Shown here: piece by piece, positions 1 to 64,000 of the stretch | Layout: each line of letters begins with the position of its first letter | Position numbering within the stretch: the first letter of the stretch is position 1 | Source: Flavisolibacter longurius | Lineage (GTDB): Bacteria; Bacteroidota; Bacteroidia; Chitinophagales; Chitinophagaceae | Direction of reading: 5' to 3' | NCBI GenBank assembly: GCA_014163555.1 | Contig: JACJGO010000002.1 | Location: 248,001-312,000 of the forward strand | Length of the DNA: 64,000 bases | Program-made: the position numbers and the translations under genes | Notes under the pieces: model-generated | Databases searched by the model: none | Seen by the model: the letters and a program-made list of their open reading frames with translations, nothing else | Told to the model about the DNA's origin: nothing

Positions 1-428
1 CTAATGTTCAGGATGGGGTTTCGATAGATAAGGTTAGCCCCACTCTGCGCCTTTAATGCCGATTGGATCAATTCACTGCTTTCGGTATAAAAGGGCTTGG
101 TCAGATAGAGGCTGGTGATCCACTTATCTGTCAGGTTCTGATAACCCAGTGTGGCCACAGTGCCGGCATAACCGAATTGCTGCACCGCATTGTTTACAAA
201 AACCGGTGCCGCATTGACATAAAACTTATCGGTTAACCATAGTTCTGCCATTGGGAAAAAACCGCTGCTTCGCAAGCTGTCGGTGCGGCCAAAATAATTC
301 AGCGAAGTATTGTAATTGGCGCTGATAGAAAATTTCGACTTGCCATCGGCGGTGTCGGTTTGGGCCTTCGCCGGCAGCATTGCAGCCACTGCCATAAGGG
401 CCGCAAAAAAGAATTTAAGCTGTTTCAT
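1..428 (-). CDS. Outer-membrane or secreted protein, C-terminus cut by window edge
   Basis: Reading the minus strand from an ATG at 428 gives an open frame of 142 codons that runs off the left edge. The first 22 residues form a clear signal peptide (MKQLKFFFAALMAVAAMLPA then KAQ). The mature part has alternating polar and aromatic residues, for example KFSISANYNTSLNYFGR and LWLTDKFYVNAAPVFV, which is the look of outer-membrane beta strands. I do not recognise a family. It lies downstream of the Ala-rich gene on the same strand, separated from it by a terminator hairpin. The true length is unknown. Confidence 0.7.
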   Translation of the reverse strand, partial: MKQLKFFFAALMAVAAMLPAKAQTDTADGKSKFSISANYNTSLNYFGRTDSLRSSGFFPMAELWLTDKFYVNAAPVFVNNAVQQFGYAGTVATLGYQNLTDKWITSLYLTKPFYTESSELIQSALKAQSGANLIYRNPILNI

Positions 429-453
429 ATTTTCTGGATTGTTGCAAAAAGAA

Positions 454-474
454 GCCACTCCTGTGAAGAGTGGC
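454..474 (-). terminator. Rho-independent terminator of the Ala-rich gene
   Basis: GCCACTC at 454-460 pairs with GAGTGGC at 468-474 around a 7-nt loop. On the minus strand the stem is followed by a T-rich run (TTCTTTTTG). It lies 24 nt past the stop of the gene ending at 498. Confidence 0.7.
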
Positions 475-497
475 CTTGTTCTCAATAAAGCAAATAC

Positions 498-1163
498 TTA
501 TTGTTTTTTAGCTTTCACTTTGGCTTCTGTTTTTACGTCCGCCTGGCCATTTACGTTTGTGTTTGCTGCCTTTTCTTTGGCCGCTTCTGCTGTGGCCTGT
601 CCTTTGGCTTTACCGGCAGCTGCGGTTTCTTTCGCCTTTGTTACAGCAGCTTCTGCACGAGCATCTGCTTTTGCTTTGGCATCAGCAGCTTTCTCGCTAC
701 TTTTGTCTATAGCATTGCTGCCGTTAACAGCTGCGTCTGCATCAACATCCACGGTTGTGCTGGTTCCGGTTTTGGCACCAAATACAGCGGAGTTTTCATT
801 GGCATGTGCTTTTGCCTGCTCGCTGGCATGCAATTCGGCTTGTGCATTCACACGGGCGCCGCCTTTTACATCAGTAGTTGTTTTTGCCCTGTCTGCTGCA
901 GCTTGTGCTGCTGTTGACGTATTGGCTCTTACTTCAGCAGCCTTTGAATTTGTGGCCGCCACCGTACTGCGAGTCGTAGCGCCAACGTTGGCTGATGTGC
1001 GGGCTGCTGCATTGCTGGCCGCTCTGGTAGCAGCTCCGGCCTGTACCGATTTGTGCAACGTGGCACGGGTAGAATGGTTGGCACGAAGGCCTACCTGTGC
1101 GAAAGAGATGGTTCCGATAAGGGTTGCGGTTAGTACGAGGAGTGCTCTTTTTGCAGATTTCAT
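498..1163 (-). CDS. Secreted Ala-rich low-complexity protein
   Basis: This 221-residue protein begins with a signal peptide ending near FAQ (residue 23). The rest is almost entirely Ala, Lys, Thr, Glu, Asn and Asp with no aromatic residues, and the C-terminal third is made of helical A/K/E stretches such as AEAAVTKAKETAAAGKAK. That composition resembles LEA-like or other hydrophilic, extended or amphipathic-helical stress proteins, but no family can be named. The composition opens long antisense frames on the plus strand, which I treat as shadows. The start is the ATG directly before the signal peptide. The gene has its own terminator. Confidence 0.75.
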   Translation of the reverse strand: MKSAKRALLVLTATLIGTISFAQVGLRANHSTRATLHKSVQAGAATRAASNAAARTSANVGATTRSTVAATNSKAAEVRANTSTAAQAAADRAKTTTDVKGGARVNAQAELHASEQAKAHANENSAVFGAKTGTSTTVDVDADAAVNGSNAIDKSSEKAADAKAKADARAEAAVTKAKETAAAGKAKGQATAEAAKEKAANTNVNGQADVKTEAKVKAKKQ

Positions 1164-1336
1164 AGTTCAAGAGTTTATGTCCTGATAGAATGAAAACACC
1201 TGCCAGGGTTTAAAATATGTTAACAAAAATAATTTTGGCGTATAGCCTAAATCAGCACTGCTGCTTTTTGCGAGGACATCCCGGAAATGCGTTTTAATAG
1301 AATAACGGTTTAAACTTGTGGCCTAAACAATGGATC

Positions 1337-1852
1337 ATGCAAAAAATCCTGCTCTCTATTTTACTCCTGGCATCATTGACGGCTATCGCACAAACCCCGG
1401 AAGAAAAATTAGATGAATTAAAGATCCAGCTTCCTCAGCTCTCCACTCCCGTTGCCAATTTTGTTCATGTGGTACGTTCGGGCAATCTTTTATTTCTTGC
1501 CGGCAAAGGACCGCAACAAAGCAACGGCGAATACATCAAAGGAAAACTGGGCAAGGAACTTCGTGTTGAACAAGGGTATGACGCAGCAAGGTTAACCGGA
1601 ATTATTCAACTGGCCGTGCTCAAAGATGCTATCGGCAATCTTTCCAAAGTCAAACGCATCGTAAAAGTGAATGGCTATGTAAACAGCGAAGCCAGTTTTT
1701 ACGATCATCCCAAAGTGATCAATGGATTTTCGGACCTGATGGTAGCGGTTTTTGGCGACAAAGGAAAACATGCCCGAACATCGGTAGGTGTAGCGGCTCT
1801 TCCCATGAACATGGCCGTGGAAGTGGAAATGATTGTGGAAGTCGAAGATTAA
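1337..1852 (+). CDS. Secreted RidA/YjgF-family protein
   Basis: The preferred start is the ATG at 1337, which gives a signal peptide (MQKILLSILLLASLTAIAQ) and a 171-residue protein; the upstream in-frame start at 1316 would spoil the signal. The RidA fold is shown by the strand GNLLFLAGKGP, the central helix with AVLKDAIGNLSKVKRIVKV and the C-terminal ARTSVGVAALP followed by VEVEMIVEVE. The Arg of ARTSVG sits where RidA enamine/imine deaminases carry their catalytic Arg. Export of a RidA relative is common in Bacteroidota, and its substrate is unknown. A second secreted RidA without this Arg lies at 21404-21841. A weak -7 element TAAACTTG is at 1311-1318. Confidence 0.85.
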   Translation: MQKILLSILLLASLTAIAQTPEEKLDELKIQLPQLSTPVANFVHVVRSGNLLFLAGKGPQQSNGEYIKGKLGKELRVEQGYDAARLTGIIQLAVLKDAIGNLSKVKRIVKVNGYVNSEASFYDHPKVINGFSDLMVAVFGDKGKHARTSVGVAALPMNMAVEVEMIVEVED

Positions 1853-1884
1853 CGCCTTCTGAACGAAACGGCAATGGCAGTTGT

Positions 1885-2880
1885 TTACACCAGCAGCCCG
1901 GGTAAGTTACTGGCTACACCATTGTTTAATTGCGAAAGATGATACAGGGTGGTGTCGGCAATTTGGTCGAGGGCTTCTTTGGTAAAAAACGCCTGGTGAG
2001 CCGTTACCAGCACATTCGGAAAACTGGTGAGCCGTTGAATGGTATCGTCTTCTATGATATCGCCGGAACGGTCGTGGAAAAACAGATGTTCTTCCTGCTC
2101 GTACACATCAATTCCCAACGCACCAATGCGGCCGCTTTTCAAGGCCGCAATCACGGCCGGTGTATCAATCAGGGCACCACGACTGGTATTAATGAGCATC
2201 ACACCGGGCTTTAAAAAAGACACCGTATTGCCATTGATCAAATGACGTGTTTGATCATTCAGGGGCGTATGCAATGAGATAATATCTGATTGTTGAAACA
2301 GTTCAATCAGGGGAAGATAGGTTACGCCAATGGCTTCCAGTTCTTTATTGGCCACCACATCAAAGGCCAGCACCCGGCAGCCAAAGCCCTGCATGATGCG
2401 GCAGAAGGCCTGCCCGATTTTTCCAGTGCCTATCACGCCTACGGTTTTTCCAAAAAGGTCAAAGCCCATCAGCCCCTGCAACGCAAAGTTTTGCTCACGG
2501 ACACGGTTATACGCTTTATGCGTTTTTCGGTTCAGCGTCAGGATCAACGCAGCGGCATGTTCAGCCACGGCTTCCGGCGAATAAGCCGGTACCCGGCATA
2601 CATGCAGGCCTGCTTCACGGGCTGCTTCCAAATCAACATTGTTGAAACCGGCACAGCGCAGTGCAATGAATTTTATGCCCATTTCCTTCAATTGCCCGAT
2701 GACATCGGCTCCCACTTTATCATTGACAAACACACAAACGGTATCAGCATTTTTTGCCAGGCCCACGGTTTGTGCAGACAAGGCCACATCAAAAAATTGC
2801 AGCGAGAAATTATAAGACGCATTGTGTGCCGTGAAAAATTGTTTATCGTATGGTTGCGAGGAGAAAAAGGCAATGTTCAT
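1885..2880 (-). CDS. ldhA: D-lactate dehydrogenase (NAD-dependent)
   Basis: The enzyme reduces pyruvate to D-lactate with NADH in the cytoplasm during fermentation. The 331 residues correspond closely to E. coli LdhA (329 aa): RCAGFNN at 75-81, the Rossmann loop GTGKIG at 151-156, NTSRGALID around catalytic Arg234, DVYEQE with the catalytic Glu near 261, and the catalytic His in HQAFF at 295. I chose the ATG at 2880 because it matches the family's N-terminus; the longer frame to 3000 would read through a strong hairpin. A TAGCTTTG promoter element ends 5 nt before this ATG. uvrD lies upstream on the same strand. Confidence 0.93.
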   Translation of the reverse strand: MNIAFFSSQPYDKQFFTAHNASYNFSLQFFDVALSAQTVGLAKNADTVCVFVNDKVGADVIGQLKEMGIKFIALRCAGFNNVDLEAAREAGLHVCRVPAYSPEAVAEHAAALILTLNRKTHKAYNRVREQNFALQGLMGFDLFGKTVGVIGTGKIGQAFCRIMQGFGCRVLAFDVVANKELEAIGVTYLPLIELFQQSDIISLHTPLNDQTRHLINGNTVSFLKPGVMLINTSRGALIDTPAVIAALKSGRIGALGIDVYEQEEHLFFHDRSGDIIEDDTIQRLTSFPNVLVTAHQAFFTKEALDQIADTTLYHLSQLNNGVASNLPGLLV

Positions 2881-2885
2881 GGAGG

Positions 2886-2893
2886 CAAAGCTA
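2886..2893 (-). promoter_or_regulatory. -7 element of ldhA, almost leaderless
   Basis: The minus strand reads TAGCTTTG, an exact TAnnTTTG match, ending 5 nt before the ldhA ATG. No clear TTTG -33 element is seen at the usual distance. Confidence 0.55.
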
Positions 2894-2954
2894 AGCCAGG
2901 GCAGTGCATAAAAAATGCGCAGCCTTAGGCCGTTAGGTGAGAGGTGTCCATCAA

Positions 2955-2986
2955 CAATGAGGCCGCAACCCGTTGCGGCCTCATTG
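2955..2986. terminator. Perfect 15-bp hairpin between uvrD and ldhA
   Basis: CAATGAGGCCGCAAC at 2955-2969 pairs perfectly with 2972-2986 around a 2-nt loop. It lies just past the uvrD stop and before the ldhA promoter. The following bases on the minus strand are only moderately T-rich, so it may be a terminator or an mRNA-stabilising hairpin. Confidence 0.6.
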
Positions 2987-3009
2987 AAATATTCGTGCAA
3001 TTCGTGTCT

Positions 3010-5331
3010 TTATTCGTGTTTAACGATCATCAGCTTTGCATAATTCAGCATGATCTTCTTCTCCCCGTTCTGATCGAACCTGATGGTAGCAACAGGATTG
3101 TGTGCCGACCCTTCCAATTTTAAAATAGCACCAAACCCAAACTTCTGGTGTTCTACCCGCATGCCTTCTGCCAGTTGGGCCACATCGCTGGGTACAAAAT
3201 TGGTAGATGGCGTATGCGTTACTTCTTTGGTTTTACCGGCGCCGCTCACCAGGGTAGAAACAAAACTTTTCTCCGGCTTTGCATCGCCGCCAAATCCGCG
3301 TTGCATGCGCTCAAACGCACTGCCCATCAACCCCGATGAGCCCTGGTTTTTCACACCGCCGCCGGCAAAGGTTTTATCAATATACTCCTGCGGAATTTCA
3401 TCCAGGAATCGACTTTGATCGGCCTGTATCAACTGCCCGAATTTATAACGTGTGTTCGAGTACGTTAGGTAAAGCCGGCCTTTTGCTCTTGTGATGGCCA
3501 CATAAAACAGGCGCCGTTCTTCTTCCAGTTCTTCCCTTGTGTTTATACTCATGGCATTGGGGAAAAGACCTTCTTCCAGTCCGCCCACGAACACTACGGG
3601 AAACTCCAGTCCTTTGGCAGCGTGAATGGTCATCAGCTTTACCGTATCGGCATCCGGGTCTTTTTGATCGGCATCGGTCAGCAAGGTGATTTGCTGCAGG
3701 TAAGCACCCAATCCTTTATCCCCTACTTCACCGCTTTCTTCATTGGTTGGCGTTTCGGTAAATTCTTTGATGGAGTTGAGCAATTCCTGCACGTTCTCGT
3801 ACCGTTGTACGCCTTCGGTGCTTTTATCGTTGAACAGCTCTTTTACAAAACCGGTTTGTTTGCCCACATGAAACGCAATGTCGTACGCATTCTTTGTACC
3901 CATCATGCTGTGAAAGCTTTTGATCATGAGCACAAATTCTTCGATTGCTTGTAAGGTGCCGGCACGAAAGCCTGATGCCGCCGCATCTTCCAGCACTTCC
4001 CACATCGAAATATTACGTTCGTTGGCCGCCAGGATAGCACGGTCTATAGAGGTTTTACCAATACCACGAACCGGGTAGTTGATGATGCGCTTCAGGGCTT
4101 CTTCGTCTTTCGGGTTGACGATGATGCGCAGGTAAGCGATATAGTCTTTTACTTCCTTGCGCTGGTAGAAGGATATACCGCCGTAAATGGTGTAAGGAAT
4201 GTTGGCCCGACGAAGGCTTTCTTCATACGAGCGGCTCTGCGCATTGGTGCGGTAAAGAATAGCAAATTCCTTGTTCTTATAATGATTGCGCAGCCTGTTT
4301 TCCTGGATCTGATCCGCAACAAACTTTCCTTCGTCATTGTCCGTCATGGTACGCACCAGCTTTATTTTTTCGCCGGCAGTATTTTCCGTGAACAGCGTTT
4401 TCGGAATCTGTCCTTTGTTGTTTTTGATTACCTCGTTGGCAATGTTCAGGATTGTTTGTGTGCTGCGATAATTTTGCTCCAGCTTGATCACTTTTACATC
4501 GTCGTAATCTTTCTGGAACTGCAGGATGTTTTGAATTGTTGCACCCCGGAACGAATAAATGCTTTGTGCATCGTCGCCTACCACGCAAACATTTTCATGC
4601 ACGGCACCCAGCAGTTTGATGATCTCATACTGTGCCGGGTTGGTATCCTGGTACTCGTCAATTAAGATGTACTTGAACTTATGCTGGTACTTGTGCAGCA
4701 CTTCCGGAAAGTGTTTCAACAGCTCATACATTTTGAACAGCAGGTCGTCAAAATCCATGGCGCCGTTTTTAAAACAGCGTTTGGCGTAGGCATCATAAAT
4801 ATGCCCGATCATGGGACGGTTAGCCCGCATGTCTTCCTGCTGCAGGTAGTAATCGGTCATATATTCTTTGGGGCCCACCAGTGCGTTTTTGGCCGCCGAT
4901 ATGCGGTTGTACACAGCATTGGGTTTATAGTGCTGCACATCCAGATTTAATTCATTGGTCACGGCCTTCACCACGCTTTTCGCATCGTCGGTATCGTAGA
5001 TGGTAAACGAGTTAGGATAACCAATGCGGTGAGCTTCGGCTCGCATGATGCGGGCAAATACCGAGTGAAAGGTTCCGATGTATAAATTACGGGCTTCGCG
5101 GTTTTGCAGAATGTGCTCTACCCTCTCTTTCATTTCAGCGGCGGCTTTGTTGGTAAAAGTCAGCGCCAGGATGTTAAATGCGTCCACACCTTTGTTCATC
5201 AGGTGGGCAATACGGGTGGTTAGTACTTTGGTTTTTCCACTGCCGGCACCCGCTACAATCATCAGCGGTCCGTCGGTGGTTTCAACGGCATCACGCTGCC
5301 GTTCGTTCAATCCCTTCAGGTAATCTTGCAT
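3010..5331 (-). CDS. uvrD: UvrD/PcrA-type superfamily 1 DNA helicase
   Basis: This is a 3'-5' ATP-dependent DNA helicase of repair and replication-fork maintenance. The 773 residues carry motif I GAGSGKT (28-34), motif II DEYQD (225-229), motif III with VGDDAQSIYSFRGA, motif V TIHAAKGLEF and motif VI VAITRAK. The C-terminus has the PcrA-type tail, here EGMRVEHQKFGFG followed by a small beta domain, which in PcrA is linked to RNA polymerase binding. Length is normal. A near-match promoter element (TACCTTCG) ends 5 nt before the ATG. The next gene upstream is divergent. Confidence 0.96.
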   Translation of the reverse strand: MQDYLKGLNERQRDAVETTDGPLMIVAGAGSGKTKVLTTRIAHLMNKGVDAFNILALTFTNKAAAEMKERVEHILQNREARNLYIGTFHSVFARIMRAEAHRIGYPNSFTIYDTDDAKSVVKAVTNELNLDVQHYKPNAVYNRISAAKNALVGPKEYMTDYYLQQEDMRANRPMIGHIYDAYAKRCFKNGAMDFDDLLFKMYELLKHFPEVLHKYQHKFKYILIDEYQDTNPAQYEIIKLLGAVHENVCVVGDDAQSIYSFRGATIQNILQFQKDYDDVKVIKLEQNYRSTQTILNIANEVIKNNKGQIPKTLFTENTAGEKIKLVRTMTDNDEGKFVADQIQENRLRNHYKNKEFAILYRTNAQSRSYEESLRRANIPYTIYGGISFYQRKEVKDYIAYLRIIVNPKDEEALKRIINYPVRGIGKTSIDRAILAANERNISMWEVLEDAAASGFRAGTLQAIEEFVLMIKSFHSMMGTKNAYDIAFHVGKQTGFVKELFNDKSTEGVQRYENVQELLNSIKEFTETPTNEESGEVGDKGLGAYLQQITLLTDADQKDPDADTVKLMTIHAAKGLEFPVVFVGGLEEGLFPNAMSINTREELEEERRLFYVAITRAKGRLYLTYSNTRYKFGQLIQADQSRFLDEIPQEYIDKTFAGGGVKNQGSSGLMGSAFERMQRGFGGDAKPEKSFVSTLVSGAGKTKEVTHTPSTNFVPSDVAQLAEGMRVEHQKFGFGAILKLEGSAHNPVATIRFDQNGEKKIMLNYAKLMIVKHE

Positions 5332-5336
5332 AGCTG

Positions 5337-5344
5337 CGAAGGTA
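5337..5344 (-). promoter_or_regulatory. -7-like element of uvrD, almost leaderless
   Basis: The minus strand reads TACCTTCG, 7 of 8 to TAnnTTTG, ending 5 nt before the uvrD ATG. Confidence 0.4.
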
Positions 5345-5521
5345 CGTTTCGCACCCGGTGATTTGACGAGAAGAAGGTCTTAAATTTTATCCGATCAGCG
5401 GTGTGTTTTTCGGTAGAAATGACTGCAAACGATTTTTCTGAACCATTTAAAATCTTAAATAGTACAGGCGGCTTTTATTCGTTTGGCGGTTTTTGTATTT
5501 TGGTGAAAAATTCTACTGCTT

Positions 5522-8245
5522 GTGTTATCATCCGTGCTTTCCCGGTGTCCAAAACGTCGCTTTCCATTCTTGGTTCTTTTCTTTTTTTTATTGGTAGCCC
5601 AACAGGCTTCCGCACAATACATCAGCACTTTTGCCGGTAGCGGGGAAAACGGTTACACCGGTGATGGCGGGCCGGCAATGCAGGCAGGTCTTCCCTTCCC
5701 CTTTAGCATTTGTTTTGATCCGGCGGGAGACCTGTATGTCACCTGTTACAACAGTATCCGGAAAATCGATAGACAGACCGGAATCATCACACGGTTTGCC
5801 GGCAATGGCGATTATACCACCACAGGCGATGGCGGACCCGCTATCAGTGCGTCGCTCATGTCGGCGGGTGCTGTTTGCTCCGATAAAGTTGGTAATATTT
5901 ACATCGCCGATTACACACACAGCCGGATACGAAAAGTTGATCCTTCCGGCACAATCACAACTATCGCCGGCAATGGCACCGCCGGTTTCAGTGGTGATGG
6001 CGGCCCGGCTGTGAATGCCATCCTAAACACACCCTGGAGCATGGCCACCGATGCTGCCGGCAACCTTTATTTTGCTGACGGAAAAAATTATCGCATCCGG
6101 AAAATCGATGCAGCATCCGGAATAATAACAACAGTGGCTGGAACCGGTGTGGAGGATTATAGCGGTGATGGTGGCCAGGCTCTGTCTGCAGCCATCGCTA
6201 CTATCACTGGACTGTTTGTACATAAGAACGGGGACATCTACCTGGCCGAAGCCCACCATACGTATTCAGGCCACGTCCGGAAAATTGATGCCGCTACCGG
6301 TATCATTACCACCGTGGCCGGCAGTGGAAACATCGGCTATACTGCCGATGGGGTTCCCGCCCTGCAGACAAACCTGTTCAGTGCCACCAGTGTGGTACTG
6401 GATGATGCCAACAATATTTATATCACTACGCATGAAGACGGACGCATCCGCAAAGTAGATGCGGCTACAGGAATTATTTCAACGTTTGCAGGAACAGGTT
6501 TCAATGGCTTTAATGGTGAAAACGGTCCGGCCACTACTACACGGTTAAACCAGCCGCGAGGGCTTGTATTTGACAGCGAAGGAAATTTGTTTGTAGCCGA
6601 TCATTATAACCTGCGGCTGCGGAAAATTAGTGAAACACCCCTTTGCACACCGCCTAGCATTTCTATTTCAACGCCTACCCCACTTTATTGCTACAACAGT
6701 TCCAGCCCCTTTACAGCGTCTGTTTCCGGAGAAGGCGCCACGGTTTCTTACCAGTGGAAACTAAATGGTGTAAACGTAGGTTCAAACAGCGCCGCCGAAA
6801 ATATTATGGCAGGCGTCAATGATGTGGTGACCTGCGAACTCACCACCACCAACAGTTGCAACAATATCGTTACAGTGGTAAGCAACAGCGTTACCATTTT
6901 GTCCAATCCCGGTTACAACAAAGGACCGGAGGTCACCATCGCTGCCTCGCAGGAAACCATTTGTGCCGGTACACTGGTTACATTTACGGCAACCAATGTG
7001 AGTGAAAGTGCCACCCCGGTTTACCAATGGCTTATTAATGGAAACCCGGCCGGTGTGCTGGGGCCAGTATTCTCCACCACCAACCTGGCGCATGGCGATA
7101 AGGTAGAATGCATCATGACCGTTCCGCATTGCTTTGGCGGTGGCAGTACCAAGGATTATTCCAATGCGATTACCATGACGGTGAAAACGCAGCAAAACCC
7201 CACCGTGAGTATTACCCCCATTGCCATATCGATCTGCGAAGGCATCCCGGTAACCTTTACGGCCAAGGCAGAAAATGCGGGACCGAATCCTGTTTATCAA
7301 TGGAAGGTGAATGACCTGCCGGTTGGAAACAACAGCAATACATTGACCAGCACAACATTTCGTGACAATGACAGGGTAACCTGCGAAGTCACTATGGATC
7401 TGGCGGCAGGCGCCTGCACCAACAGCACAAAAGCAGTCTCCAACAGTGTTACACTGACGGTTTCCGAAGGCTATTCACCAAGCCTTGTTATTGCCGCTTC
7501 AGACCTGGAGATCTGCCAGGGCACACTAGTAACATTTACCGCTGCTGGTACCGACACAGGCCCGCGGCCAACCTATCAGTGGCAGGTTAATGGTCAAAAT
7601 ATTGGTACAAACAATCCTGTATTTTCTGCAAACAACCTGGGGAACGGCGATAAAGTAAGCTGTACCCTCACGCCGGCCAGTTCCTGTAGTTCTGTGGCCA
7701 CCTCCAATGAACTCACTCTGGTTGTTCATCCCAATCCGGATGTGCGGTTTGCTACACCCTCAGTTGTGGTAGAACCCGGAAAGCAGATTCAATTGACACC
7801 GCTTGTACAGGGTGCGATCGCCAGCCATCAATGGACACCGGCCAACATGCTGGTGAATCCGGCTTCCTTAACACCTACAACGGTTCCGCTTACGGCTGTT
7901 ACCACCTTTAACCTGTTGGTACGCACAGCCGCGGGTTGCGAGGACACTGCATCGTTTACTGTGACAGCGTATAACAAACTTTTCATGCCCAACAGCTTTA
8001 CACCGAATGGTGATGGAAAGAACGATCTTTTCCGCATCCCATCCGGCGCCCCTATTACTCTAAAAGAATTTTCGGTGTATGACCGCTGGGGCGGATTGGT
8101 ATTTACTACCACCGACAGAAGCAGGGGTTGGGACGGCAAACAAAAAGGTACCAACGCAACCGCTGGTACCTATGTTTATCTTGTTCGGGCAGAAGATGCA
8201 AACGGTGATCTCTTGTTAAAAGGCACCGTGCTATTGATTCGCTAG
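5522..8245 (+). CDS. NHL-repeat and Ig-like surface protein with T9SS type B sorting domain
   Basis: The 907 residues start with a signal peptide (FPFLVLFFFLLVAQQASAQ). Six NHL-like units follow between about 35 and 375, each opening with a variant of TFAGSGxxGYTGDGGPA and each with a YxADxxxxRIRKID strand, so a beta-propeller is expected. Residues about 380-740 hold three or four Ig-like repeats marked by CxGTxVTFTA and YQWxVNG. The last 85 residues (NSFTPNGDGKNDLF, DRWG, AGTYVYLV) are the gliding-motility-associated type B sorting domain that directs export by type IX secretion. The start is a GTG at 5522; a second GTG at 5534 is equally possible. The stop overlaps that of the convergent lipoprotein gene. 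Confidence 0.9.
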   Translation: MLSSVLSRCPKRRFPFLVLFFFLLVAQQASAQYISTFAGSGENGYTGDGGPAMQAGLPFPFSICFDPAGDLYVTCYNSIRKIDRQTGIITRFAGNGDYTTTGDGGPAISASLMSAGAVCSDKVGNIYIADYTHSRIRKVDPSGTITTIAGNGTAGFSGDGGPAVNAILNTPWSMATDAAGNLYFADGKNYRIRKIDAASGIITTVAGTGVEDYSGDGGQALSAAIATITGLFVHKNGDIYLAEAHHTYSGHVRKIDAATGIITTVAGSGNIGYTADGVPALQTNLFSATSVVLDDANNIYITTHEDGRIRKVDAATGIISTFAGTGFNGFNGENGPATTTRLNQPRGLVFDSEGNLFVADHYNLRLRKISETPLCTPPSISISTPTPLYCYNSSSPFTASVSGEGATVSYQWKLNGVNVGSNSAAENIMAGVNDVVTCELTTTNSCNNIVTVVSNSVTILSNPGYNKGPEVTIAASQETICAGTLVTFTATNVSESATPVYQWLINGNPAGVLGPVFSTTNLAHGDKVECIMTVPHCFGGGSTKDYSNAITMTVKTQQNPTVSITPIAISICEGIPVTFTAKAENAGPNPVYQWKVNDLPVGNNSNTLTSTTFRDNDRVTCEVTMDLAAGACTNSTKAVSNSVTLTVSEGYSPSLVIAASDLEICQGTLVTFTAAGTDTGPRPTYQWQVNGQNIGTNNPVFSANNLGNGDKVSCTLTPASSCSSVATSNELTLVVHPNPDVRFATPSVVVEPGKQIQLTPLVQGAIASHQWTPANMLVNPASLTPTTVPLTAVTTFNLLVRTAAGCEDTASFTVTAYNKLFMPNSFTPNGDGKNDLFRIPSGAPITLKEFSVYDRWGGLVFTTTDRSRGWDGKQKGTNATAGTYVYLVRAEDANGDLLLKGTVLLIR

Positions 8246-9018
8246 TCTGCTTTTACCTGCATGCTGTTTGCTTTTACCGGCAGCGGCACATAGAGCGGTG
8301 AGCGTACTTTTTGCGCCAGAGATTCATACTCAGCTTCGGCCGCTTTGATGCGATCGTTGGCATTGCTGAACTGTAAAAAATAGTTCATGGTAAGGTCGGT
8401 GTTAGCGGCTTGCGATGGTTCCAGTGCGCCATCAATGGCTGTACTGATTTGCCCTTGTTTTTGTAAATACGCCATTAACGACGCTTTGCTCCATTCTTTG
8501 GGAACTGCAGCACTGTCGAGCATTACAGCAAGGGTATTGGCCTTTGGCGATAAGGCACCCAGGCTTTTCCGGTAGGTGATATAATCCCTGGCCACGGTGT
8601 TTCGGGCCTCGTATTCTTTCTGCAGGTTGCTCCATTTGGTTTGCAGGGTCGAAAGCATTTCCTCTCGGTTCTGGATAAACGTTAACAGGTCTTCTGTCAG
8701 CACAACTTTCCAGCCCTCTTTTTCTTTTACCAGGGGAAGGGAAATGACTTCATTTTTTACCGTAGCCGAATTATCGGAAACCGTTTCGGTAAGCGAAGCA
8801 AACTGAAAGCTTTCTTCCGGCGTTTGGGTTTGTTTGGTGTTACCGGAAGCTTTATCCAGCACCGCTTTGCTGTCGCTGCTTACGAAGTCCGATGCGGTTG
8901 TCATGTCTGCATCAGACAGGGCCCGCAGAAAAGTTTGGGCGGTTTCTTTTGGCGAGGAGGCTTCCTGACAGGAAACCAGCGCCGTTGCTATAATAAACAG
9001 GAGTAAAAATTTTTTCAT
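8242..9018 (-). CDS. Lipoprotein, unknown function, possible DUF4878/NTF2-like N-terminal part
   Basis: A lipoprotein signal with lipobox ALVSC (Cys17) precedes 240 residues. The segment SSPKETAQTFLRALSDADM with a following xxDFVSSDSK resembles the start of NTF2-like/DUF4878 lipoproteins, but the match is by eye only. The middle is rich in helices with Gln, Glu and Lys (LQTKWSNLQKEYEARNTVAR), suggesting a coiled region. It would sit in the periplasmic leaflet or on the cell surface. Its stop codon overlaps that of the T9SS protein by 4 nt in convergent orientation. Confidence 0.75.
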   Translation of the reverse strand: MKKFLLLFIIATALVSCQEASSPKETAQTFLRALSDADMTTASDFVSSDSKAVLDKASGNTKQTQTPEESFQFASLTETVSDNSATVKNEVISLPLVKEKEGWKVVLTEDLLTFIQNREEMLSTLQTKWSNLQKEYEARNTVARDYITYRKSLGALSPKANTLAVMLDSAAVPKEWSKASLMAYLQKQGQISTAIDGALEPSQAANTDLTMNYFLQFSNANDRIKAAEAEYESLAQKVRSPLYVPLPVKANSMQVKAD

Positions 9019-9124
9019 ACAGATAGCTTTTGTTCCTTACAAGATAGCGAGGGATAGGGATAAATACAAACCGGAAAAGGAGGAGGAGTTTAGCAGGAGT
9101 CGCCTGTACAAGGGACCGCAATGT

Positions 9125-9769
9125 TTACAGGAGTAAGGGAACCATTTTTTTATCCAGCACCACCTGCAGCTTTTCTATTTTCCGGTACTCCCGCAGGCTG
9201 ATCTCCGTATTGAACTTGCTGCTCACGCCATTGATCCGGCCATCCGGCGTGGTGACGTAGATAAAATCATCACGAACAAAAATGATCTCTTTTACCAGGA
9301 AGCCTTCCTTGTCGAGCAGGTGGTAGCGGCAGTCGCTGAACCGCCAGGCCGAATCAGTGCGGAAGGAAATGTTGTTGTTGCCGTAGAGCTTTCCGTCCTC
9401 CCATTTGGTTTGCAGCTGGAAATGTATTTGCTGCCCGGTAAAGGAGGCTGTCAGCACTTTTGTAATAACCACAGGCACTTCCGCCTCGTTGGTTTCTACG
9501 CTTTTTTGGGCGGCTTTTTTTTCGGGTTGCATTAATTCGCTGCCTACCAGGTAAACCGCCATGCTCAGGCCAATAAGGGCAACCAGGATGAGTAAAAAAA
9601 TCCGGACCGGACTTCGCCGTTCCCGGCCATTGTGTGTGTGATCATTAAAGGATGGCTCCTTATCCGCCTGTTTCCACACCGGGTAGGTAGTAGCCACCTC
9701 TGTTATCAGCAAAATGATAACAAAGAGAAGGAGGACACCCAATAAGATACCGATGATGAGTTGAAACAC
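9125..9769 (-). CDS. Membrane protein of unknown function with two N-terminal helices
   Basis: The 214-residue product has a transmembrane helix at about 4-25 (LLGVLLLFVIILLI), a short charged loop containing HTHNGRERR, a second helix at about 55-75 (IFLLILVALIGLSMAVYLVG) and a roughly 130-residue extracytoplasmic part. That part is rich in beta strands, for example FTGQQIHFQLQTKWEDGKL. No family is recognised. The start is a GTG. It follows the zinc-ribbon gene at 9791-10168 by only 21 nt, so the two are probably co-transcribed. Confidence 0.7.
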   Translation of the reverse strand: MFQLIIGILLGVLLLFVIILLITEVATTYPVWKQADKEPSFNDHTHNGRERRSPVRIFLLILVALIGLSMAVYLVGSELMQPEKKAAQKSVETNEAEVPVVITKVLTASFTGQQIHFQLQTKWEDGKLYGNNNISFRTDSAWRFSDCRYHLLDKEGFLVKEIIFVRDDFIYVTTPDGRINGVSSKFNTEISLREYRKIEKLQVVLDKKMVPLLL

Positions 9770-9790
9770 AGGGTTCTATTAGCGCTAAAA

Positions 9791-10168
9791 TTAAACTTCT
9801 TTTCGTTTCACCACTAAATACCAATCGTTCTCTAACGGAAGGTAGCCATACTCGTAACAAAAAAAATAGGTATTCCCTTTTTTATTTGTGTACGTATGGG
9901 TCATAAACCGGAACTGGAAACCCTGCTGCAACAATTTTTCTTTTGGCAGCTTTTGCATCTCTTCTGTTCCCAGCGCCGTTTCCAAAATCCGGCGGTTTTT
10001 CAAAAGGGCATTGTTGATGTTCCGAACGAGTGGTGTGGTAGTGGTTGCTTTTTGGCTGTTGTTGTATGCATTGCGGCAATAATCGTTGCAGAATTTTTTG
10101 TCTGCCCTGCCATGCAGGCTTTTTCCGCAGGCAAGACATTCGCGTTTTATAGCAGCCGTTTCGAGCAT
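9791..10168 (-). CDS. Small cysteine zinc-ribbon protein, unknown function
   Basis: The 125 residues have one putative zinc site near the N-terminus, CLACGKSLHGRADKKFCNDYC, spaced CxxC then CxxxC in the manner of small treble-clef or MYM-like fingers; the motif runs roughly from residue 11 to 31. A helical middle (NALLKNRRILETALG) and an aromatic C-terminus (YFFCYEYGYLPLENDWYLVV) follow. It is probably cytoplasmic. It is divergent from ssb, and the space between them contains a perfect 18-bp palindrome. Confidence 0.7.
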   Translation of the reverse strand: MLETAAIKRECLACGKSLHGRADKKFCNDYCRNAYNNSQKATTTTPLVRNINNALLKNRRILETALGTEEMQKLPKEKLLQQGFQFRFMTHTYTNKKGNTYFFCYEYGYLPLENDWYLVVKRKEV

Positions 10169-10204
10169 TCTGATGGTAAGATAATCAATCCCCTATCCGT
10201 TTAC

Positions 10205-10222
10205 AAACGTTTATAAACGTTT
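10205..10222. promoter_or_regulatory. Perfect 18-bp palindrome upstream of ssb, putative operator
   Basis: AAACGTTTATAAACGTTT at 10205-10222 is its own reverse complement. CCGTTTAC directly precedes it and CCGTAAACAAACGG follows at 10227-10240, so the motif AAACG recurs on both strands within 45 bp. It lies in the divergent spacer between the zinc-ribbon gene and ssb. The binding factor is unknown. Confidence 0.5.
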
Positions 10223-10345
10223 CTTTCCGTAAACAAACGGGTAAAAACCGACTCCCGGCTTTTGGTCACCCCACTTTTGTGTTGTTGCAGCAAGGCGCCG
10301 GCCGCAACTGGAATAACAAATTCATCAACCTTTAAAACACTCGTT

Positions 10346-10699
10346 ATGTACGCACTTAGAAACAAAGTTCAACTGATTGGACATGTTGGTCAAAAGCCCC
10401 AAACCCGCAACCTCGAAGGCGATAAAAAACTGGTTCGCTTTTCTGTAGCCACCAACGAAACTTACCGCAATGCACAAGGTGTAAAAGTTACCGAAACACA
10501 GTGGCACAACCTGGTGGCCTTTGGCAAGGTGGCCGAGATTGCAGAAAAATACCTCGACAAAGGTTCCGAGGTTGCCCTTGAAGGAAAACTGATCAACCGG
10601 AATTACACCGATAAGGAAGGCGTGAAAAAATACATCACAGAGATCCAAGTGTCCGAACTTCTTCTCTTGGGAAGCGCAACCAAAACAGTGGAAGCCTAG
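10346..10699 (+). CDS. ssb: Single-stranded DNA-binding protein, short form
   Basis: The protein coats single-stranded DNA in replication, repair and recombination. The ATG at 10346 gives 117 residues starting MYALRNKVQLIGHVGQKP, the normal start of the OB fold, with RFSVATNETYRN and TQWHNLVAFGKVAE following. The longer frame from 10262 adds residues not typical of the family. It ends directly after the OB fold (LLLGSATKTVEA), so the flexible tail and acidic DDDIPF-like tip that recruit partner proteins are absent. It is therefore either an accessory SSB or a lineage variant. A strong terminator follows. Confidence 0.93.
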   Translation: MYALRNKVQLIGHVGQKPQTRNLEGDKKLVRFSVATNETYRNAQGVKVTETQWHNLVAFGKVAEIAEKYLDKGSEVALEGKLINRNYTDKEGVKKYITEIQVSELLLLGSATKTVEA

Positions 10700-10709
10700 T
10701 GGCTATCGT

Positions 10710-10743
10710 CAACAGGGACAAGCGGTTGTCCCTGTTGTTTTTT
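10710..10743 (+). terminator. Rho-independent terminator of ssb
   Basis: CAACAGGGACAA at 10710-10721 pairs perfectly with TTGTCCCTGTTG at 10726-10737 around GCGG, followed by six T. Confidence 0.9.
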
Positions 10744-10847
10744 AACCAAAGCCAAAGCCTTTTCCTGCCGTTTTTGGCCTACCTTACAGCTTCGGTCCAG
10801 CCGTATTTATTGTATTTATTTCTCATATTTCAGCAGCCCTTTTTTTG

Positions 10848-13034
10848 ATGCAGCACGATAGCACCAACACTGTTTTTTCGCTTGCCGCCGACCTGGTAAA
10901 TTATACTTCGCGGCACCTTTTCCTGACTGGGAAAGCCGGTACGGGGAAAACTACCTTTTTGAAATATATCAGGGAGCACAGCAAAAAAAATACGGTGGTG
11001 GTAGCCCCTACCGGTGTAGCCGCTATTAATGCCGGTGGTGTCACCATGCATTCGTTTTTTCAACTTCCCTTTGGGCCGTTTGTGCCGGCTTCGCTGAACA
11101 ATTTTTCCTCCGGCGGCGGAGCTACCGATAAGCACAGCCTTTTCAAGAATATTTTTTTTTCGGGCAGCAAGCGGGAACTGCTGCAGGAACTGGAGCTGCT
11201 GATCATTGATGAAGTCAGCATGGTCCGCTGCGATATGCTGGATGCGATTGATACCATCCTGCGTCATTTTCGCCGCCAGTACAATGTGCCCTTCGGCGGG
11301 GTGCAGGTCCTGTTTATTGGTGATATGTATCAGTTGCCGCCGGTGATTCCGCAGCACGAATGGAACATTCTCAGCGAACATTACAACAGCCCATTTTTCT
11401 TTGATGCGAAGGTGGTTCGTGAGTCGCCACCGCTATACATTGAACTCAAAAAAATCTACCGTCAGAACGAGCAGCATTTTATCGATATCCTCAACCGAAT
11501 CCGCGACAATGCCCCGCAACGCGATGACCTGGACGAATTGAACAACCGCTACAACCCGGCCTTCAATGCACCGGCCGGGCAGAAATACATTACGCTGACC
11601 ACGCACAACAGAAAAGCGGATGTGATTAATGAAGCGGAGCTTAAAAAGCTACCAGGCAAGCTGCACACCTTTGCCGCAGAAATTAAGGGTGAGTTTTCCG
11701 ACAAAGCCCTGCCCACCGACTTCAACCTGCAACTAAAAGAAGGGGCGCAGGTCATGTTCATCAAAAATGATTCGGGCACCGAAAGAAGGTATTACAACGG
11801 TAAGCTGGCCATCATCAAAAAAATTTCCGGTGAAGAGATTACGGTGGCTCTCGACGGTGCCGATGACCTGGTACTGGAAAAAGAAGAGTGGAAAAACATC
11901 CGCTACAATTTCAACAAAGAAAAAAACGACATTGAGGAAGAAGAACTTGGAAGCTTTAAACAATACCCGGTACGGCTGGCCTGGGCGATTACCATTCACA
12001 AAAGCCAGGGCCTGACCTTTGAGCGGGCCGTGATCGATGCGGGTGCTTCCTTTGCCGCCGGACAGGTTTACGTAGCGCTTAGCCGTTGCACCTCGCTGGA
12101 CGGATTGGTACTGCATTCAAAGATCTACCCGCATGCCATTTCCACCGATCGTCGGGTGCTGGAGTTTGCACAACGGGAAGAAAACGACGAGCACCTGCAA
12201 CAGTTGCTCCGGGAAGAAAAAGAAAAGTTCCAGGCCGAAATGCTGGTGAAAACCTTTACCTGGAGCAAAGTGCTTTCTGCCTTAAATGACTGGAAAGAAA
12301 CCATCCCCGGAAAAAAATTGCCGGATCCTGATGGTACGCTGGCGCTTTGCACGGAATTAATGAAAACAGCTGCCGAGCAGGTGGCCGTAGCAGAGAAATT
12401 CCAGGCACAGTTGCAGCAAATTTTCGCCACTGGCGACAAAGACCTTCTTCTGCAACGGGTAAACAAAGCCGTTCTTTATTTTGCCAAATCACTGGCCGAG
12501 GAAATTGTTTTGCCCCTGCAGGAACATCTCGCCTCTCTTCGTTTCGCCAGCAAGATCACGAAGTATGTAAAAGATTTACGTGTAACCGAGGCCGTTATTC
12601 TGCAGCAATTGGAAAAGCTGAACAAGATTGCTTTTGCTGACCTGCCGTTTGTACAATACGAAGCACCGGCTGTGAAGCCGCAACCCGTTATTTCTAAAGT
12701 AAAAAAAGAAAAGCCGGTGAAAGGTGCCAGCAAGAGTGATACACTTTCGCTGTTCCGCGAAGGCAAATCGATTGAAGAAATTGCCCACCTGCGCAACCTG
12801 GCGCACAGCACCATCGAAAGTCATCTTTCTTCGTTTGTGTATACCGGTGAGCTGGAACTGGACGAACTGGTATCGCCGGTGCGAAGCAAAGCCATTCTCG
12901 CCGTCATTGAAGATGTGGGCATGACAGCCACCACCATCAAGCAACGGCTTCCGGAAGAATATTCGTTTGGTGAAATCCGCGCTGTGATGAATTACTACCG
13001 CCTGCAGCAGGAACGCCGTGGACAAACTGCCTGA
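10848..13034 (+). CDS. Pif1/RecD-like DNA helicase with C-terminal helix-turn-helix
   Basis: The 728-residue ATPase carries Walker A GKAGTGKT (28-35), APTGVAAINAGG, Walker B IIDEVSM (119-125), GDMYQLPP and the C-terminal helicase block AWAITIHKSQGLTFE with VYVALSRCTS, which places it with Pif1-type 5'-3' helicases. About 130 C-terminal residues form a helix-turn-helix region (GKSIEEIAHLRNLAHSTIESHL) like the HTH_40 domain seen after RecQ or Pif1 cores. Proteins of this layout act on G-quadruplex or recombination structures; the exact role here is inferred. The ATG at 10848 is chosen over a TTG three bases upstream. The M23 gene follows on the same strand after 46 nt. Confidence 0.9.
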   Translation: MQHDSTNTVFSLAADLVNYTSRHLFLTGKAGTGKTTFLKYIREHSKKNTVVVAPTGVAAINAGGVTMHSFFQLPFGPFVPASLNNFSSGGGATDKHSLFKNIFFSGSKRELLQELELLIIDEVSMVRCDMLDAIDTILRHFRRQYNVPFGGVQVLFIGDMYQLPPVIPQHEWNILSEHYNSPFFFDAKVVRESPPLYIELKKIYRQNEQHFIDILNRIRDNAPQRDDLDELNNRYNPAFNAPAGQKYITLTTHNRKADVINEAELKKLPGKLHTFAAEIKGEFSDKALPTDFNLQLKEGAQVMFIKNDSGTERRYYNGKLAIIKKISGEEITVALDGADDLVLEKEEWKNIRYNFNKEKNDIEEEELGSFKQYPVRLAWAITIHKSQGLTFERAVIDAGASFAAGQVYVALSRCTSLDGLVLHSKIYPHAISTDRRVLEFAQREENDEHLQQLLREEKEKFQAEMLVKTFTWSKVLSALNDWKETIPGKKLPDPDGTLALCTELMKTAAEQVAVAEKFQAQLQQIFATGDKDLLLQRVNKAVLYFAKSLAEEIVLPLQEHLASLRFASKITKYVKDLRVTEAVILQQLEKLNKIAFADLPFVQYEAPAVKPQPVISKVKKEKPVKGASKSDTLSLFREGKSIEEIAHLRNLAHSTIESHLSSFVYTGELELDELVSPVRSKAILAVIEDVGMTATTIKQRLPEEYSFGEIRAVMNYYRLQQERRGQTA

Positions 13035-13080
13035 CAGGTATGGCGTGCCGTTTGTGAGAGCTGCCCAATAACAATGGGCT

Positions 13081-14352
13081 ATGAAACGAACGGCTTTTTT
13101 TCTCCTTCTTCTCTCCCTCTTTATTGGCTGTAAGCCCGGCAAAGGATTGTTTGGCGCCAGCAGGCCTCACGAAGAATATGCACAAAAACTAAACGCTGCG
13201 GGGCTAGATCAGACAGCCATTGGGCAACAATGGTTTGCTGCCGGCGACAGCGCTCTTCTCTCTCCGCAAACTGTTACACTTCCCTATAAGGAGTTTGGAT
13301 ATTTCCCAGCTGAAAAGCCTGGCGCTACCGGTTTACGGTTCAGGGCCAGGCAGGGTGAGAAACTTCATATTCAGGTTCAAATCACACCCGATACCGGCTT
13401 TGTTCTTTTTGTAGAGTTATGGGAAGAGCGGGAAGGCGATGCGCCCCGTTTTTTAACGGCGCCCGATTCGGCTAACCGGTTTACACAAGAGGCGGAAGCG
13501 GATGAGACCTACATCCTTCGGCTGCAGCCCGAACTCCTGAAAAGTGGCGATTACACGCTTTCCATTTCGGTAGGACCTTCCCTGGATTTCCCTGTGGCCG
13601 GTGGACGTGTAGGAAGTGTTTGGGGCGATGACCGCGATGCCGGCGCACGGCGCCACGAAGGCATCGACATTTTTGCGCCCAAACGAACACCGGCATTAGC
13701 TGCTGCTGATGGTATTATTACTTCTGTCCGGGAAGGAGGCATTGGTGGCAAAGTGGTGTTTATGCGGCCGGAAGGAAAAGCGTTTTCCCTGTACTATGCC
13801 CACCTGGACGAACAACTGGTAAGCAATGGCCAGCGGGTAAAGGCCGGTGATACCCTTGGCCTGGTGGGCAATACCGGCAATGCCCGAACGACCCCACCGC
13901 ATCTTCACTTTGGAATTTATGCAAGAGGCGGCGCGGTAAACCCACTTCCCTTTGTCAATCCTACGGTGAAAAGACCATCCGATGTTGTTATGGATAAAAG
14001 CCGTTTACTGGATACATTGCGAACCACACGTGCCTTAAGTGTCGGCAATACAAATTATGGGAATAATGTAATAGTATTACCGATGGCAGCATCGGCAGAT
14101 CGTTTACGGGTTCGGCTACCGGATGGCGTTGTTTCAGAGATACCGGTTTCAGCCACACAAAATGTAGCCAAAGCCCTGCGGCAAAGCCGCATAAAAAAAG
14201 ATTCCGTTTTACTGGAATCTCCTCAATACGGTTCGCCACGAATCTTGCAAGTGAAAATAGAAACACCCGTTTCTGTTCTTGGCTATTTTGACGATTATGC
14301 CCTTGTAGAAGTATCTGGCCAACGAGGCTGGCTACCCTCCTCGCTGCTCTAA
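13081..14352 (+). CDS. M23-family peptidase lipoprotein
   Basis: A lipoprotein signal with lipobox FIGC (Cys17) is followed by a beta-rich region and then a LytM/M23 metallopeptidase domain at about 170-295. Zinc ligands are visible as H192 and D196 in HEGID and H276 in HLH (274-276), with the fold landmark GNTGNA. About 120 C-terminal residues end in an SH3-like segment (SVLGYFDDYALVEVSGQRGWLP). Such enzymes cut peptidoglycan cross-links or cell-wall peptides in the periplasm. It probably shares a transcript with the preceding helicase. Its stop overlaps that of mnmG, which is convergent. Confidence 0.88.
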   Translation: MKRTAFFLLLLSLFIGCKPGKGLFGASRPHEEYAQKLNAAGLDQTAIGQQWFAAGDSALLSPQTVTLPYKEFGYFPAEKPGATGLRFRARQGEKLHIQVQITPDTGFVLFVELWEEREGDAPRFLTAPDSANRFTQEAEADETYILRLQPELLKSGDYTLSISVGPSLDFPVAGGRVGSVWGDDRDAGARRHEGIDIFAPKRTPALAAADGIITSVREGGIGGKVVFMRPEGKAFSLYYAHLDEQLVSNGQRVKAGDTLGLVGNTGNARTTPPHLHFGIYARGGAVNPLPFVNPTVKRPSDVVMDKSRLLDTLRTTRALSVGNTNYGNNVIVLPMAASADRLRVRLPDGVVSEIPVSATQNVAKALRQSRIKKDSVLLESPQYGSPRILQVKIETPVSVLGYFDDYALVEVSGQRGWLPSSLL

Positions 14353-16211
14353 CGACCCATGTAGACCATCAGGATTTGTACATCCGCAGGGTTAATACCC
14401 GAGATACGGCTGGCCTGTCCCAAGGTTTTGGGCCGGACACGGTTCAGTTTCTCCCTTGCTTCGGCACCCAACGCTACAATTCTTTGGTAGTCAAATCTTT
14501 CCGGTATTTCAAGGTCTTCGAGCTGGCGCATGCGATCAACCAGCTCTTTCTCCTTATCGATATACACCTGGTACTTGGTCTGGATCTCCGCCTGCTCAAT
14601 AGAATCAGCTGTAAAGGAGGCTAATGTTTCTTTTACTTTCGGGATGCGCTGGATTAAATCTGCTAAACCAAGGTTTGGACGCAATACAATCTTTTCCAGG
14701 CGCTGCTTTTCGGAAATAGCGGCGCTGCTGATCGATTCAAAAAAAGGATTGACCTCTGCGGGTTCCAATGCGGTTGCTTTCAAAATAGTCTTGATTTCCT
14801 CCACTTCTTTGCGCTTTTGTAGCACTTTGTCCATCCGCTCCTGCGAAGCAAGGCCCATCCGGTAACTCATTTCCGTCAGTCGTAGGTCGGCATTATCCTG
14901 TCGCAGCAGAGTACGAAATTCGGCCCTTGATGTGAACATGCGGTAAGGCTCCTGTGTTCCTTTGCTGATCAGGTCATCCACTAAAACGCCGATGTAAGCA
15001 TCGCTGCGCTTCAGGATGAACGGCTTCTCGCCCCTCCATTTCAGATGGGCATTGATTCCGGCCATTAAACCCTGACAGGCCGCTTCTTCATAGCCTGTAG
15101 TACCATTTATCTGGCCGGCAAAGAACAGGTTCTCTAAACCCTTTGTTTCAAGGTTATAATTTAGTTGAGTCGGTGGGAAATAATCGTACTCTATAGCATA
15201 CCCCGGGCGAAAGAATTTGACATTTTCAAAACCCGGTACTTTCCGCAGGGCTTCGTATTGTACATCTTCCGGCAGTGAGGTAGAAAAACCGTTAACATAC
15301 ACTTCTACAGTATTCCAACCTTCGGGCTCTACAAACAACTGGTGGCGCTCTCTTTCGGCAAAACGATTGATCTTGTCTTCGATACTGGGACAATACCGCG
15401 GCCCCACTCCTTCAATTCGCCCGGTAAACATCGGGCTACGGTCAAAACCAGTTTTCAGGATGTCATGAACGTCTGCGGATGTATAAGTGATCCAGCAGCT
15501 TCGTTGTTCTTTGGGTTTTTCGGTATTGAGATAAGAGAACCCGGAAATTTCCTCGTCGCCTTTCTGCTCTTCCATTTTGGAATAGTCCAGGGAACGGCCA
15601 TCTACCCGTGGAGGGGTACCCGTTTTCAGTCGATCACTTTCAAAACCCAAGCTCACCAATTGCTCAGTCAACCCTTCAGCGGCTCTTTCGGCTACCCGTC
15701 CACCGCCCAGTCTTTTCTCTCCAATATGTATCACTCCATTCAGAAAGGTACCATTAGTTAGGACCACGGCCTTTGCCTTGATTTCATGTCCAAGACCTGT
15801 TACTACCCCTTTTACTTTGCCCGCTTCAACCAGTAATCCTTTTACCATATCCTGGTAAAACGACACGTTGGATGTGGCTTCCAGCATTTCCCGCCATTTC
15901 TGGGCAAAAAGCATCCTGTCGTTTTGGGTTCGTGGGCTCCACATGGCCGGCCCTTTCGATCGGTTCAGCATTCGAAATTGGATCATGGAAGCATCGGAAA
16001 CAATACCTGAATAGCCGCCCAAAGCATCCACTTCGCGAACTATCTGGCCTTTGGCAATACCGCCCATAGCCGGGTTGCAGCTCATTTGGGCAATGGTTTG
16101 CATGTTCATGGTAATCAGCAACACCGAAGAACCCATATTGGCCGCCGCTGCTGCCGCTTCGCAGCCCGCATGGCCGGCACCTACCACAATAACATCATAA
16201 TCCTGAAACAT
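14349..16211 (-). CDS. mnmG: tRNA 5-carboxymethylaminomethyluridine synthase subunit MnmG
   Basis: MnmG (GidA) works with MnmE to install the cmnm5 group on wobble uridine 34 of certain tRNAs, using FAD and methylene-tetrahydrofolate. The FAD-binding loop GAGHAG is at 11-16; SCNPAMGGIAKGQIVREVDALGG is represented at about 48-70, with the conserved family patches GTPPRVDG, RYCPSIEDKI and TSRAEFR following. The C-terminus keeps the helical MnmE/tRNA domain (ASRISGINPADV). I place the start at the ATG at 16211 (620 aa), because a TAATTTTG promoter element ends 6 nt before it; a start at 16220 would add three residues. Confidence 0.97.
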   Translation of the reverse strand: MFQDYDVIVVGAGHAGCEAAAAAANMGSSVLLITMNMQTIAQMSCNPAMGGIAKGQIVREVDALGGYSGIVSDASMIQFRMLNRSKGPAMWSPRTQNDRMLFAQKWREMLEATSNVSFYQDMVKGLLVEAGKVKGVVTGLGHEIKAKAVVLTNGTFLNGVIHIGEKRLGGGRVAERAAEGLTEQLVSLGFESDRLKTGTPPRVDGRSLDYSKMEEQKGDEEISGFSYLNTEKPKEQRSCWITYTSADVHDILKTGFDRSPMFTGRIEGVGPRYCPSIEDKINRFAERERHQLFVEPEGWNTVEVYVNGFSTSLPEDVQYEALRKVPGFENVKFFRPGYAIEYDYFPPTQLNYNLETKGLENLFFAGQINGTTGYEEAACQGLMAGINAHLKWRGEKPFILKRSDAYIGVLVDDLISKGTQEPYRMFTSRAEFRTLLRQDNADLRLTEMSYRMGLASQERMDKVLQKRKEVEEIKTILKATALEPAEVNPFFESISSAAISEKQRLEKIVLRPNLGLADLIQRIPKVKETLASFTADSIEQAEIQTKYQVYIDKEKELVDRMRQLEDLEIPERFDYQRIVALGAEAREKLNRVRPKTLGQASRISGINPADVQILMVYMGR

Positions 16212-16217
16212 AGCCTG

Positions 16218-16225
16218 CAAAATTA
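16218..16225 (-). promoter_or_regulatory. -7 element of mnmG, almost leaderless
   Basis: The minus strand reads TAATTTTG, an exact TAnnTTTG match, ending 6 nt before the ATG at 16211. It would let mnmG be transcribed apart from the upstream HNH gene. Confidence 0.5.
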
Positions 16226-16255
16226 ATTCAATACGAAAGCATAGAATGTGAATGT

Positions 16256-16873
16256 TTATGCACTGAACTTTTTTAGAAATTCCTTCTCGTACAAGAGAGC
16301 AGAAAGCGTGGTTCCCGTGTTTAGCCTTTCATATTCTTCCACTGTTAATCCCTGCATGGCGATTATATAGTCCTTGTTTTGGTTGATAAAATCGGTAGGA
16401 AATCGTGTAGCTTCTAATTGTGACGCTTCAATGGTTTGGATCTTAACGAGGATAGATTCACAAATAGCAAGATTGGTTTCTTTATACAACGTGCAGAAGT
16501 AAACTTTTGCTCCCAATACATCCAATCTTGCTTCCCTCTGCTCCTCTTTTCCTGTTTTGGCTACACGGATATTGATGAAATTCCAACAAATCCGCAGGTC
16601 CTCTTCTTTCGTGAAATCGAAATAAGCAACAGGGAGAATATGGTCGAACTGCCACTTTTCAGAAAAATTATCCCATGATTGACCATTTGTAAACTGCCCT
16701 TCTATCCATTCTCTAAACTTGTTATTGTCTAGCCCGAAATAAGGTGCATAGGCAGTGCTCTTGTGTTGATCAAGGACATATCGGCGCAAGGCTATTTGCC
16801 ACTTTCTTTTTTCTTTGAAAAGGAACCCATCGTCTATGTCGGAATCAATTTTTGGTTTATTTCTTCTTCCCAT
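16256..16873 (-). CDS. HNH-type nuclease-like protein
   Basis: The 205-residue protein has a central FDHILPVAYFDF segment (His78 at the HNH position) followed by CWNFINIR with Asn98 and Asn101, the D-H...N pattern of HNH/ENDO VII-like nucleases. The third element is less clear. The N-terminus is basic (MGRRNKPKID). The gene is visibly richer in A and T than its neighbours. It sits between ybeY and mnmG, which are adjacent in many Bacteroidota genomes, so it looks like a later insertion. It could be a solitary homing-type or restriction nuclease, or a retired one; no partner gene is beside it. Confidence 0.7.
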   Translation of the reverse strand: MGRRNKPKIDSDIDDGFLFKEKRKWQIALRRYVLDQHKSTAYAPYFGLDNNKFREWIEGQFTNGQSWDNFSEKWQFDHILPVAYFDFTKEEDLRICWNFINIRVAKTGKEEQREARLDVLGAKVYFCTLYKETNLAICESILVKIQTIEASQLEATRFPTDFINQNKDYIIAMQGLTVEEYERLNTGTTLSALLYEKEFLKKFSA

Positions 16874-16890
16874 ACCACGAAGGTATCTTA

Positions 16891-16976
16891 TGTTTCAGCC
16901 TGAAACCGTGTTACGTGGAACCTTCAATCTAAAATAATTTGAGGATGTTTCAGAGGGAAACCGTTTTCCGTGGAAC
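16891..16976. repeat. Two 31-bp direct repeats with parS-like halves
   Basis: Copy 1 (16891-16921) and copy 2 (16946-16976) match at 26 of 31 positions. Each begins TGTTTCA and ends CGTGGAAC, and the final 16 bases of copy 2 (16961-16976) resemble the ParB site TGTTCCACGTGGAACA at 12 of 16. Copy 1 also folds as GTTTCA-GCC-TGAAAC. Copy 2 covers the last codons and stop of ybeY. They may be decayed parS sites or a duplicated ybeY end. Confidence 0.5.
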
Positions 16977-17408
16977 AAAATATCGTTTTAACCAGTCGTT
17001 TTCCATGGTTCGCATTTTAGCTTCATCTTTCTCGGTTTTATCTTTATAACCAGCCAAATGCAGCGCTCCATGGAAGATTACTCTGTGTAACTCTTTATAA
17101 AAGCTTGTTTTAAATATCCTACCATTTTCTTTTACTCGTTCAACACTAATATATATATCCGACACTAAGGGTTGTGATTTTGGAGAGAGTTCAAATGTGA
17201 TAATATCTGTCAGGGTATCGTGACTTAGATATTGCTGGTTTATTTCAAGCAAATAGGCATCATCGCAGAAAATGTAATTGATGGCCTCAACCTTTTTCCC
17301 TTCTTTTTTTAATTGAGTAAAGATGAATTCTTTTAAACCAGTCCGGTTAAGAAAATGGAAGGGTGGAATCAGATAATGAAAATGAATGGCCTGCAACGCT
17401 TCTTTCAT
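16950..17408 (-). CDS. ybeY: Endoribonuclease YbeY (16S rRNA 3'-end maturation)
   Basis: YbeY is a metal-dependent RNase of ribosome maturation and quality control. With the ATG at 17408 the protein has 152 residues. The zinc motif reads HGALHLAGYKD with H113 and H117; the third ligand position (123) is Asp instead of the His found in E. coli, a form I expect in this phylum. Other landmarks are NYIFCDDAYLLEIN and LTDIITFEL. A longer frame starting at 17459 would overlap the start codon of feoA and is less likely. The last residues (VPRKTVSL) are encoded by a 31-bp repeat. Confidence 0.92.
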   Translation of the reverse strand: MKEALQAIHFHYLIPPFHFLNRTGLKEFIFTQLKKEGKKVEAINYIFCDDAYLLEINQQYLSHDTLTDIITFELSPKSQPLVSDIYISVERVKENGRIFKTSFYKELHRVIFHGALHLAGYKDKTEKDEAKMRTMENDWLKRYFVPRKTVSL

Positions 17409-17444
17409 AACCCAAAATTCGTGAACCCATCCCAATGTTTGGTT

Positions 17445-17452
17445 TAGCTTTG
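17445..17452 (+). promoter_or_regulatory. -7 element of feoA-nadD, almost leaderless
   Basis: TAGCTTTG, an exact TAnnTTTG match, ends 5 nt before the feoA ATG at 17458. A clear -33 TTTG is not seen. Confidence 0.5.
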
Positions 17453-17457
17453 AAACC

Positions 17458-17691
17458 ATGATGAAGCTATCAGAATTAAAGGCAGGGGAAAGCGGACGTA
17501 TTAAAGGCTTTCAATCTTCTGAGTTGGAATTAAAGCTCATGGAAATGGGCTGTATTCCAGGAGAGGTGGTGATTGTTGAAAAGATTGCTCCCTTGGGTGA
17601 TCCAATTTCTATCCGTGTTTCGGGTTATTCATTAAGCCTGCGTATAAATGAAGCCAATCAAATTTTGCTGGAAAAAGATGCTGTTCTATGA
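17458..17691 (+). CDS. feoA: FeoA, iron(II) transport accessory protein
   Basis: The 77-residue protein is a complete SH3-like FeoA domain: KLSELKAGESGRIKGF, then LKLMEMGCIPGEVVIVEK, the typical LxxMGxxPG turn, and PISIRVSGYSLSLRINEA. FeoA binds the cytoplasmic side of the FeoB iron importer. Here feoB is not adjacent but lies at 61325-63442. feoA overlaps nadD by 4 nt (ATGA), so the two are translationally coupled, an arrangement with no obvious functional reason. Confidence 0.93.
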   Translation: MMKLSELKAGESGRIKGFQSSELELKLMEMGCIPGEVVIVEKIAPLGDPISIRVSGYSLSLRINEANQILLEKDAVL

Positions 17692-18272
17692 AAATCGGGC
17701 TGTTCTTCGGATCCTTTAATCCTATCCATATCGGCCACCTGATCATTGCCAATCATGTTTTGAATGAAACCGGGCTGCAAAAGGTTTGGTTCGTAGTGTC
17801 CCCGCAAAATCCCTTTAAGCCCTCCTCTACCCTGCTGAATGAGTATGACCGTCTGCACCTGGTGCAAAAAGCTATTGAAGGAGATGACCGGTTAAAAGCC
17901 AGCGAGATTGAATTTTCATTGCCGAAACCTTCTTACACAGCCCATACACTAACTTATTTAAAAGAAAAATACCCCTCTCACGCATTTACCATTATTATGG
18001 GAAGTGATTCCTTTCAAAACCTTCCTAAATGGAAAAATGCTGAATCGATTATTGCCCATAATCCAATCCTAGTATACAGCCGGCCACAATTTGAGATTTC
18101 CGATAAACTGGGTGCCGATGTTACTTTATTAGAAGCACCATTGTTAGAAATCTCCGCAACTTATATCCGTACGTGTGTTCAGAATGGAAAATCGATACGC
18201 TATCTGGTACCAGCAGTAGTGGAAGAAGAAATTGAAAAAAGCGGGTTCTACAAACGGCCCTATAAAAAATAG
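17688..18272 (+). CDS. nadD: Nicotinate-nucleotide adenylyltransferase
   Basis: NadD joins ATP and nicotinate mononucleotide to form deamido-NAD. The 194 residues show the nucleotidyltransferase signature GSFNPIHIGH (8-17, with H14 and H17), the family pattern FVVSPQNPFKP, IIMGSDSFQNLPKWKN and the late ISATYIR motif. The start overlaps the feoA stop by 4 nt. The 3' end overlaps the convergent chromate transporter gene by 13 nt. nadA, for an earlier step of the pathway, is at 27392-28399. Confidence 0.95.
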   Translation: MKIGLFFGSFNPIHIGHLIIANHVLNETGLQKVWFVVSPQNPFKPSSTLLNEYDRLHLVQKAIEGDDRLKASEIEFSLPKPSYTAHTLTYLKEKYPSHAFTIIMGSDSFQNLPKWKNAESIIAHNPILVYSRPQFEISDKLGADVTLLEAPLLEISATYIRTCVQNGKSIRYLVPAVVEEEIEKSGFYKRPYKK

Positions 18273-19510
18273 CCCAGAAGGATACAGGTAGCTACGATAA
18301 AAGGAGAGTGTATCCGTGTAAACTGTAGCAGAAGAAATGTTGCCACAATAATAATAATATTGACCACACTGGTCACATTTGCTTGCATCAACGAAATATC
18401 TTTCATGATGTAAAGTGTGGAAGCAATCATAATACCAACCACAGCCGCATTAATGCCCTCCAGAGAGCGGTACACCACAGCATATTTTTTTAAATAATTC
18501 CAGACTGGAAAAAAGAACAGTACCAACAACGCACTAGGCAGAAAAATACCGACGGTGGCAATGACACAGCCCAATCCCTGCATCCAAGCACCCATATCCC
18601 GAAGTGCCATACCGCCAGTAAAAGAGGCAATTGAAAAAACAGGTCCCGGCATAGCCCTTACAATTCCCATCCCTGTCACCATGTCATCTTTTTGAATATA
18701 GATCTGGTTGCGTGCCGCTTCGGGGTCTGTTTGCAGCCTCCTTTCCGGGCGAACCGAATATTGCTCGTACATCATGGGCATCAGCACATGACCTCCACCA
18801 AACACGAGGCTTCCCATCCGGTAGGTATTTTCAAAAAGGTTGAGAGGTTTGCGGGTTTGCCAGTCCTCTTTCCGGGCTGTTTCGCTCAGTGTTCCTGCCA
18901 CCAAAAAAATAAGGGCGAACAACCAGATATTTCCCCATTTGACCTTTTTCTTCGACACTTCAAATTCCGGTATTCTTGTTTTACTGACGTTGGTAGCTGC
19001 CCCACCCAATAAAATCAGCGCAGGGAAAATCCACGGCGAGTGGAAGAAAACATAAGTCGCCCCTACACAGATCAGCATAATCACCCACGTGATCAGGTTG
19101 CGTATCGAAACACCGAAGGCCATCACCGAGGCATAGAACAAAAACCCAACGGCCATTGCGGGAACATATTTAAAAATATTCCTATGTAAACTATTCTGGT
19201 CGAAACTGTGAAGCAGGAAAGAAAAGGCACCCATCAAAATACAAGCAGGTGCTATCCACACTAGCAAGGTTAGAATCGCTAGCGGTAGTCCTCCCCGCTT
19301 ATATCCAATTAACGTCACGGTTTGCGTAGATGAAGCACCAGGCAACAGGTTGCAAAAGGCGTTGTACTCCAATAATTCTTCCTTTGTAATATAGGGCGTC
19401 TTGTGCACAAAGAGCTTCATCATCATGGCCACATGCGCCTGCGGGCCGCCCACCGCTGTAATGCTGAACAGGAAAACGTTTTTAAGGAAGGGTATGTGGC
19501 GCAGCATCAT
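18260..19510 (-). CDS. chrA: Chromate transporter, ChrA family, two-domain form
   Basis: ChrA proteins export chromate or related oxyanions across the inner membrane. The 416 residues contain two homologous halves, each with about five or six helices: the first carries VGGPQAHVAMM with NLLPGASSTQ, the second FGGGHVLMPMM with MVTGMGIVRAMPGPVFS, which are the paired CHR signatures. Length is normal for the long-chain type. Substrate cannot be read from sequence alone, and many family members have not been tested. The gene is convergent with nadD, and a terminator for the ABC-F gene lies upstream. Confidence 0.9.
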   Translation of the reverse strand: MMLRHIPFLKNVFLFSITAVGGPQAHVAMMMKLFVHKTPYITKEELLEYNAFCNLLPGASSTQTVTLIGYKRGGLPLAILTLLVWIAPACILMGAFSFLLHSFDQNSLHRNIFKYVPAMAVGFLFYASVMAFGVSIRNLITWVIMLICVGATYVFFHSPWIFPALILLGGAATNVSKTRIPEFEVSKKKVKWGNIWLFALIFLVAGTLSETARKEDWQTRKPLNLFENTYRMGSLVFGGGHVLMPMMYEQYSVRPERRLQTDPEAARNQIYIQKDDMVTGMGIVRAMPGPVFSIASFTGGMALRDMGAWMQGLGCVIATVGIFLPSALLVLFFFPVWNYLKKYAVVYRSLEGINAAVVGIMIASTLYIMKDISLMQANVTSVVNIIIIVATFLLLQFTRIHSPFIVATCILLGYFL

Positions 19511-19579
19511 AGCGGGCTAAATTTAGAAAAGATTTTGGCTGGCCTTGCTGATTTCTTTCAGTATAGAGAATATAAAAAA

Positions 19580-19601
19580 GCCGCTCCTTAACAGGAGCGG
19601 C
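19580..19601 (-). terminator. Terminator of the ABC-F gene
   Basis: GCCGCTCCT at 19580-19588 pairs with AGGAGCGGC at 19593-19601; the minus strand continues with CTTTTTTAT. It is 21 nt past the stop at 19622. Confidence 0.85.
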
Positions 19602-19621
19602 CTTATATAAAACGGTCATGC

Positions 19622-21274
<1,653 letters not shown>

Positions 21275-21337
21275 TCAAAACCCGGCTTTATGTTGTGAAA
21301 TACTCACATAGATCGACCAGGCTGTTTTTTGGAGTGG

Positions 21338-21345
21338 CAAAGTTA
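21338..21345 (-). promoter_or_regulatory. Candidate -7 element of the ABC-F gene
   Basis: The minus strand reads TAACTTTG, an exact TAnnTTTG match, about 75 nt upstream of the ABC-F ATG. The -33 region has no clear TTTG. Confidence 0.4.
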
Positions 21346-21403
21346 CGTTTTTCAACAGGGATGGAGAAGGCCGATTGGTTAAGAAAACCTCATTATTACC
21401 TCT

Positions 21404-21841
21404 TTATTGGGCCGGAAAATGCGCTACGATCTCCACTTCCACCAGAGCTTCGCTCATGTACAGACGGCTGATCTGCACCCAAGTTGCAGCGGGATAATCG
21501 CCTTTGTAAAAAAGTTTACGCACACTATTGGCGGCTTTCGTTGCTTCAATATCGGTTGTGTAAAGGTTTTCTTTGACAACGTTGGCTGCACTTAGGCCAT
21601 AGTGCTTTAGCGTACGGTCAATTCCCTGATAAACTGTTTTTAATTGCTCAGCCATTGTTTTACCAAAGCCAACCGTACCGGAAATGTAAAGCACATTGCC
21701 GGATTGGATAGCTTGTGTATACCCGGCTGCGGTGTCGCTTTCAGCTCCGCCCCAATGAAATTTCTTTTTGGTAATGGAATTGTTTTGTGCCGAGACGGCA
21801 AAGGAGCACAGAACAAAGAGGAGGAAAAGGATGGTTTTCAT
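21404..21841 (-). CDS. Secreted RidA/YjgF-family protein lacking the catalytic Arg
   Basis: A signal peptide (ILFLLFVLCSFAVSAQ) precedes a RidA domain of about 125 residues: GNVLYISGTVGFG, a helix with VYQGIDRTLKHYGLSAANVVKE and the C-terminal YPAATWVQISRLY with VEVEIVAHF. Alignment to RidA puts Ala where deaminases have the catalytic Arg, so enamine/imine hydrolysis is unlikely. It may bind a small ligand in the periplasm. The paralogue at 1337-1852 keeps the Arg. No operon partner is evident. Confidence 0.85.
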   Translation of the reverse strand: MKTILFLLFVLCSFAVSAQNNSITKKKFHWGGAESDTAAGYTQAIQSGNVLYISGTVGFGKTMAEQLKTVYQGIDRTLKHYGLSAANVVKENLYTTDIEATKAANSVRKLFYKGDYPAATWVQISRLYMSEALVEVEIVAHFPAQ

Positions 21842-21990
21842 ATAAAAATTTTTGCAAAGAAACAGTCAGCAAAAAGCAGGGACTTGCCGCTTATCATTTT
21901 ACAAAACGAGTTTAACACTCCCCTTATTGGTCGTTCATTTTCACCATGCCAAATCGTGGCAAAAAACTTGTGTTCACCAAAGAAAACAAT

Positions 21991-22215
21991 ATGCGAAAGG
22001 TTTTTCTTTTACTGGCTGGAGTTGCTTTTCTTATGGCATGTGGTAACAACGACGGACAAACAGGAGTAATGAATGATGGGATGAAAGTTGGCGATACCAA
22101 TGGCGGTCTCGCCGATACTGCCTATTCCAATGAATCGGCTACGGATACTTCAAAGCTGGAAAATCGTGTGGACATTTCAACCCGTGATACGTTTGAGAAC
22201 AATCCCAACCGTTAA
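21991..22215 (+). CDS. Small lipoprotein, unknown function
   Basis: The ATG at 21991 gives 74 residues with a lipoprotein signal (MRKVFLLLAGVAFLMACG, lipobox MAC at Cys17) followed by a short hydrophilic tail rich in Asn, Asp, Gly, Thr and Ser. No domain is seen. The in-frame upstream start at 21946 would mask the signal. The stop overlaps that of the convergent PAP2 gene by 4 nt. Confidence 0.7.
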   Translation: MRKVFLLLAGVAFLMACGNNDGQTGVMNDGMKVGDTNGGLADTAYSNESATDTSKLENRVDISTRDTFENNPNR

Positions 22216-22937
22216 GCAGCCGTATCGGGTTTTACCACGGGATCAATTTCACGGCGACTAAAGCGCTCCATCCGGTTGAGCAGCCAGATAGCAAAAGCCA
22301 GCCACATAAAGCCTACGGCAAAACCCGCTATCACATCAGTTGCGTAATGCACCCGCAGATAAACGCGGCTGAAGCCGATTAACAAGATTAAAACAACAAG
22401 AAAGATAATCAAGCTCCAACGCAGTGTGGCATTTTTTATCCCCTTGTAGATGAGGTACACCATGAGGCCATAGAATGTGATACTGAACAGTGCGTGGCCA
22501 CTTGGAAAACTCAGTCCTTCCGCTTCAAACAACAGGGGCACATCCGGTCTGGGGCGACCAAAAAAATATTTCAGGCCAAACATCAATCCGAGACTAGTAA
22601 GGGCAATGGCCGGCACTTTTATAGAATACCATTTATGCTTGCGGATAAAAAGAAAATAGGCAATCAGCAAAAGGTTGGCAGGAATTAGAAATTTATGTGT
22701 GCCCAGGAAGGTAAGGGCCAGCATAACGGTATTGTTGGTTTCGGATACGTATGACCGTAAAAACGAAAAAACTTCTTCATCGAACCGGGTGTTTTGCAAG
22801 ACAATCACACGTCGAATAAGAAATGCAAAAGAAAGAAGTGAAGCCAGAAACAGAACAATAATCAGCAACATTTCAACTGATAACAGGGCCAGTGCTGCCC
22901 AGGCTGACCTGACTCTTCCGAAAATTCTTTTTACCAT
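22212..22937 (-). CDS. PAP2-family membrane phosphatase
   Basis: The protein has five or six membrane helices and the full PAP2 triad: KYFFGRPRP (KxxxxxxRP), FPSGH and SRVYLRVHYATD (SRxxxxxHxxxD). Such enzymes remove phosphate from phosphatidate, undecaprenyl pyrophosphate or lipid A on the periplasmic side; the substrate cannot be chosen here. I place the start at ATG 22937 (241 aa), because a TAGGTTTG promoter element ends 3 nt before it; the alternative upstream TTG at 22943 adds two residues. It is convergent with the small lipoprotein gene. Confidence 0.9.
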   Translation of the reverse strand: MVKRIFGRVRSAWAALALLSVEMLLIIVLFLASLLSFAFLIRRVIVLQNTRFDEEVFSFLRSYVSETNNTVMLALTFLGTHKFLIPANLLLIAYFLFIRKHKWYSIKVPAIALTSLGLMFGLKYFFGRPRPDVPLLFEAEGLSFPSGHALFSITFYGLMVYLIYKGIKNATLRWSLIIFLVVLILLIGFSRVYLRVHYATDVIAGFAVGFMWLAFAIWLLNRMERFSRREIDPVVKPDTAA

Positions 22938-22940
22938 AAA

Positions 22941-22948
22941 CAAACCTA
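22941..22948 (-). promoter_or_regulatory. -7 element of the PAP2 gene, leaderless geometry
   Basis: The minus strand reads TAGGTTTG, an exact TAnnTTTG match, ending 3 nt before the ATG at 22937. Confidence 0.5.
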
Positions 22949-23014
22949 TGCAAAAGCCCTGCTAATTAACACGGCAATTGGTGGAAATGGTATAATTTTT
23001 AAGGTCTATATGTT

Positions 23015-23278
23015 ATGTCAAAACCTGTATTTACAACAAAGTCTTCAACCATACACAGGGTGGATTATAACGATGCGGAAAAGTCGCTGGACATAGAATT
23101 CCGCAGCGGCAATGTGTATCGTTACTACAATGTGCCGCAACGGCTGTGGAAGGTGTTTCAGCTTTATATTGAGTGCGAAGGCTCACCCGGATCCTTTTTC
23201 AATGAATACATCAAAAGCCAGTACACCAGCGAAAAGATCAAGGATGTTTCCGCGGAAGAAGACAACAGCGAGGATTGA
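23015..23278 (+). CDS. KTSC-domain protein
   Basis: The 87-residue protein is a KTSC domain: STIHRVDYNDAEKSLDIEFRSG, NVYRYYNVP and GSFFNEYIKSQY match the family's order of a short beta sheet followed by a helix. The domain is named after a lysyl-tRNA synthetase C-terminal region, and its stand-alone form has no established role. A short acidic tail (EEDNSED) ends it. A terminator follows 42 nt downstream. Confidence 0.85.
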   Translation: MSKPVFTTKSSTIHRVDYNDAEKSLDIEFRSGNVYRYYNVPQRLWKVFQLYIECEGSPGSFFNEYIKSQYTSEKIKDVSAEEDNSED

Positions 23279-23319
23279 TACACAGCGAAAACCCGACTTT
23301 ATGGTATCATACAAAATGC

Positions 23320-23344
23320 AAGAACCCATCCGGTTCTTTTTTTA
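23320..23344 (+). terminator. Terminator of the KTSC gene
   Basis: AAGAACC at 23320-23326 pairs with GGTTCTT at 23332-23338, followed by a run of T. Confidence 0.8.
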
Positions 23345-23486
23345 TGCCAGTAGGGCCTGAAATTGCAAGCCATTCATTTGCTACATTTAGTACACAAAGC
23401 ATAATACCGGGAGATAGAAAGAACCCGTCCTATCTCTTTGTTTGGTTCCCAATCATCGGCAATAACCAGTAGAACTTTTTGTTTGC

Positions 23487-24791
23487 ATGGATGAACAATT
23501 GACACAACTTTCCAATGAAACAGCAACCTACCTGGTAAGGCTTGCTATCAGCATCGGTATCGGTTTTCTGATAGGGATGGAACGAACCTTTACCAAACTG
23601 CAGAACAAGGAAGAAGAAGAATTTGCAGGGCTTCGCACCCACACATTGATTGCCATTTTTGGATTTCTGTCTGCCCTGGTTTCGCAGTTGACAGGCCTGT
23701 GGTTTTTAGGTGTAGCCTTTGCCGGCATGATGGCCTTTGTAATCATCTCTTACATCCGGCTGTCAACAGGCAACGGTAATGCCGGCGGCACTTCCGAAGT
23801 GGCTACCATTCTTACATTTTTGCTGGGCGCCCTGGTATTTTTCGGTCATATCTTATTGGCCCTGGTTGTAGTGGTCGTTGTGCTGCTGTTGCTTACCTAC
23901 AAACCTTCGCTTCATCTTTTTGTACAAAAACTTTCCCTTGAAGAAATGCGGGCCATTATCCAGTTCGTGATCATCTCCGCCCTGGTCATTCCTTTTCTAC
24001 CCGACAGCAATTTTGGTCCATATGATCTCTGGAATCTGAAGGATATCTGGAAAATGGTGATCCTGGTTTCCGGTACCTCCCTGATAGGATATTTGGTTGC
24101 CAAACTAGTGGGCAATAAAGGCACCATGCTGGCTGGTATGGTAGGTGGTCTTGTCTCCAGCACTGCGGTTACGCTTACATTTTCACGGCGCAGTAAACAG
24201 GGCAAAATCCAGGATACTGGTCAAACCGGTTCATTTTATTTTGCTATGGCCATCATCAGCGCCTGCACCATTATGTTTCCCAGAATTTTGTTTGAAGTGT
24301 TTATAGTCAACCGAAACTTGGCCCAACAGTTATGGTTACCCATTTTAGCCATTACGCTTGCAGGTTTTGGCGGAGCCTATTATATTTACAAAAAGCGACA
24401 GGGCAAAAAAGAGGAGACCTCGTTGCCGTTAAAAAACCCTCTGAATTTTGCGACGGCTATCAAGTTTGCCATATTTTTTGCAGGTGTGATGCTGCTGGTG
24501 AAATACAGCAGTGAGAACTTTGGCGACAGTGGCACCTACATCGCTGGTGCACTTTCCGGAATAACAGATGTTGATGCCATTACACTATCGATGGCAAAAA
24601 TGGCCACGTCATCCGAAAATTATCCCATCGCCATTAATACTATTTTATTAGCGGCACTTTCCAACACTTTCGTAAAATTTTGTATTGTGATGGTTTTGGG
24701 CAGCCGTCAATTATTAAGAACTGCAGCTATTGGCTTTGTAGCCATCTTTGCTACCGGTCTCAGCTTCTTCCTATATTATCTTTTGTTTTAG
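23487..24791 (+). CDS. MgtC/SapB and DUF4010 membrane protein
   Basis: The 434 residues contain about a dozen helices. The first third is an MgtC/SapB domain with the signature IGIGFLIGMERT and EFAGLRTHTLIAIFGF. The remainder matches DUF4010, with GNKGTMLAGMVGGLVSSTAVT and a late ALSGITDVDAITLSMA. Family members are inner-membrane proteins of unclear transport role, sometimes tied to magnesium stress through the MgtC part. The gene stands alone between the KTSC gene and a small lipoprotein gene. Confidence 0.88.
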   Translation: MDEQLTQLSNETATYLVRLAISIGIGFLIGMERTFTKLQNKEEEEFAGLRTHTLIAIFGFLSALVSQLTGLWFLGVAFAGMMAFVIISYIRLSTGNGNAGGTSEVATILTFLLGALVFFGHILLALVVVVVVLLLLTYKPSLHLFVQKLSLEEMRAIIQFVIISALVIPFLPDSNFGPYDLWNLKDIWKMVILVSGTSLIGYLVAKLVGNKGTMLAGMVGGLVSSTAVTLTFSRRSKQGKIQDTGQTGSFYFAMAIISACTIMFPRILFEVFIVNRNLAQQLWLPILAITLAGFGGAYYIYKKRQGKKEETSLPLKNPLNFATAIKFAIFFAGVMLLVKYSSENFGDSGTYIAGALSGITDVDAITLSMAKMATSSENYPIAINTILLAALSNTFVKFCIVMVLGSRQLLRTAAIGFVAIFATGLSFFLYYLLF

Positions 24792-24983
24792 GTTGGATTG
24801 CCTGCATGCATTTTAATCGAAATGGTTTGGTATAAAGCAAACACAGCTTTCCTTTCTCGTACTTCTGGATGGCTTTATTTCTTCTGGCATGGAAATTTAA
24901 TTACACCTATGCACCGACAACGGTTCAGGTGAACGACCAAGCGTCTGATTCGCCAGAGATCTCAAAAACAAAAAACGTATAGT

Positions 24984-25451
24984 ATGAAAAAGTTATTAAC
25001 GATCGCCCTGGCAGCTGTATCGCTGGCTGCCTGTGAAAATGCTACCAACACAGCATCAACTGAAGACACTGTCACCACTACAACTACAACCACATCTGAA
25101 AATGCCGCGTATGCTCCAGCAGAGGGAGATGTAACCCGCCGTGATGGAAAGGTAATGGTTATGCGTAACGGTGAATGGGTAGAAGCCGACCGTGATGTGG
25201 AATTGGATAACGGAGTGATTGTTTATAAAGATGGACGTGTAGTAAGAGACGGCAACGAAGTTGAATTGGAAGATGGCGAAGTGGTGAACAAGACCGGCGA
25301 CTTTTTTGACCGCTCCGGCCGCGCCATTGAAAATGCCTGGAAAGATGCCAAGGAAGGTGTAAAGGAAGCAGGTCGCGATGTTAAAGACGCCGTAAAAGAT
25401 GCCGGCCGAAAAATTGACAATTCGGTAGATACCGACAATGATGGACAATAA
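24984..25451 (+). CDS. Lipoprotein with DUF6799-like repeat and charged helical tail
   Basis: The signal MKKLLTIALAAVSLAAC has lipobox LAAC. A Thr-rich linker follows, then a repetitive beta segment of about 50 residues built on the pattern DGxVxxxxNGxxV (GDVTRRDGKVMVMRNGEWVE, then LDNGVIVYKDGRVVRDG), which resembles DUF6799. The last 50 residues are an amphipathic helix of alternating K, D, E and A (WKDAKEGVKEAGRDVKDAVK). It is probably an envelope stress or structural lipoprotein. A terminator separates it from the GlsB-like gene. Confidence 0.8.
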   Translation: MKKLLTIALAAVSLAACENATNTASTEDTVTTTTTTTSENAAYAPAEGDVTRRDGKVMVMRNGEWVEADRDVELDNGVIVYKDGRVVRDGNEVELEDGEVVNKTGDFFDRSGRAIENAWKDAKEGVKEAGRDVKDAVKDAGRKIDNSVDTDNDGQ

Positions 25452-25470
25452 CCTGCATCTGAACATGTTT

Positions 25471-25501
25471 ATCCCTGCCAGCAAGAAATGCCGGCAGGGA
25501 T
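25471..25501 (+). terminator. Terminator of the DUF6799-like lipoprotein gene
   Basis: ATCCCTGCC at 25471-25479 pairs with GGCAGGGAT at 25493-25501, followed by TCTTTGTTTT. Confidence 0.8.
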
Positions 25502-25545
25502 TCTTTGTTTTCCCAAACCGTTCCTAAAAATAAAAATCAAATAAT

Positions 25546-25836
25546 ATGTCATTATTGGGCTTGTTGCTTTTGCTGCTGATAGCAGCCATTTGTGGTTCCG
25601 TTGGTCAGTCGCTGGCAGGATACAACCTGGGCGGATGTCTTGTCTCGATTGTAGTCGGTTTTATCGGCGCTTATCTTGGCGTTTGGCTGGCAGATGAATT
25701 GGGTCTTCCGGAAATTTTTCAGATATCAATTGAAGGCAAACCGTTTCCCATTATCTGGGCGGTGATTGGTTCTGCACTTTTTACACTTGTTGTTGCCTTG
25801 ATACGAAGGGCCATCGGTGGCGGAAGGCGATATTGA
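25546..25836 (+). CDS. GlsB/YeaQ/YmgE-family stress-response membrane protein
   Basis: The 96-residue protein has three hydrophobic helices and the Gly-rich signature GYNLGGCLVSIVVGFIGAYLG typical of the transglycosylase-associated family, represented here at about 25-45. Small members of this family are induced by acid, osmotic or envelope stress, and their function is not settled. The C-terminus is basic (RRAIGGGRRY). Confidence 0.85.
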   Translation: MSLLGLLLLLLIAAICGSVGQSLAGYNLGGCLVSIVVGFIGAYLGVWLADELGLPEIFQISIEGKPFPIIWAVIGSALFTLVVALIRRAIGGGRRY

Positions 25837-25875
25837 TAACCTATATCCCTACACGTAGAATATAGTTATCATCAC

Positions 25876-26700
25876 TTAGCATCCTACAAAGCGGTGTGCG
25901 GCTACCGGCTTTATAATTTCATCCTTGCCTGCGGCTCCCGATAAATAAAGGGTAGGCTTTTGCATGTTGTAGTGTGGCGATGTATCGATGAGCAGGTCGG
26001 GTTTTTTATCCCCATCTAGATCTCCAATAAACAACAAGCGTATCATGCGGTCGTCAAAAGAAGGTTGGGCGGTAAGAATCGTTGTTTTCTTTTTCTTGTT
26101 TATTACGGAAGAAAGATAGAGTTTGTAATTTTTCACATCCGGTGCTTCCTTCCCTGTCTCACCGGTTGCAAACAAAACATAGTTTTCTCCGCCATACGAA
26201 AAAGGTAAACTGTCGCCTGGATAAAGAACATCTTTTGAAAGCGGCAGGGCCTGCACGCTTCCTGCCCTCTTGCATAATTGAGCTTCCATCAGCAGGATGG
26301 TGTTGTCCGGATTTGAGGTGGTAACCTGCCAGCCTGTTTTTTCGGAATCATCTTCATCTACCAGGGGATCAAAAACCTTTGTAGCCTGGACACTTGCTGG
26401 AGCCAGGTAATAACCCTCTCCTCCCTTGAAAAGTCCCATCCAGGCTTCTTTCTCGGCGCCTTCCCAAACTTCTTCTTCGTGAAAGGTGCCCGTGCTCAAT
26501 ATTTTCATGGGCAACTGCCCATCCACAGGAAACGCACCCAAAAAGGGCTCTTTTTCTTTTTTGATATCCTGCGTTGCCGCTATTCCTTTTACCAGCTCTT
26601 TGTCCATAGCTACAGCCTCAGAAGAAGGGTTTGTGTTGCAGGCAGCCAGCAAAACAGTTATCCACACGGGACACATCGTTATACGCATGATTCTTTCCAT
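25876..26700 (-). CDS. Lipoprotein with calcium-loop-like motif, unknown function
   Basis: The 274 residues open with a lipoprotein signal (PVWITVLLAACN). The middle is beta-rich without a recognised family. Near the C-terminus, GDLDGDKKPDLLIDTS matches the DxDxDGxxD calcium-binding loop of FG-GAP/integrin-like or dockerin-like repeats. A surface-exposed binding protein is a reasonable guess. An alternative start is the Met at residue 5. The coding sequence contains an incidental exact DnaA-box word at 26658-26666. Confidence 0.7.
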   Translation of the reverse strand: MERIMRITMCPVWITVLLAACNTNPSSEAVAMDKELVKGIAATQDIKKEKEPFLGAFPVDGQLPMKILSTGTFHEEEVWEGAEKEAWMGLFKGGEGYYLAPASVQATKVFDPLVDEDDSEKTGWQVTTSNPDNTILLMEAQLCKRAGSVQALPLSKDVLYPGDSLPFSYGGENYVLFATGETGKEAPDVKNYKLYLSSVINKKKKTTILTAQPSFDDRMIRLLFIGDLDGDKKPDLLIDTSPHYNMQKPTLYLSGAAGKDEIIKPVAAHRFVGC

Positions 26701-26798
26701 AACCTTTGATTTTTAGGTTGGTTTGGCTGTTGAGAAGAATACTGGGTTTGTTTTTCATAAACGCTGTAGATAGTTTTTGTACAGCGCTGTCAAATTTT

Positions 26799-27254
26799 TT
26801 ATTGGAGATATTCAAGGGTCAACAAAGGATAGGGTTTTCCCAAGTTATCGGTTTCGGAACGGCGGGTTACGGTAAATCCAAATTGATGATAAAAACCAAC
26901 TGCCTGGGTATTTTGCTCGTTTACATCCACTGCTTTTATTTTCAGCGTAGAAACGGCAAGCTGCAGCAGCGCCTTTCCAAGGCCCTTTCCCTGGCTTCGG
27001 GGATGAATGAACAGCATCTCTATCTTTTCTGCCGAAGTGCCCAAAAAACCAAGGATAGACCCCTTCTCGTCGCGGGAACAGTACAAGTCCACGGCAAAAA
27101 GGTATTGATCACGAATTAAGGGCCTGAAAAATAAAATATCGTTTTCGGAGAGAAAATGGTGGGTGGCCCGTACCGAAGCTTCCCATAAAGCGGTAATCTC
27201 GTCGAAATCAGCAACAGAAGCTTTTTCAATGTTATAGTCGGTCGGGAGCGCCAT
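26799..27254 (-). CDS. GNAT-family N-acetyltransferase, YjaB-like
   Basis: The 151-residue protein has the acetyl-CoA-binding segment MLFIHPRSQGKGLGKALL (Q/RxxGxG/A) and ends with VNEQNTQAVGFYHQFGF, RRSETDNLGKPYPLLTLEY, which is the conserved end of E. coli YjaB and relatives. It transfers an acetyl group from acetyl-CoA; the acceptor is unknown. The start motif ATHHFLSENDI also matches the YjaB group. It stands alone, divergent from nothing obvious, upstream of the nadA terminator. Confidence 0.88.
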   Translation of the reverse strand: MALPTDYNIEKASVADFDEITALWEASVRATHHFLSENDILFFRPLIRDQYLFAVDLYCSRDEKGSILGFLGTSAEKIEMLFIHPRSQGKGLGKALLQLAVSTLKIKAVDVNEQNTQAVGFYHQFGFTVTRRSETDNLGKPYPLLTLEYLQ

Positions 27255-27340
27255 CAGAAAGTTTATGCACTACTAATTTATTCTTTTCGTGTGAAACTGT
27301 TTTGCTACCGCGAAAATAAAATTCACTCCATCGCTTAGTA

Positions 27341-27367
27341 AAAAAGGCTCCCGTGAAGGAACCTTTT
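27341..27367 (-). terminator. Terminator of nadA
   Basis: On the minus strand AAGGTTCC and GGGAGCCTT form a stem with one wobble, followed by six T. It lies 24 nt past the nadA stop. Confidence 0.7.
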
Positions 27368-27391
27368 CGAAATCTGTTAGGTAACTATTTT

Positions 27392-28399
27392 CTACAATCC
27401 CAATTGTGCACTGATCTCCAGCATCCGGTCCAGCGATTTTTTGGCCTGCACTCTTAGTTCCTCATCCATGATCACCTCCGGTTGCTCGTATTCCATGCAG
27501 AGGTAAACCTTTTCCAGCGTGTTGCGCTTCATGTGCGGACAATCATTGCAGGCGCAGCTATTGTCGGGCGGCGCCGGGATAAAGGTTTTGTGCGGTGAAG
27601 TTTTCACCATCTGGTGCAGAATGCCGGCTTCCGTGGCCACAATAAACTCCGTAGCCGGGTTGTTCTTGGTATAATTGAGCAACTGCGTGGTAGACCCGAT
27701 AAAGTCCGCTTCCCGCAGCACCGGTTCTTCACATTCAGGGTGGGCAATCACTTTTGCATTCGGGTGACGCACCTTTAGCTTCGTCAGCTTTTCCAGGCTG
27801 AAGATCTCATGTACCATGCAGGCGCCGTTCCAGAGCAGCATGTTCCGGCCTGTGGTGCGATTGATCCATCTACCCAGGTTTTTATCCGGGGCAAAGATGA
27901 TGGGCTGCTCCGGCGGGAAACTTTCTACAATGGCTTTTGCATTGGAGGACGTGCAGATCACATCCGTCAGCGCCTTGATACCGGCGCTGCAGTTGATGTA
28001 GGAAATCACCACATGATCGGGGTGCTGCTCCTTGAATTTTTTAAACAGCGGTGGCGGACAGCTTTCGCTCAGCGAACAACCCGCCTTTAGGTCAGGGATC
28101 ACCACCTTTTTGGTGGGGTTGAGGATCTTGGCTGTTTCTGCCATAAAGTGTACGCCAGCAAAAACGATCATGTCCGCATCGGTCTTGGCCGCCTGTTGCG
28201 CCAGTCCCAAACTATCCCCGATGTAATCGGCTATGTCCTGAATATCGGGTTCCTGGTACAGGTGCGCCAGGATAATGGCGTTCTTTTCTTTCTTCAACCT
28301 TTCGATCTCGGCAAACAGGTCCAGCGTGGGATCAATGTCCACGTCCAGAAACCCTTTTTCCTGTACATCATTCTTCGCTATCAACAATTCTTCGCTCAT
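27392..28399 (-). CDS. nadA: Quinolinate synthase NadA
   Basis: NadA condenses iminoaspartate with dihydroxyacetone phosphate to quinolinate, the NAD precursor, using a 4Fe-4S cluster. The 335 residues show [19 protein letters not shown], the cluster Cys regions [10 protein letters not shown] (C108), WNGACMVHE (C194) and [10 protein letters not shown] (one of C282, C284 or C287), and TEAGILHQM. No nadB or nadC is adjacent. The 5' side is a long gene-free stretch rich in DnaA-box-like words. Confidence 0.96.
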
Positions 28400-28790
28400 G
28401 TAATAATTAATAAACTATTATTTATTTATAAAAAGAACCTATTACTATTATAGCTGTGAATATGGGGATAAGCCCCTATTCAGAATTCGTTTGTACAAAT
28501 AACATGCAGTTATCCCCAAAACTTTGGGCGTAATGCACAGCAAAGGTAGGTTGGATAGTGCATTTCAGGGGATATGCACAGAAATGTGGATTACCCCTTT
28601 GGCTGAAATTAACCATCGATCCTTTTTTTCTGCTATGTGAATAGCCGTGGGATAAACTGCGGATAATGAACATCGATCCGGTGATCAGCGCCGTTCGAAA
28701 AACTTCTTGCCCAGAAGTCCACCTTCTCTCCCACCGGATATTCACAGTTGTACACGGGAAATGTGGGTTATCAACAGGGAAAATGAACGT

Positions 28791-28985
28791 GCGGATAGGT
28801 GAATATGCGGATGTGCGGATGAAGCGAAAGTTCTCTGAGCTTTGGGAGATTTGTTACATTACATTACTCTTCATTACATATCTATATAGTATAGATTGCT
28901 TCATTTCTTTTTCATGCATCTACATTTATTCAACCGGACAACTGCTTATTCGCCTTTCTGCATATCCGTATGTTCTCACATCCGC
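28791..28985. repeat. Imperfect inverted repeat of GCGGAT units around an A+T-rich core
   Basis: The arms 28791-28816 and 28960-28985 match at 20 of 26 positions in opposite orientation without gaps. They are built from degenerate GCGGAT/TGCGGAT units. The 143 bp between them are A+T-rich and hold no ORF. Confidence 0.55.
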
Positions 28986-29072
28986 CTTTCTGCCCATTCC
29001 AACTCACCCGCCATACAGCCTCATATTATCGTTTTCTTTACCAAATCTGCCGAAAACAGCGCCGGATAGCGG

Positions 29073-29093
29073 TTTTCCACATTTTGTGTATAA
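29073..29093. promoter_or_regulatory. Pair of DnaA-box matches
   Basis: TTTTCCACA at 29073-29081 and TTATACACA on the minus strand at 29085-29093 both fit TTWTNCACA exactly. The second overlaps the -33 element of the foldase promoter. Confidence 0.4.
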
Positions 29094-29113
29094 TTCCTTT
29101 TACCCTATTTTCG
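29083..29113 (+). promoter_or_regulatory. Bacteroidota promoter of the PpiD-like gene
   Basis: TTTG at 29083-29086, then exactly 19 nt, then TATTTTCG at 29106-29113 (7 of 8 to TAnnTTTG). Transcription would start near 29118, leaving a leader of about 25 nt. Confidence 0.65.
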
Positions 29114-29144
29114 CCATCCTTAAAATAATAGAACACCACCATTT

Positions 29145-31280
29145 ATGTCACTAATCCAGAAAATCAGAGACAAGTATGCCCGTGTAGCGGTTGTTGCCAT
29201 TGGATTGGCACTTTTGGGCTTTATCCTAATGGATGCTTTCGCCGGTGGCGGGGGCGGCCTTTTCGGCGGTCCGGATACCACCATTGGTAAGATCAACGGC
29301 GAGAAGATTGAAGCCGATGCCTTTATGCGCCGCGTATCCGAAATCACAAAGCGTCCCGGTTTTGAAGGTGAGAACGGAACCGCACAGGCGGTAAACGGCT
29401 TATGGCAGCAGGAAGTGACCAACCGGATCATGGGTGAGCAATACGAAGAGCTGGGCATTTCACTTACCGACCGTGAATTGGACCAGTTGCTTTTTGGCGC
29501 TAATCCTCCGCAGGAATTCCGCCAGGCTTTTGGCAATCCCAACGATCCGCAAAGCTGGGATCCCGGCCAGGTGCGCCAGCAATACAATCAGATCAAAAAA
29601 AGTGGTACCCCGGACCAGAAAGCGCAACTGAATGAACTGATTGAGTACATTGAGCAGCAGCAACTGATGAACAAGTACAATGCGCTTTTAACGAGCTCTG
29701 TGTACATTCCAAAATGGTTCTTGGAAAAACGCAATGTGGATAACAGCCAGATGGCGAATGGTGCTTTTGTTTCCGTACCGTATACTACCATTGCCGACAG
29801 CACAGTTAAAGTTACCGACGAGGATATCAATGCCTACGTAAAGGCGCATCAAAATGAATTTGAGCAGGACGAAGAAAGCCGCTCTATCAGCTATGTACAG
29901 TTTAGCGCTGCACCATCTGCTGCCGACAGCGCCCAGGTACGCAACCAGATGCTGCAACTGAAAGATTCTTTCCAGCGTTCCACCAACGCAAGAGAATTCC
30001 TGATTGCCAACCGCAGCCTGGCCCAATACAACGAAACCTATATCAGCAAGGAAGACCTGAACCTGCAGAACAAGGATTCGATCTTCAGTGCGCCGGTAGG
30101 TTCTGTAACCGGTCCGTTTGCCGAGCAGGAAAGCTATGTAATGGCCAAACTGCTGAACGCAAAAACACAGCCTGATACCGTAAAGGTTCGTCACATCCTG
30201 ATTGCCCTGCAGCCGCAGGATGCCGCCGGGCAGCCCCTGCCCGCCCGTGATTCGGTAGCGGCCAAGCGCCTTGCCGACAGTGTGCAGCAAGCTATAGCCG
30301 CCGGTGCCAATTTCGACAGCGTGGCGGTTCGCCTCTCTGATGATCTGGGCAGCAAATTCCGTGGTGGTGTGTACGACAGCATTACCCGCCAAACGCAGTT
30401 TGTTCCAGAGTTTAAAGACTTTGCCTTTAACAACCCAACGGGCAGCAAAGGCGTGGTAAAAACACAGTTTGGTTACCACTACATCGAGGTGCTTTCGCAA
30501 AGAGGCTCTTCTCCGGTTTACCAGGTAGCCTTTTATGTATTGCCGATCGAAGCCAGCCCGGAAACAGTGAGTGAGGCCAGCAACGCCGCCAATATGTTTG
30601 CCGGTAATACCAGCGATGAAAAAAGCTTCAACGAATATTTTGAAAAGAACCTGCGCGGCAAAGGCTTTACCAAAATGGTAGCGGCCAACCTGAAGCCAAT
30701 GGACTTTTTTGTAACAGGTCTGAACGGTTCGTCCCGCGAACTGGTAAAGGCTGTGTTTGAAGCCGACAAAGGCGATGTAGTGAGCCCCAGCCAGACCATC
30801 AACAACAGCTACATTGTAGCCGTGGTTACCGGTGTGGATAAAGCCGGTCTTCCATCTGCCGCCTCAGTACGTTCGATGATCGAGCCGATCCTGATCAACC
30901 GCAAAAAAGCAGATGTGATCAAAGGACAAATGGGTAAGGTTGCCGACCTGAATGCTGTGGCCACCAAATTCAACCAGCCGGTGCAACCCGTGGACAGCCT
31001 GCGCTTCAGTGGTGGTGGCCCCCTAGGTTATGAAGTAACCGTGATTGGTGCGCTGTTCAACCCAGCCAACAAAGGCAAGGTTTGTCCCGATCCGATTCCC
31101 GGCCAGGCTGGTGTATATGCCATTCGTACGGATGCCGTGTTTACCGGTGCCGTGGAAAATGCCAGCATCGAAGACCAGCGTCGCATGATGGAAATGCAGG
31201 CCCGCCAGATGTTCCGCTCTCCTGTGGAAGCCCTGCAAAAAAGAGCAGAAGTAAAAGACTTCCGCAGCAAGTTTTATTAA
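29145..31280 (+). CDS. PpiD/SurA-like periplasmic peptidyl-prolyl isomerase
   Basis: The 711-residue protein has a short cytoplasmic N-terminus (SLIQKIRDKYARV), one membrane helix at about 14-33, a SurA_N-like helical chaperone region (TIGKINGEKIEADAFMRRV) and parvulin domains, the first clearly marked by VKVRHILIALQP at about 345 and VAVRLSDDLGSKFRGG with QFGYHYIEV. It would assist folding of outer-membrane and secreted proteins at the inner membrane. Size and layout match Bacteroidota PpiD-type foldases. It has a well-formed promoter and a terminator. Confidence 0.92.
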   Translation: MSLIQKIRDKYARVAVVAIGLALLGFILMDAFAGGGGGLFGGPDTTIGKINGEKIEADAFMRRVSEITKRPGFEGENGTAQAVNGLWQQEVTNRIMGEQYEELGISLTDRELDQLLFGANPPQEFRQAFGNPNDPQSWDPGQVRQQYNQIKKSGTPDQKAQLNELIEYIEQQQLMNKYNALLTSSVYIPKWFLEKRNVDNSQMANGAFVSVPYTTIADSTVKVTDEDINAYVKAHQNEFEQDEESRSISYVQFSAAPSAADSAQVRNQMLQLKDSFQRSTNAREFLIANRSLAQYNETYISKEDLNLQNKDSIFSAPVGSVTGPFAEQESYVMAKLLNAKTQPDTVKVRHILIALQPQDAAGQPLPARDSVAAKRLADSVQQAIAAGANFDSVAVRLSDDLGSKFRGGVYDSITRQTQFVPEFKDFAFNNPTGSKGVVKTQFGYHYIEVLSQRGSSPVYQVAFYVLPIEASPETVSEASNAANMFAGNTSDEKSFNEYFEKNLRGKGFTKMVAANLKPMDFFVTGLNGSSRELVKAVFEADKGDVVSPSQTINNSYIVAVVTGVDKAGLPSAASVRSMIEPILINRKKADVIKGQMGKVADLNAVATKFNQPVQPVDSLRFSGGGPLGYEVTVIGALFNPANKGKVCPDPIPGQAGVYAIRTDAVFTGAVENASIEDQRRMMEMQARQMFRSPVEALQKRAEVKDFRSKFY

Positions 31281-31282
31281 TC

Positions 31283-31309
31283 GTGAGTGGTGAATGGTCA
31301 GTGGTGAGT
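31283..31309. repeat. Short degenerate GTGAGTGG/GTGAATGG repeat
   Basis: Degenerate units of the type GTGAGTGGTGAATGGTCAGT lie two bases after the foldase stop codon. A short opposite-strand relative (ATTCACCATTCAC) occurs at about 33071-33083. No local partner arm is present. Confidence 0.4.
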
Positions 31310-31343
31310 TCTTGCCACCTACCTACCAAATAAATGAAAAGAG

Positions 31344-31373
31344 AGGCCGTTTCGAAAGAAGCGGCCTTTTTTT
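31344..31373 (+). terminator. Terminator of the PpiD-like gene
   Basis: AGGCCG at 31344-31349 pairs with CGGCCT at 31362-31367 in an extended hairpin, followed by seven T. Confidence 0.85.
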
Positions 31374-31420
31374 ATCATTCTCCAATCAATCCCAAACATC
31401 GCAGACATCCCGGTTCAGAC

Positions 31421-31428
31421 TACCTTTG
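31421..31428 (+). promoter_or_regulatory. -7 element of the DUF2480 gene, almost leaderless
   Basis: TACCTTTG, an exact TAnnTTTG match, ends 4 nt before the ATG at 31433. Confidence 0.5.
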
Positions 31429-31432
31429 CACC

Positions 31433-31981
31433 ATGAGTGACGTTATTGTGAACAAGGTGGCCCAAAGCGGGCTGATTACGCTGAACCTGGAAGACTATTT
31501 CCCGCAAGGGGATGTTGTCACATTTGACCTGAAGGATTATCTTTTTATGGGCCTGATCCTTAAAGAAAAAGATTTTCGTGAAGCCTTGAAGGCTCTTGAC
31601 TGGTCGGTTTACGGTGGAAAAAATGTGGCTATTACCTGTACGGCCGATGCCATTATTCCGCTATGGGCCTATATGCTGGTAACGACCTACCTGCAGCCGG
31701 TAGCCAAAGAAGAATATGTAGGTACGGCAGAAGAAATGCACAAACACCTTTTCCTGAAAAATATAGCAGCCATCGATGCAACAACGTTTACGGATAAACG
31801 TATTGTGGTAAAAGGCTGTGGCGATATTCCTGTAGGCGCCTTTGCGTATGCGGAATTAACACGGCACCTGCTGCCCTATGTCAAAAGCATTATGTACGGT
31901 GAGCCGTGCAGTACCGTTCCGGTGTATAAAGCCCCCCTTCCCCCCATAGGGGGAGTGGCTTCCGCACAGGAGCCGGCTTAG
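31433..31981 (+). CDS. DUF2480-family protein
   Basis: The ATG at 31433 gives 182 residues; the frame from 31334 would run through the upstream terminator and is rejected. The body (VNKVAQSGLITLNLEDYFP, LKDYLFMGLILKEKDFREAL, CTADAIIPLWAYML and GCGDIPVGAFAYAELT) matches DUF2480, a cytoplasmic Bacteroidota family without known function. The last 15 or so residues (PLPPIGGVASAQEPA) are encoded by a C-rich/G-rich hairpin and are probably not part of the ancestral protein. Its promoter element lies 4 nt before the start. Confidence 0.88.
   Translation: MSDVIVNKVAQSGLITLNLEDYFPQGDVVTFDLKDYLFMGLILKEKDFREALKALDWSVYGGKNVAITCTADAIIPLWAYMLVTTYLQPVAKEEYVGTAEEMHKHLFLKNIAAIDATTFTDKRIVVKGCGDIPVGAFAYAELTRHLLPYVKSIMYGEPCSTVPVYKAPLPPIGGVASAQEPA
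31939..31954. repeat. C/G-run hairpin inside the DUF2480 3' end
   Basis: TCCCCC and GGGGGA flank a 4-nt loop (CATA) within the last codons of the gene. A similar G-run rich stretch is at about 38039-38055, suggesting a dispersed repeat. Confidence 0.4.
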
Positions 31982-32077
31982 GTAAATATTTTCTTTGCCT
32001 GGACCTGTTCTGAACGCCGAAGTGTGCAACGCAACAGAAGCCAAAGAGAAATTCTACCGCTGGTAGTATAAAAAGAA

Positions 32078-32110
32078 AAAGCCTCAGACAAGTTGCTTGT
32101 CTGAGGCTTT
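32078..32110. terminator. Bidirectional terminator with perfect 15-bp stem
   Basis: AAAGCCTCAGACAAG at 32078-32092 pairs with 32096-32110 around TTG. A and T runs flank it on both strands, fitting the convergent DUF2480 gene and the gene at 32171-32755. Confidence 0.85.
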
Positions 32111-32170
32111 ATAACATACCGTGCAAAAGCAAGGGTCTGTGCGGCGCCACTTTTCCCTTGGGACAGGGCC

Positions 32171-32755
32171 TTATTCCTTCACCTTTCCTCTTTCATTATC
32201 TTCTCTTTCTTTTTGATAAACCGAAAGAAAGATCTTCCATTCCATTAGTTCGTACTGCAGCGAGAGCTCCACTTTTACCTTAGGCAAACTGGTGGCGCCG
32301 GGCACCAGTCGGAAAACACTACTGGCAAACTTGCGGCTTTCGCTGGGCGTATCATAAGCCCCTTCCAACCGGTATGAGTAATCGCGGTTCAGCGTCAGCG
32401 TAATTGCTTTCAGGTCTTTGTAAAGCGCTTTGTACTTTTTTTCAACTTCCTCAAACTCTTCGGTGGTAAACATCTGCGCCTGCCAGCTATAAACAGGCTC
32501 TTTACCTGAATACTGGGTAATGGTGTTGCTTTCGGCGGATTTAAACTGGAGCAGCGAGGCATACTCCACGGTTTGTGGATTGTTGTTGAGCACTTCTCCC
32601 TTCAGTGTGGCAAAATCAACCGGGTAATCAGAGATTACTTTTTCCAGCGCCTGTCGTATATCCGGATTGGAAAGGCCTGGTAAACGCAGTTGTGCCTGCG
32701 CAGTAAAAGAAATACACAACAATGTAATGAGAACGATCGCAGTCAATTGTTTCAT
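32171..32755 (-). CDS. Secreted protein of unknown function
   Basis: A signal peptide (AIVLITLLCISFTAQAQ) precedes 170 residues. The mature part has two helices with VISDYPVDFATLKGE and FEEVEKKYKALYKDLKAI and a C-terminal pair of strands (KVKVELSLQYELMEWKIFLSVY). No family is recognised. It is likely periplasmic. The product ends with a charged tail (EREDNERGKVKE). It is divergent from the 54-aa ORF at 32870. Confidence 0.75.
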   Translation of the reverse strand: MKQLTAIVLITLLCISFTAQAQLRLPGLSNPDIRQALEKVISDYPVDFATLKGEVLNNNPQTVEYASLLQFKSAESNTITQYSGKEPVYSWQAQMFTTEEFEEVEKKYKALYKDLKAITLTLNRDYSYRLEGAYDTPSESRKFASSVFRLVPGATSLPKVKVELSLQYELMEWKIFLSVYQKEREDNERGKVKE

Positions 32756-32828
32756 GGTATAGGATTTTTGTACGAATTGGCAGCCAAAATAGGGAAAAGC
32801 TTTCTTTTCTCGCTATTTTTCGTTAAGT

Positions 32829-32848
32829 TTATCCACCCATTATCCACA
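32829..32848 (+). promoter_or_regulatory. Tandem DnaA boxes 11 bp apart
   Basis: TTATCCACC at 32829-32837 and a perfect TTATCCACA at 32840-32848 lie in the same direction, one helical turn apart, 21 nt before the start of the 54-aa ORF. Confidence 0.45.
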
Positions 32849-32869
32849 AAACCCGTAAAAACACGTAAC

Positions 32870-33034
32870 ATGAAAAACAAAGACATCATTTATGCAAAAC
32901 AGTCGGCTAAGATTTATAGCCGCGACTACAAACCCACTACCAATGTGTGGCGTTTTATGAAATCAATTATCGGTGCCTGGTTGTACGGTTCATCAACACC
33001 AACCGACTATGCGCCTTACAAGCGATTCAAATAA
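32870..33034 (+). CDS. Small basic protein of 54 residues
   Basis: An ATG at 32870 opens a 54-codon frame: MKNKDIIYAKQSAKIYSRDY, then KPTTNVWRFMKSIIGAWLYG and a C-terminus ending YAPYKRFK. It is basic and rich in Tyr, with no signal peptide and one possible short hydrophobic helix (FMKSIIGAWLY). A strong terminator starts 3 nt after the stop codon and two DnaA-box words lie just upstream, so it looks like a complete transcription unit. No family is recognised. Coding status rests on the terminator and on the orderly start. Confidence 0.6.
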   Translation: MKNKDIIYAKQSAKIYSRDYKPTTNVWRFMKSIIGAWLYGSSTPTDYAPYKRFK

Positions 33035-33036
33035 AA

Positions 33037-33064
33037 AAAACCTCCCAACCGGGAGGTTTTTTTT
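33037..33064 (+). terminator. Terminator of the 54-aa ORF
   Basis: AAAACCTCCC at 33037-33046 pairs with GGGAGGTTTT at 33051-33060 around AACC, followed by more T. Confidence 0.9.
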
Positions 33065-33108
33065 AGCGACATCATTCACCATTCACAAATAGGTACTGTG
33101 TGATAACT

Positions 33109-35958
33109 TTAAAACCGCATTCCTCTTGAACCTCCCTGTAACACCGGCATACTTCTGCCACCCATGCGGTTGATCTTGTAGCTAAACGAAAGCATGAAAT
33201 AACGTTGCAGGGTCATGTTCTGCACATCCTGGATATAGTTATCATTCACCGTACGGTAAACGCTGGTGTTTTGGTTCAGCAGGTCAAATACATAAGCTTT
33301 GATTTCACCCTGCCGGCTTTTGAAAACCTCTTTGGCAATGCTGGCATTCCAGATGGTGTAGTTCTGGTTGTAGCCGCTGGCAAGGCCCGTGTTAAACGTG
33401 TAGTCTATATCGGTAGCAATGATAAAGTTCATCGGCAGCGTGTAGCTGAGATCGGCCGAATACACATGGGTGAAATAATTCGTATTGTTTGCCTTCTGTA
33501 CGGTATTACGGACCTGGTTATACGTAACGCTGGCCGAAACACCCATGTCCAGTTTTTCCTGGAAATTATAATTCAGGCGCAGGTTTTCCGTTACCGATAA
33601 ATTGCGGTTGTAATTTTTGATGTTGTTGATCAGATTAACATCCTGGTTATACCCGATGCGTGTATTGAAGTTGAAATTGCCACCCTGCAATTTGCGGATA
33701 GGAAAACCCATGTTGAAATTACCGCTTACATTGTACACACCCGAAACGTTTTCCGGCCGTGATACCTGAACACCACCTGGCAGGTATTCAATGGCATTGG
33801 CAATCCGGTTCTGCGTGGTACTGTAGGTGATAAAGGCAAAGAAGTTGCGAAATTTCATCACGTCAAAAAAGTTATAGCTCAGGGTCAGGTTGTGCGAGAA
33901 CTCTTGCTTCAGGAAAGGATTCCCTCGGGTGATGTAAGGAAAATTATCGCGGTTTTCCACGTCCTGCAATTGGCTGGCAGTGGGCTGGTTGGTGCGGCCC
34001 CGGTAATTGAACCGCAGGCTGCGGCTGCGCTGAAACTGGTAGTTGAATGACGCAGTTGGAAATAGATTGGTAGCTCTTTGTAGTACACTGGCCTTTGTTG
34101 TCAGGTTATTGCTTTCCAGGCTTGTTTGCTGCACAGCAAAACCCAACTGGTAATTGTATTTCTTTTTTACAATGCGCAGGTTTGTGCCATAACGATCATA
34201 CACATTGGCATTGTCAAAAAAGTTCGTTTGGGCATCGTCAGAAATTTCGTAGCGGCCGGTAGCCAGGTTCTTTATAAACGTGCGACGGTCATTGCGGTTC
34301 CGGTTATCGGTATGGTTATAATTCAGCTCAAGGATCTTGTCACGGGCAATGGCTTCGGTAAAGGATGCATTGATGCTGAAATTGTTTGTTTCGCTTTTGA
34401 TGCTGTTCATCTGGTCCTGCTGACGAATACTGAGATTATTAATAGTATAACCTTCGCGGTCGTTATCGGCAAGCGTATTCGACAAGTTCACGGAGAGAGT
34501 TCGTCCGGGCTTGTGAAACTTCCGGCGCCATAACAGGTTGTTGCTCCAGTTGTAGCCTTCGCCTTCGTTTGTATTGAAATTCCGGCCCTGGTTCAGCAAC
34601 TTGTTATTGGACGAATTGCTTAACAGCGTTCCATCGCTCATCGTTTCCGTTTTCTGGAAATTAAGATTGGGCTGAAAAATAATAGAGTTGAATGAGTCGA
34701 TCGAAATGGTCATGTTCAGGTTTGCCCTGTTGTTGTAATTGGAGCTTCGCGAGGTTGTGTTCTCCGCTGTAAAGATGGAGGAGTCGGCAAGAAAGTTCTG
34801 GCGCAAGGTATTGTTTTGGTTTTCGCGACCGGAATAGTTAAAGAAATAACTGCCGTTTACATCAAACGTTTTGCTCCAGGTGTCGCGGTAGTTTAGTCCT
34901 GCCTGCGTAGAGGTCGTGATGCCACCTGTATTGTTGCCGCCCATGTTCATACCGCCAAAACCACCACCCATGCCCATGCCTCCGAGCTGGATAGCCCCGC
35001 CGCCGGCGCCACCTCTTCCACCGCCACCCATCATCATGCCGCTACCGCCACCAAAACCTCCGTTCATCATACCGCCTCCTGAACTCAGCATGCCCATCAT
35101 GTCAGACGAGGTAAAGCCCATGTTGTTGGTGTTATTGCTTTTGGCAATAATGTTCGCTTGTGTAGCCCCTTTAAAATAGTTGGCTGTCACGCCGGCATCG
35201 TAGCGCTGATCGGAGCCATAACCTGCGGTGGCTCTTCCGAAAATGCCTTTCTTTTTGTCTTTTTTCAATTTCAGGTTAATGGCTTTGCTGCGGCTGCCAT
35301 CATCAATCCCATTGAATTTTGCCTGTTCGCTCATGTCGTCAAATACATCTACACGGTCCACCATATCGGCCGTCAGGTTTTTGGTAGCCAGTTTGGGATC
35401 GTTGTTAAAAAACTCTTTCCCGTCCACATACACTTTCTGCACGTTCTCGCCCTGTGCCCGAACGGTTCCGTCCCTTTCAACCTGTACACCCGGAAGTTTT
35501 TTCAGCAGGTCTTCCACCGTGGCATTTGGTTTTGTTTTAAAGGCATCGGCCTTAAAGGAAACCGTATCCCCGTTTATTTTCACCGGTGCCTCCACAATCA
35601 CAATTTCATCCAGCGCTTTATCGGCCCGCTCCATTTTCACAAGTCCATAATCCACTTCTGTACGGCCGGCCTGGATAGAAACGTTTCGCTTGAAGGTTCG
35701 CAGACCGGTGAAGGAAGCTACTACCTGGTAATCGCCGGCGTCAAGGTTCTTGATCTCAAACGCACCATTGCTGCGGGTAAGTGTAAATGAGATGAGGGTT
35801 GAATCGGGAAGACGCATGACCGACACAGTAGCATCCTCAAGCGGTGATGCAGAGATCGAATCCTGCAGGACACCTTTTATGGTACCACTGACTTTTTGTG
35901 CCGAAGCGGAGATTCCAATGCCGGCAAAGACCAGAAGGAAAAGGTAAACATTCTTCAT
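33109..35958 (-). CDS. TonB-receptor-like outer-membrane barrel protein with Gly/Met-rich insert
   Basis: The 949 residues begin with a signal peptide (FLLVFAGIGISASAQ), followed by a carboxypeptidase-regulatory-like beta sandwich (25-110, VSGTIKGVLQDSISASPLED), a plug-like domain (FKADAFKTKPNATVEDLLKK with LPGVQVERDG) and an outer-membrane barrel (OMP_b-brl_3 type) to the C-terminal Phe. Residues about 280-346 form an unusual stretch made almost only of Gly, Met, Asn and Ser (for example GGSGMMMGGGGRGG). Ligand is unknown, and no SusD partner or TonB box is evident. The barrel segments repeat NLNF/NYNH strands. It stands alone. Confidence 0.9.
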   Translation of the reverse strand: MKNVYLFLLVFAGIGISASAQKVSGTIKGVLQDSISASPLEDATVSVMRLPDSTLISFTLTRSNGAFEIKNLDAGDYQVVASFTGLRTFKRNVSIQAGRTEVDYGLVKMERADKALDEIVIVEAPVKINGDTVSFKADAFKTKPNATVEDLLKKLPGVQVERDGTVRAQGENVQKVYVDGKEFFNNDPKLATKNLTADMVDRVDVFDDMSEQAKFNGIDDGSRSKAINLKLKKDKKKGIFGRATAGYGSDQRYDAGVTANYFKGATQANIIAKSNNTNNMGFTSSDMMGMLSSGGGMMNGGFGGGSGMMMGGGGRGGAGGGAIQLGGMGMGGGFGGMNMGGNNTGGITTSTQAGLNYRDTWSKTFDVNGSYFFNYSGRENQNNTLRQNFLADSSIFTAENTTSRSSNYNNRANLNMTISIDSFNSIIFQPNLNFQKTETMSDGTLLSNSSNNKLLNQGRNFNTNEGEGYNWSNNLLWRRKFHKPGRTLSVNLSNTLADNDREGYTINNLSIRQQDQMNSIKSETNNFSINASFTEAIARDKILELNYNHTDNRNRNDRRTFIKNLATGRYEISDDAQTNFFDNANVYDRYGTNLRIVKKKYNYQLGFAVQQTSLESNNLTTKASVLQRATNLFPTASFNYQFQRSRSLRFNYRGRTNQPTASQLQDVENRDNFPYITRGNPFLKQEFSHNLTLSYNFFDVMKFRNFFAFITYSTTQNRIANAIEYLPGGVQVSRPENVSGVYNVSGNFNMGFPIRKLQGGNFNFNTRIGYNQDVNLINNIKNYNRNLSVTENLRLNYNFQEKLDMGVSASVTYNQVRNTVQKANNTNYFTHVYSADLSYTLPMNFIIATDIDYTFNTGLASGYNQNYTIWNASIAKEVFKSRQGEIKAYVFDLLNQNTSVYRTVNDNYIQDVQNMTLQRYFMLSFSYKINRMGGRSMPVLQGGSRGMRF

Positions 35959-36094
35959 AAGCGGGTATTTGAGAGGTACGAAGATATTCGGATATTTCAG
36001 GGGTATAGGTTAAATTAGGTTAAGCCGATGATGAACGGAAATGAACGTATATAAATGGCAGTAGATATATTTATACTGTAAATAAAGAAAAAAC

Positions 36095-36721
36095 ATGTCA
36101 GTAGAGCAACACTATAACCAATGGTCTTTTACCTATGATGAAATGGAAAACAAAACAAGGGATTTGGAAAAAAGAGCGGGCCAGAAAATGCTTGGATCCT
36201 TTCCGGTAGGCAATGTGCTGGAGTTGGGCTGTGGTACCGGAAAGAACACGGAATGGCTGTCCGAAATAGCAGATAGCATTATTGCTGTGGATCTTTCGGA
36301 AGGCATGCTGGAAAAAGCCAGGGAAAAACGAACGAACGATAAGGTGGTTTATCAGCAGGCGGATATTACAAATCCCTGGAACTTTGTTGCAGAAAAAGTA
36401 AACCTGATTACTTGCAGCCTGATATTGGAGCACATTGAAGACCTGAATTTTATTTTCAGCGAAGCTACCAGGGTGCTAAAGACGGGCGGCCATTTTTATA
36501 TCTGCGAATTGCATCCATACAAACAATACAGCGGCAGCAAGGCACAGTTTGAAACAGAAGAAGGAACGCAGGTACTGCAATGTTTTGTGCACCATGTTTC
36601 GGACTATACAAATGCTGCCGTGAAAAATGGTTTTATTATTGAAACCGTAGAAGAATGGTTTGATGACGATGACCGCAGCAACCCGCCACGGCTGCTCTCT
36701 TTTCTTTTCAGAAAGCGATAA
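36095..36721 (+). CDS. Class I SAM-dependent methyltransferase
   Basis: The 208 residues carry motif I VLELGCGTGKN (41-51), the acidic end of strand 2 (IIAVDLSEGML), the post-motif LITCSLILEHIEDL and RVLKTGGHFYICELHPY. This is the Methyltransf_11/25 group. The substrate is unknown; the histidine- and tyrosine-containing loop after ELHPYKQY is typical of small-molecule methylases. The stop is immediately followed by the convergent 2H phosphoesterase gene. Confidence 0.9.
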   Translation: MSVEQHYNQWSFTYDEMENKTRDLEKRAGQKMLGSFPVGNVLELGCGTGKNTEWLSEIADSIIAVDLSEGMLEKAREKRTNDKVVYQQADITNPWNFVAEKVNLITCSLILEHIEDLNFIFSEATRVLKTGGHFYICELHPYKQYSGSKAQFETEEGTQVLQCFVHHVSDYTNAAVKNGFIIETVEEWFDDDDRSNPPRLLSFLFRKR

Positions 36722-37237
36722 TTATTGTTTTTGAAAGGGATAGATTTTTAGAAATTCCCAGGGTCCGCCTTTATATGCCCAGACCTGAAAACCTAGTGCC
36801 GTTGGTGCAGAAGGTTGAAACGAAGCCTGTAGAATTTGCAGCGTTTCTTTGGCTTTTTCGGGCGACACTTTGTTCTGTACCGTGATGTGGGGCCAAAGTT
36901 TCTGGCTGTCCTGCGGCGTTAGCCACTGCTTCCATTTAGCTTGCATGGCCTTGTGCAATTGCAAGAGTTCCACCGATTCAATTTTATACACCACACCTTT
37001 TCCGATGCTTTTAACCTCTGTGACCTGCAGGGAAAAGGGCGGATATAGATTACTCCAGTTCCGCAAGTCGTCAGGAATTGTGGATTCGTTTGGTGGCAAG
37101 TAATGAAACAGGGTTAGGTGTGCATCGATGTAGTTGATGGCTGGAGGAAAGTATTGCTTTCGCAAGGCATTGAAAAATCCTGTAGAAGCAGTATCTAAGG
37201 CAAGTGTAATGATAAGCGGGTCATACATAGGCTTCAT
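36722..37237 (-). CDS. 2H phosphoesterase, 2'-5' RNA ligase family
   Basis: Two HxT motifs define the fold: HLT at 40-42 (DAHLTLFHYLPP) and HIT at 117-119 (WPHITVQNKV). The 171 residues fit the LigT/2H phosphoesterase group, which acts on 2'-5' RNA bonds or cyclic phosphates; the physiological substrate is unknown. The start could be Met1 at 37237 or Met4. The stop touches the end of the convergent methyltransferase gene. Confidence 0.85.
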   Translation of the reverse strand: MKPMYDPLIITLALDTASTGFFNALRKQYFPPAINYIDAHLTLFHYLPPNESTIPDDLRNWSNLYPPFSLQVTEVKSIGKGVVYKIESVELLQLHKAMQAKWKQWLTPQDSQKLWPHITVQNKVSPEKAKETLQILQASFQPSAPTALGFQVWAYKGGPWEFLKIYPFQKQ

Positions 37238-37333
37238 CGTTTAACAGATAAATGCAACAAAGGGTTTCAAAAACAGGGACTTTGTTTTATTTTTCTTTGC
37301 CAAACCCTCTCCCCTAATCAAAACAAAGCTGCC

Positions 37334-37777
37334 ATGTCGTTTTTCAAAATATGGATTCATGCCGTATGGGGAACGAAAAATCGTATTCCCATTCTACAAA
37401 AAGAAAAAAGGGAATTACTTTTTCAACATATCAAAACCTATGCTTTGCAGAAAGAAATTTACGTGGATTGCATCGGTGGGTTTGATGATCATGTGCACTG
37501 CCTGTTTGAACTGCATGCAGAGATTTCGCTGGCAAAAACTATGCAATTGTTGAAAGGCGAATCATCACACTGGGCAAATCAACAGCTATTGTTTTCAGCA
37601 AAGCTGGATTGGGCAAATGAATACTTTGCCTGTTCGGTAAGCGAATCAGTGGTAGAGAAAGTAAGGGCCTATATCCAAAATCAGGAAGAACATCACAGGA
37701 AGATGACATTTGCGGAAGAATATGAACTTTTCCTACAGAAATATGACTTGCGAAGGGATAAACAGCGGCATCCATGA
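37334..37777 (+). CDS. REP-associated tyrosine transposase (IS200/IS605-like Y1)
   Basis: The 147-residue protein is a single-domain Y1 HUH transposase: the metal-binding motif DDHVHCLFEL (H53 and H55), WIHAVWGTKNR at the N-terminus and the catalytic Tyr likely at 113 (VEKVRAYIQNQEEHHRKMTF). IS200-type ends are not visible. Instead an array of perfect palindromes starts 60 bp downstream, the pattern of RAYT proteins, which act on REP sequences and are usually not ordinary mobile IS. All catalytic residues appear intact. Confidence 0.9.
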   Translation: MSFFKIWIHAVWGTKNRIPILQKEKRELLFQHIKTYALQKEIYVDCIGGFDDHVHCLFELHAEISLAKTMQLLKGESSHWANQQLLFSAKLDWANEYFACSVSESVVEKVRAYIQNQEEHHRKMTFAEEYELFLQKYDLRRDKQRHP

Positions 37778-37837
37778 GAAAAGTGCCATCCCATCTCAAT
37801 AGATATATCTATGGTCAGTCTGATATCTCTCTGTTAA

Positions 37838-37980
37838 CCCCAGCATTTATGCTGGGGAGAAAGGCTGCATAGAAGGAAGTAGAACATAGGCTTCAGCCTA
37901 TCTATGATATAAGCAGATAGGCTGAAGCCTATACACCAGCCCGAATCTATTCGTCATAGTCCCCAGCCTTAAGGCTGGGG
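37838..37980. repeat. REP-like palindrome array beside the transposase
   Basis: CCCCAGCA-TTTA-TGCTGGGG (37838-37857) and the perfect 20-bp palindrome at 37961-37980 (CCCCAGCC and its complement) bracket an 18-bp perfect inverted repeat with arms 37886-37903 and 37915-37932. Each inner arm is itself palindromic (TAGGCTTCAGCCTA). The array is symmetric, like a BIME. Confidence 0.8.
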
Positions 37981-38058
37981 TTAGCAACTTGTAGAGGTTT
38001 CATAAAGCGAGGGTCTGTGCATAGCTCACCGATCCACCGGAGGGGGCGGGGGAGGCCC

Positions 38059-41000
38059 TTAACTGAACAGGTACTCCACATCCTCCTTCGTCAGTGCCTT
38101 CACAAACGAGCTATCATCGGCAATAAGATCTTTTGCCAGAGCCCGTTTCTTTTCCTGCAGTTGCATGATCTTGTCTTCAATCGTGTCTTTACAGATCATT
38201 CGATACGCAAAGATGTTTTTCGTTTGGCCGATACGGTGCGTACGATCGATAGCCTGTTGCTCCACAGCGGGATTCCACCAGGGATCAACAATGTACACAT
38301 AATCCGCTGCTGTCAGGTTCAAACCCACGCCACCGGCTTTCAACGAAATCAGGAAGACCCTTGTTTCCTCATCGTTCTGGAAACTTTGAATGGCTTTTTC
38401 ACGATCCGGGGCTGACGTACTTCCGTCAAAATATTCGTACTTGATGCCCAGTTCTTCCAGCTTGGCCCTGATCAGCGCCAGCATACCCAGGAACTGCGAA
38501 AAAACCAGCGCTTTATGATCACCGATGTTTTCGGTAATCTCCCTTGCCAGTTCATCGAGCTTGATGGAATGATTCGGGAATTTTTCTTCTTCATTCAATA
38601 TCGCCGGCGAATCGCAGATCTGCCGCAGCTTCATCAGGCCTTGCAAAATGGTCAGCTGCGAACGCTGAATACCCTGCTCTTCGATGGTACCCATGATCTT
38701 TGCCCGGAAATCATTGCGGTAAGCATCATAGATTCTTCGCTGCTCGTCTTCCATTTCGCAGAAGAGTACCATCTCGGTTTTGTCGGGCAAGTCTTTGGCC
38801 ACCTGTTCTTTGGTACGACGAAGAATAAAAGGATACAGTATTTTTTTGAGATGCTCTTTTTGTTCGGGCTCTCCAAACTTGTCAATGGGGATAGCAAACT
38901 CCTGCCGGAAGAATTCCACAGAACCCAGCATACCGGGATTGAGGAAGTTCATCTGTGCATAAATATCAAACGTATTATTCTGCAGCGGGGTACCGCTCAT
39001 GCACAACCGGTTTTTTGCACGCAGCAACGAAGCTGCTTTTGTCACCTTGCTGGTAGGATTTTTTATCGCCTGCGATTCATCCAGGATCACGTTATCAAAC
39101 ATCATTTGGGTAAAGAGTTTGATATCGCTGCGCAGGGTACCGTAGGTGGTGATAATCACGTGGTGTTTCAGCAGTTCATCCAACTGGCGGCTGCGAAGCG
39201 GTCCGTGATGAATATAATATTCCAGCGACGGCGTGAACTTTTTGATCTCGTTCTCCCAGTTATAAATCAGCGTGGTGGGACAAACCACCAACGCCTTCAT
39301 TTCACCGTCGTTGTTCTCATAATAATGCTGCAGATAAGAAAGGGCCTGTACGGTTTTACCCAAACCCATGTCATCGGCCAGGATACCGCCCCAGGAAACA
39401 TCTTTCAGGTAATTGAGCCATTGAAAACCCGCTACCTGGTAGGGACGAAGAATGGGTGCCAGGTTCTCCGGCGGCGGCACTTCTTTGATGGTATCAAATT
39501 CTTTGATGCGATCATATTTCTCTTCGAGCTGAATAGTCAGTTCTTCCGCATTGCGGTTCTCGTAAAGTTCATCAATCACACTCAGGTGGTACCGCGACAG
39601 CTTCAGCTTGTCCGACTTGCCTTCTCCTACCCGGAACAGCAGCGAATATTTTTTTAGCCACTCTTCCGGCAGAATACCCAGCGTACCATCATTGAGTTGT
39701 ACAAACTGTTGTTTGTTGGCCAGTGCTTTTTTCACTTCGGCCACACTTACTTTCTGATCACCAAAAAGAATATCCACTTTGGCATCAAACCAATCGGTAT
39801 GCGAGGAGATGTAAATATGCGTTTGCGGCTTGGCTGTATTGAAGCGGAAGTTCTTCAGCGATTCAAAACCAAACACCGGCACCTTTGCTTCGTTCATCGC
39901 ATCCACAAACAGGAAGAACCAGTTGTTCTTTAATACCTCCGCGCCTTTCAGGGCCAGCGAGGCACCGTCGTCAAACGGAACAAAGTTGGAGTGCAGCATG
40001 GAAAGCTTGTGCAGAAACCCTTTTTCCGCTTCGCGGTTGCGGTGTACAACCACCACTTTGCCGCCATGCGGGATGATCAGCTCTCCTTTATCCACGCCTT
40101 TTGTATCATATCCTTTGTACGTATAAATGGGTTGAAAAACCAGGTACTCACCTTTCTCGATCAGCACCAGTTTTGTTTCGGGTTCACCTTCCTTTACTTC
40201 TTCTACCAGGCTGCGGTCAAAATCAACCTTGTAGTCTTTGGTCAGCGGCATGATCTTACGTAGCAGTGTTTGCGGCCACTCTTCTTCACTGATTTTCTCA
40301 GCACCTTTTTCACCAAAGCTTTCTGCCGTCTCTACTGCTTCTTTGTTCTCCCAAATAAAAAGCTGGTGATTGTACACATAAACCAGCGGCGAACGTTCTT
40401 CGTTTTCATCCAGCGAATGTGCCACACCGTCTGGCTTTACGTAACATTCAATTTCAAAGCTGTCACCGTTACTGCTGACGCTGAAATGCGGCACCAGGTA
40501 ATCAGTGTTTAACTCAACTTTCTGCAGCGAAGCGGTTTTAAACGTTTTGCCTTTGGGCAACACAAAAACCGGTGCGCCTTCAAATTCGGCAAACAGTTTT
40601 TTAAGCTTGGGCAATAGGTATTCGGCAATCAGGCTTTTAGTTTCTGCAGGCAGGTCATCGTCTTCGTGATGCACGATGTTCTCCCAAAAACCGGCAAAAG
40701 GTGAGTTGCGGCTGACGTATTTATCAATCTCGCTGCTTTGCAGTTTGCGCACCAGTTGAAGCAATGCCTTGTCTTCTTCGCTGTACGATTCCGTTTCAAT
40801 GTAGCGGCTCAGTTCCAGCTTTTGCACCGTGCTCGCAAACACGCCTTCTTCATCCATTTCGCCTTCAATCAGTTCGATGGTGAAAAAAGGGTGGCTGTCT
40901 TTGTTGAAGTTAAAAACAACCCCCAGCTTGTTGGTGATCACATGCTGCTCTTTGGGCTTTGTTTCTTCTTCTACCACTTCTACTTTTTCAAAACGTGGCG

Positions 41001-41811
41001 TGCTTAATGGTGCCGGTGTGGCAATGCGTTTGATGTTGCGGTCCAGCACCCGAAGAAAAGGTTTGCCGTCTTTATACGTGAATTCAAACTTGCCCTTTAG
41101 GTCATCGTTCAGCGAATAGCCATAAGCTTCCAGCAACTTGTTTTTTTCTTTATCCCAGTTGCGGATGGTTTCGAAATAATGCTGGCCTTTGGTGCGCAGC
41201 AGGTGCAAAAACACGATCACTTTGGGCAGGGCCAGCAGGTGATCGGGATCGTCGTAATCAGAAGAGGTATCAAAGTTCCGCTCTTCGTTGCGGCGAATGA
41301 TCACATCGTATTCGGTACCGTTTAATTCAACCTTGGCCCTTACGGTTTCTTCCTTTGCACTTTCGATTTTCGGCTTGTTCTTTTGCAGCCAGGCTTCGGC
41401 TCCGGCAATTACGGCATGGCTGGAAAGAAGTTGAATGGTCTTCAGGTCGATGGTCTTCATCTTGGCCACCGTGTGACGCTGGTCGTAGGCCACATCATCC
41501 GCTACAAGTTGGCCTTTGTCCATCATCTCCTGCAGGCGCAACAGCGCTGCGGCTTCGTGACGACAGATATCACCTAAATTGTACGGACAGGCACAACGCA
41601 GGGAAAGCGTTTTGGGGTCTTTGTAATTCTGTATATAAACTTTATAAAAGGTAGAATAGTTATCGTCTTTCACACGAAAAACAGACGAACCAAAAAGGTC
41701 GTCGTGTTCTACCAATTCCACAAAGCCAATTGCATGAATTTTTTTGCCCCGGCGAATCACTTCATCGGAGCCATGGGTATAAACGTATTTGATTAAGTGT
41801 GGTAATGCCAT
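38059..41811 (-). CDS. SNF2-family helicase with N-terminal SWIM zinc finger
   Basis: The 1250-residue protein starts with a SWIM finger (CACPYNLGDICRH; Cys73, Cys75, Cys83, His85 in this numbering), followed by a long Bacteroidota-specific middle region and a SNF2 ATPase. ATPase motifs are ILADDMGLGKTVQAL, VVCPTTLIYNWENEIKKFTP, DESQ in place of DEAH (VILDESQAIKNP), LCMSGTPLQNN and DRTHRIGQTKN. Such proteins remodel nucleoprotein or act with RNA polymerase like RapA; the role here is inferred. I choose the ATG at 41811 over 41832. A TACTTTTG element lies at 41913-41920 and a repeat occupies the space between. Confidence 0.92.
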   Translation of the reverse strand: MALPHLIKYVYTHGSDEVIRRGKKIHAIGFVELVEHDDLFGSSVFRVKDDNYSTFYKVYIQNYKDPKTLSLRCACPYNLGDICRHEAAALLRLQEMMDKGQLVADDVAYDQRHTVAKMKTIDLKTIQLLSSHAVIAGAEAWLQKNKPKIESAKEETVRAKVELNGTEYDVIIRRNEERNFDTSSDYDDPDHLLALPKVIVFLHLLRTKGQHYFETIRNWDKEKNKLLEAYGYSLNDDLKGKFEFTYKDGKPFLRVLDRNIKRIATPAPLSTPRFEKVEVVEEETKPKEQHVITNKLGVVFNFNKDSHPFFTIELIEGEMDEEGVFASTVQKLELSRYIETESYSEEDKALLQLVRKLQSSEIDKYVSRNSPFAGFWENIVHHEDDDLPAETKSLIAEYLLPKLKKLFAEFEGAPVFVLPKGKTFKTASLQKVELNTDYLVPHFSVSSNGDSFEIECYVKPDGVAHSLDENEERSPLVYVYNHQLFIWENKEAVETAESFGEKGAEKISEEEWPQTLLRKIMPLTKDYKVDFDRSLVEEVKEGEPETKLVLIEKGEYLVFQPIYTYKGYDTKGVDKGELIIPHGGKVVVVHRNREAEKGFLHKLSMLHSNFVPFDDGASLALKGAEVLKNNWFFLFVDAMNEAKVPVFGFESLKNFRFNTAKPQTHIYISSHTDWFDAKVDILFGDQKVSVAEVKKALANKQQFVQLNDGTLGILPEEWLKKYSLLFRVGEGKSDKLKLSRYHLSVIDELYENRNAEELTIQLEEKYDRIKEFDTIKEVPPPENLAPILRPYQVAGFQWLNYLKDVSWGGILADDMGLGKTVQALSYLQHYYENNDGEMKALVVCPTTLIYNWENEIKKFTPSLEYYIHHGPLRSRQLDELLKHHVIITTYGTLRSDIKLFTQMMFDNVILDESQAIKNPTSKVTKAASLLRAKNRLCMSGTPLQNNTFDIYAQMNFLNPGMLGSVEFFRQEFAIPIDKFGEPEQKEHLKKILYPFILRRTKEQVAKDLPDKTEMVLFCEMEDEQRRIYDAYRNDFRAKIMGTIEEQGIQRSQLTILQGLMKLRQICDSPAILNEEEKFPNHSIKLDELAREITENIGDHKALVFSQFLGMLALIRAKLEELGIKYEYFDGSTSAPDREKAIQSFQNDEETRVFLISLKAGGVGLNLTAADYVYIVDPWWNPAVEQQAIDRTHRIGQTKNIFAYRMICKDTIEDKIMQLQEKKRALAKDLIADDSSFVKALTKEDVEYLFS

Positions 41812-41826
41812 AGAAGAAAGTTGGCC

Positions 41827-41893
41827 GTTCACCGTTTGCTGTTTACCGTTGATGATTTTTCTAACTGAAAACGGTGAACCGAAAACTGTAAAC
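41827..41893. repeat. Imperfect inverted repeat of GTTCACCG/GTTTACCG units
   Basis: Arms 41827-41850 and 41870-41893 pair at 19 of 24 positions with a 19-nt loop. The outermost part GTTCACCGTTT with AAACGGTGAAC is an exact 11-bp match. It sits in the SNF2 5' leader, 16 nt before the start codon. Confidence 0.65.
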
Positions 41894-42116
41894 TTTAAAA
41901 AAGGCCAATCGGCAAAAGTAAACGAATCTATTTCACATAACCTATTAATTCAGTCTATTTTACCGTTAAAAAAAATGTTAGAAATTTCTGTAATAAAGGA
42001 GAGAATTGTACAGCAATAACCCTCGTACGATTTGGAAAATATGAAAGCAGGATAGGGTGATATTAGGTTGTTCTTAAAAAGACACCCCCCCTATCTCAAT
42101 ATCCTACTATTCTCCT

Positions 42117-42851
42117 TTAAACCTGCTTCTGGATAAGCAGTTTTCCATCCACATATTCGGGAAGGATATTGGCAAGATCCGGTGTGAGGCAGTGACGGAT
42201 GTCCCGCTCCAGGGCAAAATTGGTAAGACGATGGTAATGCGAGGCATCGTTTGCCTTCATGAATTCATACATATCTCCCTTCGCAAGGTTGTACAGGTTT
42301 TCAGCGATATGAGACGCATCGCAGTTGATGGTGAAATGTTCCTTTATGGCGGAAACCACGGCGCCGGCAAACAGGGTGTCTTCCATATTGGGTTTGTCCT
42401 TCCAGGCGGCACAACCAAGGATCACGTTCTTCTTCATCTTTACCAGGTGATCACAAACTGCGGAAAGATTAAGGAACGAACCGGTAATGATCTCAGTAGC
42501 GCCTTTGGCCAGGGCCATGTGCAGCAGTTTTGTGCCGTTGGTAGTGGTCAGCACAAGAATTTTCCCTTTGATAAATTCTTCGGGGTATTCAAAGGAAGAG
42601 TTGCCGTACTGCAGGCCCGGCGCCACCTGGCCGTCACGTTCGCCGGCAGTAATGCATTCGATTTGTGTGCCCAGCTGAATGCAGCGCTCCACGCTGTCAA
42701 CCGGGATAATTTCCCGGGCGCCGTTGTACAAAGCTGTAGCGATGGTGGAGGTGGCCCGCAACACGTCAATCACCACAACAATGGTGTTCTTCACATCATA
42801 TAAATGCAAGAGTGCCGGGGAAAGACAAGTATAAAGAGTCGGTTTGTTCAT
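42117..42851 (-). CDS. comB: 2-phosphosulfolactate phosphatase family protein (ComB)
   Basis: The 244-residue protein matches ComB: VVVIDVLRATSTIATALYNGA, CITAGERDGQVAPGLQYGNS, TTTNGTKLLHMA and GCAAWKDKPNMEDTLFAG. ComB hydrolyses phosphosulfolactate in sulfonate metabolism in archaea and some bacteria. The rest of that pathway is not in the window, so the substrate here is uncertain. The start ATG at 42851 gives MNKPTLYTCL. The gene is downstream of gcvT, with a 19-bp perfect inverted repeat between. Confidence 0.88.
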   Translation of the reverse strand: MNKPTLYTCLSPALLHLYDVKNTIVVVIDVLRATSTIATALYNGAREIIPVDSVERCIQLGTQIECITAGERDGQVAPGLQYGNSSFEYPEEFIKGKILVLTTTNGTKLLHMALAKGATEIITGSFLNLSAVCDHLVKMKKNVILGCAAWKDKPNMEDTLFAGAVVSAIKEHFTINCDASHIAENLYNLAKGDMYEFMKANDASHYHRLTNFALERDIRHCLTPDLANILPEYVDGKLLIQKQV

Positions 42852-42875
42852 GCGTATAATGTACAAATGTGATAT

Positions 42876-42928
42876 TATGAAAATGTGAAAATGAGGTTTA
42901 GTCTTTGAATCATTTTCACATTTTCATA
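42876..42928. repeat. Perfect 19-bp inverted repeat of TGAAAATG units (S23-element relative)
   Basis: Arms 42876-42894 and 42910-42928 pair perfectly around a 15-nt loop. The right arm with its continuation to the gcvT stop (GCTAATTTTCAAATTAAG) aligns almost base for base with the complement of the 58575-58610 arm of the four-helix-bundle element. Confidence 0.8.
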
Positions 42929-42944
42929 TTTGCTAATTTTCAAA

Positions 42945-44033
42945 TTAAGCAAACGGAATTTTCACCACTTTCGCCTGCAGCAGTTTATCCCGCACTTTAA
43001 TGTAAACCGGGCTGTCGAAAGACGAATGATCAAGAGCAACATACCCCAGTCCAATGGCTTTGCCCAGGCTGGGTGATTGTGTGCCGGAGGTTACATACCC
43101 AATCTGCGCTCCATCCTTGTCGCAAATTTCATAACCGTGACGCGGAATGCCTTTGTCCACCATTTCAAATCCTACCAGCTTGCGCTTGATACCTTCTTCT
43201 TTTTGCTTTTGCAGGATGTCTTTTGCAGTAAATGATTCTTTCGAAAGTTTGGTGATCCAGCCCAGACTTGCCTCAAGTGGCGAGGTGGTATCATCAATAT
43301 CATTTCCGTAGAGACAAAAGCCCATTTCCAGCCGAAGCGTATCCCGTGCGGCAAGACCGATGGGTTTTATGCCCTGAGCTGCGCCGGCGCTAAAAATGGC
43401 ATTCCAGATTTTTTCGGCATTATCGTCCTTGTTCTCAAAATAAACTTCCACCCCACCGGCACCGGTATAACCGGTTGCACTGACCAGTACATTCTTTACA
43501 CCAGCAAATTCGCCTTTTGTAAACGTGTAATATTTCAGATTGAGAATATCCATCTCGGTCAGCGTTTGCAGAATTTTGGTAGCATTCGGTCCCTGCACGG
43601 CTAAAAGACAGGTATCGTCGGAAATGTTGTGCATTTCCACGCCTTTGTCATTGTGTTTCTGAATCCACTCCCAGTCTTTTTCAATGTTGCTGGCGTTTAC
43701 TACCAGCATGTAAACCTTATTTTCTTCAATGCAATACACCAGCAAATCATCTACAATACCGCCCTGTTCATTGGGCAGGCAACTGTACTGCGCCTTTCCT
43801 GCCGTCAGCTTCGAAGCATCATTGGACGTTACCCGTTGAATCAGGTCCAGGGCGTTCTCCCCTTTCAGCATAAATTCACCCATATGGCTCACATCAAATA
43901 CGCCGGCAGCCCGGCGTACGGTCTGGTGCTCATCGTTAATGCCGCTGTAGCTGATGGGCATATTGTATCCGGCAAAGGGAGCCATCTTGGCACCTAACGC
44001 AATGTGCTTTTCGGTGAAAGGCGTATTCTTCAT
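42945..44033 (-). CDS. gcvT: Aminomethyltransferase, glycine cleavage T protein
   Basis: GcvT transfers the aminomethyl carbon of glycine to tetrahydrofolate in the glycine cleavage system. The 362 residues match throughout: [90 protein letters not shown] and the C-terminal GxxYVALDHS. No gcvH or gcvP is nearby. A TATTTTTG element at 44051-44058 (minus strand) may be its promoter. Confidence 0.96.
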
Positions 44034-44231
44034 GCAAAAAATTTAGGCGGCAAAAATAACCGCAGATTGGCAGGATTTGGAAAGGATTCGTTGGATTTTC
44101 TCCTGTAGGTACTGGCGTTACAGTGATTCTATCCTTTTACCGCAAGGAAAGTTTGCCTGCGGGCAGATAACCCAAACCTGAAGCATCCTGGTCATCCATA
44201 AAAAATCTCGCTCATCCGTGGTTAAAAGAAA

Positions 44232-44249
44232 GGGCCTCCGAAGAGGCCC
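44232..44249 (-). terminator. Terminator of the padR-pspC operon
   Basis: GGGCCTC at 44232-44238 pairs with GAGGCCC at 44243-44249 around CGAA; the minus strand continues TTTCTTTT. It is 42 nt past the stop at 44291. Confidence 0.8.
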
Positions 44250-44290
44250 CAAGTTTTGTCCTGCCGAACAGGACGCAACTTCAACCAGGC

Positions 44291-46483
44291 TTAGAATATC
44301 GTAGGAATAAAAGGAACTGGCATTGGGGTAGGAACCTCGCCGCCCATGTCTCTTTTTTTCGCGGTCTCTTCCTGCTGCCGAATGGTATCGGCGCTCTCGA
44401 TGATTTCAACCGGAACCGTTATATGATAGGTTTGCTGTGCAGGGATCGTGTCTGTGCTAACGGGGGAGTTGGATGGCTCCGGCGTTGTGCTGCCTACCTC
44501 CCGCAGTGTGCCTTCGGCCGTCATATAATAATCGGTGTCAGGCTCCCAGTCGTAGTAGCGATTGCTGTCCCAGTCAATATCCCAGTCGCGACGGTTCCAG
44601 TTCCGGCGGCGGTTGTTGCGCTCATTTTCGCTAACGCGGATGTTGAAAGGATTCAGCTTATCACCCACCGACTGGTCAAAACGAATCTGCTTGCCCACCG
44701 GGATGCTGATCTCCACCATTACTTTCTGTCCGCGGAATTTGTCGTCGCGGCTCAGTCCAAAACCACTGCCAAGCGCCAGCACACTGTCCAGGCTTTGTAC
44801 GCTGTACTGAATCGATTCGGCCCGGTCAAGAGCCCGGTTGCGGTTGTTGCCACGGCTGTAGCGGTGCAGGGTTACATGGTAAAAACTGTCGGGGCTTTTT
44901 TGAACGCTGACGCGGATATTTGAAAGCAACAGCGAATCGTCTGTAACATCCCAGCCATCATCCGGATCAATATCCATCCAGCCATAGCTGCCACTGTAAC
45001 GAACGGGGCTGCCCGGAACGGTCACCACCATTTTATTCATTGAAGGCTTGGCCAGCGGAACATCAGTTTCCGTTTGATCAGTAAAACGGAAGTCCTTCAC
45101 CATGCTGGAAACAAACAGGGCCAGCGAAATCCATCCCAGGGTCCAGAGACCGCCGAAGATCCAGCCAAGGTAGCGGTTCTGCGAACGCACATTCATCACA
45201 CGGCGAATGATCCAGGTAATGATACCAATCAGCGGTACGGCAAGGAACAGCACGATGGTTCCCCACATAAATACCCTCTGCCAGATACCGTCGATGAGGA
45301 AGGCATTGATCGGCTGGGCCACACCGCTGAACGTAAATACCAGTACAGCAACGAACAGCGAGAACGCAACCACACCGGCAATAAAAAGAAAGAACGCTTT
45401 GAACAATACGCCAACAGCATGACCAAAACCGGAAGCTGCCGGTCGCACCACCGTAGTGGCTTCCTGGGCAAAGGCCCGCCCGCGGGTATTGGCAAATTCA
45501 GACGCCCGGGCACCAAAGCTCTGGGCAGAAGCTTTTACCTCTTCGCCCCAGGCCTTTGCCCGCGTACTAAAATTTTCCATGCCCTCCTGCACGTTCTGGC
45601 GGATACGGTTCACATCCACGGTTTCGCCGCGCATCTCCATTTTATCGTAAGGTGTTTTGGCTTCCGGCATTACAATCCAAAGGATGATATAGGCCAGGAT
45701 AAACGTTCCGGTAAAGGACCCGAAGAAAAAGTTCGGGAAAAAGTCGTGGCCAAACGGCGAGAAAATTCCGTTCAGGATTCCAAACAGGATGTTCAGCGCC
45801 AGCGGGGCGGCAAAAATGGCCCGGATGGTCCAGGGATTGGTTTTAAAATAAGCGGCCAAGCCACCGGCTACGCCACCAATCACACGGTCATCAGGGTTGC
45901 GAAAAAAACGCTTTCCGATATACGTATTAAGGGTTTTGGCCGGTAAGATGATCCACAGCAGGATATACAGCAGGAAGCCGAAACCAAAGCCACCAAAGGT
46001 GATGATGGCAAACAGCAGGCGCACAATGGCCGGGTCTACATTCACATAATTGGCGATACCGGCACAAACACCACCAATGATCTTGTCATCGGCATCGCGG
46101 TAAAGCCGACCGGTAAAACGCTGGCGACCTTCCTGTTGCTGGTAGCTATAGCTGCTACTGGTACTGGTTGTACTGCTTCCGCCGCCCATACTGGAAGATG
46201 CTGTGGCGGGTTCGCCTTCCACCGCTTCAAAATCTTCTACACGGCCCATGACGTTGATAATCTCATTGATATCGCCTTCGGTTACCACCGGGGCACCTTT
46301 TTTAATCTTATCGTTCATCAGCTCGGCAATACGGCTTTCGATATCATTGATGATCTCGTCGCGGCCTTCTTCGTTGGCAAAGTAGCGGCGCAAGCTTTCT
46401 ATATAGCGTTGTAAACTATCGTACGCGGTGTCCTCAATCGGGATCACTCGTCCGGATAAGTTTATGTTGATGATCTTTTTCAT
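44291..46483 (-). CDS. Two-PspC-domain membrane protein with C-terminal beta region
   Basis: The 730 residues start with a cytoplasmic segment (INLSGRVIPIEDTAYDSLQR, then DIESRIAELM). Two PspC domains follow, RLYRDADDKIIGGVCAGIAN and RFFRNPDDRVIGGVAGGLAA, each with a membrane helix, then further helices and a large C-terminal part with a Trp/Arg/Asp-rich stretch (RRRNWNRRDWDIDWDSNRYY) and a Pro-rich end. PspC relates to envelope stress sensing. padR lies 23 nt upstream, so the two form an operon probably controlled by PadR. A terminator follows. Confidence 0.9.
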   Translation of the reverse strand: MKKIININLSGRVIPIEDTAYDSLQRYIESLRRYFANEEGRDEIINDIESRIAELMNDKIKKGAPVVTEGDINEIINVMGRVEDFEAVEGEPATASSSMGGGSSTTSTSSSYSYQQQEGRQRFTGRLYRDADDKIIGGVCAGIANYVNVDPAIVRLLFAIITFGGFGFGFLLYILLWIILPAKTLNTYIGKRFFRNPDDRVIGGVAGGLAAYFKTNPWTIRAIFAAPLALNILFGILNGIFSPFGHDFFPNFFFGSFTGTFILAYIILWIVMPEAKTPYDKMEMRGETVDVNRIRQNVQEGMENFSTRAKAWGEEVKASAQSFGARASEFANTRGRAFAQEATTVVRPAASGFGHAVGVLFKAFFLFIAGVVAFSLFVAVLVFTFSGVAQPINAFLIDGIWQRVFMWGTIVLFLAVPLIGIITWIIRRVMNVRSQNRYLGWIFGGLWTLGWISLALFVSSMVKDFRFTDQTETDVPLAKPSMNKMVVTVPGSPVRYSGSYGWMDIDPDDGWDVTDDSLLLSNIRVSVQKSPDSFYHVTLHRYSRGNNRNRALDRAESIQYSVQSLDSVLALGSGFGLSRDDKFRGQKVMVEISIPVGKQIRFDQSVGDKLNPFNIRVSENERNNRRRNWNRRDWDIDWDSNRYYDWEPDTDYYMTAEGTLREVGSTTPEPSNSPVSTDTIPAQQTYHITVPVEIIESADTIRQQEETAKKRDMGGEVPTPMPVPFIPTIF

Positions 46484-46506
46484 ATTCTACAGTTTGGTTG
46501 AAGTTG

Positions 46507-46851
46507 TTAGGAGGTGTGTTGTTCTTCTTTCTTCGTAAGCGTATTGACGGCGTTTGAGAGTTCGATCCAAGTCTTTTCTAATTCCTTGTAAAATAATTCT
46601 CCTTTTTCGGTAAGCGAGAAATATTTCCGCGGAGGACCCGAATTGCTTTCTTCCCATCGGTAGGTGAGCATTTCAGCGTTTTTCAGACGGGTCAGCAAGG
46701 GGTACAGGGTACCTTCCAGGATCTGCATGTTCGAAGCCCGCATTTCTTCTACAATATCACTGGGGTACGCTTCGCCCCGGCGGATGATGGAGAGAATGCA
46801 AAACTCCAGAATCCCCTTCTTCATCTGGCTTTGCGTATTTTCAATGTTCAT
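46507..46851 (-). CDS. PadR-family transcriptional regulator
   Basis: The 114-residue winged helix-turn-helix protein reads MRKGILEF-type (here MKKGILEFCILSIIRRGEAY), PSDIVEEMRASNMQILEGTL, YPLLTRLKNAEML and the wing SGPPRKYFSLTEKG, then a short dimerisation helix. These are the PadR landmarks. It is the first gene of an operon with the PspC protein. An 8-bp-arm palindrome overlaps its predicted promoter, so autorepression is likely. Confidence 0.93.
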   Translation of the reverse strand: MNIENTQSQMKKGILEFCILSIIRRGEAYPSDIVEEMRASNMQILEGTLYPLLTRLKNAEMLTYRWEESNSGPPRKYFSLTEKGELFYKELEKTWIELSNAVNTLTKKEEQHTS

Positions 46852-46938
46852 TGTTTTTGCTTTTTAGCCTCGCCTCCAGCCCTGCTGAAAACAGGACTGG
46901 TAGGGTCGGCCGGTATATGTTGCTATTCATTAACAGAA

Positions 46939-46982
46939 CAAAGATATGGTGATAGTTGGTACTTTACAATACATAGTACCAA
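46939..46982 (-). promoter_or_regulatory. Promoter and operator of padR-pspC
   Basis: The minus strand carries ATTG, 20 nt, then TATCTTTG (46939-46946), an exact -7 element. TTGGTACT at 46956-46963 and AGTACCAA at 46975-46982 are perfect 8-bp arms with an 11-nt spacer, overlapping the -33 region, as expected for a PadR operator. Confidence 0.65.
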
Positions 46983-47119
46983 GTTTTTTTTAGATGCTGG
47001 GGATGTTTAGGAGTGGTTTTGAAGTTAGTTAATTGATTTTCAGACTATTAATCAATTCAAATTTTTTTGAGCTTTTGACAAGTGGTTTATTTTGCTGATA
47101 AGTGAAGGAGTAAAAAACG

Positions 47120-47146
47120 AAAAAGCTGTCGGTTAGACAGCTTTTT
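47120..47146 (-). terminator. Terminator of the oxygenase gene
   Basis: AAAAAGCTGTC at 47120-47130 pairs with GACAGCTTTTT at 47136-47146, 20 nt past the stop at 47167. Confidence 0.85.
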
Positions 47147-47166
47147 CCCGAAATTCGAAAACGATT

Positions 47167-48111
47167 TTATTTTTTCAAACCAATCTCCCGAAGGCGTTCA
47201 TCCAAGTACTCGCCGGCTGTAGCGTCTTCATAAGCCTTGGGATGCTCAGTATCGATAGTGCTCTCAAGTGAAGCTAGGCTCATGCTGCTTTTGGGATGCA
47301 GGAAGAAGGGAATAGAAAATCGCGACGTTCCCCACAATTCCCTGGGTGGATTGACCACACGGTGCGTGGTAGAGCGCAGTTTGTTGTTGGTCAGGCGCTG
47401 GAGCATGTCGCCAACATTTACCACAATTTGTTCCGGCAGGGAGGTTACACCAACCCACTCACCTTGCTTGGTCAAGATCTGCAATCCGTCGGCGGAAGCA
47501 CCAACCAAAAGTGTAATCAGGTTAATATCTTCGTGCTGCTCGGCGCGAATGGCTGATTTCGGTTCGCTTTTGATAGGAGGATAATGAATAGCCCGCAGGA
47601 TGGAGTTGCCGTTGTGCACCCATTGATCAAAATAGTGCTCGTCCAAACCCAGATAAAGTGCAATGGCCTGCAACAAAGCCTTACCGCTTTTTTCAAAATT
47701 GCGGTAAGCATTAAAGAGCGTCGGTGTGAACTGCGGGACTTCTTCTACTGTAATGTTATCGGGATAGTCTTCGCCTACTTCTTCACCGTCTTCAATGGTT
47801 TGCCCAAACTGGAAAAATTCTTTCAGGTCCGGTGCATCAAACCCTTTGGCATGCTCACGGCCAAACGAGGTGTAGCCACGCTGACCGGCCAGCTCGGGTT
47901 TTTCGTATTTCAGTTTTGTTTCGGACGGCAGGGCAAAAAACTGCTGCACATACTGGTACAAATCAGCAATCAGGTCGTCGGGAATGCCGTGGTTTTTTAC
48001 CGCTACAAATCCCACTTCTTCGTAGGCCTTACCCAGTTCCTGCACAAAGTTGCGCTTACGGCTTTCGTCGCCACTTAAAAAATCAGAAAGATCAACAACA
48101 GGGATATTCAT
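47167..48111 (-). CDS. Isopenicillin N synthase-like Fe(II)/2-oxoglutarate oxygenase
   Basis: The start ATG at 48111 (MNIPVVDLSDFL) fits the family; the longer frame adds 11 odd residues. The 314 residues contain the DIOX_N part (AYEEVGFVAVKNHGIP, GQRGYTSFGREHAKG) and the iron site HEDINLITLLV (H and D), TTHRVVNPP (H) and RFSIPFFLHP (2-oxoglutarate Arg and Ser). The substrate is unknown; family members hydroxylate or cyclise small molecules. It stands alone with its own terminator. Confidence 0.9.
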   Translation of the reverse strand: MNIPVVDLSDFLSGDESRKRNFVQELGKAYEEVGFVAVKNHGIPDDLIADLYQYVQQFFALPSETKLKYEKPELAGQRGYTSFGREHAKGFDAPDLKEFFQFGQTIEDGEEVGEDYPDNITVEEVPQFTPTLFNAYRNFEKSGKALLQAIALYLGLDEHYFDQWVHNGNSILRAIHYPPIKSEPKSAIRAEQHEDINLITLLVGASADGLQILTKQGEWVGVTSLPEQIVVNVGDMLQRLTNNKLRSTTHRVVNPPRELWGTSRFSIPFFLHPKSSMSLASLESTIDTEHPKAYEDATAGEYLDERLREIGLKK

Positions 48112-48296
48112 ATGCAATTCTTCTTTTTTGCAGAAGAAGAGCAAAAATACAAAATTGAGTTTTACACATCGTGGCAGCGGGAAAGATTCAGGCCTGTGGC
48201 GGGCTTTCTGCAGCAGCCTTCACCACCGGCAAAATGTATTGTGAATAACTGCAAGGCTGCGAAGCATACCTTCATCCCACCTGTAAATTTTTGCTC

Positions 48297-48800
48297 CTAT
48301 GGCTGACGGCCTTCCACCCAGGCCCGTTCACCTGGCATTGCCTCTACAAGGGCAAATTTCTTCACGGCATTGATCTGCATTTCATCGAGCATGGCCATTA
48401 CATTTTCATACGAAGAAGTAGCAAGGGGTTTGATGAGCACCACCAGGTCTTTTCCGGAGCGCTGTTGTTTCTGCCGGATAATGTTGCCGGCACCTTTTTG
48501 TAGATCGTAGGAAGCTTCTCTGATGCGTTGTTCCGTTTGGGCTTCTTCCCACAAGCCTTCGTAAACAAAAAGCCTTTTCCCATCCAGCAGGAGCGTCAGC
48601 GAATGACGTTGCGGCACAGGGGTTTCTTCGCCCTCCTTTGGCATGATTAGCCGGGTTACGGTAGGCTCGGAAAGGGCAGCGGTGAAAATGAAAAAGCTAA
48701 TCAGCAGAAACCCAAGGTCGACCAAGGGTGTCATGTCGATTTTAAGCGAGTGAAACTTTCGGTTAGTGGTACCTGTTGGTTGTGGTTGTACAGCGTTCAT
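48297..48800 (-). CDS. ExbD/TolR-family proton-channel protein
   Basis: The 167-residue protein has a short cytoplasmic N-terminus, one membrane helix at about 25-43 with the key Asp28 (DMTPLVDLGFLLISFFIF) and a periplasmic domain. ExbD works with ExbB and TonB to energise outer-membrane transport. Neither exbB nor tonB is adjacent, so it may be an extra copy joining a complex encoded elsewhere. It is divergent from the usp gene. Confidence 0.85.
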   Translation of the reverse strand: MNAVQPQPTGTTNRKFHSLKIDMTPLVDLGFLLISFFIFTAALSEPTVTRLIMPKEGEETPVPQRHSLTLLLDGKRLFVYEGLWEEAQTEQRIREASYDLQKGAGNIIRQKQQRSGKDLVVLIKPLATSSYENVMAMLDEMQINAVKKFALVEAMPGERAWVEGRQP

Positions 48801-48877
48801 AAAAACCAGTTTCTGCTATGATGAAAATCAGGCCCCTTTCCATACCGCAACTCAATCTTTCTTTGTAATCTTGATAC

Positions 48878-49681
48878 ATGAATACCATCATTGTTCCCAC
48901 GGACTTTTCGCCGGCTGCTGATAATGCGGTAACGTTTGCAGGCCGGTTGGCCCAGCAGCTCAACGCCACTGTTTTTCTGCTGCATGTGTACCAGCTACCG
49001 GTTCCCATGACCGACTACCCGGTGCTGATGGTAACAGGCGACGACCTGAAAAAAGGTGCTGATGACGGCTTGATCCGGGCCAGGGAAGCCGCACAGAAAA
49101 GATTTACCGACGTAAGCTTTGAAATTGAAAGCCGCCTGGGTGATGTGGCTACCGAAATTGAAGATGCCGCCAAAGAGCGAAATGCGTTTGCCCTGGTGGT
49201 AGGAACAAAAGACCTGAGTGGGTTTGAACGGTTTTTGTTTGGCGATACCACCATTTCGCTGATCAAAAATTCTTCTTTCCCGGTGATTGGTGTGCCGGAA
49301 AGTTCAACCATTGGTGTGCCGCAGAACATGGTGCTGGCAACCGATTTTACGAATGTAGATGAAATCCCTACCCGCACCATTGCCGGCATTGCGGGATTAC
49401 TGGGCGCAAACCTGCACGTGGTGCATGTAGAGGAAAAAGAAAGCAACTATTATCCCGAAGAACTCATGGCCGCCTTTACTGACATTAATGCATCATACCA
49501 TGCTATCAAAGACGACGATGTTGCGGAAGGCTTAAAACATTACGTGGAGCAAAACAGCATCGACATGGTACTGGTGCTCCCGCACAAACACAATTTATAC
49601 GAACGCCTCTTTTTCAAAGGCCACACCAAAGGCATCCTGCACGCAATGCCAGTGCCGGTGATGAGCCTCAAGAATGAATAG
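48878..49681 (+). CDS. Universal stress protein with two Usp domains
   Basis: The 267 residues consist of two UspA-like domains in tandem: the first begins NTIIVPTDFSPAADNAVTFA and has VVGTKDLSGFERFLFGDTT, the second begins NMVLATDFTNVDEIPTRTIA and ends LPHKHNLYERLFFKGHTKGI. The ATP-binding GxxGxxxxG loop is not well preserved in either, so it may not bind ATP. It is a cytoplasmic stress protein. A terminator shared with asnS follows, inside a repeat. Confidence 0.9.
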   Translation: MNTIIVPTDFSPAADNAVTFAGRLAQQLNATVFLLHVYQLPVPMTDYPVLMVTGDDLKKGADDGLIRAREAAQKRFTDVSFEIESRLGDVATEIEDAAKERNAFALVVGTKDLSGFERFLFGDTTISLIKNSSFPVIGVPESSTIGVPQNMVLATDFTNVDEIPTRTIAGIAGLLGANLHVVHVEEKESNYYPEELMAAFTDINASYHAIKDDDVAEGLKHYVEQNSIDMVLVLPHKHNLYERLFFKGHTKGILHAMPVPVMSLKNE

Positions 49682-49691
49682 TCAGAGAAAG

Positions 49692-49812
49692 AGTTCACAA
49701 GTTCACGGGTTGCTGCAGCAACAATAACAAATGAACATAAAAAATAAAAAGAGGAATGCTTGCATTCCTCTTTTTTAACTTGTAAACAAGTGAACCTGTA
49801 AACTTGTGAGCT
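49692..49812. repeat. Inverted repeat of GTTCACAA units around the usp/asnS terminator
   Basis: Arms 49692-49711 and 49793-49812 pair at 17 of 20 positions. The terminator hairpin lies between them. The arms end 10 nt after the usp stop and 3 nt before the asnS stop. Confidence 0.65.
49746..49776. terminator. Bidirectional terminator between usp and asnS
   Basis: AAAAAGAGGAATGC at 49746-49759 pairs perfectly with 49762-49775 around TT, with A and T runs at both ends, serving the two convergent genes. Confidence 0.9.
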
Positions 49813-49815
49813 GTC

Positions 49816-51264
49816 TCAGAACTCCGCACTCTTCGGCGTTCGCGGGAACGGAATCACGTCGCGGATATTTCCCATTCCGGTAACAAACTGCACCATGCGT
49901 TCAAAACCCAGTCCAAAGCCGGCGTGCGGCACCGTACCAAAGCGACGCGTATCCAGGTACCACCACAGTTCATCAACCGGGACATGCATGGCCTTCATGC
50001 GTTCCACCAGCCTGTCATAACGTTCTTCCCGTTGCGATCCGCCTACAATTTCGCCAATGCCTGGCGCTAAAATATCCATGGCCGCCACGGTTTCTCTTCC
50101 GGGTTCGCACCCTTCGTCCTGGCGCATGTAAAAGGCTTTGATGGCCGCGGGATAGTTGGTAACGATCACCGGCTTTTTAAAATGTTTTTCCACCAGGTAG
50201 CGTTCGTGCTCGCTTTGCATATCAATACCCCAGGCCACATCGTACTGGAATTTTTTCTTCTTGTAGTGATTCGATTGCAGCAGGATGTCGATAGCCTGTG
50301 TATAGGTGATGCGCTCAAATTTATTGTCGGCCACAAACTGCAGTTTCTGGATCAGATCCAGCTCGCTGCGTTCTGCCTGCGGTTTACTTTTTTCTTCTTC
50401 GAGTAGGCGTTGCCGTAAGAACTCAAGGTCGTCGGCGTTATGTTCCATTACATACCGGATCAGGTATTGAATGAATTCTTCCGCAAGGTTGGCGTTGTCT
50501 TCAAGGTCACAAAAAGCCATCTCAGGTTCAATCATCCAAAACTCCGCCAGGTGACGGGCCGTGTTGGAGTTTTCGGCGCGGAATGTAGGGCCGAACGTAT
50601 AAATATCTCCCAGACCGGTGGCACCTAGTTCCCCTTCCAATTGTCCGCTTACGGTAAGGTTGGTAGCACGGCCAAAAAAGTCTTCGCTAAAGTTGATACC
50701 GCCGTCTTCCGTGCGGGGCGGATTATCAAACGGCAGCGTGGTTACCCGGAACATCTCACCGGCGCCTTCGGCATCAGAAGCCGTAATGATAGGTGTATGG
50801 AGATAAAAGAATCCCTTTTCATTAAAAAATTTGTGCACGGCAAACGCCAGCGAATGCCGGATGCGAAACACCGAGCTAAACGTACTGGTGCGGAAACGCA
50901 GGTGCGCTTTTTCCCGCAGAAACTCAAGGCTGTGTTTTTTGGGTTGCAGCGGATAGGCTTCCGCGTCGCTGTCGCCCAGAATCTCTACGTCAGTTGCTTT
51001 TACTTCTACCTTTTGTCCTTTACCCAGCGATTCCACCAGCGTACCTGTCACTTTCAACGAGGCCGAAGTGGTAATGCGTTTCAACAGGGCTTCATCAAAC
51101 CTGCCCAGCTCCAGTACAACCTGCAGGTTATTGTTGGTAGAGCCATCGTTCAGGGCTACAAACTGGTTGTTCCGGAAGGTGCGTACCCAACCCATTACCG
51201 TTACCTCTTGTTCCTGTGGCGCTGAGGCCAGCAGCTCTTTTATTTTGATGCGTTTGTTGAACAT
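49816..51264 (-). CDS. asnS: Asparaginyl-tRNA synthetase
   Basis: AsnS charges tRNA-Asn with asparagine. With the ATG at 51264 the protein has 482 residues: an OB-fold anticodon domain ([20 protein letters not shown]) and a class II core with motif 2 [21 protein letters not shown] and motif 3 [16 protein letters not shown], represented at about 265-285 and near the end. The asparagine-specific loop IAGSQRE appears as [13 protein letters not shown]. The extended frame to 51378 is rejected because a promoter element and the family N-terminus favour 51264. It is convergent with usp. Confidence 0.96.
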
Positions 51265-51271
51265 AAGGGTG

Positions 51272-51279
51272 CAAATATA
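51272..51279 (-). promoter_or_regulatory. -7 element of asnS, almost leaderless
   Basis: The minus strand reads TATATTTG, an exact TAnnTTTG match, ending 7 nt before the asnS ATG. Confidence 0.5.
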
Positions 51280-51474
51280 AAGGCACACCTGCCAACTATC
51301 TTCCGCTGTGGCTGTTTGCTCGTTTGCTGTTTTGTTTGAGCCTCGAAAAAGAGGAAAGAAAATACCTAAACAAACCAAAGTTTTTAGAAGAAACTTCTTA
51401 TTCCGCTAAACTTTTTCCCAAAAAAATTTGTTTGGCTTTGTACTAAAAAGATTACCATGATAACCAAGGGATTT

Positions 51475-52425
51475 ATGAAGACAAAAGGAGTGATTGCACT
51501 AAGCTTATTTAGTTTTTTGCTGGTCAGTTGTGACAAGGACGACGATGACAACAACGCAGGAAATACCATCACTGATGTAGTGGTGCGTACCGATGATTTC
51601 AGTACGCTGGAAAGTGCTGTGTTAAAAGCAAATGTACAAACCACGTTGAGTGGTACAGGACCTTATACCGTGTTTGCCCCCGATAATGCAGCGTTTACGG
51701 CGTCAGGCGTTACTACTGCCGTACTGAATAGCCTCACAGCCGACCAGGCACGAAACATTTTGCTCTATCATACCCTGGCAGCTTCAGTGCCCTCGGGCAG
51801 TGTGCCGGCTGGTCCCAATGCAAAAGTCACCACCGCCAGTGGCGATTCTGTTTTTGTAACCCGAAATGCCAACGGCGTTTTTGTCAACGGTGTTCGAGTA
51901 ATGCAGGCTGATATCAATGCTTCCAATGGTATCATTCACCGCATTGGTCGTGTGCTGATGCCACCGGTTGGCAACATTGTACAAACTGCTTCGGCTCCCG
52001 GCAGTGGATTGGATTCCCTGGTAAAAGCAGTTACCCGTGCAGCTACAGCAGCCGGCGGTGATCCCAGCTTGGTGACAACCTTAAGCAATACAACGCTTAC
52101 CGTGTTCGCACCGAGCAATGCTGCGTTCACACAGTTACTGGGTGCATTAAGCGTGACCGATATCAACCAGATCCCGGTAAACACTTTGCTTGCGGTGCTG
52201 CGTTACCATGTGGTGGCCGGCCGTGCTTTTTCTTCTGACCTGGCCAATGGTAACCTGGCCATGCTGGCCGGCGGAAACACCACCATTAACCTGACAAACG
52301 GTACCGGCGGTGGACCAACCATCACGGGTACGTCCAACGGTTCAAACCGCTCTAACATTGTTATGGCGAATGTGATGGCCCGCAATGGTGTGGTGCATGT
52401 TATCGACAGGGTGTTGCTTCCGTAA
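51475..52425 (+). CDS. Fasciclin (FAS1) lipoprotein with two domains
   Basis: The start at 51475 (MKTKGVIALSLFSFLLVSC) gives a lipoprotein signal with Cys19, followed by an Asp run (DKDDDDNN). Two FAS1 domains follow, each with the family landmarks: first LESAVLKANVQTTLSGTGPY, TVFAPDNAAFT and GIIHRIGRVLMPP, then LTVFAPSNAAFTQLL, LRYHVVAGRA and GVVHVIDRVLLP. FAS1 lipoproteins mediate surface adhesion. Length is typical. A terminator follows 24 nt downstream. Confidence 0.92.
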   Translation: MKTKGVIALSLFSFLLVSCDKDDDDNNAGNTITDVVVRTDDFSTLESAVLKANVQTTLSGTGPYTVFAPDNAAFTASGVTTAVLNSLTADQARNILLYHTLAASVPSGSVPAGPNAKVTTASGDSVFVTRNANGVFVNGVRVMQADINASNGIIHRIGRVLMPPVGNIVQTASAPGSGLDSLVKAVTRAATAAGGDPSLVTTLSNTTLTVFAPSNAAFTQLLGALSVTDINQIPVNTLLAVLRYHVVAGRAFSSDLANGNLAMLAGGNTTINLTNGTGGGPTITGTSNGSNRSNIVMANVMARNGVVHVIDRVLLP

Positions 52426-52449
52426 GAATGAAAGCGTAACATAAAAGGG

Positions 52450-52479
52450 AAACCGGTCTGTAAGCAGGCCGGTTTTTTT
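52450..52479 (+). terminator. Terminator of the FAS1 gene
   Basis: AAACCGG at 52450-52456 pairs with CCGGTTT at 52469-52475 in an interrupted stem with CTG/CAG, followed by T. Confidence 0.85.
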
Positions 52480-52835
52480 ATGGGCGCCAGTTTAGCGGAA
52501 AAACCAAGGTGAACTGATTTTTGAATGGAAATGCAAACATTGTCTTTGTTAAAAAAGAAAAGGCACAGTGTAAAAAGCAAGGCATCGTTTTGGTAGGTTT
52601 TAGAAGAGAAAGACCTTCTTTAGGGGAAAATACGCCGTGTAAAGCCGATAACACAGCAATGCAAAAAATTTTTGGTTTTGGCCATTTCTCACTAAACTTG
52701 CACCGGAAACCGTTGAGAGCTCATACCCTAATCACTCACAACACCGGACGTTTCACAACAAATCCCAGGCAAATTATCATCAAACGACAACAGCTTACGG
52801 GCTTTTGATTAGCAGATTTAAACGAAAAACTTTCT
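52480..52835 (+). other. Leader region of rho with promoter
   Basis: No credible gene is seen in this stretch. TTTG at 52671-52674, 18 nt and TAAACTTG at 52693-52700 form a good promoter, giving a leader of about 130 nt before rho. A long leader would suit autoregulation, as known for rho in E. coli, but no attenuator hairpin is obvious. Confidence 0.55.
52671..52700 (+). promoter_or_regulatory. Promoter of rho
   Basis: TTTG, 18-nt spacer and TAAACTTG (7 of 8 to TAnnTTTG). Predicted start of transcription is near 52706. Confidence 0.55.
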
Positions 52836-54518
52836 ATGTACGACATTTTGCAGCTGAATGACATGCTCCTACCCGAATTGCAGGACATAGCTGAAAATTT
52901 ACAAATTGAGAACTACAAAAAACTCCCCAAGCAAGAGCTTGTCTATAAAATTCTCGATCAGCAGGCTGTTACCACCAGCCAGCAAAAATCGGCTGCCACG
53001 GCCGATGCCGATAAGCGCAAACGCAAACGCATTGTAAAAGCCTCCACTTCCAATACCACGGAAGAAGCCGTGATAGAAGACCTCTCCGACAGTACACCGG
53101 CTATAGAAGCCGCTGCCGAAGAGCCTAAAAAACACGTGGCAGCCAAAAAAGCACCGGCGAAAAAAGAGGAGAAGCCGCAGCACAACAAGCGGCCAAAGAA
53201 AAAAAGCGAGGAACAGCCAACCTTACCGCTGGATGTTGAATCAAAAGAAGAAGCCAACTTTAGCGCAGAAGAGCAAACGGCTGAAGCACCCACTTCAACA
53301 CCTGGAAATATTGACCCCGAAACCGGCGTAGAAATTCCGGAAAGAGGCAACCAGATTACCAAGTTTTACCCGCAGCGCCGCGAGCAGGTTTTCAATATCG
53401 AATTTGACGGAATTATTCTTGCCGAAGGTGTACTGGAAATGATGCCGGATGGGTATGGTTTCCTGCGATCTTCCGATTACAATTACCTTTCTTCTCCCGA
53501 TGATATTTATGTATCGCCTTCGCAGATAAAACTGTTTGGGTTAAAAACTGGCGATACGGTATTGGGTTCTGTTCGTCCGCCTAAGGAAGGTGAAAAATAC
53601 TTTGCCCTGCTGAAGGTTGACCAGATCAATGGCAAAAGCCCCGAAGAAGTACGCGACCGTGTACCCTTCGATTACCTTACGCCACTGTTCCCGTTTCAAA
53701 AGCTGAACCTGTTTGACGAAGCGTCGAACTTTCCTACCCGCATTATGGACCTGTTTACTCCTATTGGAAAAGGTCAGCGTGGTTTGATTGTGGCGCAGCC
53801 CAAAACCGGTAAAACCATGTTGCTGAAAGCTGTGGCCAACGCCATTGCCAAAAACCATCCGGAGTGTTACCTGATGGTGGTATTGGTGGATGAGCGTCCG
53901 GAAGAAGTAACCGATATGGAACGCAGCGTAAAAGCAGAAGTAATTGCATCTACGTTTGACGAGCCGGCTGAAAAACACGTGAAGGTTTCTACCATGGCCC
54001 TGCAAAAGGCAAAGCGTTTGGTTGAATGCGGTCACGATGTAATCATCCTGCTGGATTCGATTACCCGCCTTGCCCGTGCCCACAACACGGTGGCGCCTGC
54101 TTCTGGTAAAGTTTTATCGGGTGGTGTGGAAGCCAATGCCATGCAAAAGCCAAAGCAATTCTTTGGTGCGGCCCGTAAGATTGAAAACGGTGGCTCACTG
54201 ACTATCCTTGCTACAGCCCTGATTGATACTGGTTCTAAAATGGACGAAGTAATCTTTGAAGAATTCAAAGGTACCGGTAACATGGAATTACAACTGGATC
54301 GTCGTTTGGCCAACAAGCGTGTCTTCCCGGCCATTGACTTGGTTTCTTCGTCTACACGTCGCGATGACCTGCTACTGGAGCGGGATGTACTGCAGCGCAT
54401 GAACCTGCTTCGTGTTTATCTCAACGACATGAACACCGAAGAGGCAATGAGCGAACTCCTCCGTCGTATGCGAGGCACAAAGAGCAATGAAGAGTTTCTG
54501 GCGAGCATGAACGGATAA
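52836..54518 (+). CDS. rho: Transcription termination factor Rho with disordered insert
   Basis: Rho is the hexameric RNA helicase that ends transcription. The 560 residues are about 140 longer than E. coli Rho. The N-terminal Rho_N helices ([18 protein letters not shown]) are followed by a charged, low-complexity insert at about 43-178 rich in Lys, Glu, Ala, Pro and Thr. Then come the RNA-binding cold-shock domain ([17 protein letters not shown]) and the ATPase with Walker A QPKTGKT (321-327) and [13 protein letters not shown] comparable insert in Bacteroides Rho is reported to drive phase separation. It ends at a repeat-built terminator. Confidence 0.97.
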
Positions 54519-54525
54519 GTCAACA

Positions 54526-54610
54526 AGCAATAAACAATACGCAATAGGCAAAGAAGAATCGAACTCTTCTTTGCCTATTTTCTTTTCCACCTTGCCCATT
54601 GTCAATTGCT
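54526..54610. repeat. Nested inverted repeat of GCAATA units containing the rho terminator
   Basis: Outer arms 54526-54544 and 54592-54610 pair at 15 of 19 positions. Inside, AATAGGCAAAGAAGA at 54543-54557 pairs perfectly with 54565-54579 and is followed by TTTCTTTT, so it is an intrinsic terminator for rho. Units resemble those inside selU. Confidence 0.75.
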
Positions 54611-54667
54611 AATTGTTCCCGCTGGTCTCATTTTTGTATTTCAAGAGTGAAACAAAAACGTAGAGCA

Positions 54668-55309
54668 ATGAAAAGACAATTTTTAAGTGCGGCAATAATT
54701 GGTGGTTTGGCTTTTGGCGTGGTAGCCTGTAGCAATGATGCCAATGACACAGCCATGAATGATACCACAGGATCATCAACAGCGAGTGTGGAAACAACCA
54801 CAGCCACCAGCACCGGTAATTATGCAGCCATGGCTGATAGTGTGGAAAGAAACAGCCAGCAAGGGTATTATCTGAATCCTAAAACAGGGCAAGCCTATTC
54901 AGGTTTAAAAGTTGACCGTTCTACCGGACGGGTGACCACAGAAGCCGGCGAACCGGTCTGGCGTTATGTTGATAACCGCAACTGGTGGGTGTATAGCTGG
55001 GATCCTACAGCCGACAACTGGACACAGACTGGTGAAGCCCGCATGGAGAGCAACGCCCTGCAATACAGAGATGACAGTGATAAATGGGTAGATTATGACA
55101 CCCGCTGGAAAAAAGACGACGGTATTTTAGAAGATGAGTGGAAGAAAGAAACCGAAAATGCCAAGGTAAAAGTGGAAGAAGATGGTGATACAAAGATCAA
55201 GTACGAAGACGGCACAAAAGTGAAGCAGGATGAAGATGGTACGAAGATCAAAACAAAAGATGGTAAAAAGCTGAAAGTGGACAAAGACGGTGTAAAAACA
55301 GATAACTAA
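54668..55309 (+). CDS. Lipoprotein with DG-rich charged repeat tail
   Basis: The ATG at 54668 gives 213 residues with a lipoprotein signal (FLSAAIIGGLAFGVVAC). A Thr/Ser-rich linker and a central beta region with many aromatics (VWRYVDNRNWWVYSWDPTAD) follow. The last 60 residues are short repeats of the type EDGTKIKxKDG, similar in style to the lipoprotein at 24984-25451 but not obviously homologous. Function unknown; an envelope location is likely. A GC-rich terminator follows. The in-frame upstream start at 54599 would mask the signal peptide. Confidence 0.8.
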   Translation: MKRQFLSAAIIGGLAFGVVACSNDANDTAMNDTTGSSTASVETTTATSTGNYAAMADSVERNSQQGYYLNPKTGQAYSGLKVDRSTGRVTTEAGEPVWRYVDNRNWWVYSWDPTADNWTQTGEARMESNALQYRDDSDKWVDYDTRWKKDDGILEDEWKKETENAKVKVEEDGDTKIKYEDGTKVKQDEDGTKIKTKDGKKLKVDKDGVKTDN

Positions 55310-55332
55310 GCCGCAAGGCTTGTGGAACAAGG

Positions 55333-55357
55333 GCCCCGCAGAAGCGGGGCTTTTTAT
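55333..55357 (+). terminator. Terminator of the lipoprotein gene before selU
   Basis: GCCCCGC at 55333-55339 pairs with GCGGGGC at 55344-55350, followed by TTTTTATTTT. Confidence 0.88.
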
Positions 55358-55362
55358 TTTGC

Positions 55363-55370
55363 TACATTTG
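55363..55370 (+). promoter_or_regulatory. -7 element of selU-selD, almost leaderless
   Basis: TACATTTG, an exact TAnnTTTG match, ends 5 nt before the selU ATG at 55376. Confidence 0.5.
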
Positions 55371-55375
55371 TTTTC

Positions 55376-56491
55376 ATGCGCAGAGTTTCCATCAATGAGT
55401 TTCTGGCGGCAGGGCGAAATGCCCTGCTGATCGATGTGCGGTCGCCTTCGGAATACAACCATGCGCACCTGCCCGGCGCCGTTAATCTGCCGCTATTCAG
55501 CGATGCTGAAAGGGCAGTGGTGGGCACCCAATACAAACAGGTAAGCCGGCAGGCCGCCATTAAAATCGGCCTCGATTATTTTGGCCCGAAGATGCGGCAG
55601 ATGGTGGAGGAAGTGGAAAAATTAATAGACAATAAGCAATCGGCAACAGGCAATAATGATGATGGTCAATTGCCAATTGCTGATTGCATATTTCTTTACT
55701 GCTGGCGTGGTGGCATGCGCAGCGGTGCCGTAGCCTGGTTGCTGAATCTTTATGGATTTGATGTAACCGTGCTGGCCGGCGGCTACAAAGCATTCCGGCA
55801 TTGGGTTCTGCAAACAAACGGGTATCCATTTCCGTTGAAGTTGATTGGTGGTTATACAGGTTCGGGTAAAACCGCTTTGTTGAAAGAGTTGGCCCGCAAA
55901 GGCGAACCCATCATCGACCTGGAAGCACTGGCCAAACACAAAGGATCTGCTTTTGGAAGTATCGGCATGCCATTGCAGCCTTCGCAGGAAATGTTTGAAA
56001 ACCGCCTGGCATTAACACTTGCGGATAGGTACGCTGAAATAAAGGCAGAAAAAGGTAACAAGGGAATGAATATGCCACCACAGGCAATCTGGATCGAAGA
56101 CGAAAGCCAGCGGATTGGCCATGTCAACATTCCGCAATCTTTTTGGCAGAAAATGCGCCGCTCACCTGTTTATTTTTTAGACATTCCTTTTGAAGAACGC
56201 TTGCAGAACATCGTTGCCGATTACGGTGACCTGGATAAAGACCGCATGATTGCCGCCATTCAACGGATTGCCAAACGACTGGGTCCGCTGGAAACCAAAA
56301 ATGCCGTCCGCTTTTTGGAAGAAGGCAACATCAAAGAAAGCTTCCGCATTTTATTGCAATATTACGATAAACAGTACCGTAAGGGTTTGCACAACCGGCA
56401 GAACCTTGATCAACTCCTAATAACCATTTCCTGCGAAAACGTTAGTGTAACCAATGCTGCCCTACTTTCGCAGGCTCAACTTGTTTCCTGA
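55376..56491 (+). CDS. selU: tRNA 2-selenouridine synthase (SelU/MnmH) with in-frame repeat insert
   Basis: SelU replaces sulfur by selenium in 2-thiouridine 34 of tRNA, using selenophosphate and a geranylated intermediate. The ATG at 55376 gives 371 residues: a rhodanese domain (LIDVRSPSEYNHAHLPGAVN, catalytic Cys109 in YCWRGGMRSG) and a P-loop domain (GGYTGSGKT, 158-166). Residues about 85-104 (NKQSATGNNDDGQLPIADC) lie between two landmarks that are normally close, and their DNA is an inverted repeat of the type found downstream of rho. It adds one extra Cys (104). selD begins right after the stop, so they form an operon. Confidence 0.94.
   Translation: MRRVSINEFLAAGRNALLIDVRSPSEYNHAHLPGAVNLPLFSDAERAVVGTQYKQVSRQAAIKIGLDYFGPKMRQMVEEVEKLIDNKQSATGNNDDGQLPIADCIFLYCWRGGMRSGAVAWLLNLYGFDVTVLAGGYKAFRHWVLQTNGYPFPLKLIGGYTGSGKTALLKELARKGEPIIDLEALAKHKGSAFGSIGMPLQPSQEMFENRLALTLADRYAEIKAEKGNKGMNMPPQAIWIEDESQRIGHVNIPQSFWQKMRRSPVYFLDIPFEERLQNIVADYGDLDKDRMIAAIQRIAKRLGPLETKNAVRFLEEGNIKESFRILLQYYDKQYRKGLHNRQNLDQLLITISCENVSVTNAALLSQAQLVS
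55629..55687. repeat. GCAATA-type inverted repeat inside selU
   Basis: Arms 55629-55651 and 55665-55687 pair at 17 of 23 positions around a 13-nt loop, sharing the core AGCAATnGGCAA. It preserves the reading frame and contains no stop in that frame. Confidence 0.7.
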
Positions 56492-57547
56492 ATGATAACA
56501 GAAGAAATTAGACTTACGCAATTTTCAAAAGGCGGAGGTTGCGGCTGTAAAATTGCGCCGTCTGTATTGCAGCAAATGCTGGCTACCGGCGACAAAGGTT
56601 CATTTCCTCATCTTTTGGTGGGTAACGAAAGCAGCGATGATGCTGCTGTTTATTTGGTGAATGAAGAGACCGCGGTTGTCTCCACCACGGATTTTTTCAT
56701 GCCCATTGTGGACAATCCTTTTGACTTTGGACGGATTGCTGCAGCCAATTCAATCAGCGATGTGTATGCTATGGGCGGCAAGCCGTTGATGGCCATTGCG
56801 GTGCTTGGTTGGCCGGTGGCAAAACTACCACCGGCAGTTGCACAGCAGGTGCTGGAAGGCGGAAGGGCCATTTGCCGCGAAGCCGGTATTCCTCTGGCTG
56901 GCGGTCACACTATCGATTCGCTGGAGCCCATCTTTGGCCTTGCCGTAACCGGCACGGTTTCTCCCCAAAATCTAAAAAAGAACAACGGTGCCCGTGAAGG
57001 CGACTTGTTGTTTCTGACCAAACCACTCGGTGTGGGTGTAATGGCAACGGCTGTTAAAAGAGAGGCTCTGAAGGAGGTACATTACCGCATTTTGCTAAAG
57101 CAACTCACTACGTTAAACAGTGTTGGCGAAGCACTTGGTAAGATTGAAGGTGTTCATGCCATGACGGATGTAACAGGTTTTGGCCTGCTTGGGCATTTGA
57201 CTGAAATGGCTGGTGGCAGCAACGTGAGTGCAGAGGTCAGTCTTGCTGCCATTAAAAAAGTGGAAGGCTTTGATGAATACCAGCAGCTAAAAACTATCCC
57301 TGGCGCTACGGCACGAAACTGGGACAGTTACGGAGCCGGCATTGCGTTTCAGGATGGTTTGGACGATTCAGCCCTGATCAATTTGTTGGCCGACCCGCAA
57401 ACAAACGGCGGGTTGCTGATTGCTGTTGGTGAAGAGGCGATTGACGAACTGAAAGAAGTTTTTATAAAAAACAATCTTCAGGAGCACCTGACGCCAATTG
57501 GCCGGTGTGTTGCCAAAGGAGAAAAAACGGTTTGGGTAAAAGCATAA
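56492..57547 (+). CDS. selD: Selenophosphate synthase
   Basis: SelD makes selenophosphate from selenide and ATP. The 351 residues align with E. coli SelD (347): the catalytic GGGCGCK has Cys17, Cys19 and Lys20, with no in-frame TGA, so it is the Cys and not the selenocysteine form. Further landmarks are SSDDAAVYLV, ANSISDVYAMGGKPLMAIAV, GGHTIDSLEPIFGLAVTG and DVTGFGLLGHL. It begins directly after the selU stop, linking it to tRNA selenation. No selA or selB is in view. Confidence 0.96.
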   Translation: MITEEIRLTQFSKGGGCGCKIAPSVLQQMLATGDKGSFPHLLVGNESSDDAAVYLVNEETAVVSTTDFFMPIVDNPFDFGRIAAANSISDVYAMGGKPLMAIAVLGWPVAKLPPAVAQQVLEGGRAICREAGIPLAGGHTIDSLEPIFGLAVTGTVSPQNLKKNNGAREGDLLFLTKPLGVGVMATAVKREALKEVHYRILLKQLTTLNSVGEALGKIEGVHAMTDVTGFGLLGHLTEMAGGSNVSAEVSLAAIKKVEGFDEYQQLKTIPGATARNWDSYGAGIAFQDGLDDSALINLLADPQTNGGLLIAVGEEAIDELKEVFIKNNLQEHLTPIGRCVAKGEKTVWVKA

Positions 57548-57576
57548 AGACAGAAGGAATTTTTATCAACTATCCA

Positions 57577-58332
57577 TTAATTCAATGGTATAAATTCTGA
57601 CCAGTTCATATTTTCATCAAGTTGGCAGCGACTGAATTCAATATGAATCACCCGCCGCCTGCTATAATTGGTTGTTCGGTTGGATGCGTGAAACAGCAAC
57701 GGTTTCATGAACATAACACCACCTTTGGATACAGCGCAAATAGTCTCCTGCTCTGTTTTCCAGTCAATATTTTCTGCCCGGTAGATCCCTTTTTTGTGCG
57801 ACTGCGGAATCACTTTCAGGGCGCCATTTTCTTCAGTGGTATCATCAAGATGAATGCGGATTGTAAAATTATCTTCCAAAATGCCAGGCGGTGGCTGAAC
57901 AGCAAACTGGCCTTCTTTTTTTGTCCAGGGACCGTACCCTTCACAGTCAATTTTTTTATCGACGGAAATTGTCAGGTCCTGATGATAAGAAACAAACCAG
58001 TTAGAATTTCCGGGTTTATCAAAATAGATTGACTTCACAATAAAATAGTCATCGCCAAATACTGCAGAAACAAGTTGGGTGAGTTTTTGATTCAGAACCA
58101 ACTTTCGTGTAGCAGGAATCTCTTTGAAAAATTGCCGGATAGCAAACAGGTCTTCAGATTTCCGGAACGTTGGGCCTGTGTTGTCGGCTTCAGCTATAGC
58201 TGATAGAATTTGGGAAACTTCTTCAGTGGAATAAATGCCGTTGACTATTGCAAAGCCTTCGTGAAAGATTTTTTCTTTCACTGTATCGGGTACAACCATA
58301 AAATTTTTTGAAAATAAAAAGCGCTGCTCCAT
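57577..58332 (-). CDS. Phytanoyl-CoA dioxygenase (PhyH) family protein
   Basis: The 251 residues carry the iron triad of PhyH enzymes: H117 and D119 in SYHQDLTI, and H215 in PLLFHASNRT followed by RRRVIHIEFS, which supplies the 2-oxoglutarate Arg. It is a mononuclear Fe(II)/2-oxoglutarate oxygenase; the substrate is unknown. It starts 5 nt after the pterin dehydratase stop, so both are in one operon. That pairing may be incidental because PhyH enzymes do not use pterins. Confidence 0.88.
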   Translation of the reverse strand: MEQRFLFSKNFMVVPDTVKEKIFHEGFAIVNGIYSTEEVSQILSAIAEADNTGPTFRKSEDLFAIRQFFKEIPATRKLVLNQKLTQLVSAVFGDDYFIVKSIYFDKPGNSNWFVSYHQDLTISVDKKIDCEGYGPWTKKEGQFAVQPPPGILEDNFTIRIHLDDTTEENGALKVIPQSHKKGIYRAENIDWKTEQETICAVSKGGVMFMKPLLFHASNRTTNYSRRRVIHIEFSRCQLDENMNWSEFIPLN

Positions 58333-58337
58333 ACCTG

Positions 58338-58568
58338 TTAAAGCAGGCTATCAATTTTATCCGCCAGCTTTCTGTCCTTATCGGTAACCACGTTGCCGGC
58401 ATCGTGTGTATTCAACCAAACTTCTACCGTATTCCAAACATTGGTCCACCGCGGATGATGATTCATCTTTTCGGCAATCATTGCCACTCTTGTCATAAAT
58501 GCAAAGGCTTCACTGAAATCCTTAAACTCAAATTTTCGGTACAGTGCGTTGTCTTTTTCCTGCCACAT
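58338..58568 (-). CDS. 4a-hydroxytetrahydrobiopterin dehydratase (PCD)
   Basis: The 76-residue protein is a short but complete pterin-carbinolamine dehydratase: [20 protein letters not shown] then [20 protein letters not shown] with the conserved His pair and Pro, and the end [13 protein letters not shown]. It recycles 4a-hydroxy-pterin formed by aromatic amino-acid hydroxylases. No hydroxylase gene is adjacent. Its start codon lies 6 nt from the left arm of the S23 element, so that insertion may separate it from its former promoter. Confidence 0.9.
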
Positions 58569-58574
58569 GGTGCT

Positions 58575-59063
58575 AATTTGAAAATGAGAAAATTTGAAAA
58601 TTTGAAAATGAAAGAACAGCTTTATTTATTCAGCCTGGACTTAGTGGTTGCCAAAATCTTACCAAGGAGTTTATGAATTTCTTCCAGCTTAAAAAGAATT
58701 TCATCACAAACGGGATACCGGTTCGAATACTTGCACAGCGTTAGCCAATATTGTGTTTCTTCCGCTTCCTTCGCTGCTATCTTCATTTTGTGAATGAAGT
58801 CAGGCCTGCTTTCTGCATTCTGCGCTTCCATGATGTTTGCGCCAACAGATGTTCCGGATTTTAGTAGTTGATTTGAGATTACAAATCGTTTCTGCTCCTG
58901 AAGCAGCTCACAGTAATCAATCACCATCAATGCCAACTCAAAGCTGTGTTTCAATACTGGGTTTTTTTCAATAAGCTCTTTGTGCATGTTGTATGTTTTG
59001 GTTGTTAGAAGTTACTACTATCCAAACCATTTTCACATTTTCATATTTTCACATTTCCTAATT
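58575..59063. mobile_element. S23 four-helix-bundle element with 36-bp inverted ends
   Basis: The arms 58575-58610 and 59028-59063 are inverted copies matching at 31 of 36 positions in perfect register. They are built from degenerate TGAAAATG/TGAAAATT units and enclose only the four-helix-bundle gene. The right arm starts within the stop codon of the IPExxxVDY gene; the left arm ends 6 nt from the dehydratase start. Confidence 0.7.
58622..58987 (-). CDS. Four-helix-bundle protein, S23/IVS family
   Basis: The 121-residue protein has the S23 family features: [20 protein letters not shown] at the N-terminus, [20 protein letters not shown] with the conserved Gly-Thr-Ser-Val-Gly-Ala-Asn-Ile turn, and [17 protein letters not shown]. 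Homologues are encoded by intervening sequences of 23S rRNA genes, whose ends pair with each other, and are related to Avd proteins of diversity-generating retroelements. The function is unknown; a nucleic-acid-binding role is assumed. Here the gene lies far from rRNA but inside matching inverted repeats. Confidence 0.92.
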
Positions 59064-59496
59064 AAAACACCAAATGCTCTTTGTTCTTGATCTTCTCATT
59101 CGTCAGCTCCACCACAAGTTGCACGCCGTTGATGCATTTGAGTGAATAAATCAGGTTGTCCACAAATTCATTTGAAACAAAATCCTCTTTCAGCAACCAT
59201 AAAAAATCAAGATGCTTGAATTCCGGTAAAAGATATTCGCCGTCGTGTTGATTGTTATAGAGGTAGTGCATCAGGCAGGATGACGGCTGCGCATATTCAT
59301 ACACAGAGAAAAAATACTTCCGGCTTTTTTTATTGAGCTGAATTTCCAACTCCGGGTTCATCCTGAAGTCAACACCCATCAACTGGTTTACCTGCCAGCA
59401 GAACATGTAGTCTTTGATCGGGGCCATAATGCCCAACAGCCTGGCATCTTCAAAGAAGCCATCCGTCATCTCCTTGTTGTCGAGTGTCAGTTTCAT
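59062..59496 (-). CDS. IPExxxVDY-family protein
   Basis: The 144-residue protein matches the Bacteroidota family named for a motif, here degenerate: FFEDARLLGIMAPIKDYMFCWQVNQ, then LMGVDFRMNPELEIQL and YFFSVYEYAQ. The function is unknown. The gene lies 15 nt downstream of the M28 peptidase gene, so they are probably co-transcribed. Its TAA stop forms the outer edge of the S23 element's right arm. Confidence 0.85.
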   Translation of the reverse strand: MKLTLDNKEMTDGFFEDARLLGIMAPIKDYMFCWQVNQLMGVDFRMNPELEIQLNKKSRKYFFSVYEYAQPSSCLMHYLYNNQHDGEYLLPEFKHLDFLWLLKEDFVSNEFVDNLIYSLKCINGVQLVVELTNEKIKNKEHLVF

Positions 59497-59511
59497 GTTG
59501 CACCAGTTAAG

Positions 59512-61161
59512 TTACTGAAACTCTGCCGTGGTTACAAGCGTCTTTCCGTCGCGGGTGTAACGTACGGCTGTCTTGTCGCCTTTTTTAAATTTGGCAAGGG
59601 CCTGCATATAACTTTCTACGGAGTTCACCGAATGATCTCCCAGCGCCGTGATCACATCGCCTTCTTTTAAGCCCGCCTTCTGGGCCACACGGCCTTCACT
59701 CACTCCATCTACCCGTACGCCGGCGCCACTGAAAGTATAATCGGGCATTATTCCCAGCGAAACGCTGAAACGGGCCGTTGTGCCCATTTGTACTTCTCTT
59801 GTTTTGGTGAAAGGAACTTTACCCTGCAGACCGTTGGTTGCCTGTATCAGGCTATACACATGCTGCACAATAGCTGCCTGGCCGGTGTAATTGATCTTTT
59901 CGGCGTCGTCGGAAGGTTTGTGGTAATCGGTATGCAAACCGGTGAAATAAAACAACACCGGAATATTTTTTTGGTAAAACGACGTATGGTCGCTGGGACC
60001 GGTACCGCTGGAATCAAACCGGTACACGCCGGCGCTGTACAGGGCATCTTTTCCCTGCCGGTTGTACAATTGTCCCCATACTGGTGAGGTACCGTAACCA
60101 CCAACCGTGAGTGCCCGGCTGGAATCGTTCAATCTTCCCACCATATCCATGTTGATCATAAAATTGATGGTACTGAGATCAACAGTTGGATTTTGCGTAA
60201 AGTATTTCGAACCAAACAAGCCCAATTCTTCTCCCGAAAAGGCAATCAGCAGGTAGTTGTTGGCTTTTAATCTTGAATTCTTTAACAGCTGGCCCAACTC
60301 AATCAACGCTGCCGTGCCGCTGGCATTGTCATCGGCGCCGTTATGAATTTGTTTTTCGCGGGAAAGCGAATTGCGGTCTTCCCCATAACCCAGGTGGTCG
60401 TAGTGAGCGCCAATCACCACTGTTGTCGGGGCACCGTTATCAATATAGCCGATAACATTTTTTCCATTGCGGTTGGAAGGCTGCAGCGCAATTGTGCCTT
60501 GCACTTTCAGCAAGGCAGACGGATCTTTTAAATAGGCAGTAGCCGTTTTTGTGGTGAGGTAAACAACGGGAATGGATAGCGCTTCTGTGCCTTTGCCATC
60601 GAATTGCATTCCGTCGTTGATGTTGGAACTATTGTACAGGAACAGGGCCGTAGCGCCTTTGCCCTGTGCTTCCTTTGCTTCTTTCAGCAAAGCGCCGGCA
60701 AGATCAAAATGCGGATTGCTTTGATTCTGACGCAGGATGTCGGCAATGTCCATAAACCAGGGCTCTCCTTTTTCCAGTAACGAGATAGACGCCATCGCAT
60801 CCACAGCTCCGTTGTCGCTAAACGACAGTGGAAAAAAATCAGTATAAATGGTCAACGGGTTTTCATTGATTCGCAGGGCTGTTGCCTGCCCTACTTCTTT
60901 TCCCTGCGAAACCGGGAAGGCCTGGAAAAAACCTTCCGTTCCTTTGGGTTGCAGCCCTGCTTTTTCAAAGGCAGAAGCAATGTATTCGGCCGCCAGGGTT
61001 TCCCCTTGCGTACCGGTGCGACGGCCTTCAAGCCGGTCACTGGCCAAAAACTGCACATGGCTTTGCAGGTTGGCTACAGAAGAAGTGGCATCGGTTGTAG
61101 CGTTCTGCTGTGAGGCGCAACCGCCCAGAAGGAGAAAAAGAAAATAGAGGGGTCTTTTCAT
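59512..61161 (-). CDS. M28-family metallopeptidase lipoprotein with PDZ domain
   Basis: The start at 61161 (MKRPLYFLFLLLGGCAS) gives a lipoprotein signal; the longer frame adds 26 residues and hides it. The 549 residues contain an M28 di-zinc aminopeptidase with GAHYDHLG, the bridging Asp in GADDNASG, SGEELGLFGS and the late His in LHTDYHKPSDD. A protease-associated-like insert with FLYNSSNI lies before it. The last 90 residues are a PDZ domain (GVRVDGVSEGRVAQKAGLKE, GDVITALGDHSV). It probably trims peptides in the periplasm. IPExxxVDY follows. Confidence 0.93.
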   Translation of the reverse strand: MKRPLYFLFLLLGGCASQQNATTDATSSVANLQSHVQFLASDRLEGRRTGTQGETLAAEYIASAFEKAGLQPKGTEGFFQAFPVSQGKEVGQATALRINENPLTIYTDFFPLSFSDNGAVDAMASISLLEKGEPWFMDIADILRQNQSNPHFDLAGALLKEAKEAQGKGATALFLYNSSNINDGMQFDGKGTEALSIPVVYLTTKTATAYLKDPSALLKVQGTIALQPSNRNGKNVIGYIDNGAPTTVVIGAHYDHLGYGEDRNSLSREKQIHNGADDNASGTAALIELGQLLKNSRLKANNYLLIAFSGEELGLFGSKYFTQNPTVDLSTINFMINMDMVGRLNDSSRALTVGGYGTSPVWGQLYNRQGKDALYSAGVYRFDSSGTGPSDHTSFYQKNIPVLFYFTGLHTDYHKPSDDAEKINYTGQAAIVQHVYSLIQATNGLQGKVPFTKTREVQMGTTARFSVSLGIMPDYTFSGAGVRVDGVSEGRVAQKAGLKEGDVITALGDHSVNSVESYMQALAKFKKGDKTAVRYTRDGKTLVTTAEFQ

Positions 61162-61306
61162 CACACGATCATTTTTGAAGCGGAAAGCAAAAATACCATG
61201 CTGACCCTGTTCTGCTGTTGGAAACCATATTTTTTTCATTGTCGTATTTTCCTTAACCTTAACAGAAATCTCCCGATTTCGTAAGCCTTCGCAGTAGTCT
61301 ACAAAC

Positions 61307-61314
61307 TACCTTTG
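61307..61314 (+). promoter_or_regulatory. -7 element of feoB, short leader
   Basis: TACCTTTG, an exact TAnnTTTG match, ends 10 nt before the GTG start of feoB. Confidence 0.5.
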
Positions 61315-61324
61315 CGACTTCATC

Positions 61325-63442
61325 GTGGCGAAACAGACTGTTCATATAGCACTTGTTGGTAATCCGAATAGCGGAAAAACATCCCTGTTTAATGTACTCA
61401 CCGGCTTAAACCAGCGGACGGGTAATTTTCCGGGGGTGACGGTCGATAAAAAAACCGGTCATACCGCTATCACGCCTGCGCTTGCCGGAAACGTTATTGA
61501 CCTGCCAGGCACTTATAGCCTCTATCCAAAGCGGTTAGACGAATGGGTGAGTTACCGGGTGTTGCTGAACCAGGACAAGGAAATCCGCGCCGACATTTTT
61601 GTAGTGGTGGTGGATGCCAGCAATCTTAAACGCAACTTGCTGTTCTGTTCGCAGATCATGGACCTGAAAAAGCCGGTAGTGGTGGCCCTGACGATGGCGG
61701 ATATTGCCAAACGCAAAGGCATCGTTATTGATATTCCGCAACTGGAAATTGAGCTCGGCGTACCGGTCATTTCTGTAAACCCACGAAAAGGAAAAGGCAT
61801 TGCCCAATTGAAAAAGGCCATCGAACTCACGGCTTCCAATCAATATAAAATTCCCGTTCGCGATTTTATTGAGAACCGCGAACTGGCGCTGGCGCCTATC
61901 GAAGACCTGCAGGCTGTAATGCCGGGCACGTCGGATTATTCGGCCATTCACTATCTCATCAACCACGAGGAGTTTGAACTGGACGGCGGCATGCAGGATA
62001 CCATCGAACGCATTGAAGAAAAACACGCCTTTAATCATACCAAAACCCAGGCAACGGAAATTCTGCAGCGCTACCAGCGCATCAAGCAGATCATGCAGTC
62101 GTCGGTAACTGAGCCCGATCCAAAGGAGCAAAAGCTGATGACTGACCGGCTGGACGCTGTCTTCCTTCACCGGGTGTGGGGCTACTTTGCCCTGCTGGGG
62201 GTTTTGTTTCTCCTGTTCCAAAGTGTGTTTTACCTGGCGCAGTATCCCATGACCTGGATCGAAGAAGGCTTTTCTTATGCCAGTTCTTGGATGGCGCATG
62301 TGCTGCCGGCTGGTTGGTTTTCGGACCTGATGGTAAACGGTATCCTGGCGGGTTTGAGCGGCATTATGATTTTTGTGCCGCAGATCATGATCCTCTTTGG
62401 TTTGATCACCATCCTGGAAGACACCGGTTATATGGCCCGCATCTCCTTTCTCACGGACAGGCTTATGCGTAGTGTAGGACTGAACGGGAAAAGCGTGATG
62501 CCGCTGATCAGCGGCTTTGCCTGTGCGGTGCCGGCCATCATGAGTGCCCGCAACATTGAAAACCGAAAGGAGCGTTTACTGACGATACTCATTACACCGC
62601 TCATGAGCTGCTCGGCGCGGCTGCCGGTGTATACCATCCTCATTGCCCTGGTCATTCCCAATACCTATTACTGGGGCATCTTTAGTTTACAGGCCCTGGT
62701 GATGATGGGGCTTTATGTGCTGGGTTTTGCCATGGCCATGTTGGTGTCGTACATCGCCAAATGGTTTATCAATATCAAAGAGCGCAGCTTTTTTATCCTG
62801 GAACTGCCTACCTATCGTCCGCCACGGGCTAAGACCATTTTGCAAACCATGTGGACCAAGGCCCGCATTTTTGTAACCGATGCCGGTAAGATCATTATGG
62901 TGATTTCGCTGGTGCTTTGGGCCTTAAGTTCGTTTGGTCCGCCGTCACGGATGGAAAAAGTGGAAGCCGCTTACCAGCAGCAACTGGCGCAAAACCCCGA
63001 TGGATCCGAAGAAATGGAGTCGGCGTACAACATGGCCAAACTCGAAAATTCCTATGCCGGCATTGTGGGCAAAAGCCTGGAGCCGGCCATTGAGCCGCTG
63101 GGTTACGACTGGCGTATTGGTATTGCCCTGGTGACCTCGTTCGCTGCAAGGGAAGTTTTTGTGGGCACCATGGCTACTTTGTTTAGTGTAGCGGAAGACG
63201 ACGAAGGCACCTTGCTTCGCGAAAAAATGTACGAAGCCAAAAAGCCCGATGGCCAGCCCTTGTTTACTGTAGCTACCGGCGTTTCGCTGATGATCTTCTA
63301 TCTTTTTGCCATGCAGTGCATGAGCACCCTGGCCATTGTAAAAAGGGAGACCCGCACCTGGAAATGGCCTGCGATCCAATTGGTTTACATGACCGCTATT
63401 GCGTATCTCATGAGCTTTATTGCTTATCAGTTGCTGGCGTAA
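61325..63442 (+). CDS. feoB: FeoB iron(II) transporter
   Basis: FeoB imports iron(II) across the inner membrane with a G-protein domain at its N-terminus. The 705 residues show G1 GNPNSGKT (12-19), G3 DLPGTYSL (59-66), and the core gating blocks SGFACAVPAIMSARNIENRK and LMSCSARLPVYTILIAL, all typical. The G4 position reads TMAD (123-126) where most FeoB have NxxD, so nucleotide specificity is possibly altered. The start is a GTG. feoA is 43 kb away. There is no fused FeoA or FeoC domain. Confidence 0.95.
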   Translation: MAKQTVHIALVGNPNSGKTSLFNVLTGLNQRTGNFPGVTVDKKTGHTAITPALAGNVIDLPGTYSLYPKRLDEWVSYRVLLNQDKEIRADIFVVVVDASNLKRNLLFCSQIMDLKKPVVVALTMADIAKRKGIVIDIPQLEIELGVPVISVNPRKGKGIAQLKKAIELTASNQYKIPVRDFIENRELALAPIEDLQAVMPGTSDYSAIHYLINHEEFELDGGMQDTIERIEEKHAFNHTKTQATEILQRYQRIKQIMQSSVTEPDPKEQKLMTDRLDAVFLHRVWGYFALLGVLFLLFQSVFYLAQYPMTWIEEGFSYASSWMAHVLPAGWFSDLMVNGILAGLSGIMIFVPQIMILFGLITILEDTGYMARISFLTDRLMRSVGLNGKSVMPLISGFACAVPAIMSARNIENRKERLLTILITPLMSCSARLPVYTILIALVIPNTYYWGIFSLQALVMMGLYVLGFAMAMLVSYIAKWFINIKERSFFILELPTYRPPRAKTILQTMWTKARIFVTDAGKIIMVISLVLWALSSFGPPSRMEKVEAAYQQQLAQNPDGSEEMESAYNMAKLENSYAGIVGKSLEPAIEPLGYDWRIGIALVTSFAAREVFVGTMATLFSVAEDDEGTLLREKMYEAKKPDGQPLFTVATGVSLMIFYLFAMQCMSTLAIVKRETRTWKWPAIQLVYMTAIAYLMSFIAYQLLA

Positions 63443-63507
63443 GAGTCTTTACATTATATGGAATAAGTAGTTTGTAGCGTAGAAATAAAATAACTTATTT
63501 GATTCCT

Positions 63508-64000
63508 TTACACTGTTATCAGCTCTTCTTTTAATGCATAGCGCATAAGTTGAAGCATATTCTTTACGCCTGTTTTTTCCATAATTTTTTCACGGAACCT
63601 ATCAATGGTTCGTTTGCTTAAAAACAATGCACTCGCAATTTCTTTGCTGCTTTTACCTTGGCAAACCAGTGTGAGAATCTCTGTTTCTCTTGGTGTAAAC
63701 GTTACCTTTTTAAAACTTTTTGTTTTCGTCTCGCGGATTTGTGAAGTAATAATATGGTTGACGGCAGGTGTATAATATAAATATCCTTTGTGCACAGTTT
63801 TAATGGCATGTTTTAACTCAGACACTTCTGTATCTTTTAAAAGATATCCTTCTGCCCCCGCTTCTAGCATCGCTAATACATAGTTTGTTTGTTCCGAATA
63901 GGATAATGCAATAATTCGTATGGTTGGATATTTCTGTTTTAGGAGGACCGTAGCTTCTATTCCATTCATCACAGGCATTTCTATATCCATCAATACAACA
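63508..64000 (-). CDS. NarL/LuxR-type response regulator, N-terminus cut by window edge
   Basis: The minus-strand frame enters from the right edge and reads VVLMDIEMPVMNGIEATVLL, the region of the phosphoacceptor Asp, so about 55 N-terminal residues are missing. The receiver's switch residues follow (ALSYSEQTNYVLAMLEAGAE, YLLKDTEVSEL with the conserved Lys). The C-terminal LuxR-type HTH reads FTPRETEILTLVCQGKSSKE and IASALFLSKRTIDRFREKI. The Met near the edge is an internal codon and not the start. The partner kinase is outside the window. Confidence 0.9.
   Translation of the reverse strand, partial: VVLMDIEMPVMNGIEATVLLKQKYPTIRIIALSYSEQTNYVLAMLEAGAEGYLLKDTEVSELKHAIKTVHKGYLYYTPAVNHIITSQIRETKTKSFKKVTFTPRETEILTLVCQGKSSKEIASALFLSKRTIDRFREKIMEKTGVKNMLQLMRYALKEELITV

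Follow-up and report, generated by a model that had tools for sequence, protein, structure and literature searches.

This locus raises the question of why a lone gene of the S23/IVP family, in a layout like that of the intervening sequences (IVSs) of 23S rRNA, should lie between two protein genes and within a pair of inverted repeats, and of what kind of element this arrangement represents. The window—that is, the whole stretch of 64,000 nucleotides that was analysed (G000:C21:248001-312000)—belongs to a draft genome of 5.66 Mb (G000), and a first-pass annotation had proposed that a small mobile or RNA-pairing element carries the S23 gene. The features involved are the following:

58622..58987, minus strand: S23 / 23S rRNA IVP four-helix-bundle gene (121 aa; PF05635, TIGR02436), the sole cargo
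59028..59063, minus strand: 5' arm in the S23 sense, octamer array AATTAGGAAATGTGAAAATATGAAAATGTGAAAATG with an outer edge at the upstream gene's stop codon
58575..58610, minus strand: 3' arm, inverted copy of the octamer array of the 5' arm, 31/36 complementary, 6 nt from the next start codon
59062..59496, minus strand: IPExxxVDY family gene, upstream neighbour (NF033205, 103 bits); its stop at 59062-59064 overlaps the 5' arm
58338..58568, minus strand: pterin-4a-carbinolamine dehydratase gene (PF01329), downstream neighbour; ATG at 58566-58568
42866..42941, no strand assigned: S23-less octamer hairpin at the gcvT stop, arms 42866-42895 and 42910-42941, 14-nt loop
42945-44033: gcvT, whose stop codon is abutted by the S23-less hairpin of the window's unit

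Of 36 positions, 31 pair between the two arms in an ungapped alignment, and nothing but the S23 gene lies between them, so the recount bears out the 36-bp inverted arms that had been described. Within the whole 64-kb window, at spacings of up to 700 bp, no rival 36-mer inverted pair reaches 31/36 (the two listed hits being one pair shifted by one register), and three shuffled windows contained none of at least 31/36 at these spacings. The protein is a member of the S23/IVP family by profile scores above the curated cut-offs of PF05635 (81.1 bits; cut-off 33.8) and TIGR02436 (91 bits; cut-off 24). PF05635 is the only Pfam match inside the element, where the gene fills the space between the arms, and nothing in Rfam matched in 58300-59500. 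The reported insertion at the stop codon of one gene and 6 nt before the start of the next agrees with the stop overlap and the ATG listed above, and the IVS-like layout is indeed found outside rRNA, between the IPExxxVDY and the dehydratase genes. Both arms are arrays of GAAAATNT-like octamer units, a unit structure that had gone unnamed in the earlier annotation. The element of the window is approximately 0.4–0.5 kb in size, with a single gene between two inverted arms. An AATTAG direct repeat stands at both of its outer edges, and may either belong to the arms or stem from a target duplication. As for the arm reported near gcvT, the place is real, but it holds a pair of arms, which form a hairpin, rather than a lone one.

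Genes of this family are common in the genus, with 179 matches distributed over 17 of its 18 genomes (3–18 per genome); the family search left G005 (~7 Mb, 100% complete) without a match. A total of 146 genus S23 genes, among the matches listed (all but 28 of these 179), were tested for arms. The score was that of the best local alignment of one 300-bp flank with the reverse complement of the other flank. The first set comprised 80 places hand-picked from the upper list, mostly avoiding contig starts, plus the window copy (81). Because this choice was unsystematic, a second set was added, formed by the remaining 69 listed places and one match below the cut-off from the window's own genome; 65 of these were usable, and five were dropped due to flanks that were too short.

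In the first set, the median arm score was 22 around S23 genes, compared with 11 for controls and 11 for mismatched flanks. Scores of at least 14 were reached by 78 of the 81 genes, as opposed to 12% of 1181 control positions (drawn from the S23 loci themselves) and 18% of 957 mismatched S23 flank pairs, and scores of at least 18 by 63 of the 81, as opposed to 1% and 3%, respectively. First-set flanks compared in direct orientation exhibited no excess match. In the second set, 54 of 65 genes scored at least 14 (28/30 among family matches of at least 60 bits, 26/34 among those of 34–60 bits, and 0/1 below) and 49 of 65 scored at least 18. Pooling both sets gives 132/146 at the lower threshold and 112/146 at the higher one. 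Arms are therefore not scattered without a link to S23 genes, an outcome that the first-pass annotation would have counted against itself, though S23-less arrays are common.

The 14 S23 genes of the 146 that fell below the arm threshold are commoner among the weaker family matches (8/34 at 34–60 bits). In the first set, those scoring less than 14 were L082 (with a stop in the gene), L130, and L150, and the window's own genome has arms around 9 of its 11 tested S23 genes, the exceptions being L130 and L423. L130 (G000:C57:32142-32429) is an armless S23 gene whose site is occupied in G014 by an armed one (L106), with no protein-level match between them. Armless genes such as L399, L401, L402, L406, L410, and L420, among others, are commoner among PF05635 matches of 42–50 bits, and some of these weak-scoring genes may constitute a resident, non-mobile subfamily.

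With regard to architecture, the best period was 7 or 8 in 73 of the 78 armed first-set elements, and among shifts of 3–15 the identity within first-set arms was raised at 7, 8, and 14. Arms hold a median of 4.4 units (interquartile range 3.9–5.1; 143 arms), unit sequences vary between elements, and the C content of the 5' arm in the S23 sense is 10%.

Arm sequence and unit length track the lineage of the S23 protein, in one fixed orientation. In first-set elements from different sites, arms were common to 30 of 37 pairs (81%) whose S23 proteins match at 140 bits or more (mean identity 71%), to 26% of 96 pairs at 110–140 bits, to 9% of 194 pairs at 80–110 bits, and to 1–2% of 2643 pairs below 80 bits (likewise 1–2% of 1722 pairs below 50 bits), these being counts of pairs that share history and hence are not independent. 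Arm sharing in the opposite orientation stayed at background level, and the unit period coincided in 96% of 128 close pairs versus 56–61% of the others. Starting from the window's element, the unit drifts along the S23 relatives (protein identity in brackets) to GAAAATGT (81%), GCAAATGT (62%), and GCTAATGT (57 and 53%), and, in more distant relatives, to GGTAATGC (44%), GGTAATGG (42%), and ATTAATAA (41%). Two elements with 50% identical S23 proteins lie off this trend: L201 (TTTTAAAT-like, 8 bp) and L203 (AATGGAG-like, 7 bp).

Substitution patterns indicate purifying selection on S23. Of 30 close genus pairs, 25 combine saturated synonymous sites with a conserved protein, which argues that arms that can still be aligned are probably under constraint; the five pairs with measurable dS have dN/dS values of 0.03–0.09. 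Values of 0.10–0.15 were obtained for five of six plasmid pairs, and one near 0.9 for a near-identical pair with very few changes.

The junction occupied in the window was compared with its counterparts through 30 IPExxxVDY loci, out of 34 matching places, from the window's genome and its relatives. A dehydratase gene is found beside IPExxxVDY in 19 of them, the window's included, and the remaining 11 were set aside. The junction is S23-free in 16 of the 19, so that most relatives do not hold an S23 gene at this place without repeats, the second outcome that would have told against the original proposal. S23 is present in only three: G000 (the window), G008, with an S23 protein 81% identical to the window's and the same arms, and G006, where a decayed fragment with four stops remains between its arms. 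Other small palindromes were judged by eye to be present at some of the S23-free junctions.

The precise empty sites that mobility was expected to leave were found between near-identical cyanobacterial plasmids, while the relatives at the window's own site are too diverged to read. The element L325 on Trichormus plasmid C is missing from six plasmid records (H39–H44) that match at 97.3–98.0%, the stretch measuring 1801 bp when filled and 1373 bp when empty. In the two of the six empty records that were fetched, the site reads AAAAAGTAATTAACAAATA, compared with AAAAAGTAAT-element-GTAATTAACAAATA when filled; the edges are exact, and their comparison places GTAAT on both sides. Neither the gene nor the arms are present in these empty sites, at ~98% identity. 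The same insertion occurs in Scytonema (L326), with a 5' arm shorter by 14 bp (two heptads), and as a truncated copy on a Nostoc plasmid (L338). In another operon, L331 lies at one gene junction of a Nostoc plasmid and the L350 of its sister plasmid, with other arms, at the next junction; here the empty sequence GAGGTAATGGGATTT becomes GAGGTAATG-element-ATGGGATTT, with the overlap ATG. Five further plasmid sites were examined (L331, L336, L334, L333, and L332), and at the L332 site a sister plasmid has an insert (L352) with a related unit and without an annotated S23 gene. A target duplication is clear at one site (GTAAT) and comprises three letters at the second, and at the five further sites the flanks are too diverged or changed to read one.

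Unrelated elements can also occupy one and the same site in different species. At one of them the S23 elements of G014 and G006 are 74% identical and that of G000 is unrelated (24%), with unrelated arms; at another, those of G014 and G008 are 68% identical, versus 30–39% for that of G000, and the arms are likewise unrelated. At the compared sites the S23 gene and its arms are gained or lost jointly, and whole elements are found in different places. Although no act of transposition was observed, we regard it as very probable that this is a mobile element, with the gene and its cognate arms as the moving unit. The mobile part of the original proposal is thus supported by the empty sites and the linkage of S23 to its arms.

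The arrangement extends beyond the genus. Among the best 80 named S23 loci of a pattern scan, of which 79 had enough flank, arm scores of at least 14 were reached by 72 of 79 (compared with 13% of 578 controls and 27% of 780 mismatched pairs) and scores of at least 18 by 55 of 79 (compared with 3% and 8%); the direct orientation was also raised (39% at 14 or more), below the inverted one. Going by record titles as deposited, the armed loci include Patescibacteria, Verrucomicrobiales, Acidobacteria, Desulfosarcina and relatives, Anaerolineaceae, and an ANME-1 archaeon (L283); a 'Bifidobacterium' bin (L232) is probably misbinned. One query identified 15 plasmid records with S23, all cyanobacterial, and arms scoring at least 18 were present in 11 of the 12 plasmid loci fetched, L329 being the one without. 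Arms resembling GGAGTCA are found both in Bacteroidota (L095, L087) and on cyanobacterial plasmids (L325, L331, L336), with 60–72% identity between the S23 proteins and arm scores of 12–19. Of 29 cross-phylum pairs matching at 120 bits or more, 7 share arms, versus 1–3% of the others, a figure that is only indicative given the coarse phylum labels, which treat L232 and several names within Patescibacteria as phyla of their own. A search of phage records with one query protein (E 1e-5) gave no S23 match. Two of the plasmid elements lie among CRISPR-Cas genes: L327 (Pseudanabaena plasmid), with very long arrays, between cas6 and cas4, and L333 (Picosynechococcus PCC 7003) between cmr2 and cmr3, the latter being absent from the PCC 7002 plasmid (L351).

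How such an element might move is suggested by the oligomeric state of the family. Each of the solved S23 relatives 2rld and 2gsc (PDB) has five chains in its entry, and the Xanthomonas S23 protein is a homopentamer according to PMC4990558; with pentameric relatives, a ring that reads four to five units along one strand becomes a natural proposal. Each S23 pentameric ring would recognise its own unit on a single strand of an arm, at roughly one unit for each subunit; as the median of 4.4 units comes with a spread and is not sharply five, one unit per subunit is only compatible with the data. The protein would bring both ends together as a folded single strand (a DNA hairpin or RNA) and would so specify which arms are moved, whereas the cutting and joining chemistry would be either an unrecognised activity of S23 or that of a host enzyme recruited by it. 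That the S23 protein acts on its own arms seems to us rather probable; that it also performs the chemistry is unlikely.

The element could instead be mobile with S23 as a passenger or tolerance factor, being moved in trans by a host enzyme such as a Y1/RAYT transposase or a DGR-like reverse transcriptase, which we consider a real, if doubtful, possibility. We know of no catalytic motif in S23, Y1 transposase genes are present in 14 of the 18 genus genomes, and the complete genome G005, the sole one free of S23, is also without Y1. PF05635 proteins are moreover resembled in sequence and structure by the DGR protein Avd, as stated in PMC10053308. Reverse transcriptase matches, however, occur in only 6 of the 18 genomes (including G000, elsewhere, on C20), and none was found in G001, G006, G008, G010, G011, and G012, which hold 8–18 S23 matches each (two of these genomes are 62–78% complete), for which reason reverse transcriptase was rejected as a generally required helper. 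Y1 was not found in the S23-bearing G004, G007, and G010 either, but these are 62–84% complete. The Y1 genes of the genus have palindromes of their own, of another make than the S23 arms (19 of 28 tested scoring at least 18), and Y1/RAYT was thus rejected as the owner of the arms. Purifying selection on S23, together with arms that can be predicted from the S23 sequence, would not be needed for a passenger. The window itself holds a Y1/RAYT-type transposase gene at 37340-37684, plus strand (G000:C21:285340-285684), whose 300-bp flanks have a weak inverted match (L182, score 12).

A non-mobile RNA device, in which the arms pair in the mRNA and S23 binds the stem as a regulatory or processing hairpin, comparable to the RNase III-processed IVS, is a quite unlikely alternative, whose support includes the orientation of the elements. 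Taking as frames open frames of at least 100 codons, not gene-called, and leaving out L097, 66 of 77 first-set elements have a co-directional frame whose stop lies no more than 60 nt from the outer edge of the 5' arm, and 31 of 77 have a convergent frame that stops equally close to that of the 3' arm; frames stand only on the 5' side in 43, only on the 3' side in 8, and on neither in 3. Most elements directly follow a stop codon and point the same way as the upstream frame, which allows S23 to be read from the upstream message. The stop codons near the arms are mixed (TGA 33, TAG 28, and TAA 22), and a TAA target motif was rejected. The transcript of the window element is predicted to fold with the arms as its outer stem (z = -2.5), and the Coxiella IVS (428 nt) is described in PMC4990558 as cut out by RNase III, with GACAGAT heptameric direct repeats before the S23p ORF, the first of them being where RNase III has its site. 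Nevertheless, mismatches that still allow a G-U pair in the sense transcript are not in significant excess (158 vs. 131, p = 0.13), and the empty sites and the unrelated elements at the same site require movement. As for the RNA-pairing half of the original proposal, the arms would pair in the transcript, but the test for selection on such pairing was not significant; RNA processing could be a second role of the arms of the mobile element.

Copies of the arms that hold no gene are frequent, and they bring up a third alternative, namely that the arrays form an older and distinct class of intergenic repeats into which S23 genes merely prefer to insert. Outside S23 genes, in 650 kb around S23 loci, there are 15 S23-less arm pairs (two sharing one arm) and 101 array regions, compared with no arm pair and one array region after shuffling. 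A search for three consecutive window units, allowing at most two mismatches, gave 33 matches in G000, 60 in G008, and 27 in G006—the genomes with the window's S23 at the junction, the G006 copy being fragmentary—and 0–8 in the 15 other genomes, while the reversed pattern, used as control, gave 0–1 per strand and genome. A second unit, GTTTGGN, gave 248, 198, 115, 115, and 66 matches in five genomes with S23 at least 69% identical to that of L151, and 84 (G000), 82 (G005), 60, 53, 22, 18, 7, 1, 1, 0, 0, 0, and 0 in 13 others, against a high reversed-pattern control (0–123 per genome), probably because the reversed pattern matches similar heptads. Dispersed cognate palindromes in the carrier genomes are accordingly present for the window's unit and weaker for the second one.

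Many of these copies appear to be old, since 5 of 12 G000 unit loci (L001, L003, L005, L320, and L323) match in their flanks a fetched G008 or G006 locus, in a comparison that covered part of the places in these two genomes; the other seven have no flank match, apart from short ones (46–79 bp) of L006 to two G006 loci. At L003 (1234-1590; G000:C43), two S23-less hairpins of the window's unit surround a conserved stretch of ~170 bp, which is 84–89% identical to L296 (G008) and L314 (G006). In the window, lone 7- or 8-bp arrays of other units, unpaired at the threshold, are found at 28793-28822, 31279-31310 (GTGAGTG-like), 54520-54552, and 55661-55694. G005, with neither S23 nor Y1, has 82 GTTTGGN and 8 window-unit matches, either orphan arrays or another system; arrays can thus exist or persist without a detectable S23 gene. 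These arrays, together with the S23-less pairs and regions and the small palindromes seen by eye at some S23-free junctions, fit an older repeat class. Such a class would not explain why the S23 protein predicts the sequence and orientation of its arms, or why the ~98% identical empty sites are without gene and arms alike, and we hold it to be very unlikely. Finally, chance in ordinary AT-rich intergenic sequence, to which the low complexity of the arms might point (30 of the 36 positions of 58575-58610 are A or T), is a negligible explanation, refuted by the control positions, the mismatched flanks, the shuffles, and the reversed patterns of the window's unit. On the whole, a mobile S23 element with cognate arms is probably the best explanation of the locus.

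Among known systems, the nearest to this mobile S23 element is the IVS of 23S rRNA, as known from Coxiella and Leptospira, which likewise consists of a lone S23 ORF between pairing ends, with a similar size. Unlike IVSs, the window's element lies between protein genes and outside rRNA, a genome can have as many as 18 S23 matches with differing arms, both arms are unit arrays, and there are empty sites and S23-less copies. In its logic, the element is closer to REP/RAYT systems, where a gene is flanked by inverted palindromes tagged with GTAG/CGTC, with dispersed cognates. Inverted arms around a gene, dispersed gene-less cognate arms, and a gene lineage that predicts its arms are common to both. 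Nevertheless, the S23 element holds no Y1/HUH transposase, its arms are 7/8-bp tandem units instead of GTAG/CGTC-tagged palindromes, and the true Y1 genes of the genus have palindromes other than the S23 arms. MITEs and insertion sequences resemble it in their inverted ends, in the short target duplication at one site, and in the truncated and gene-less copies (L338, L352), but there is no known transposase or recognisable autonomous partner here; and, unlike DGRs, the S23 element is without reverse transcriptase, TR, or VR.

Mobility of IVSs was proposed earlier, and the Coxiella IVS has been called a selfish element, in PMC4990558, where S23/IVP proteins are said to have no known function. 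IVP genes have also been reported at scattered rRNA sites of CPR bacteria (PMC11270868). Intergenic arrays of tandem heptamers similar to the S23 arms—GGGAATC in Xanthomonas, some of them as inverted pairs, GGGGA(C/T)T in Nostoc, and TAACTGA in Beggiatoaceae—are described in PMC4692102 and PMC4679880, whose main texts gave no hits for the terms S23 and four helix. As compared through these published descriptions, the reported arrays are hypothesised to be linked to S23 elements. Among the papers listed from the open-licence PMC literature, which does not comprise preprints, none was found to connect S23 genes with heptad or octad arms outside rRNA; a genome-wide non-rRNA element, arms made of units, a correspondence between arms and S23 lineage, and gene-less copies were not found in the literature searched.

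A bolder extension, tentative and rather doubtful as a whole, would be that S23 elements form a class of mobile elements that spans phyla and extends to at least one lineage of archaea. In this class, a pentameric four-helix ring would read a code of heptads or octads on single-stranded ends, with one unit for each subunit, and would drive a chemistry of transposition that has not been described. The IVSs of 23S rRNA would then be the rRNA-borne members of this class, and the unexplained heptamer arrays its gene-less debris.

Taken together, these observations point to a widespread, little-recognised kind of mobile DNA. They suggest a testable function for S23/IVP proteins, namely that each recognises the 7- or 8-bp unit found on either side of its own gene, and a possible origin for the intergenic heptamer arrays of other bacteria, which were reported without a mechanism. 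They would also account for the presence of S23/IVP genes within CRISPR-Cas operons, as in L327 and L333 and as reported in PMC3936711, and would provide, besides REP/RAYT, a second and independent case of a cognate gene with dispersed palindromes.
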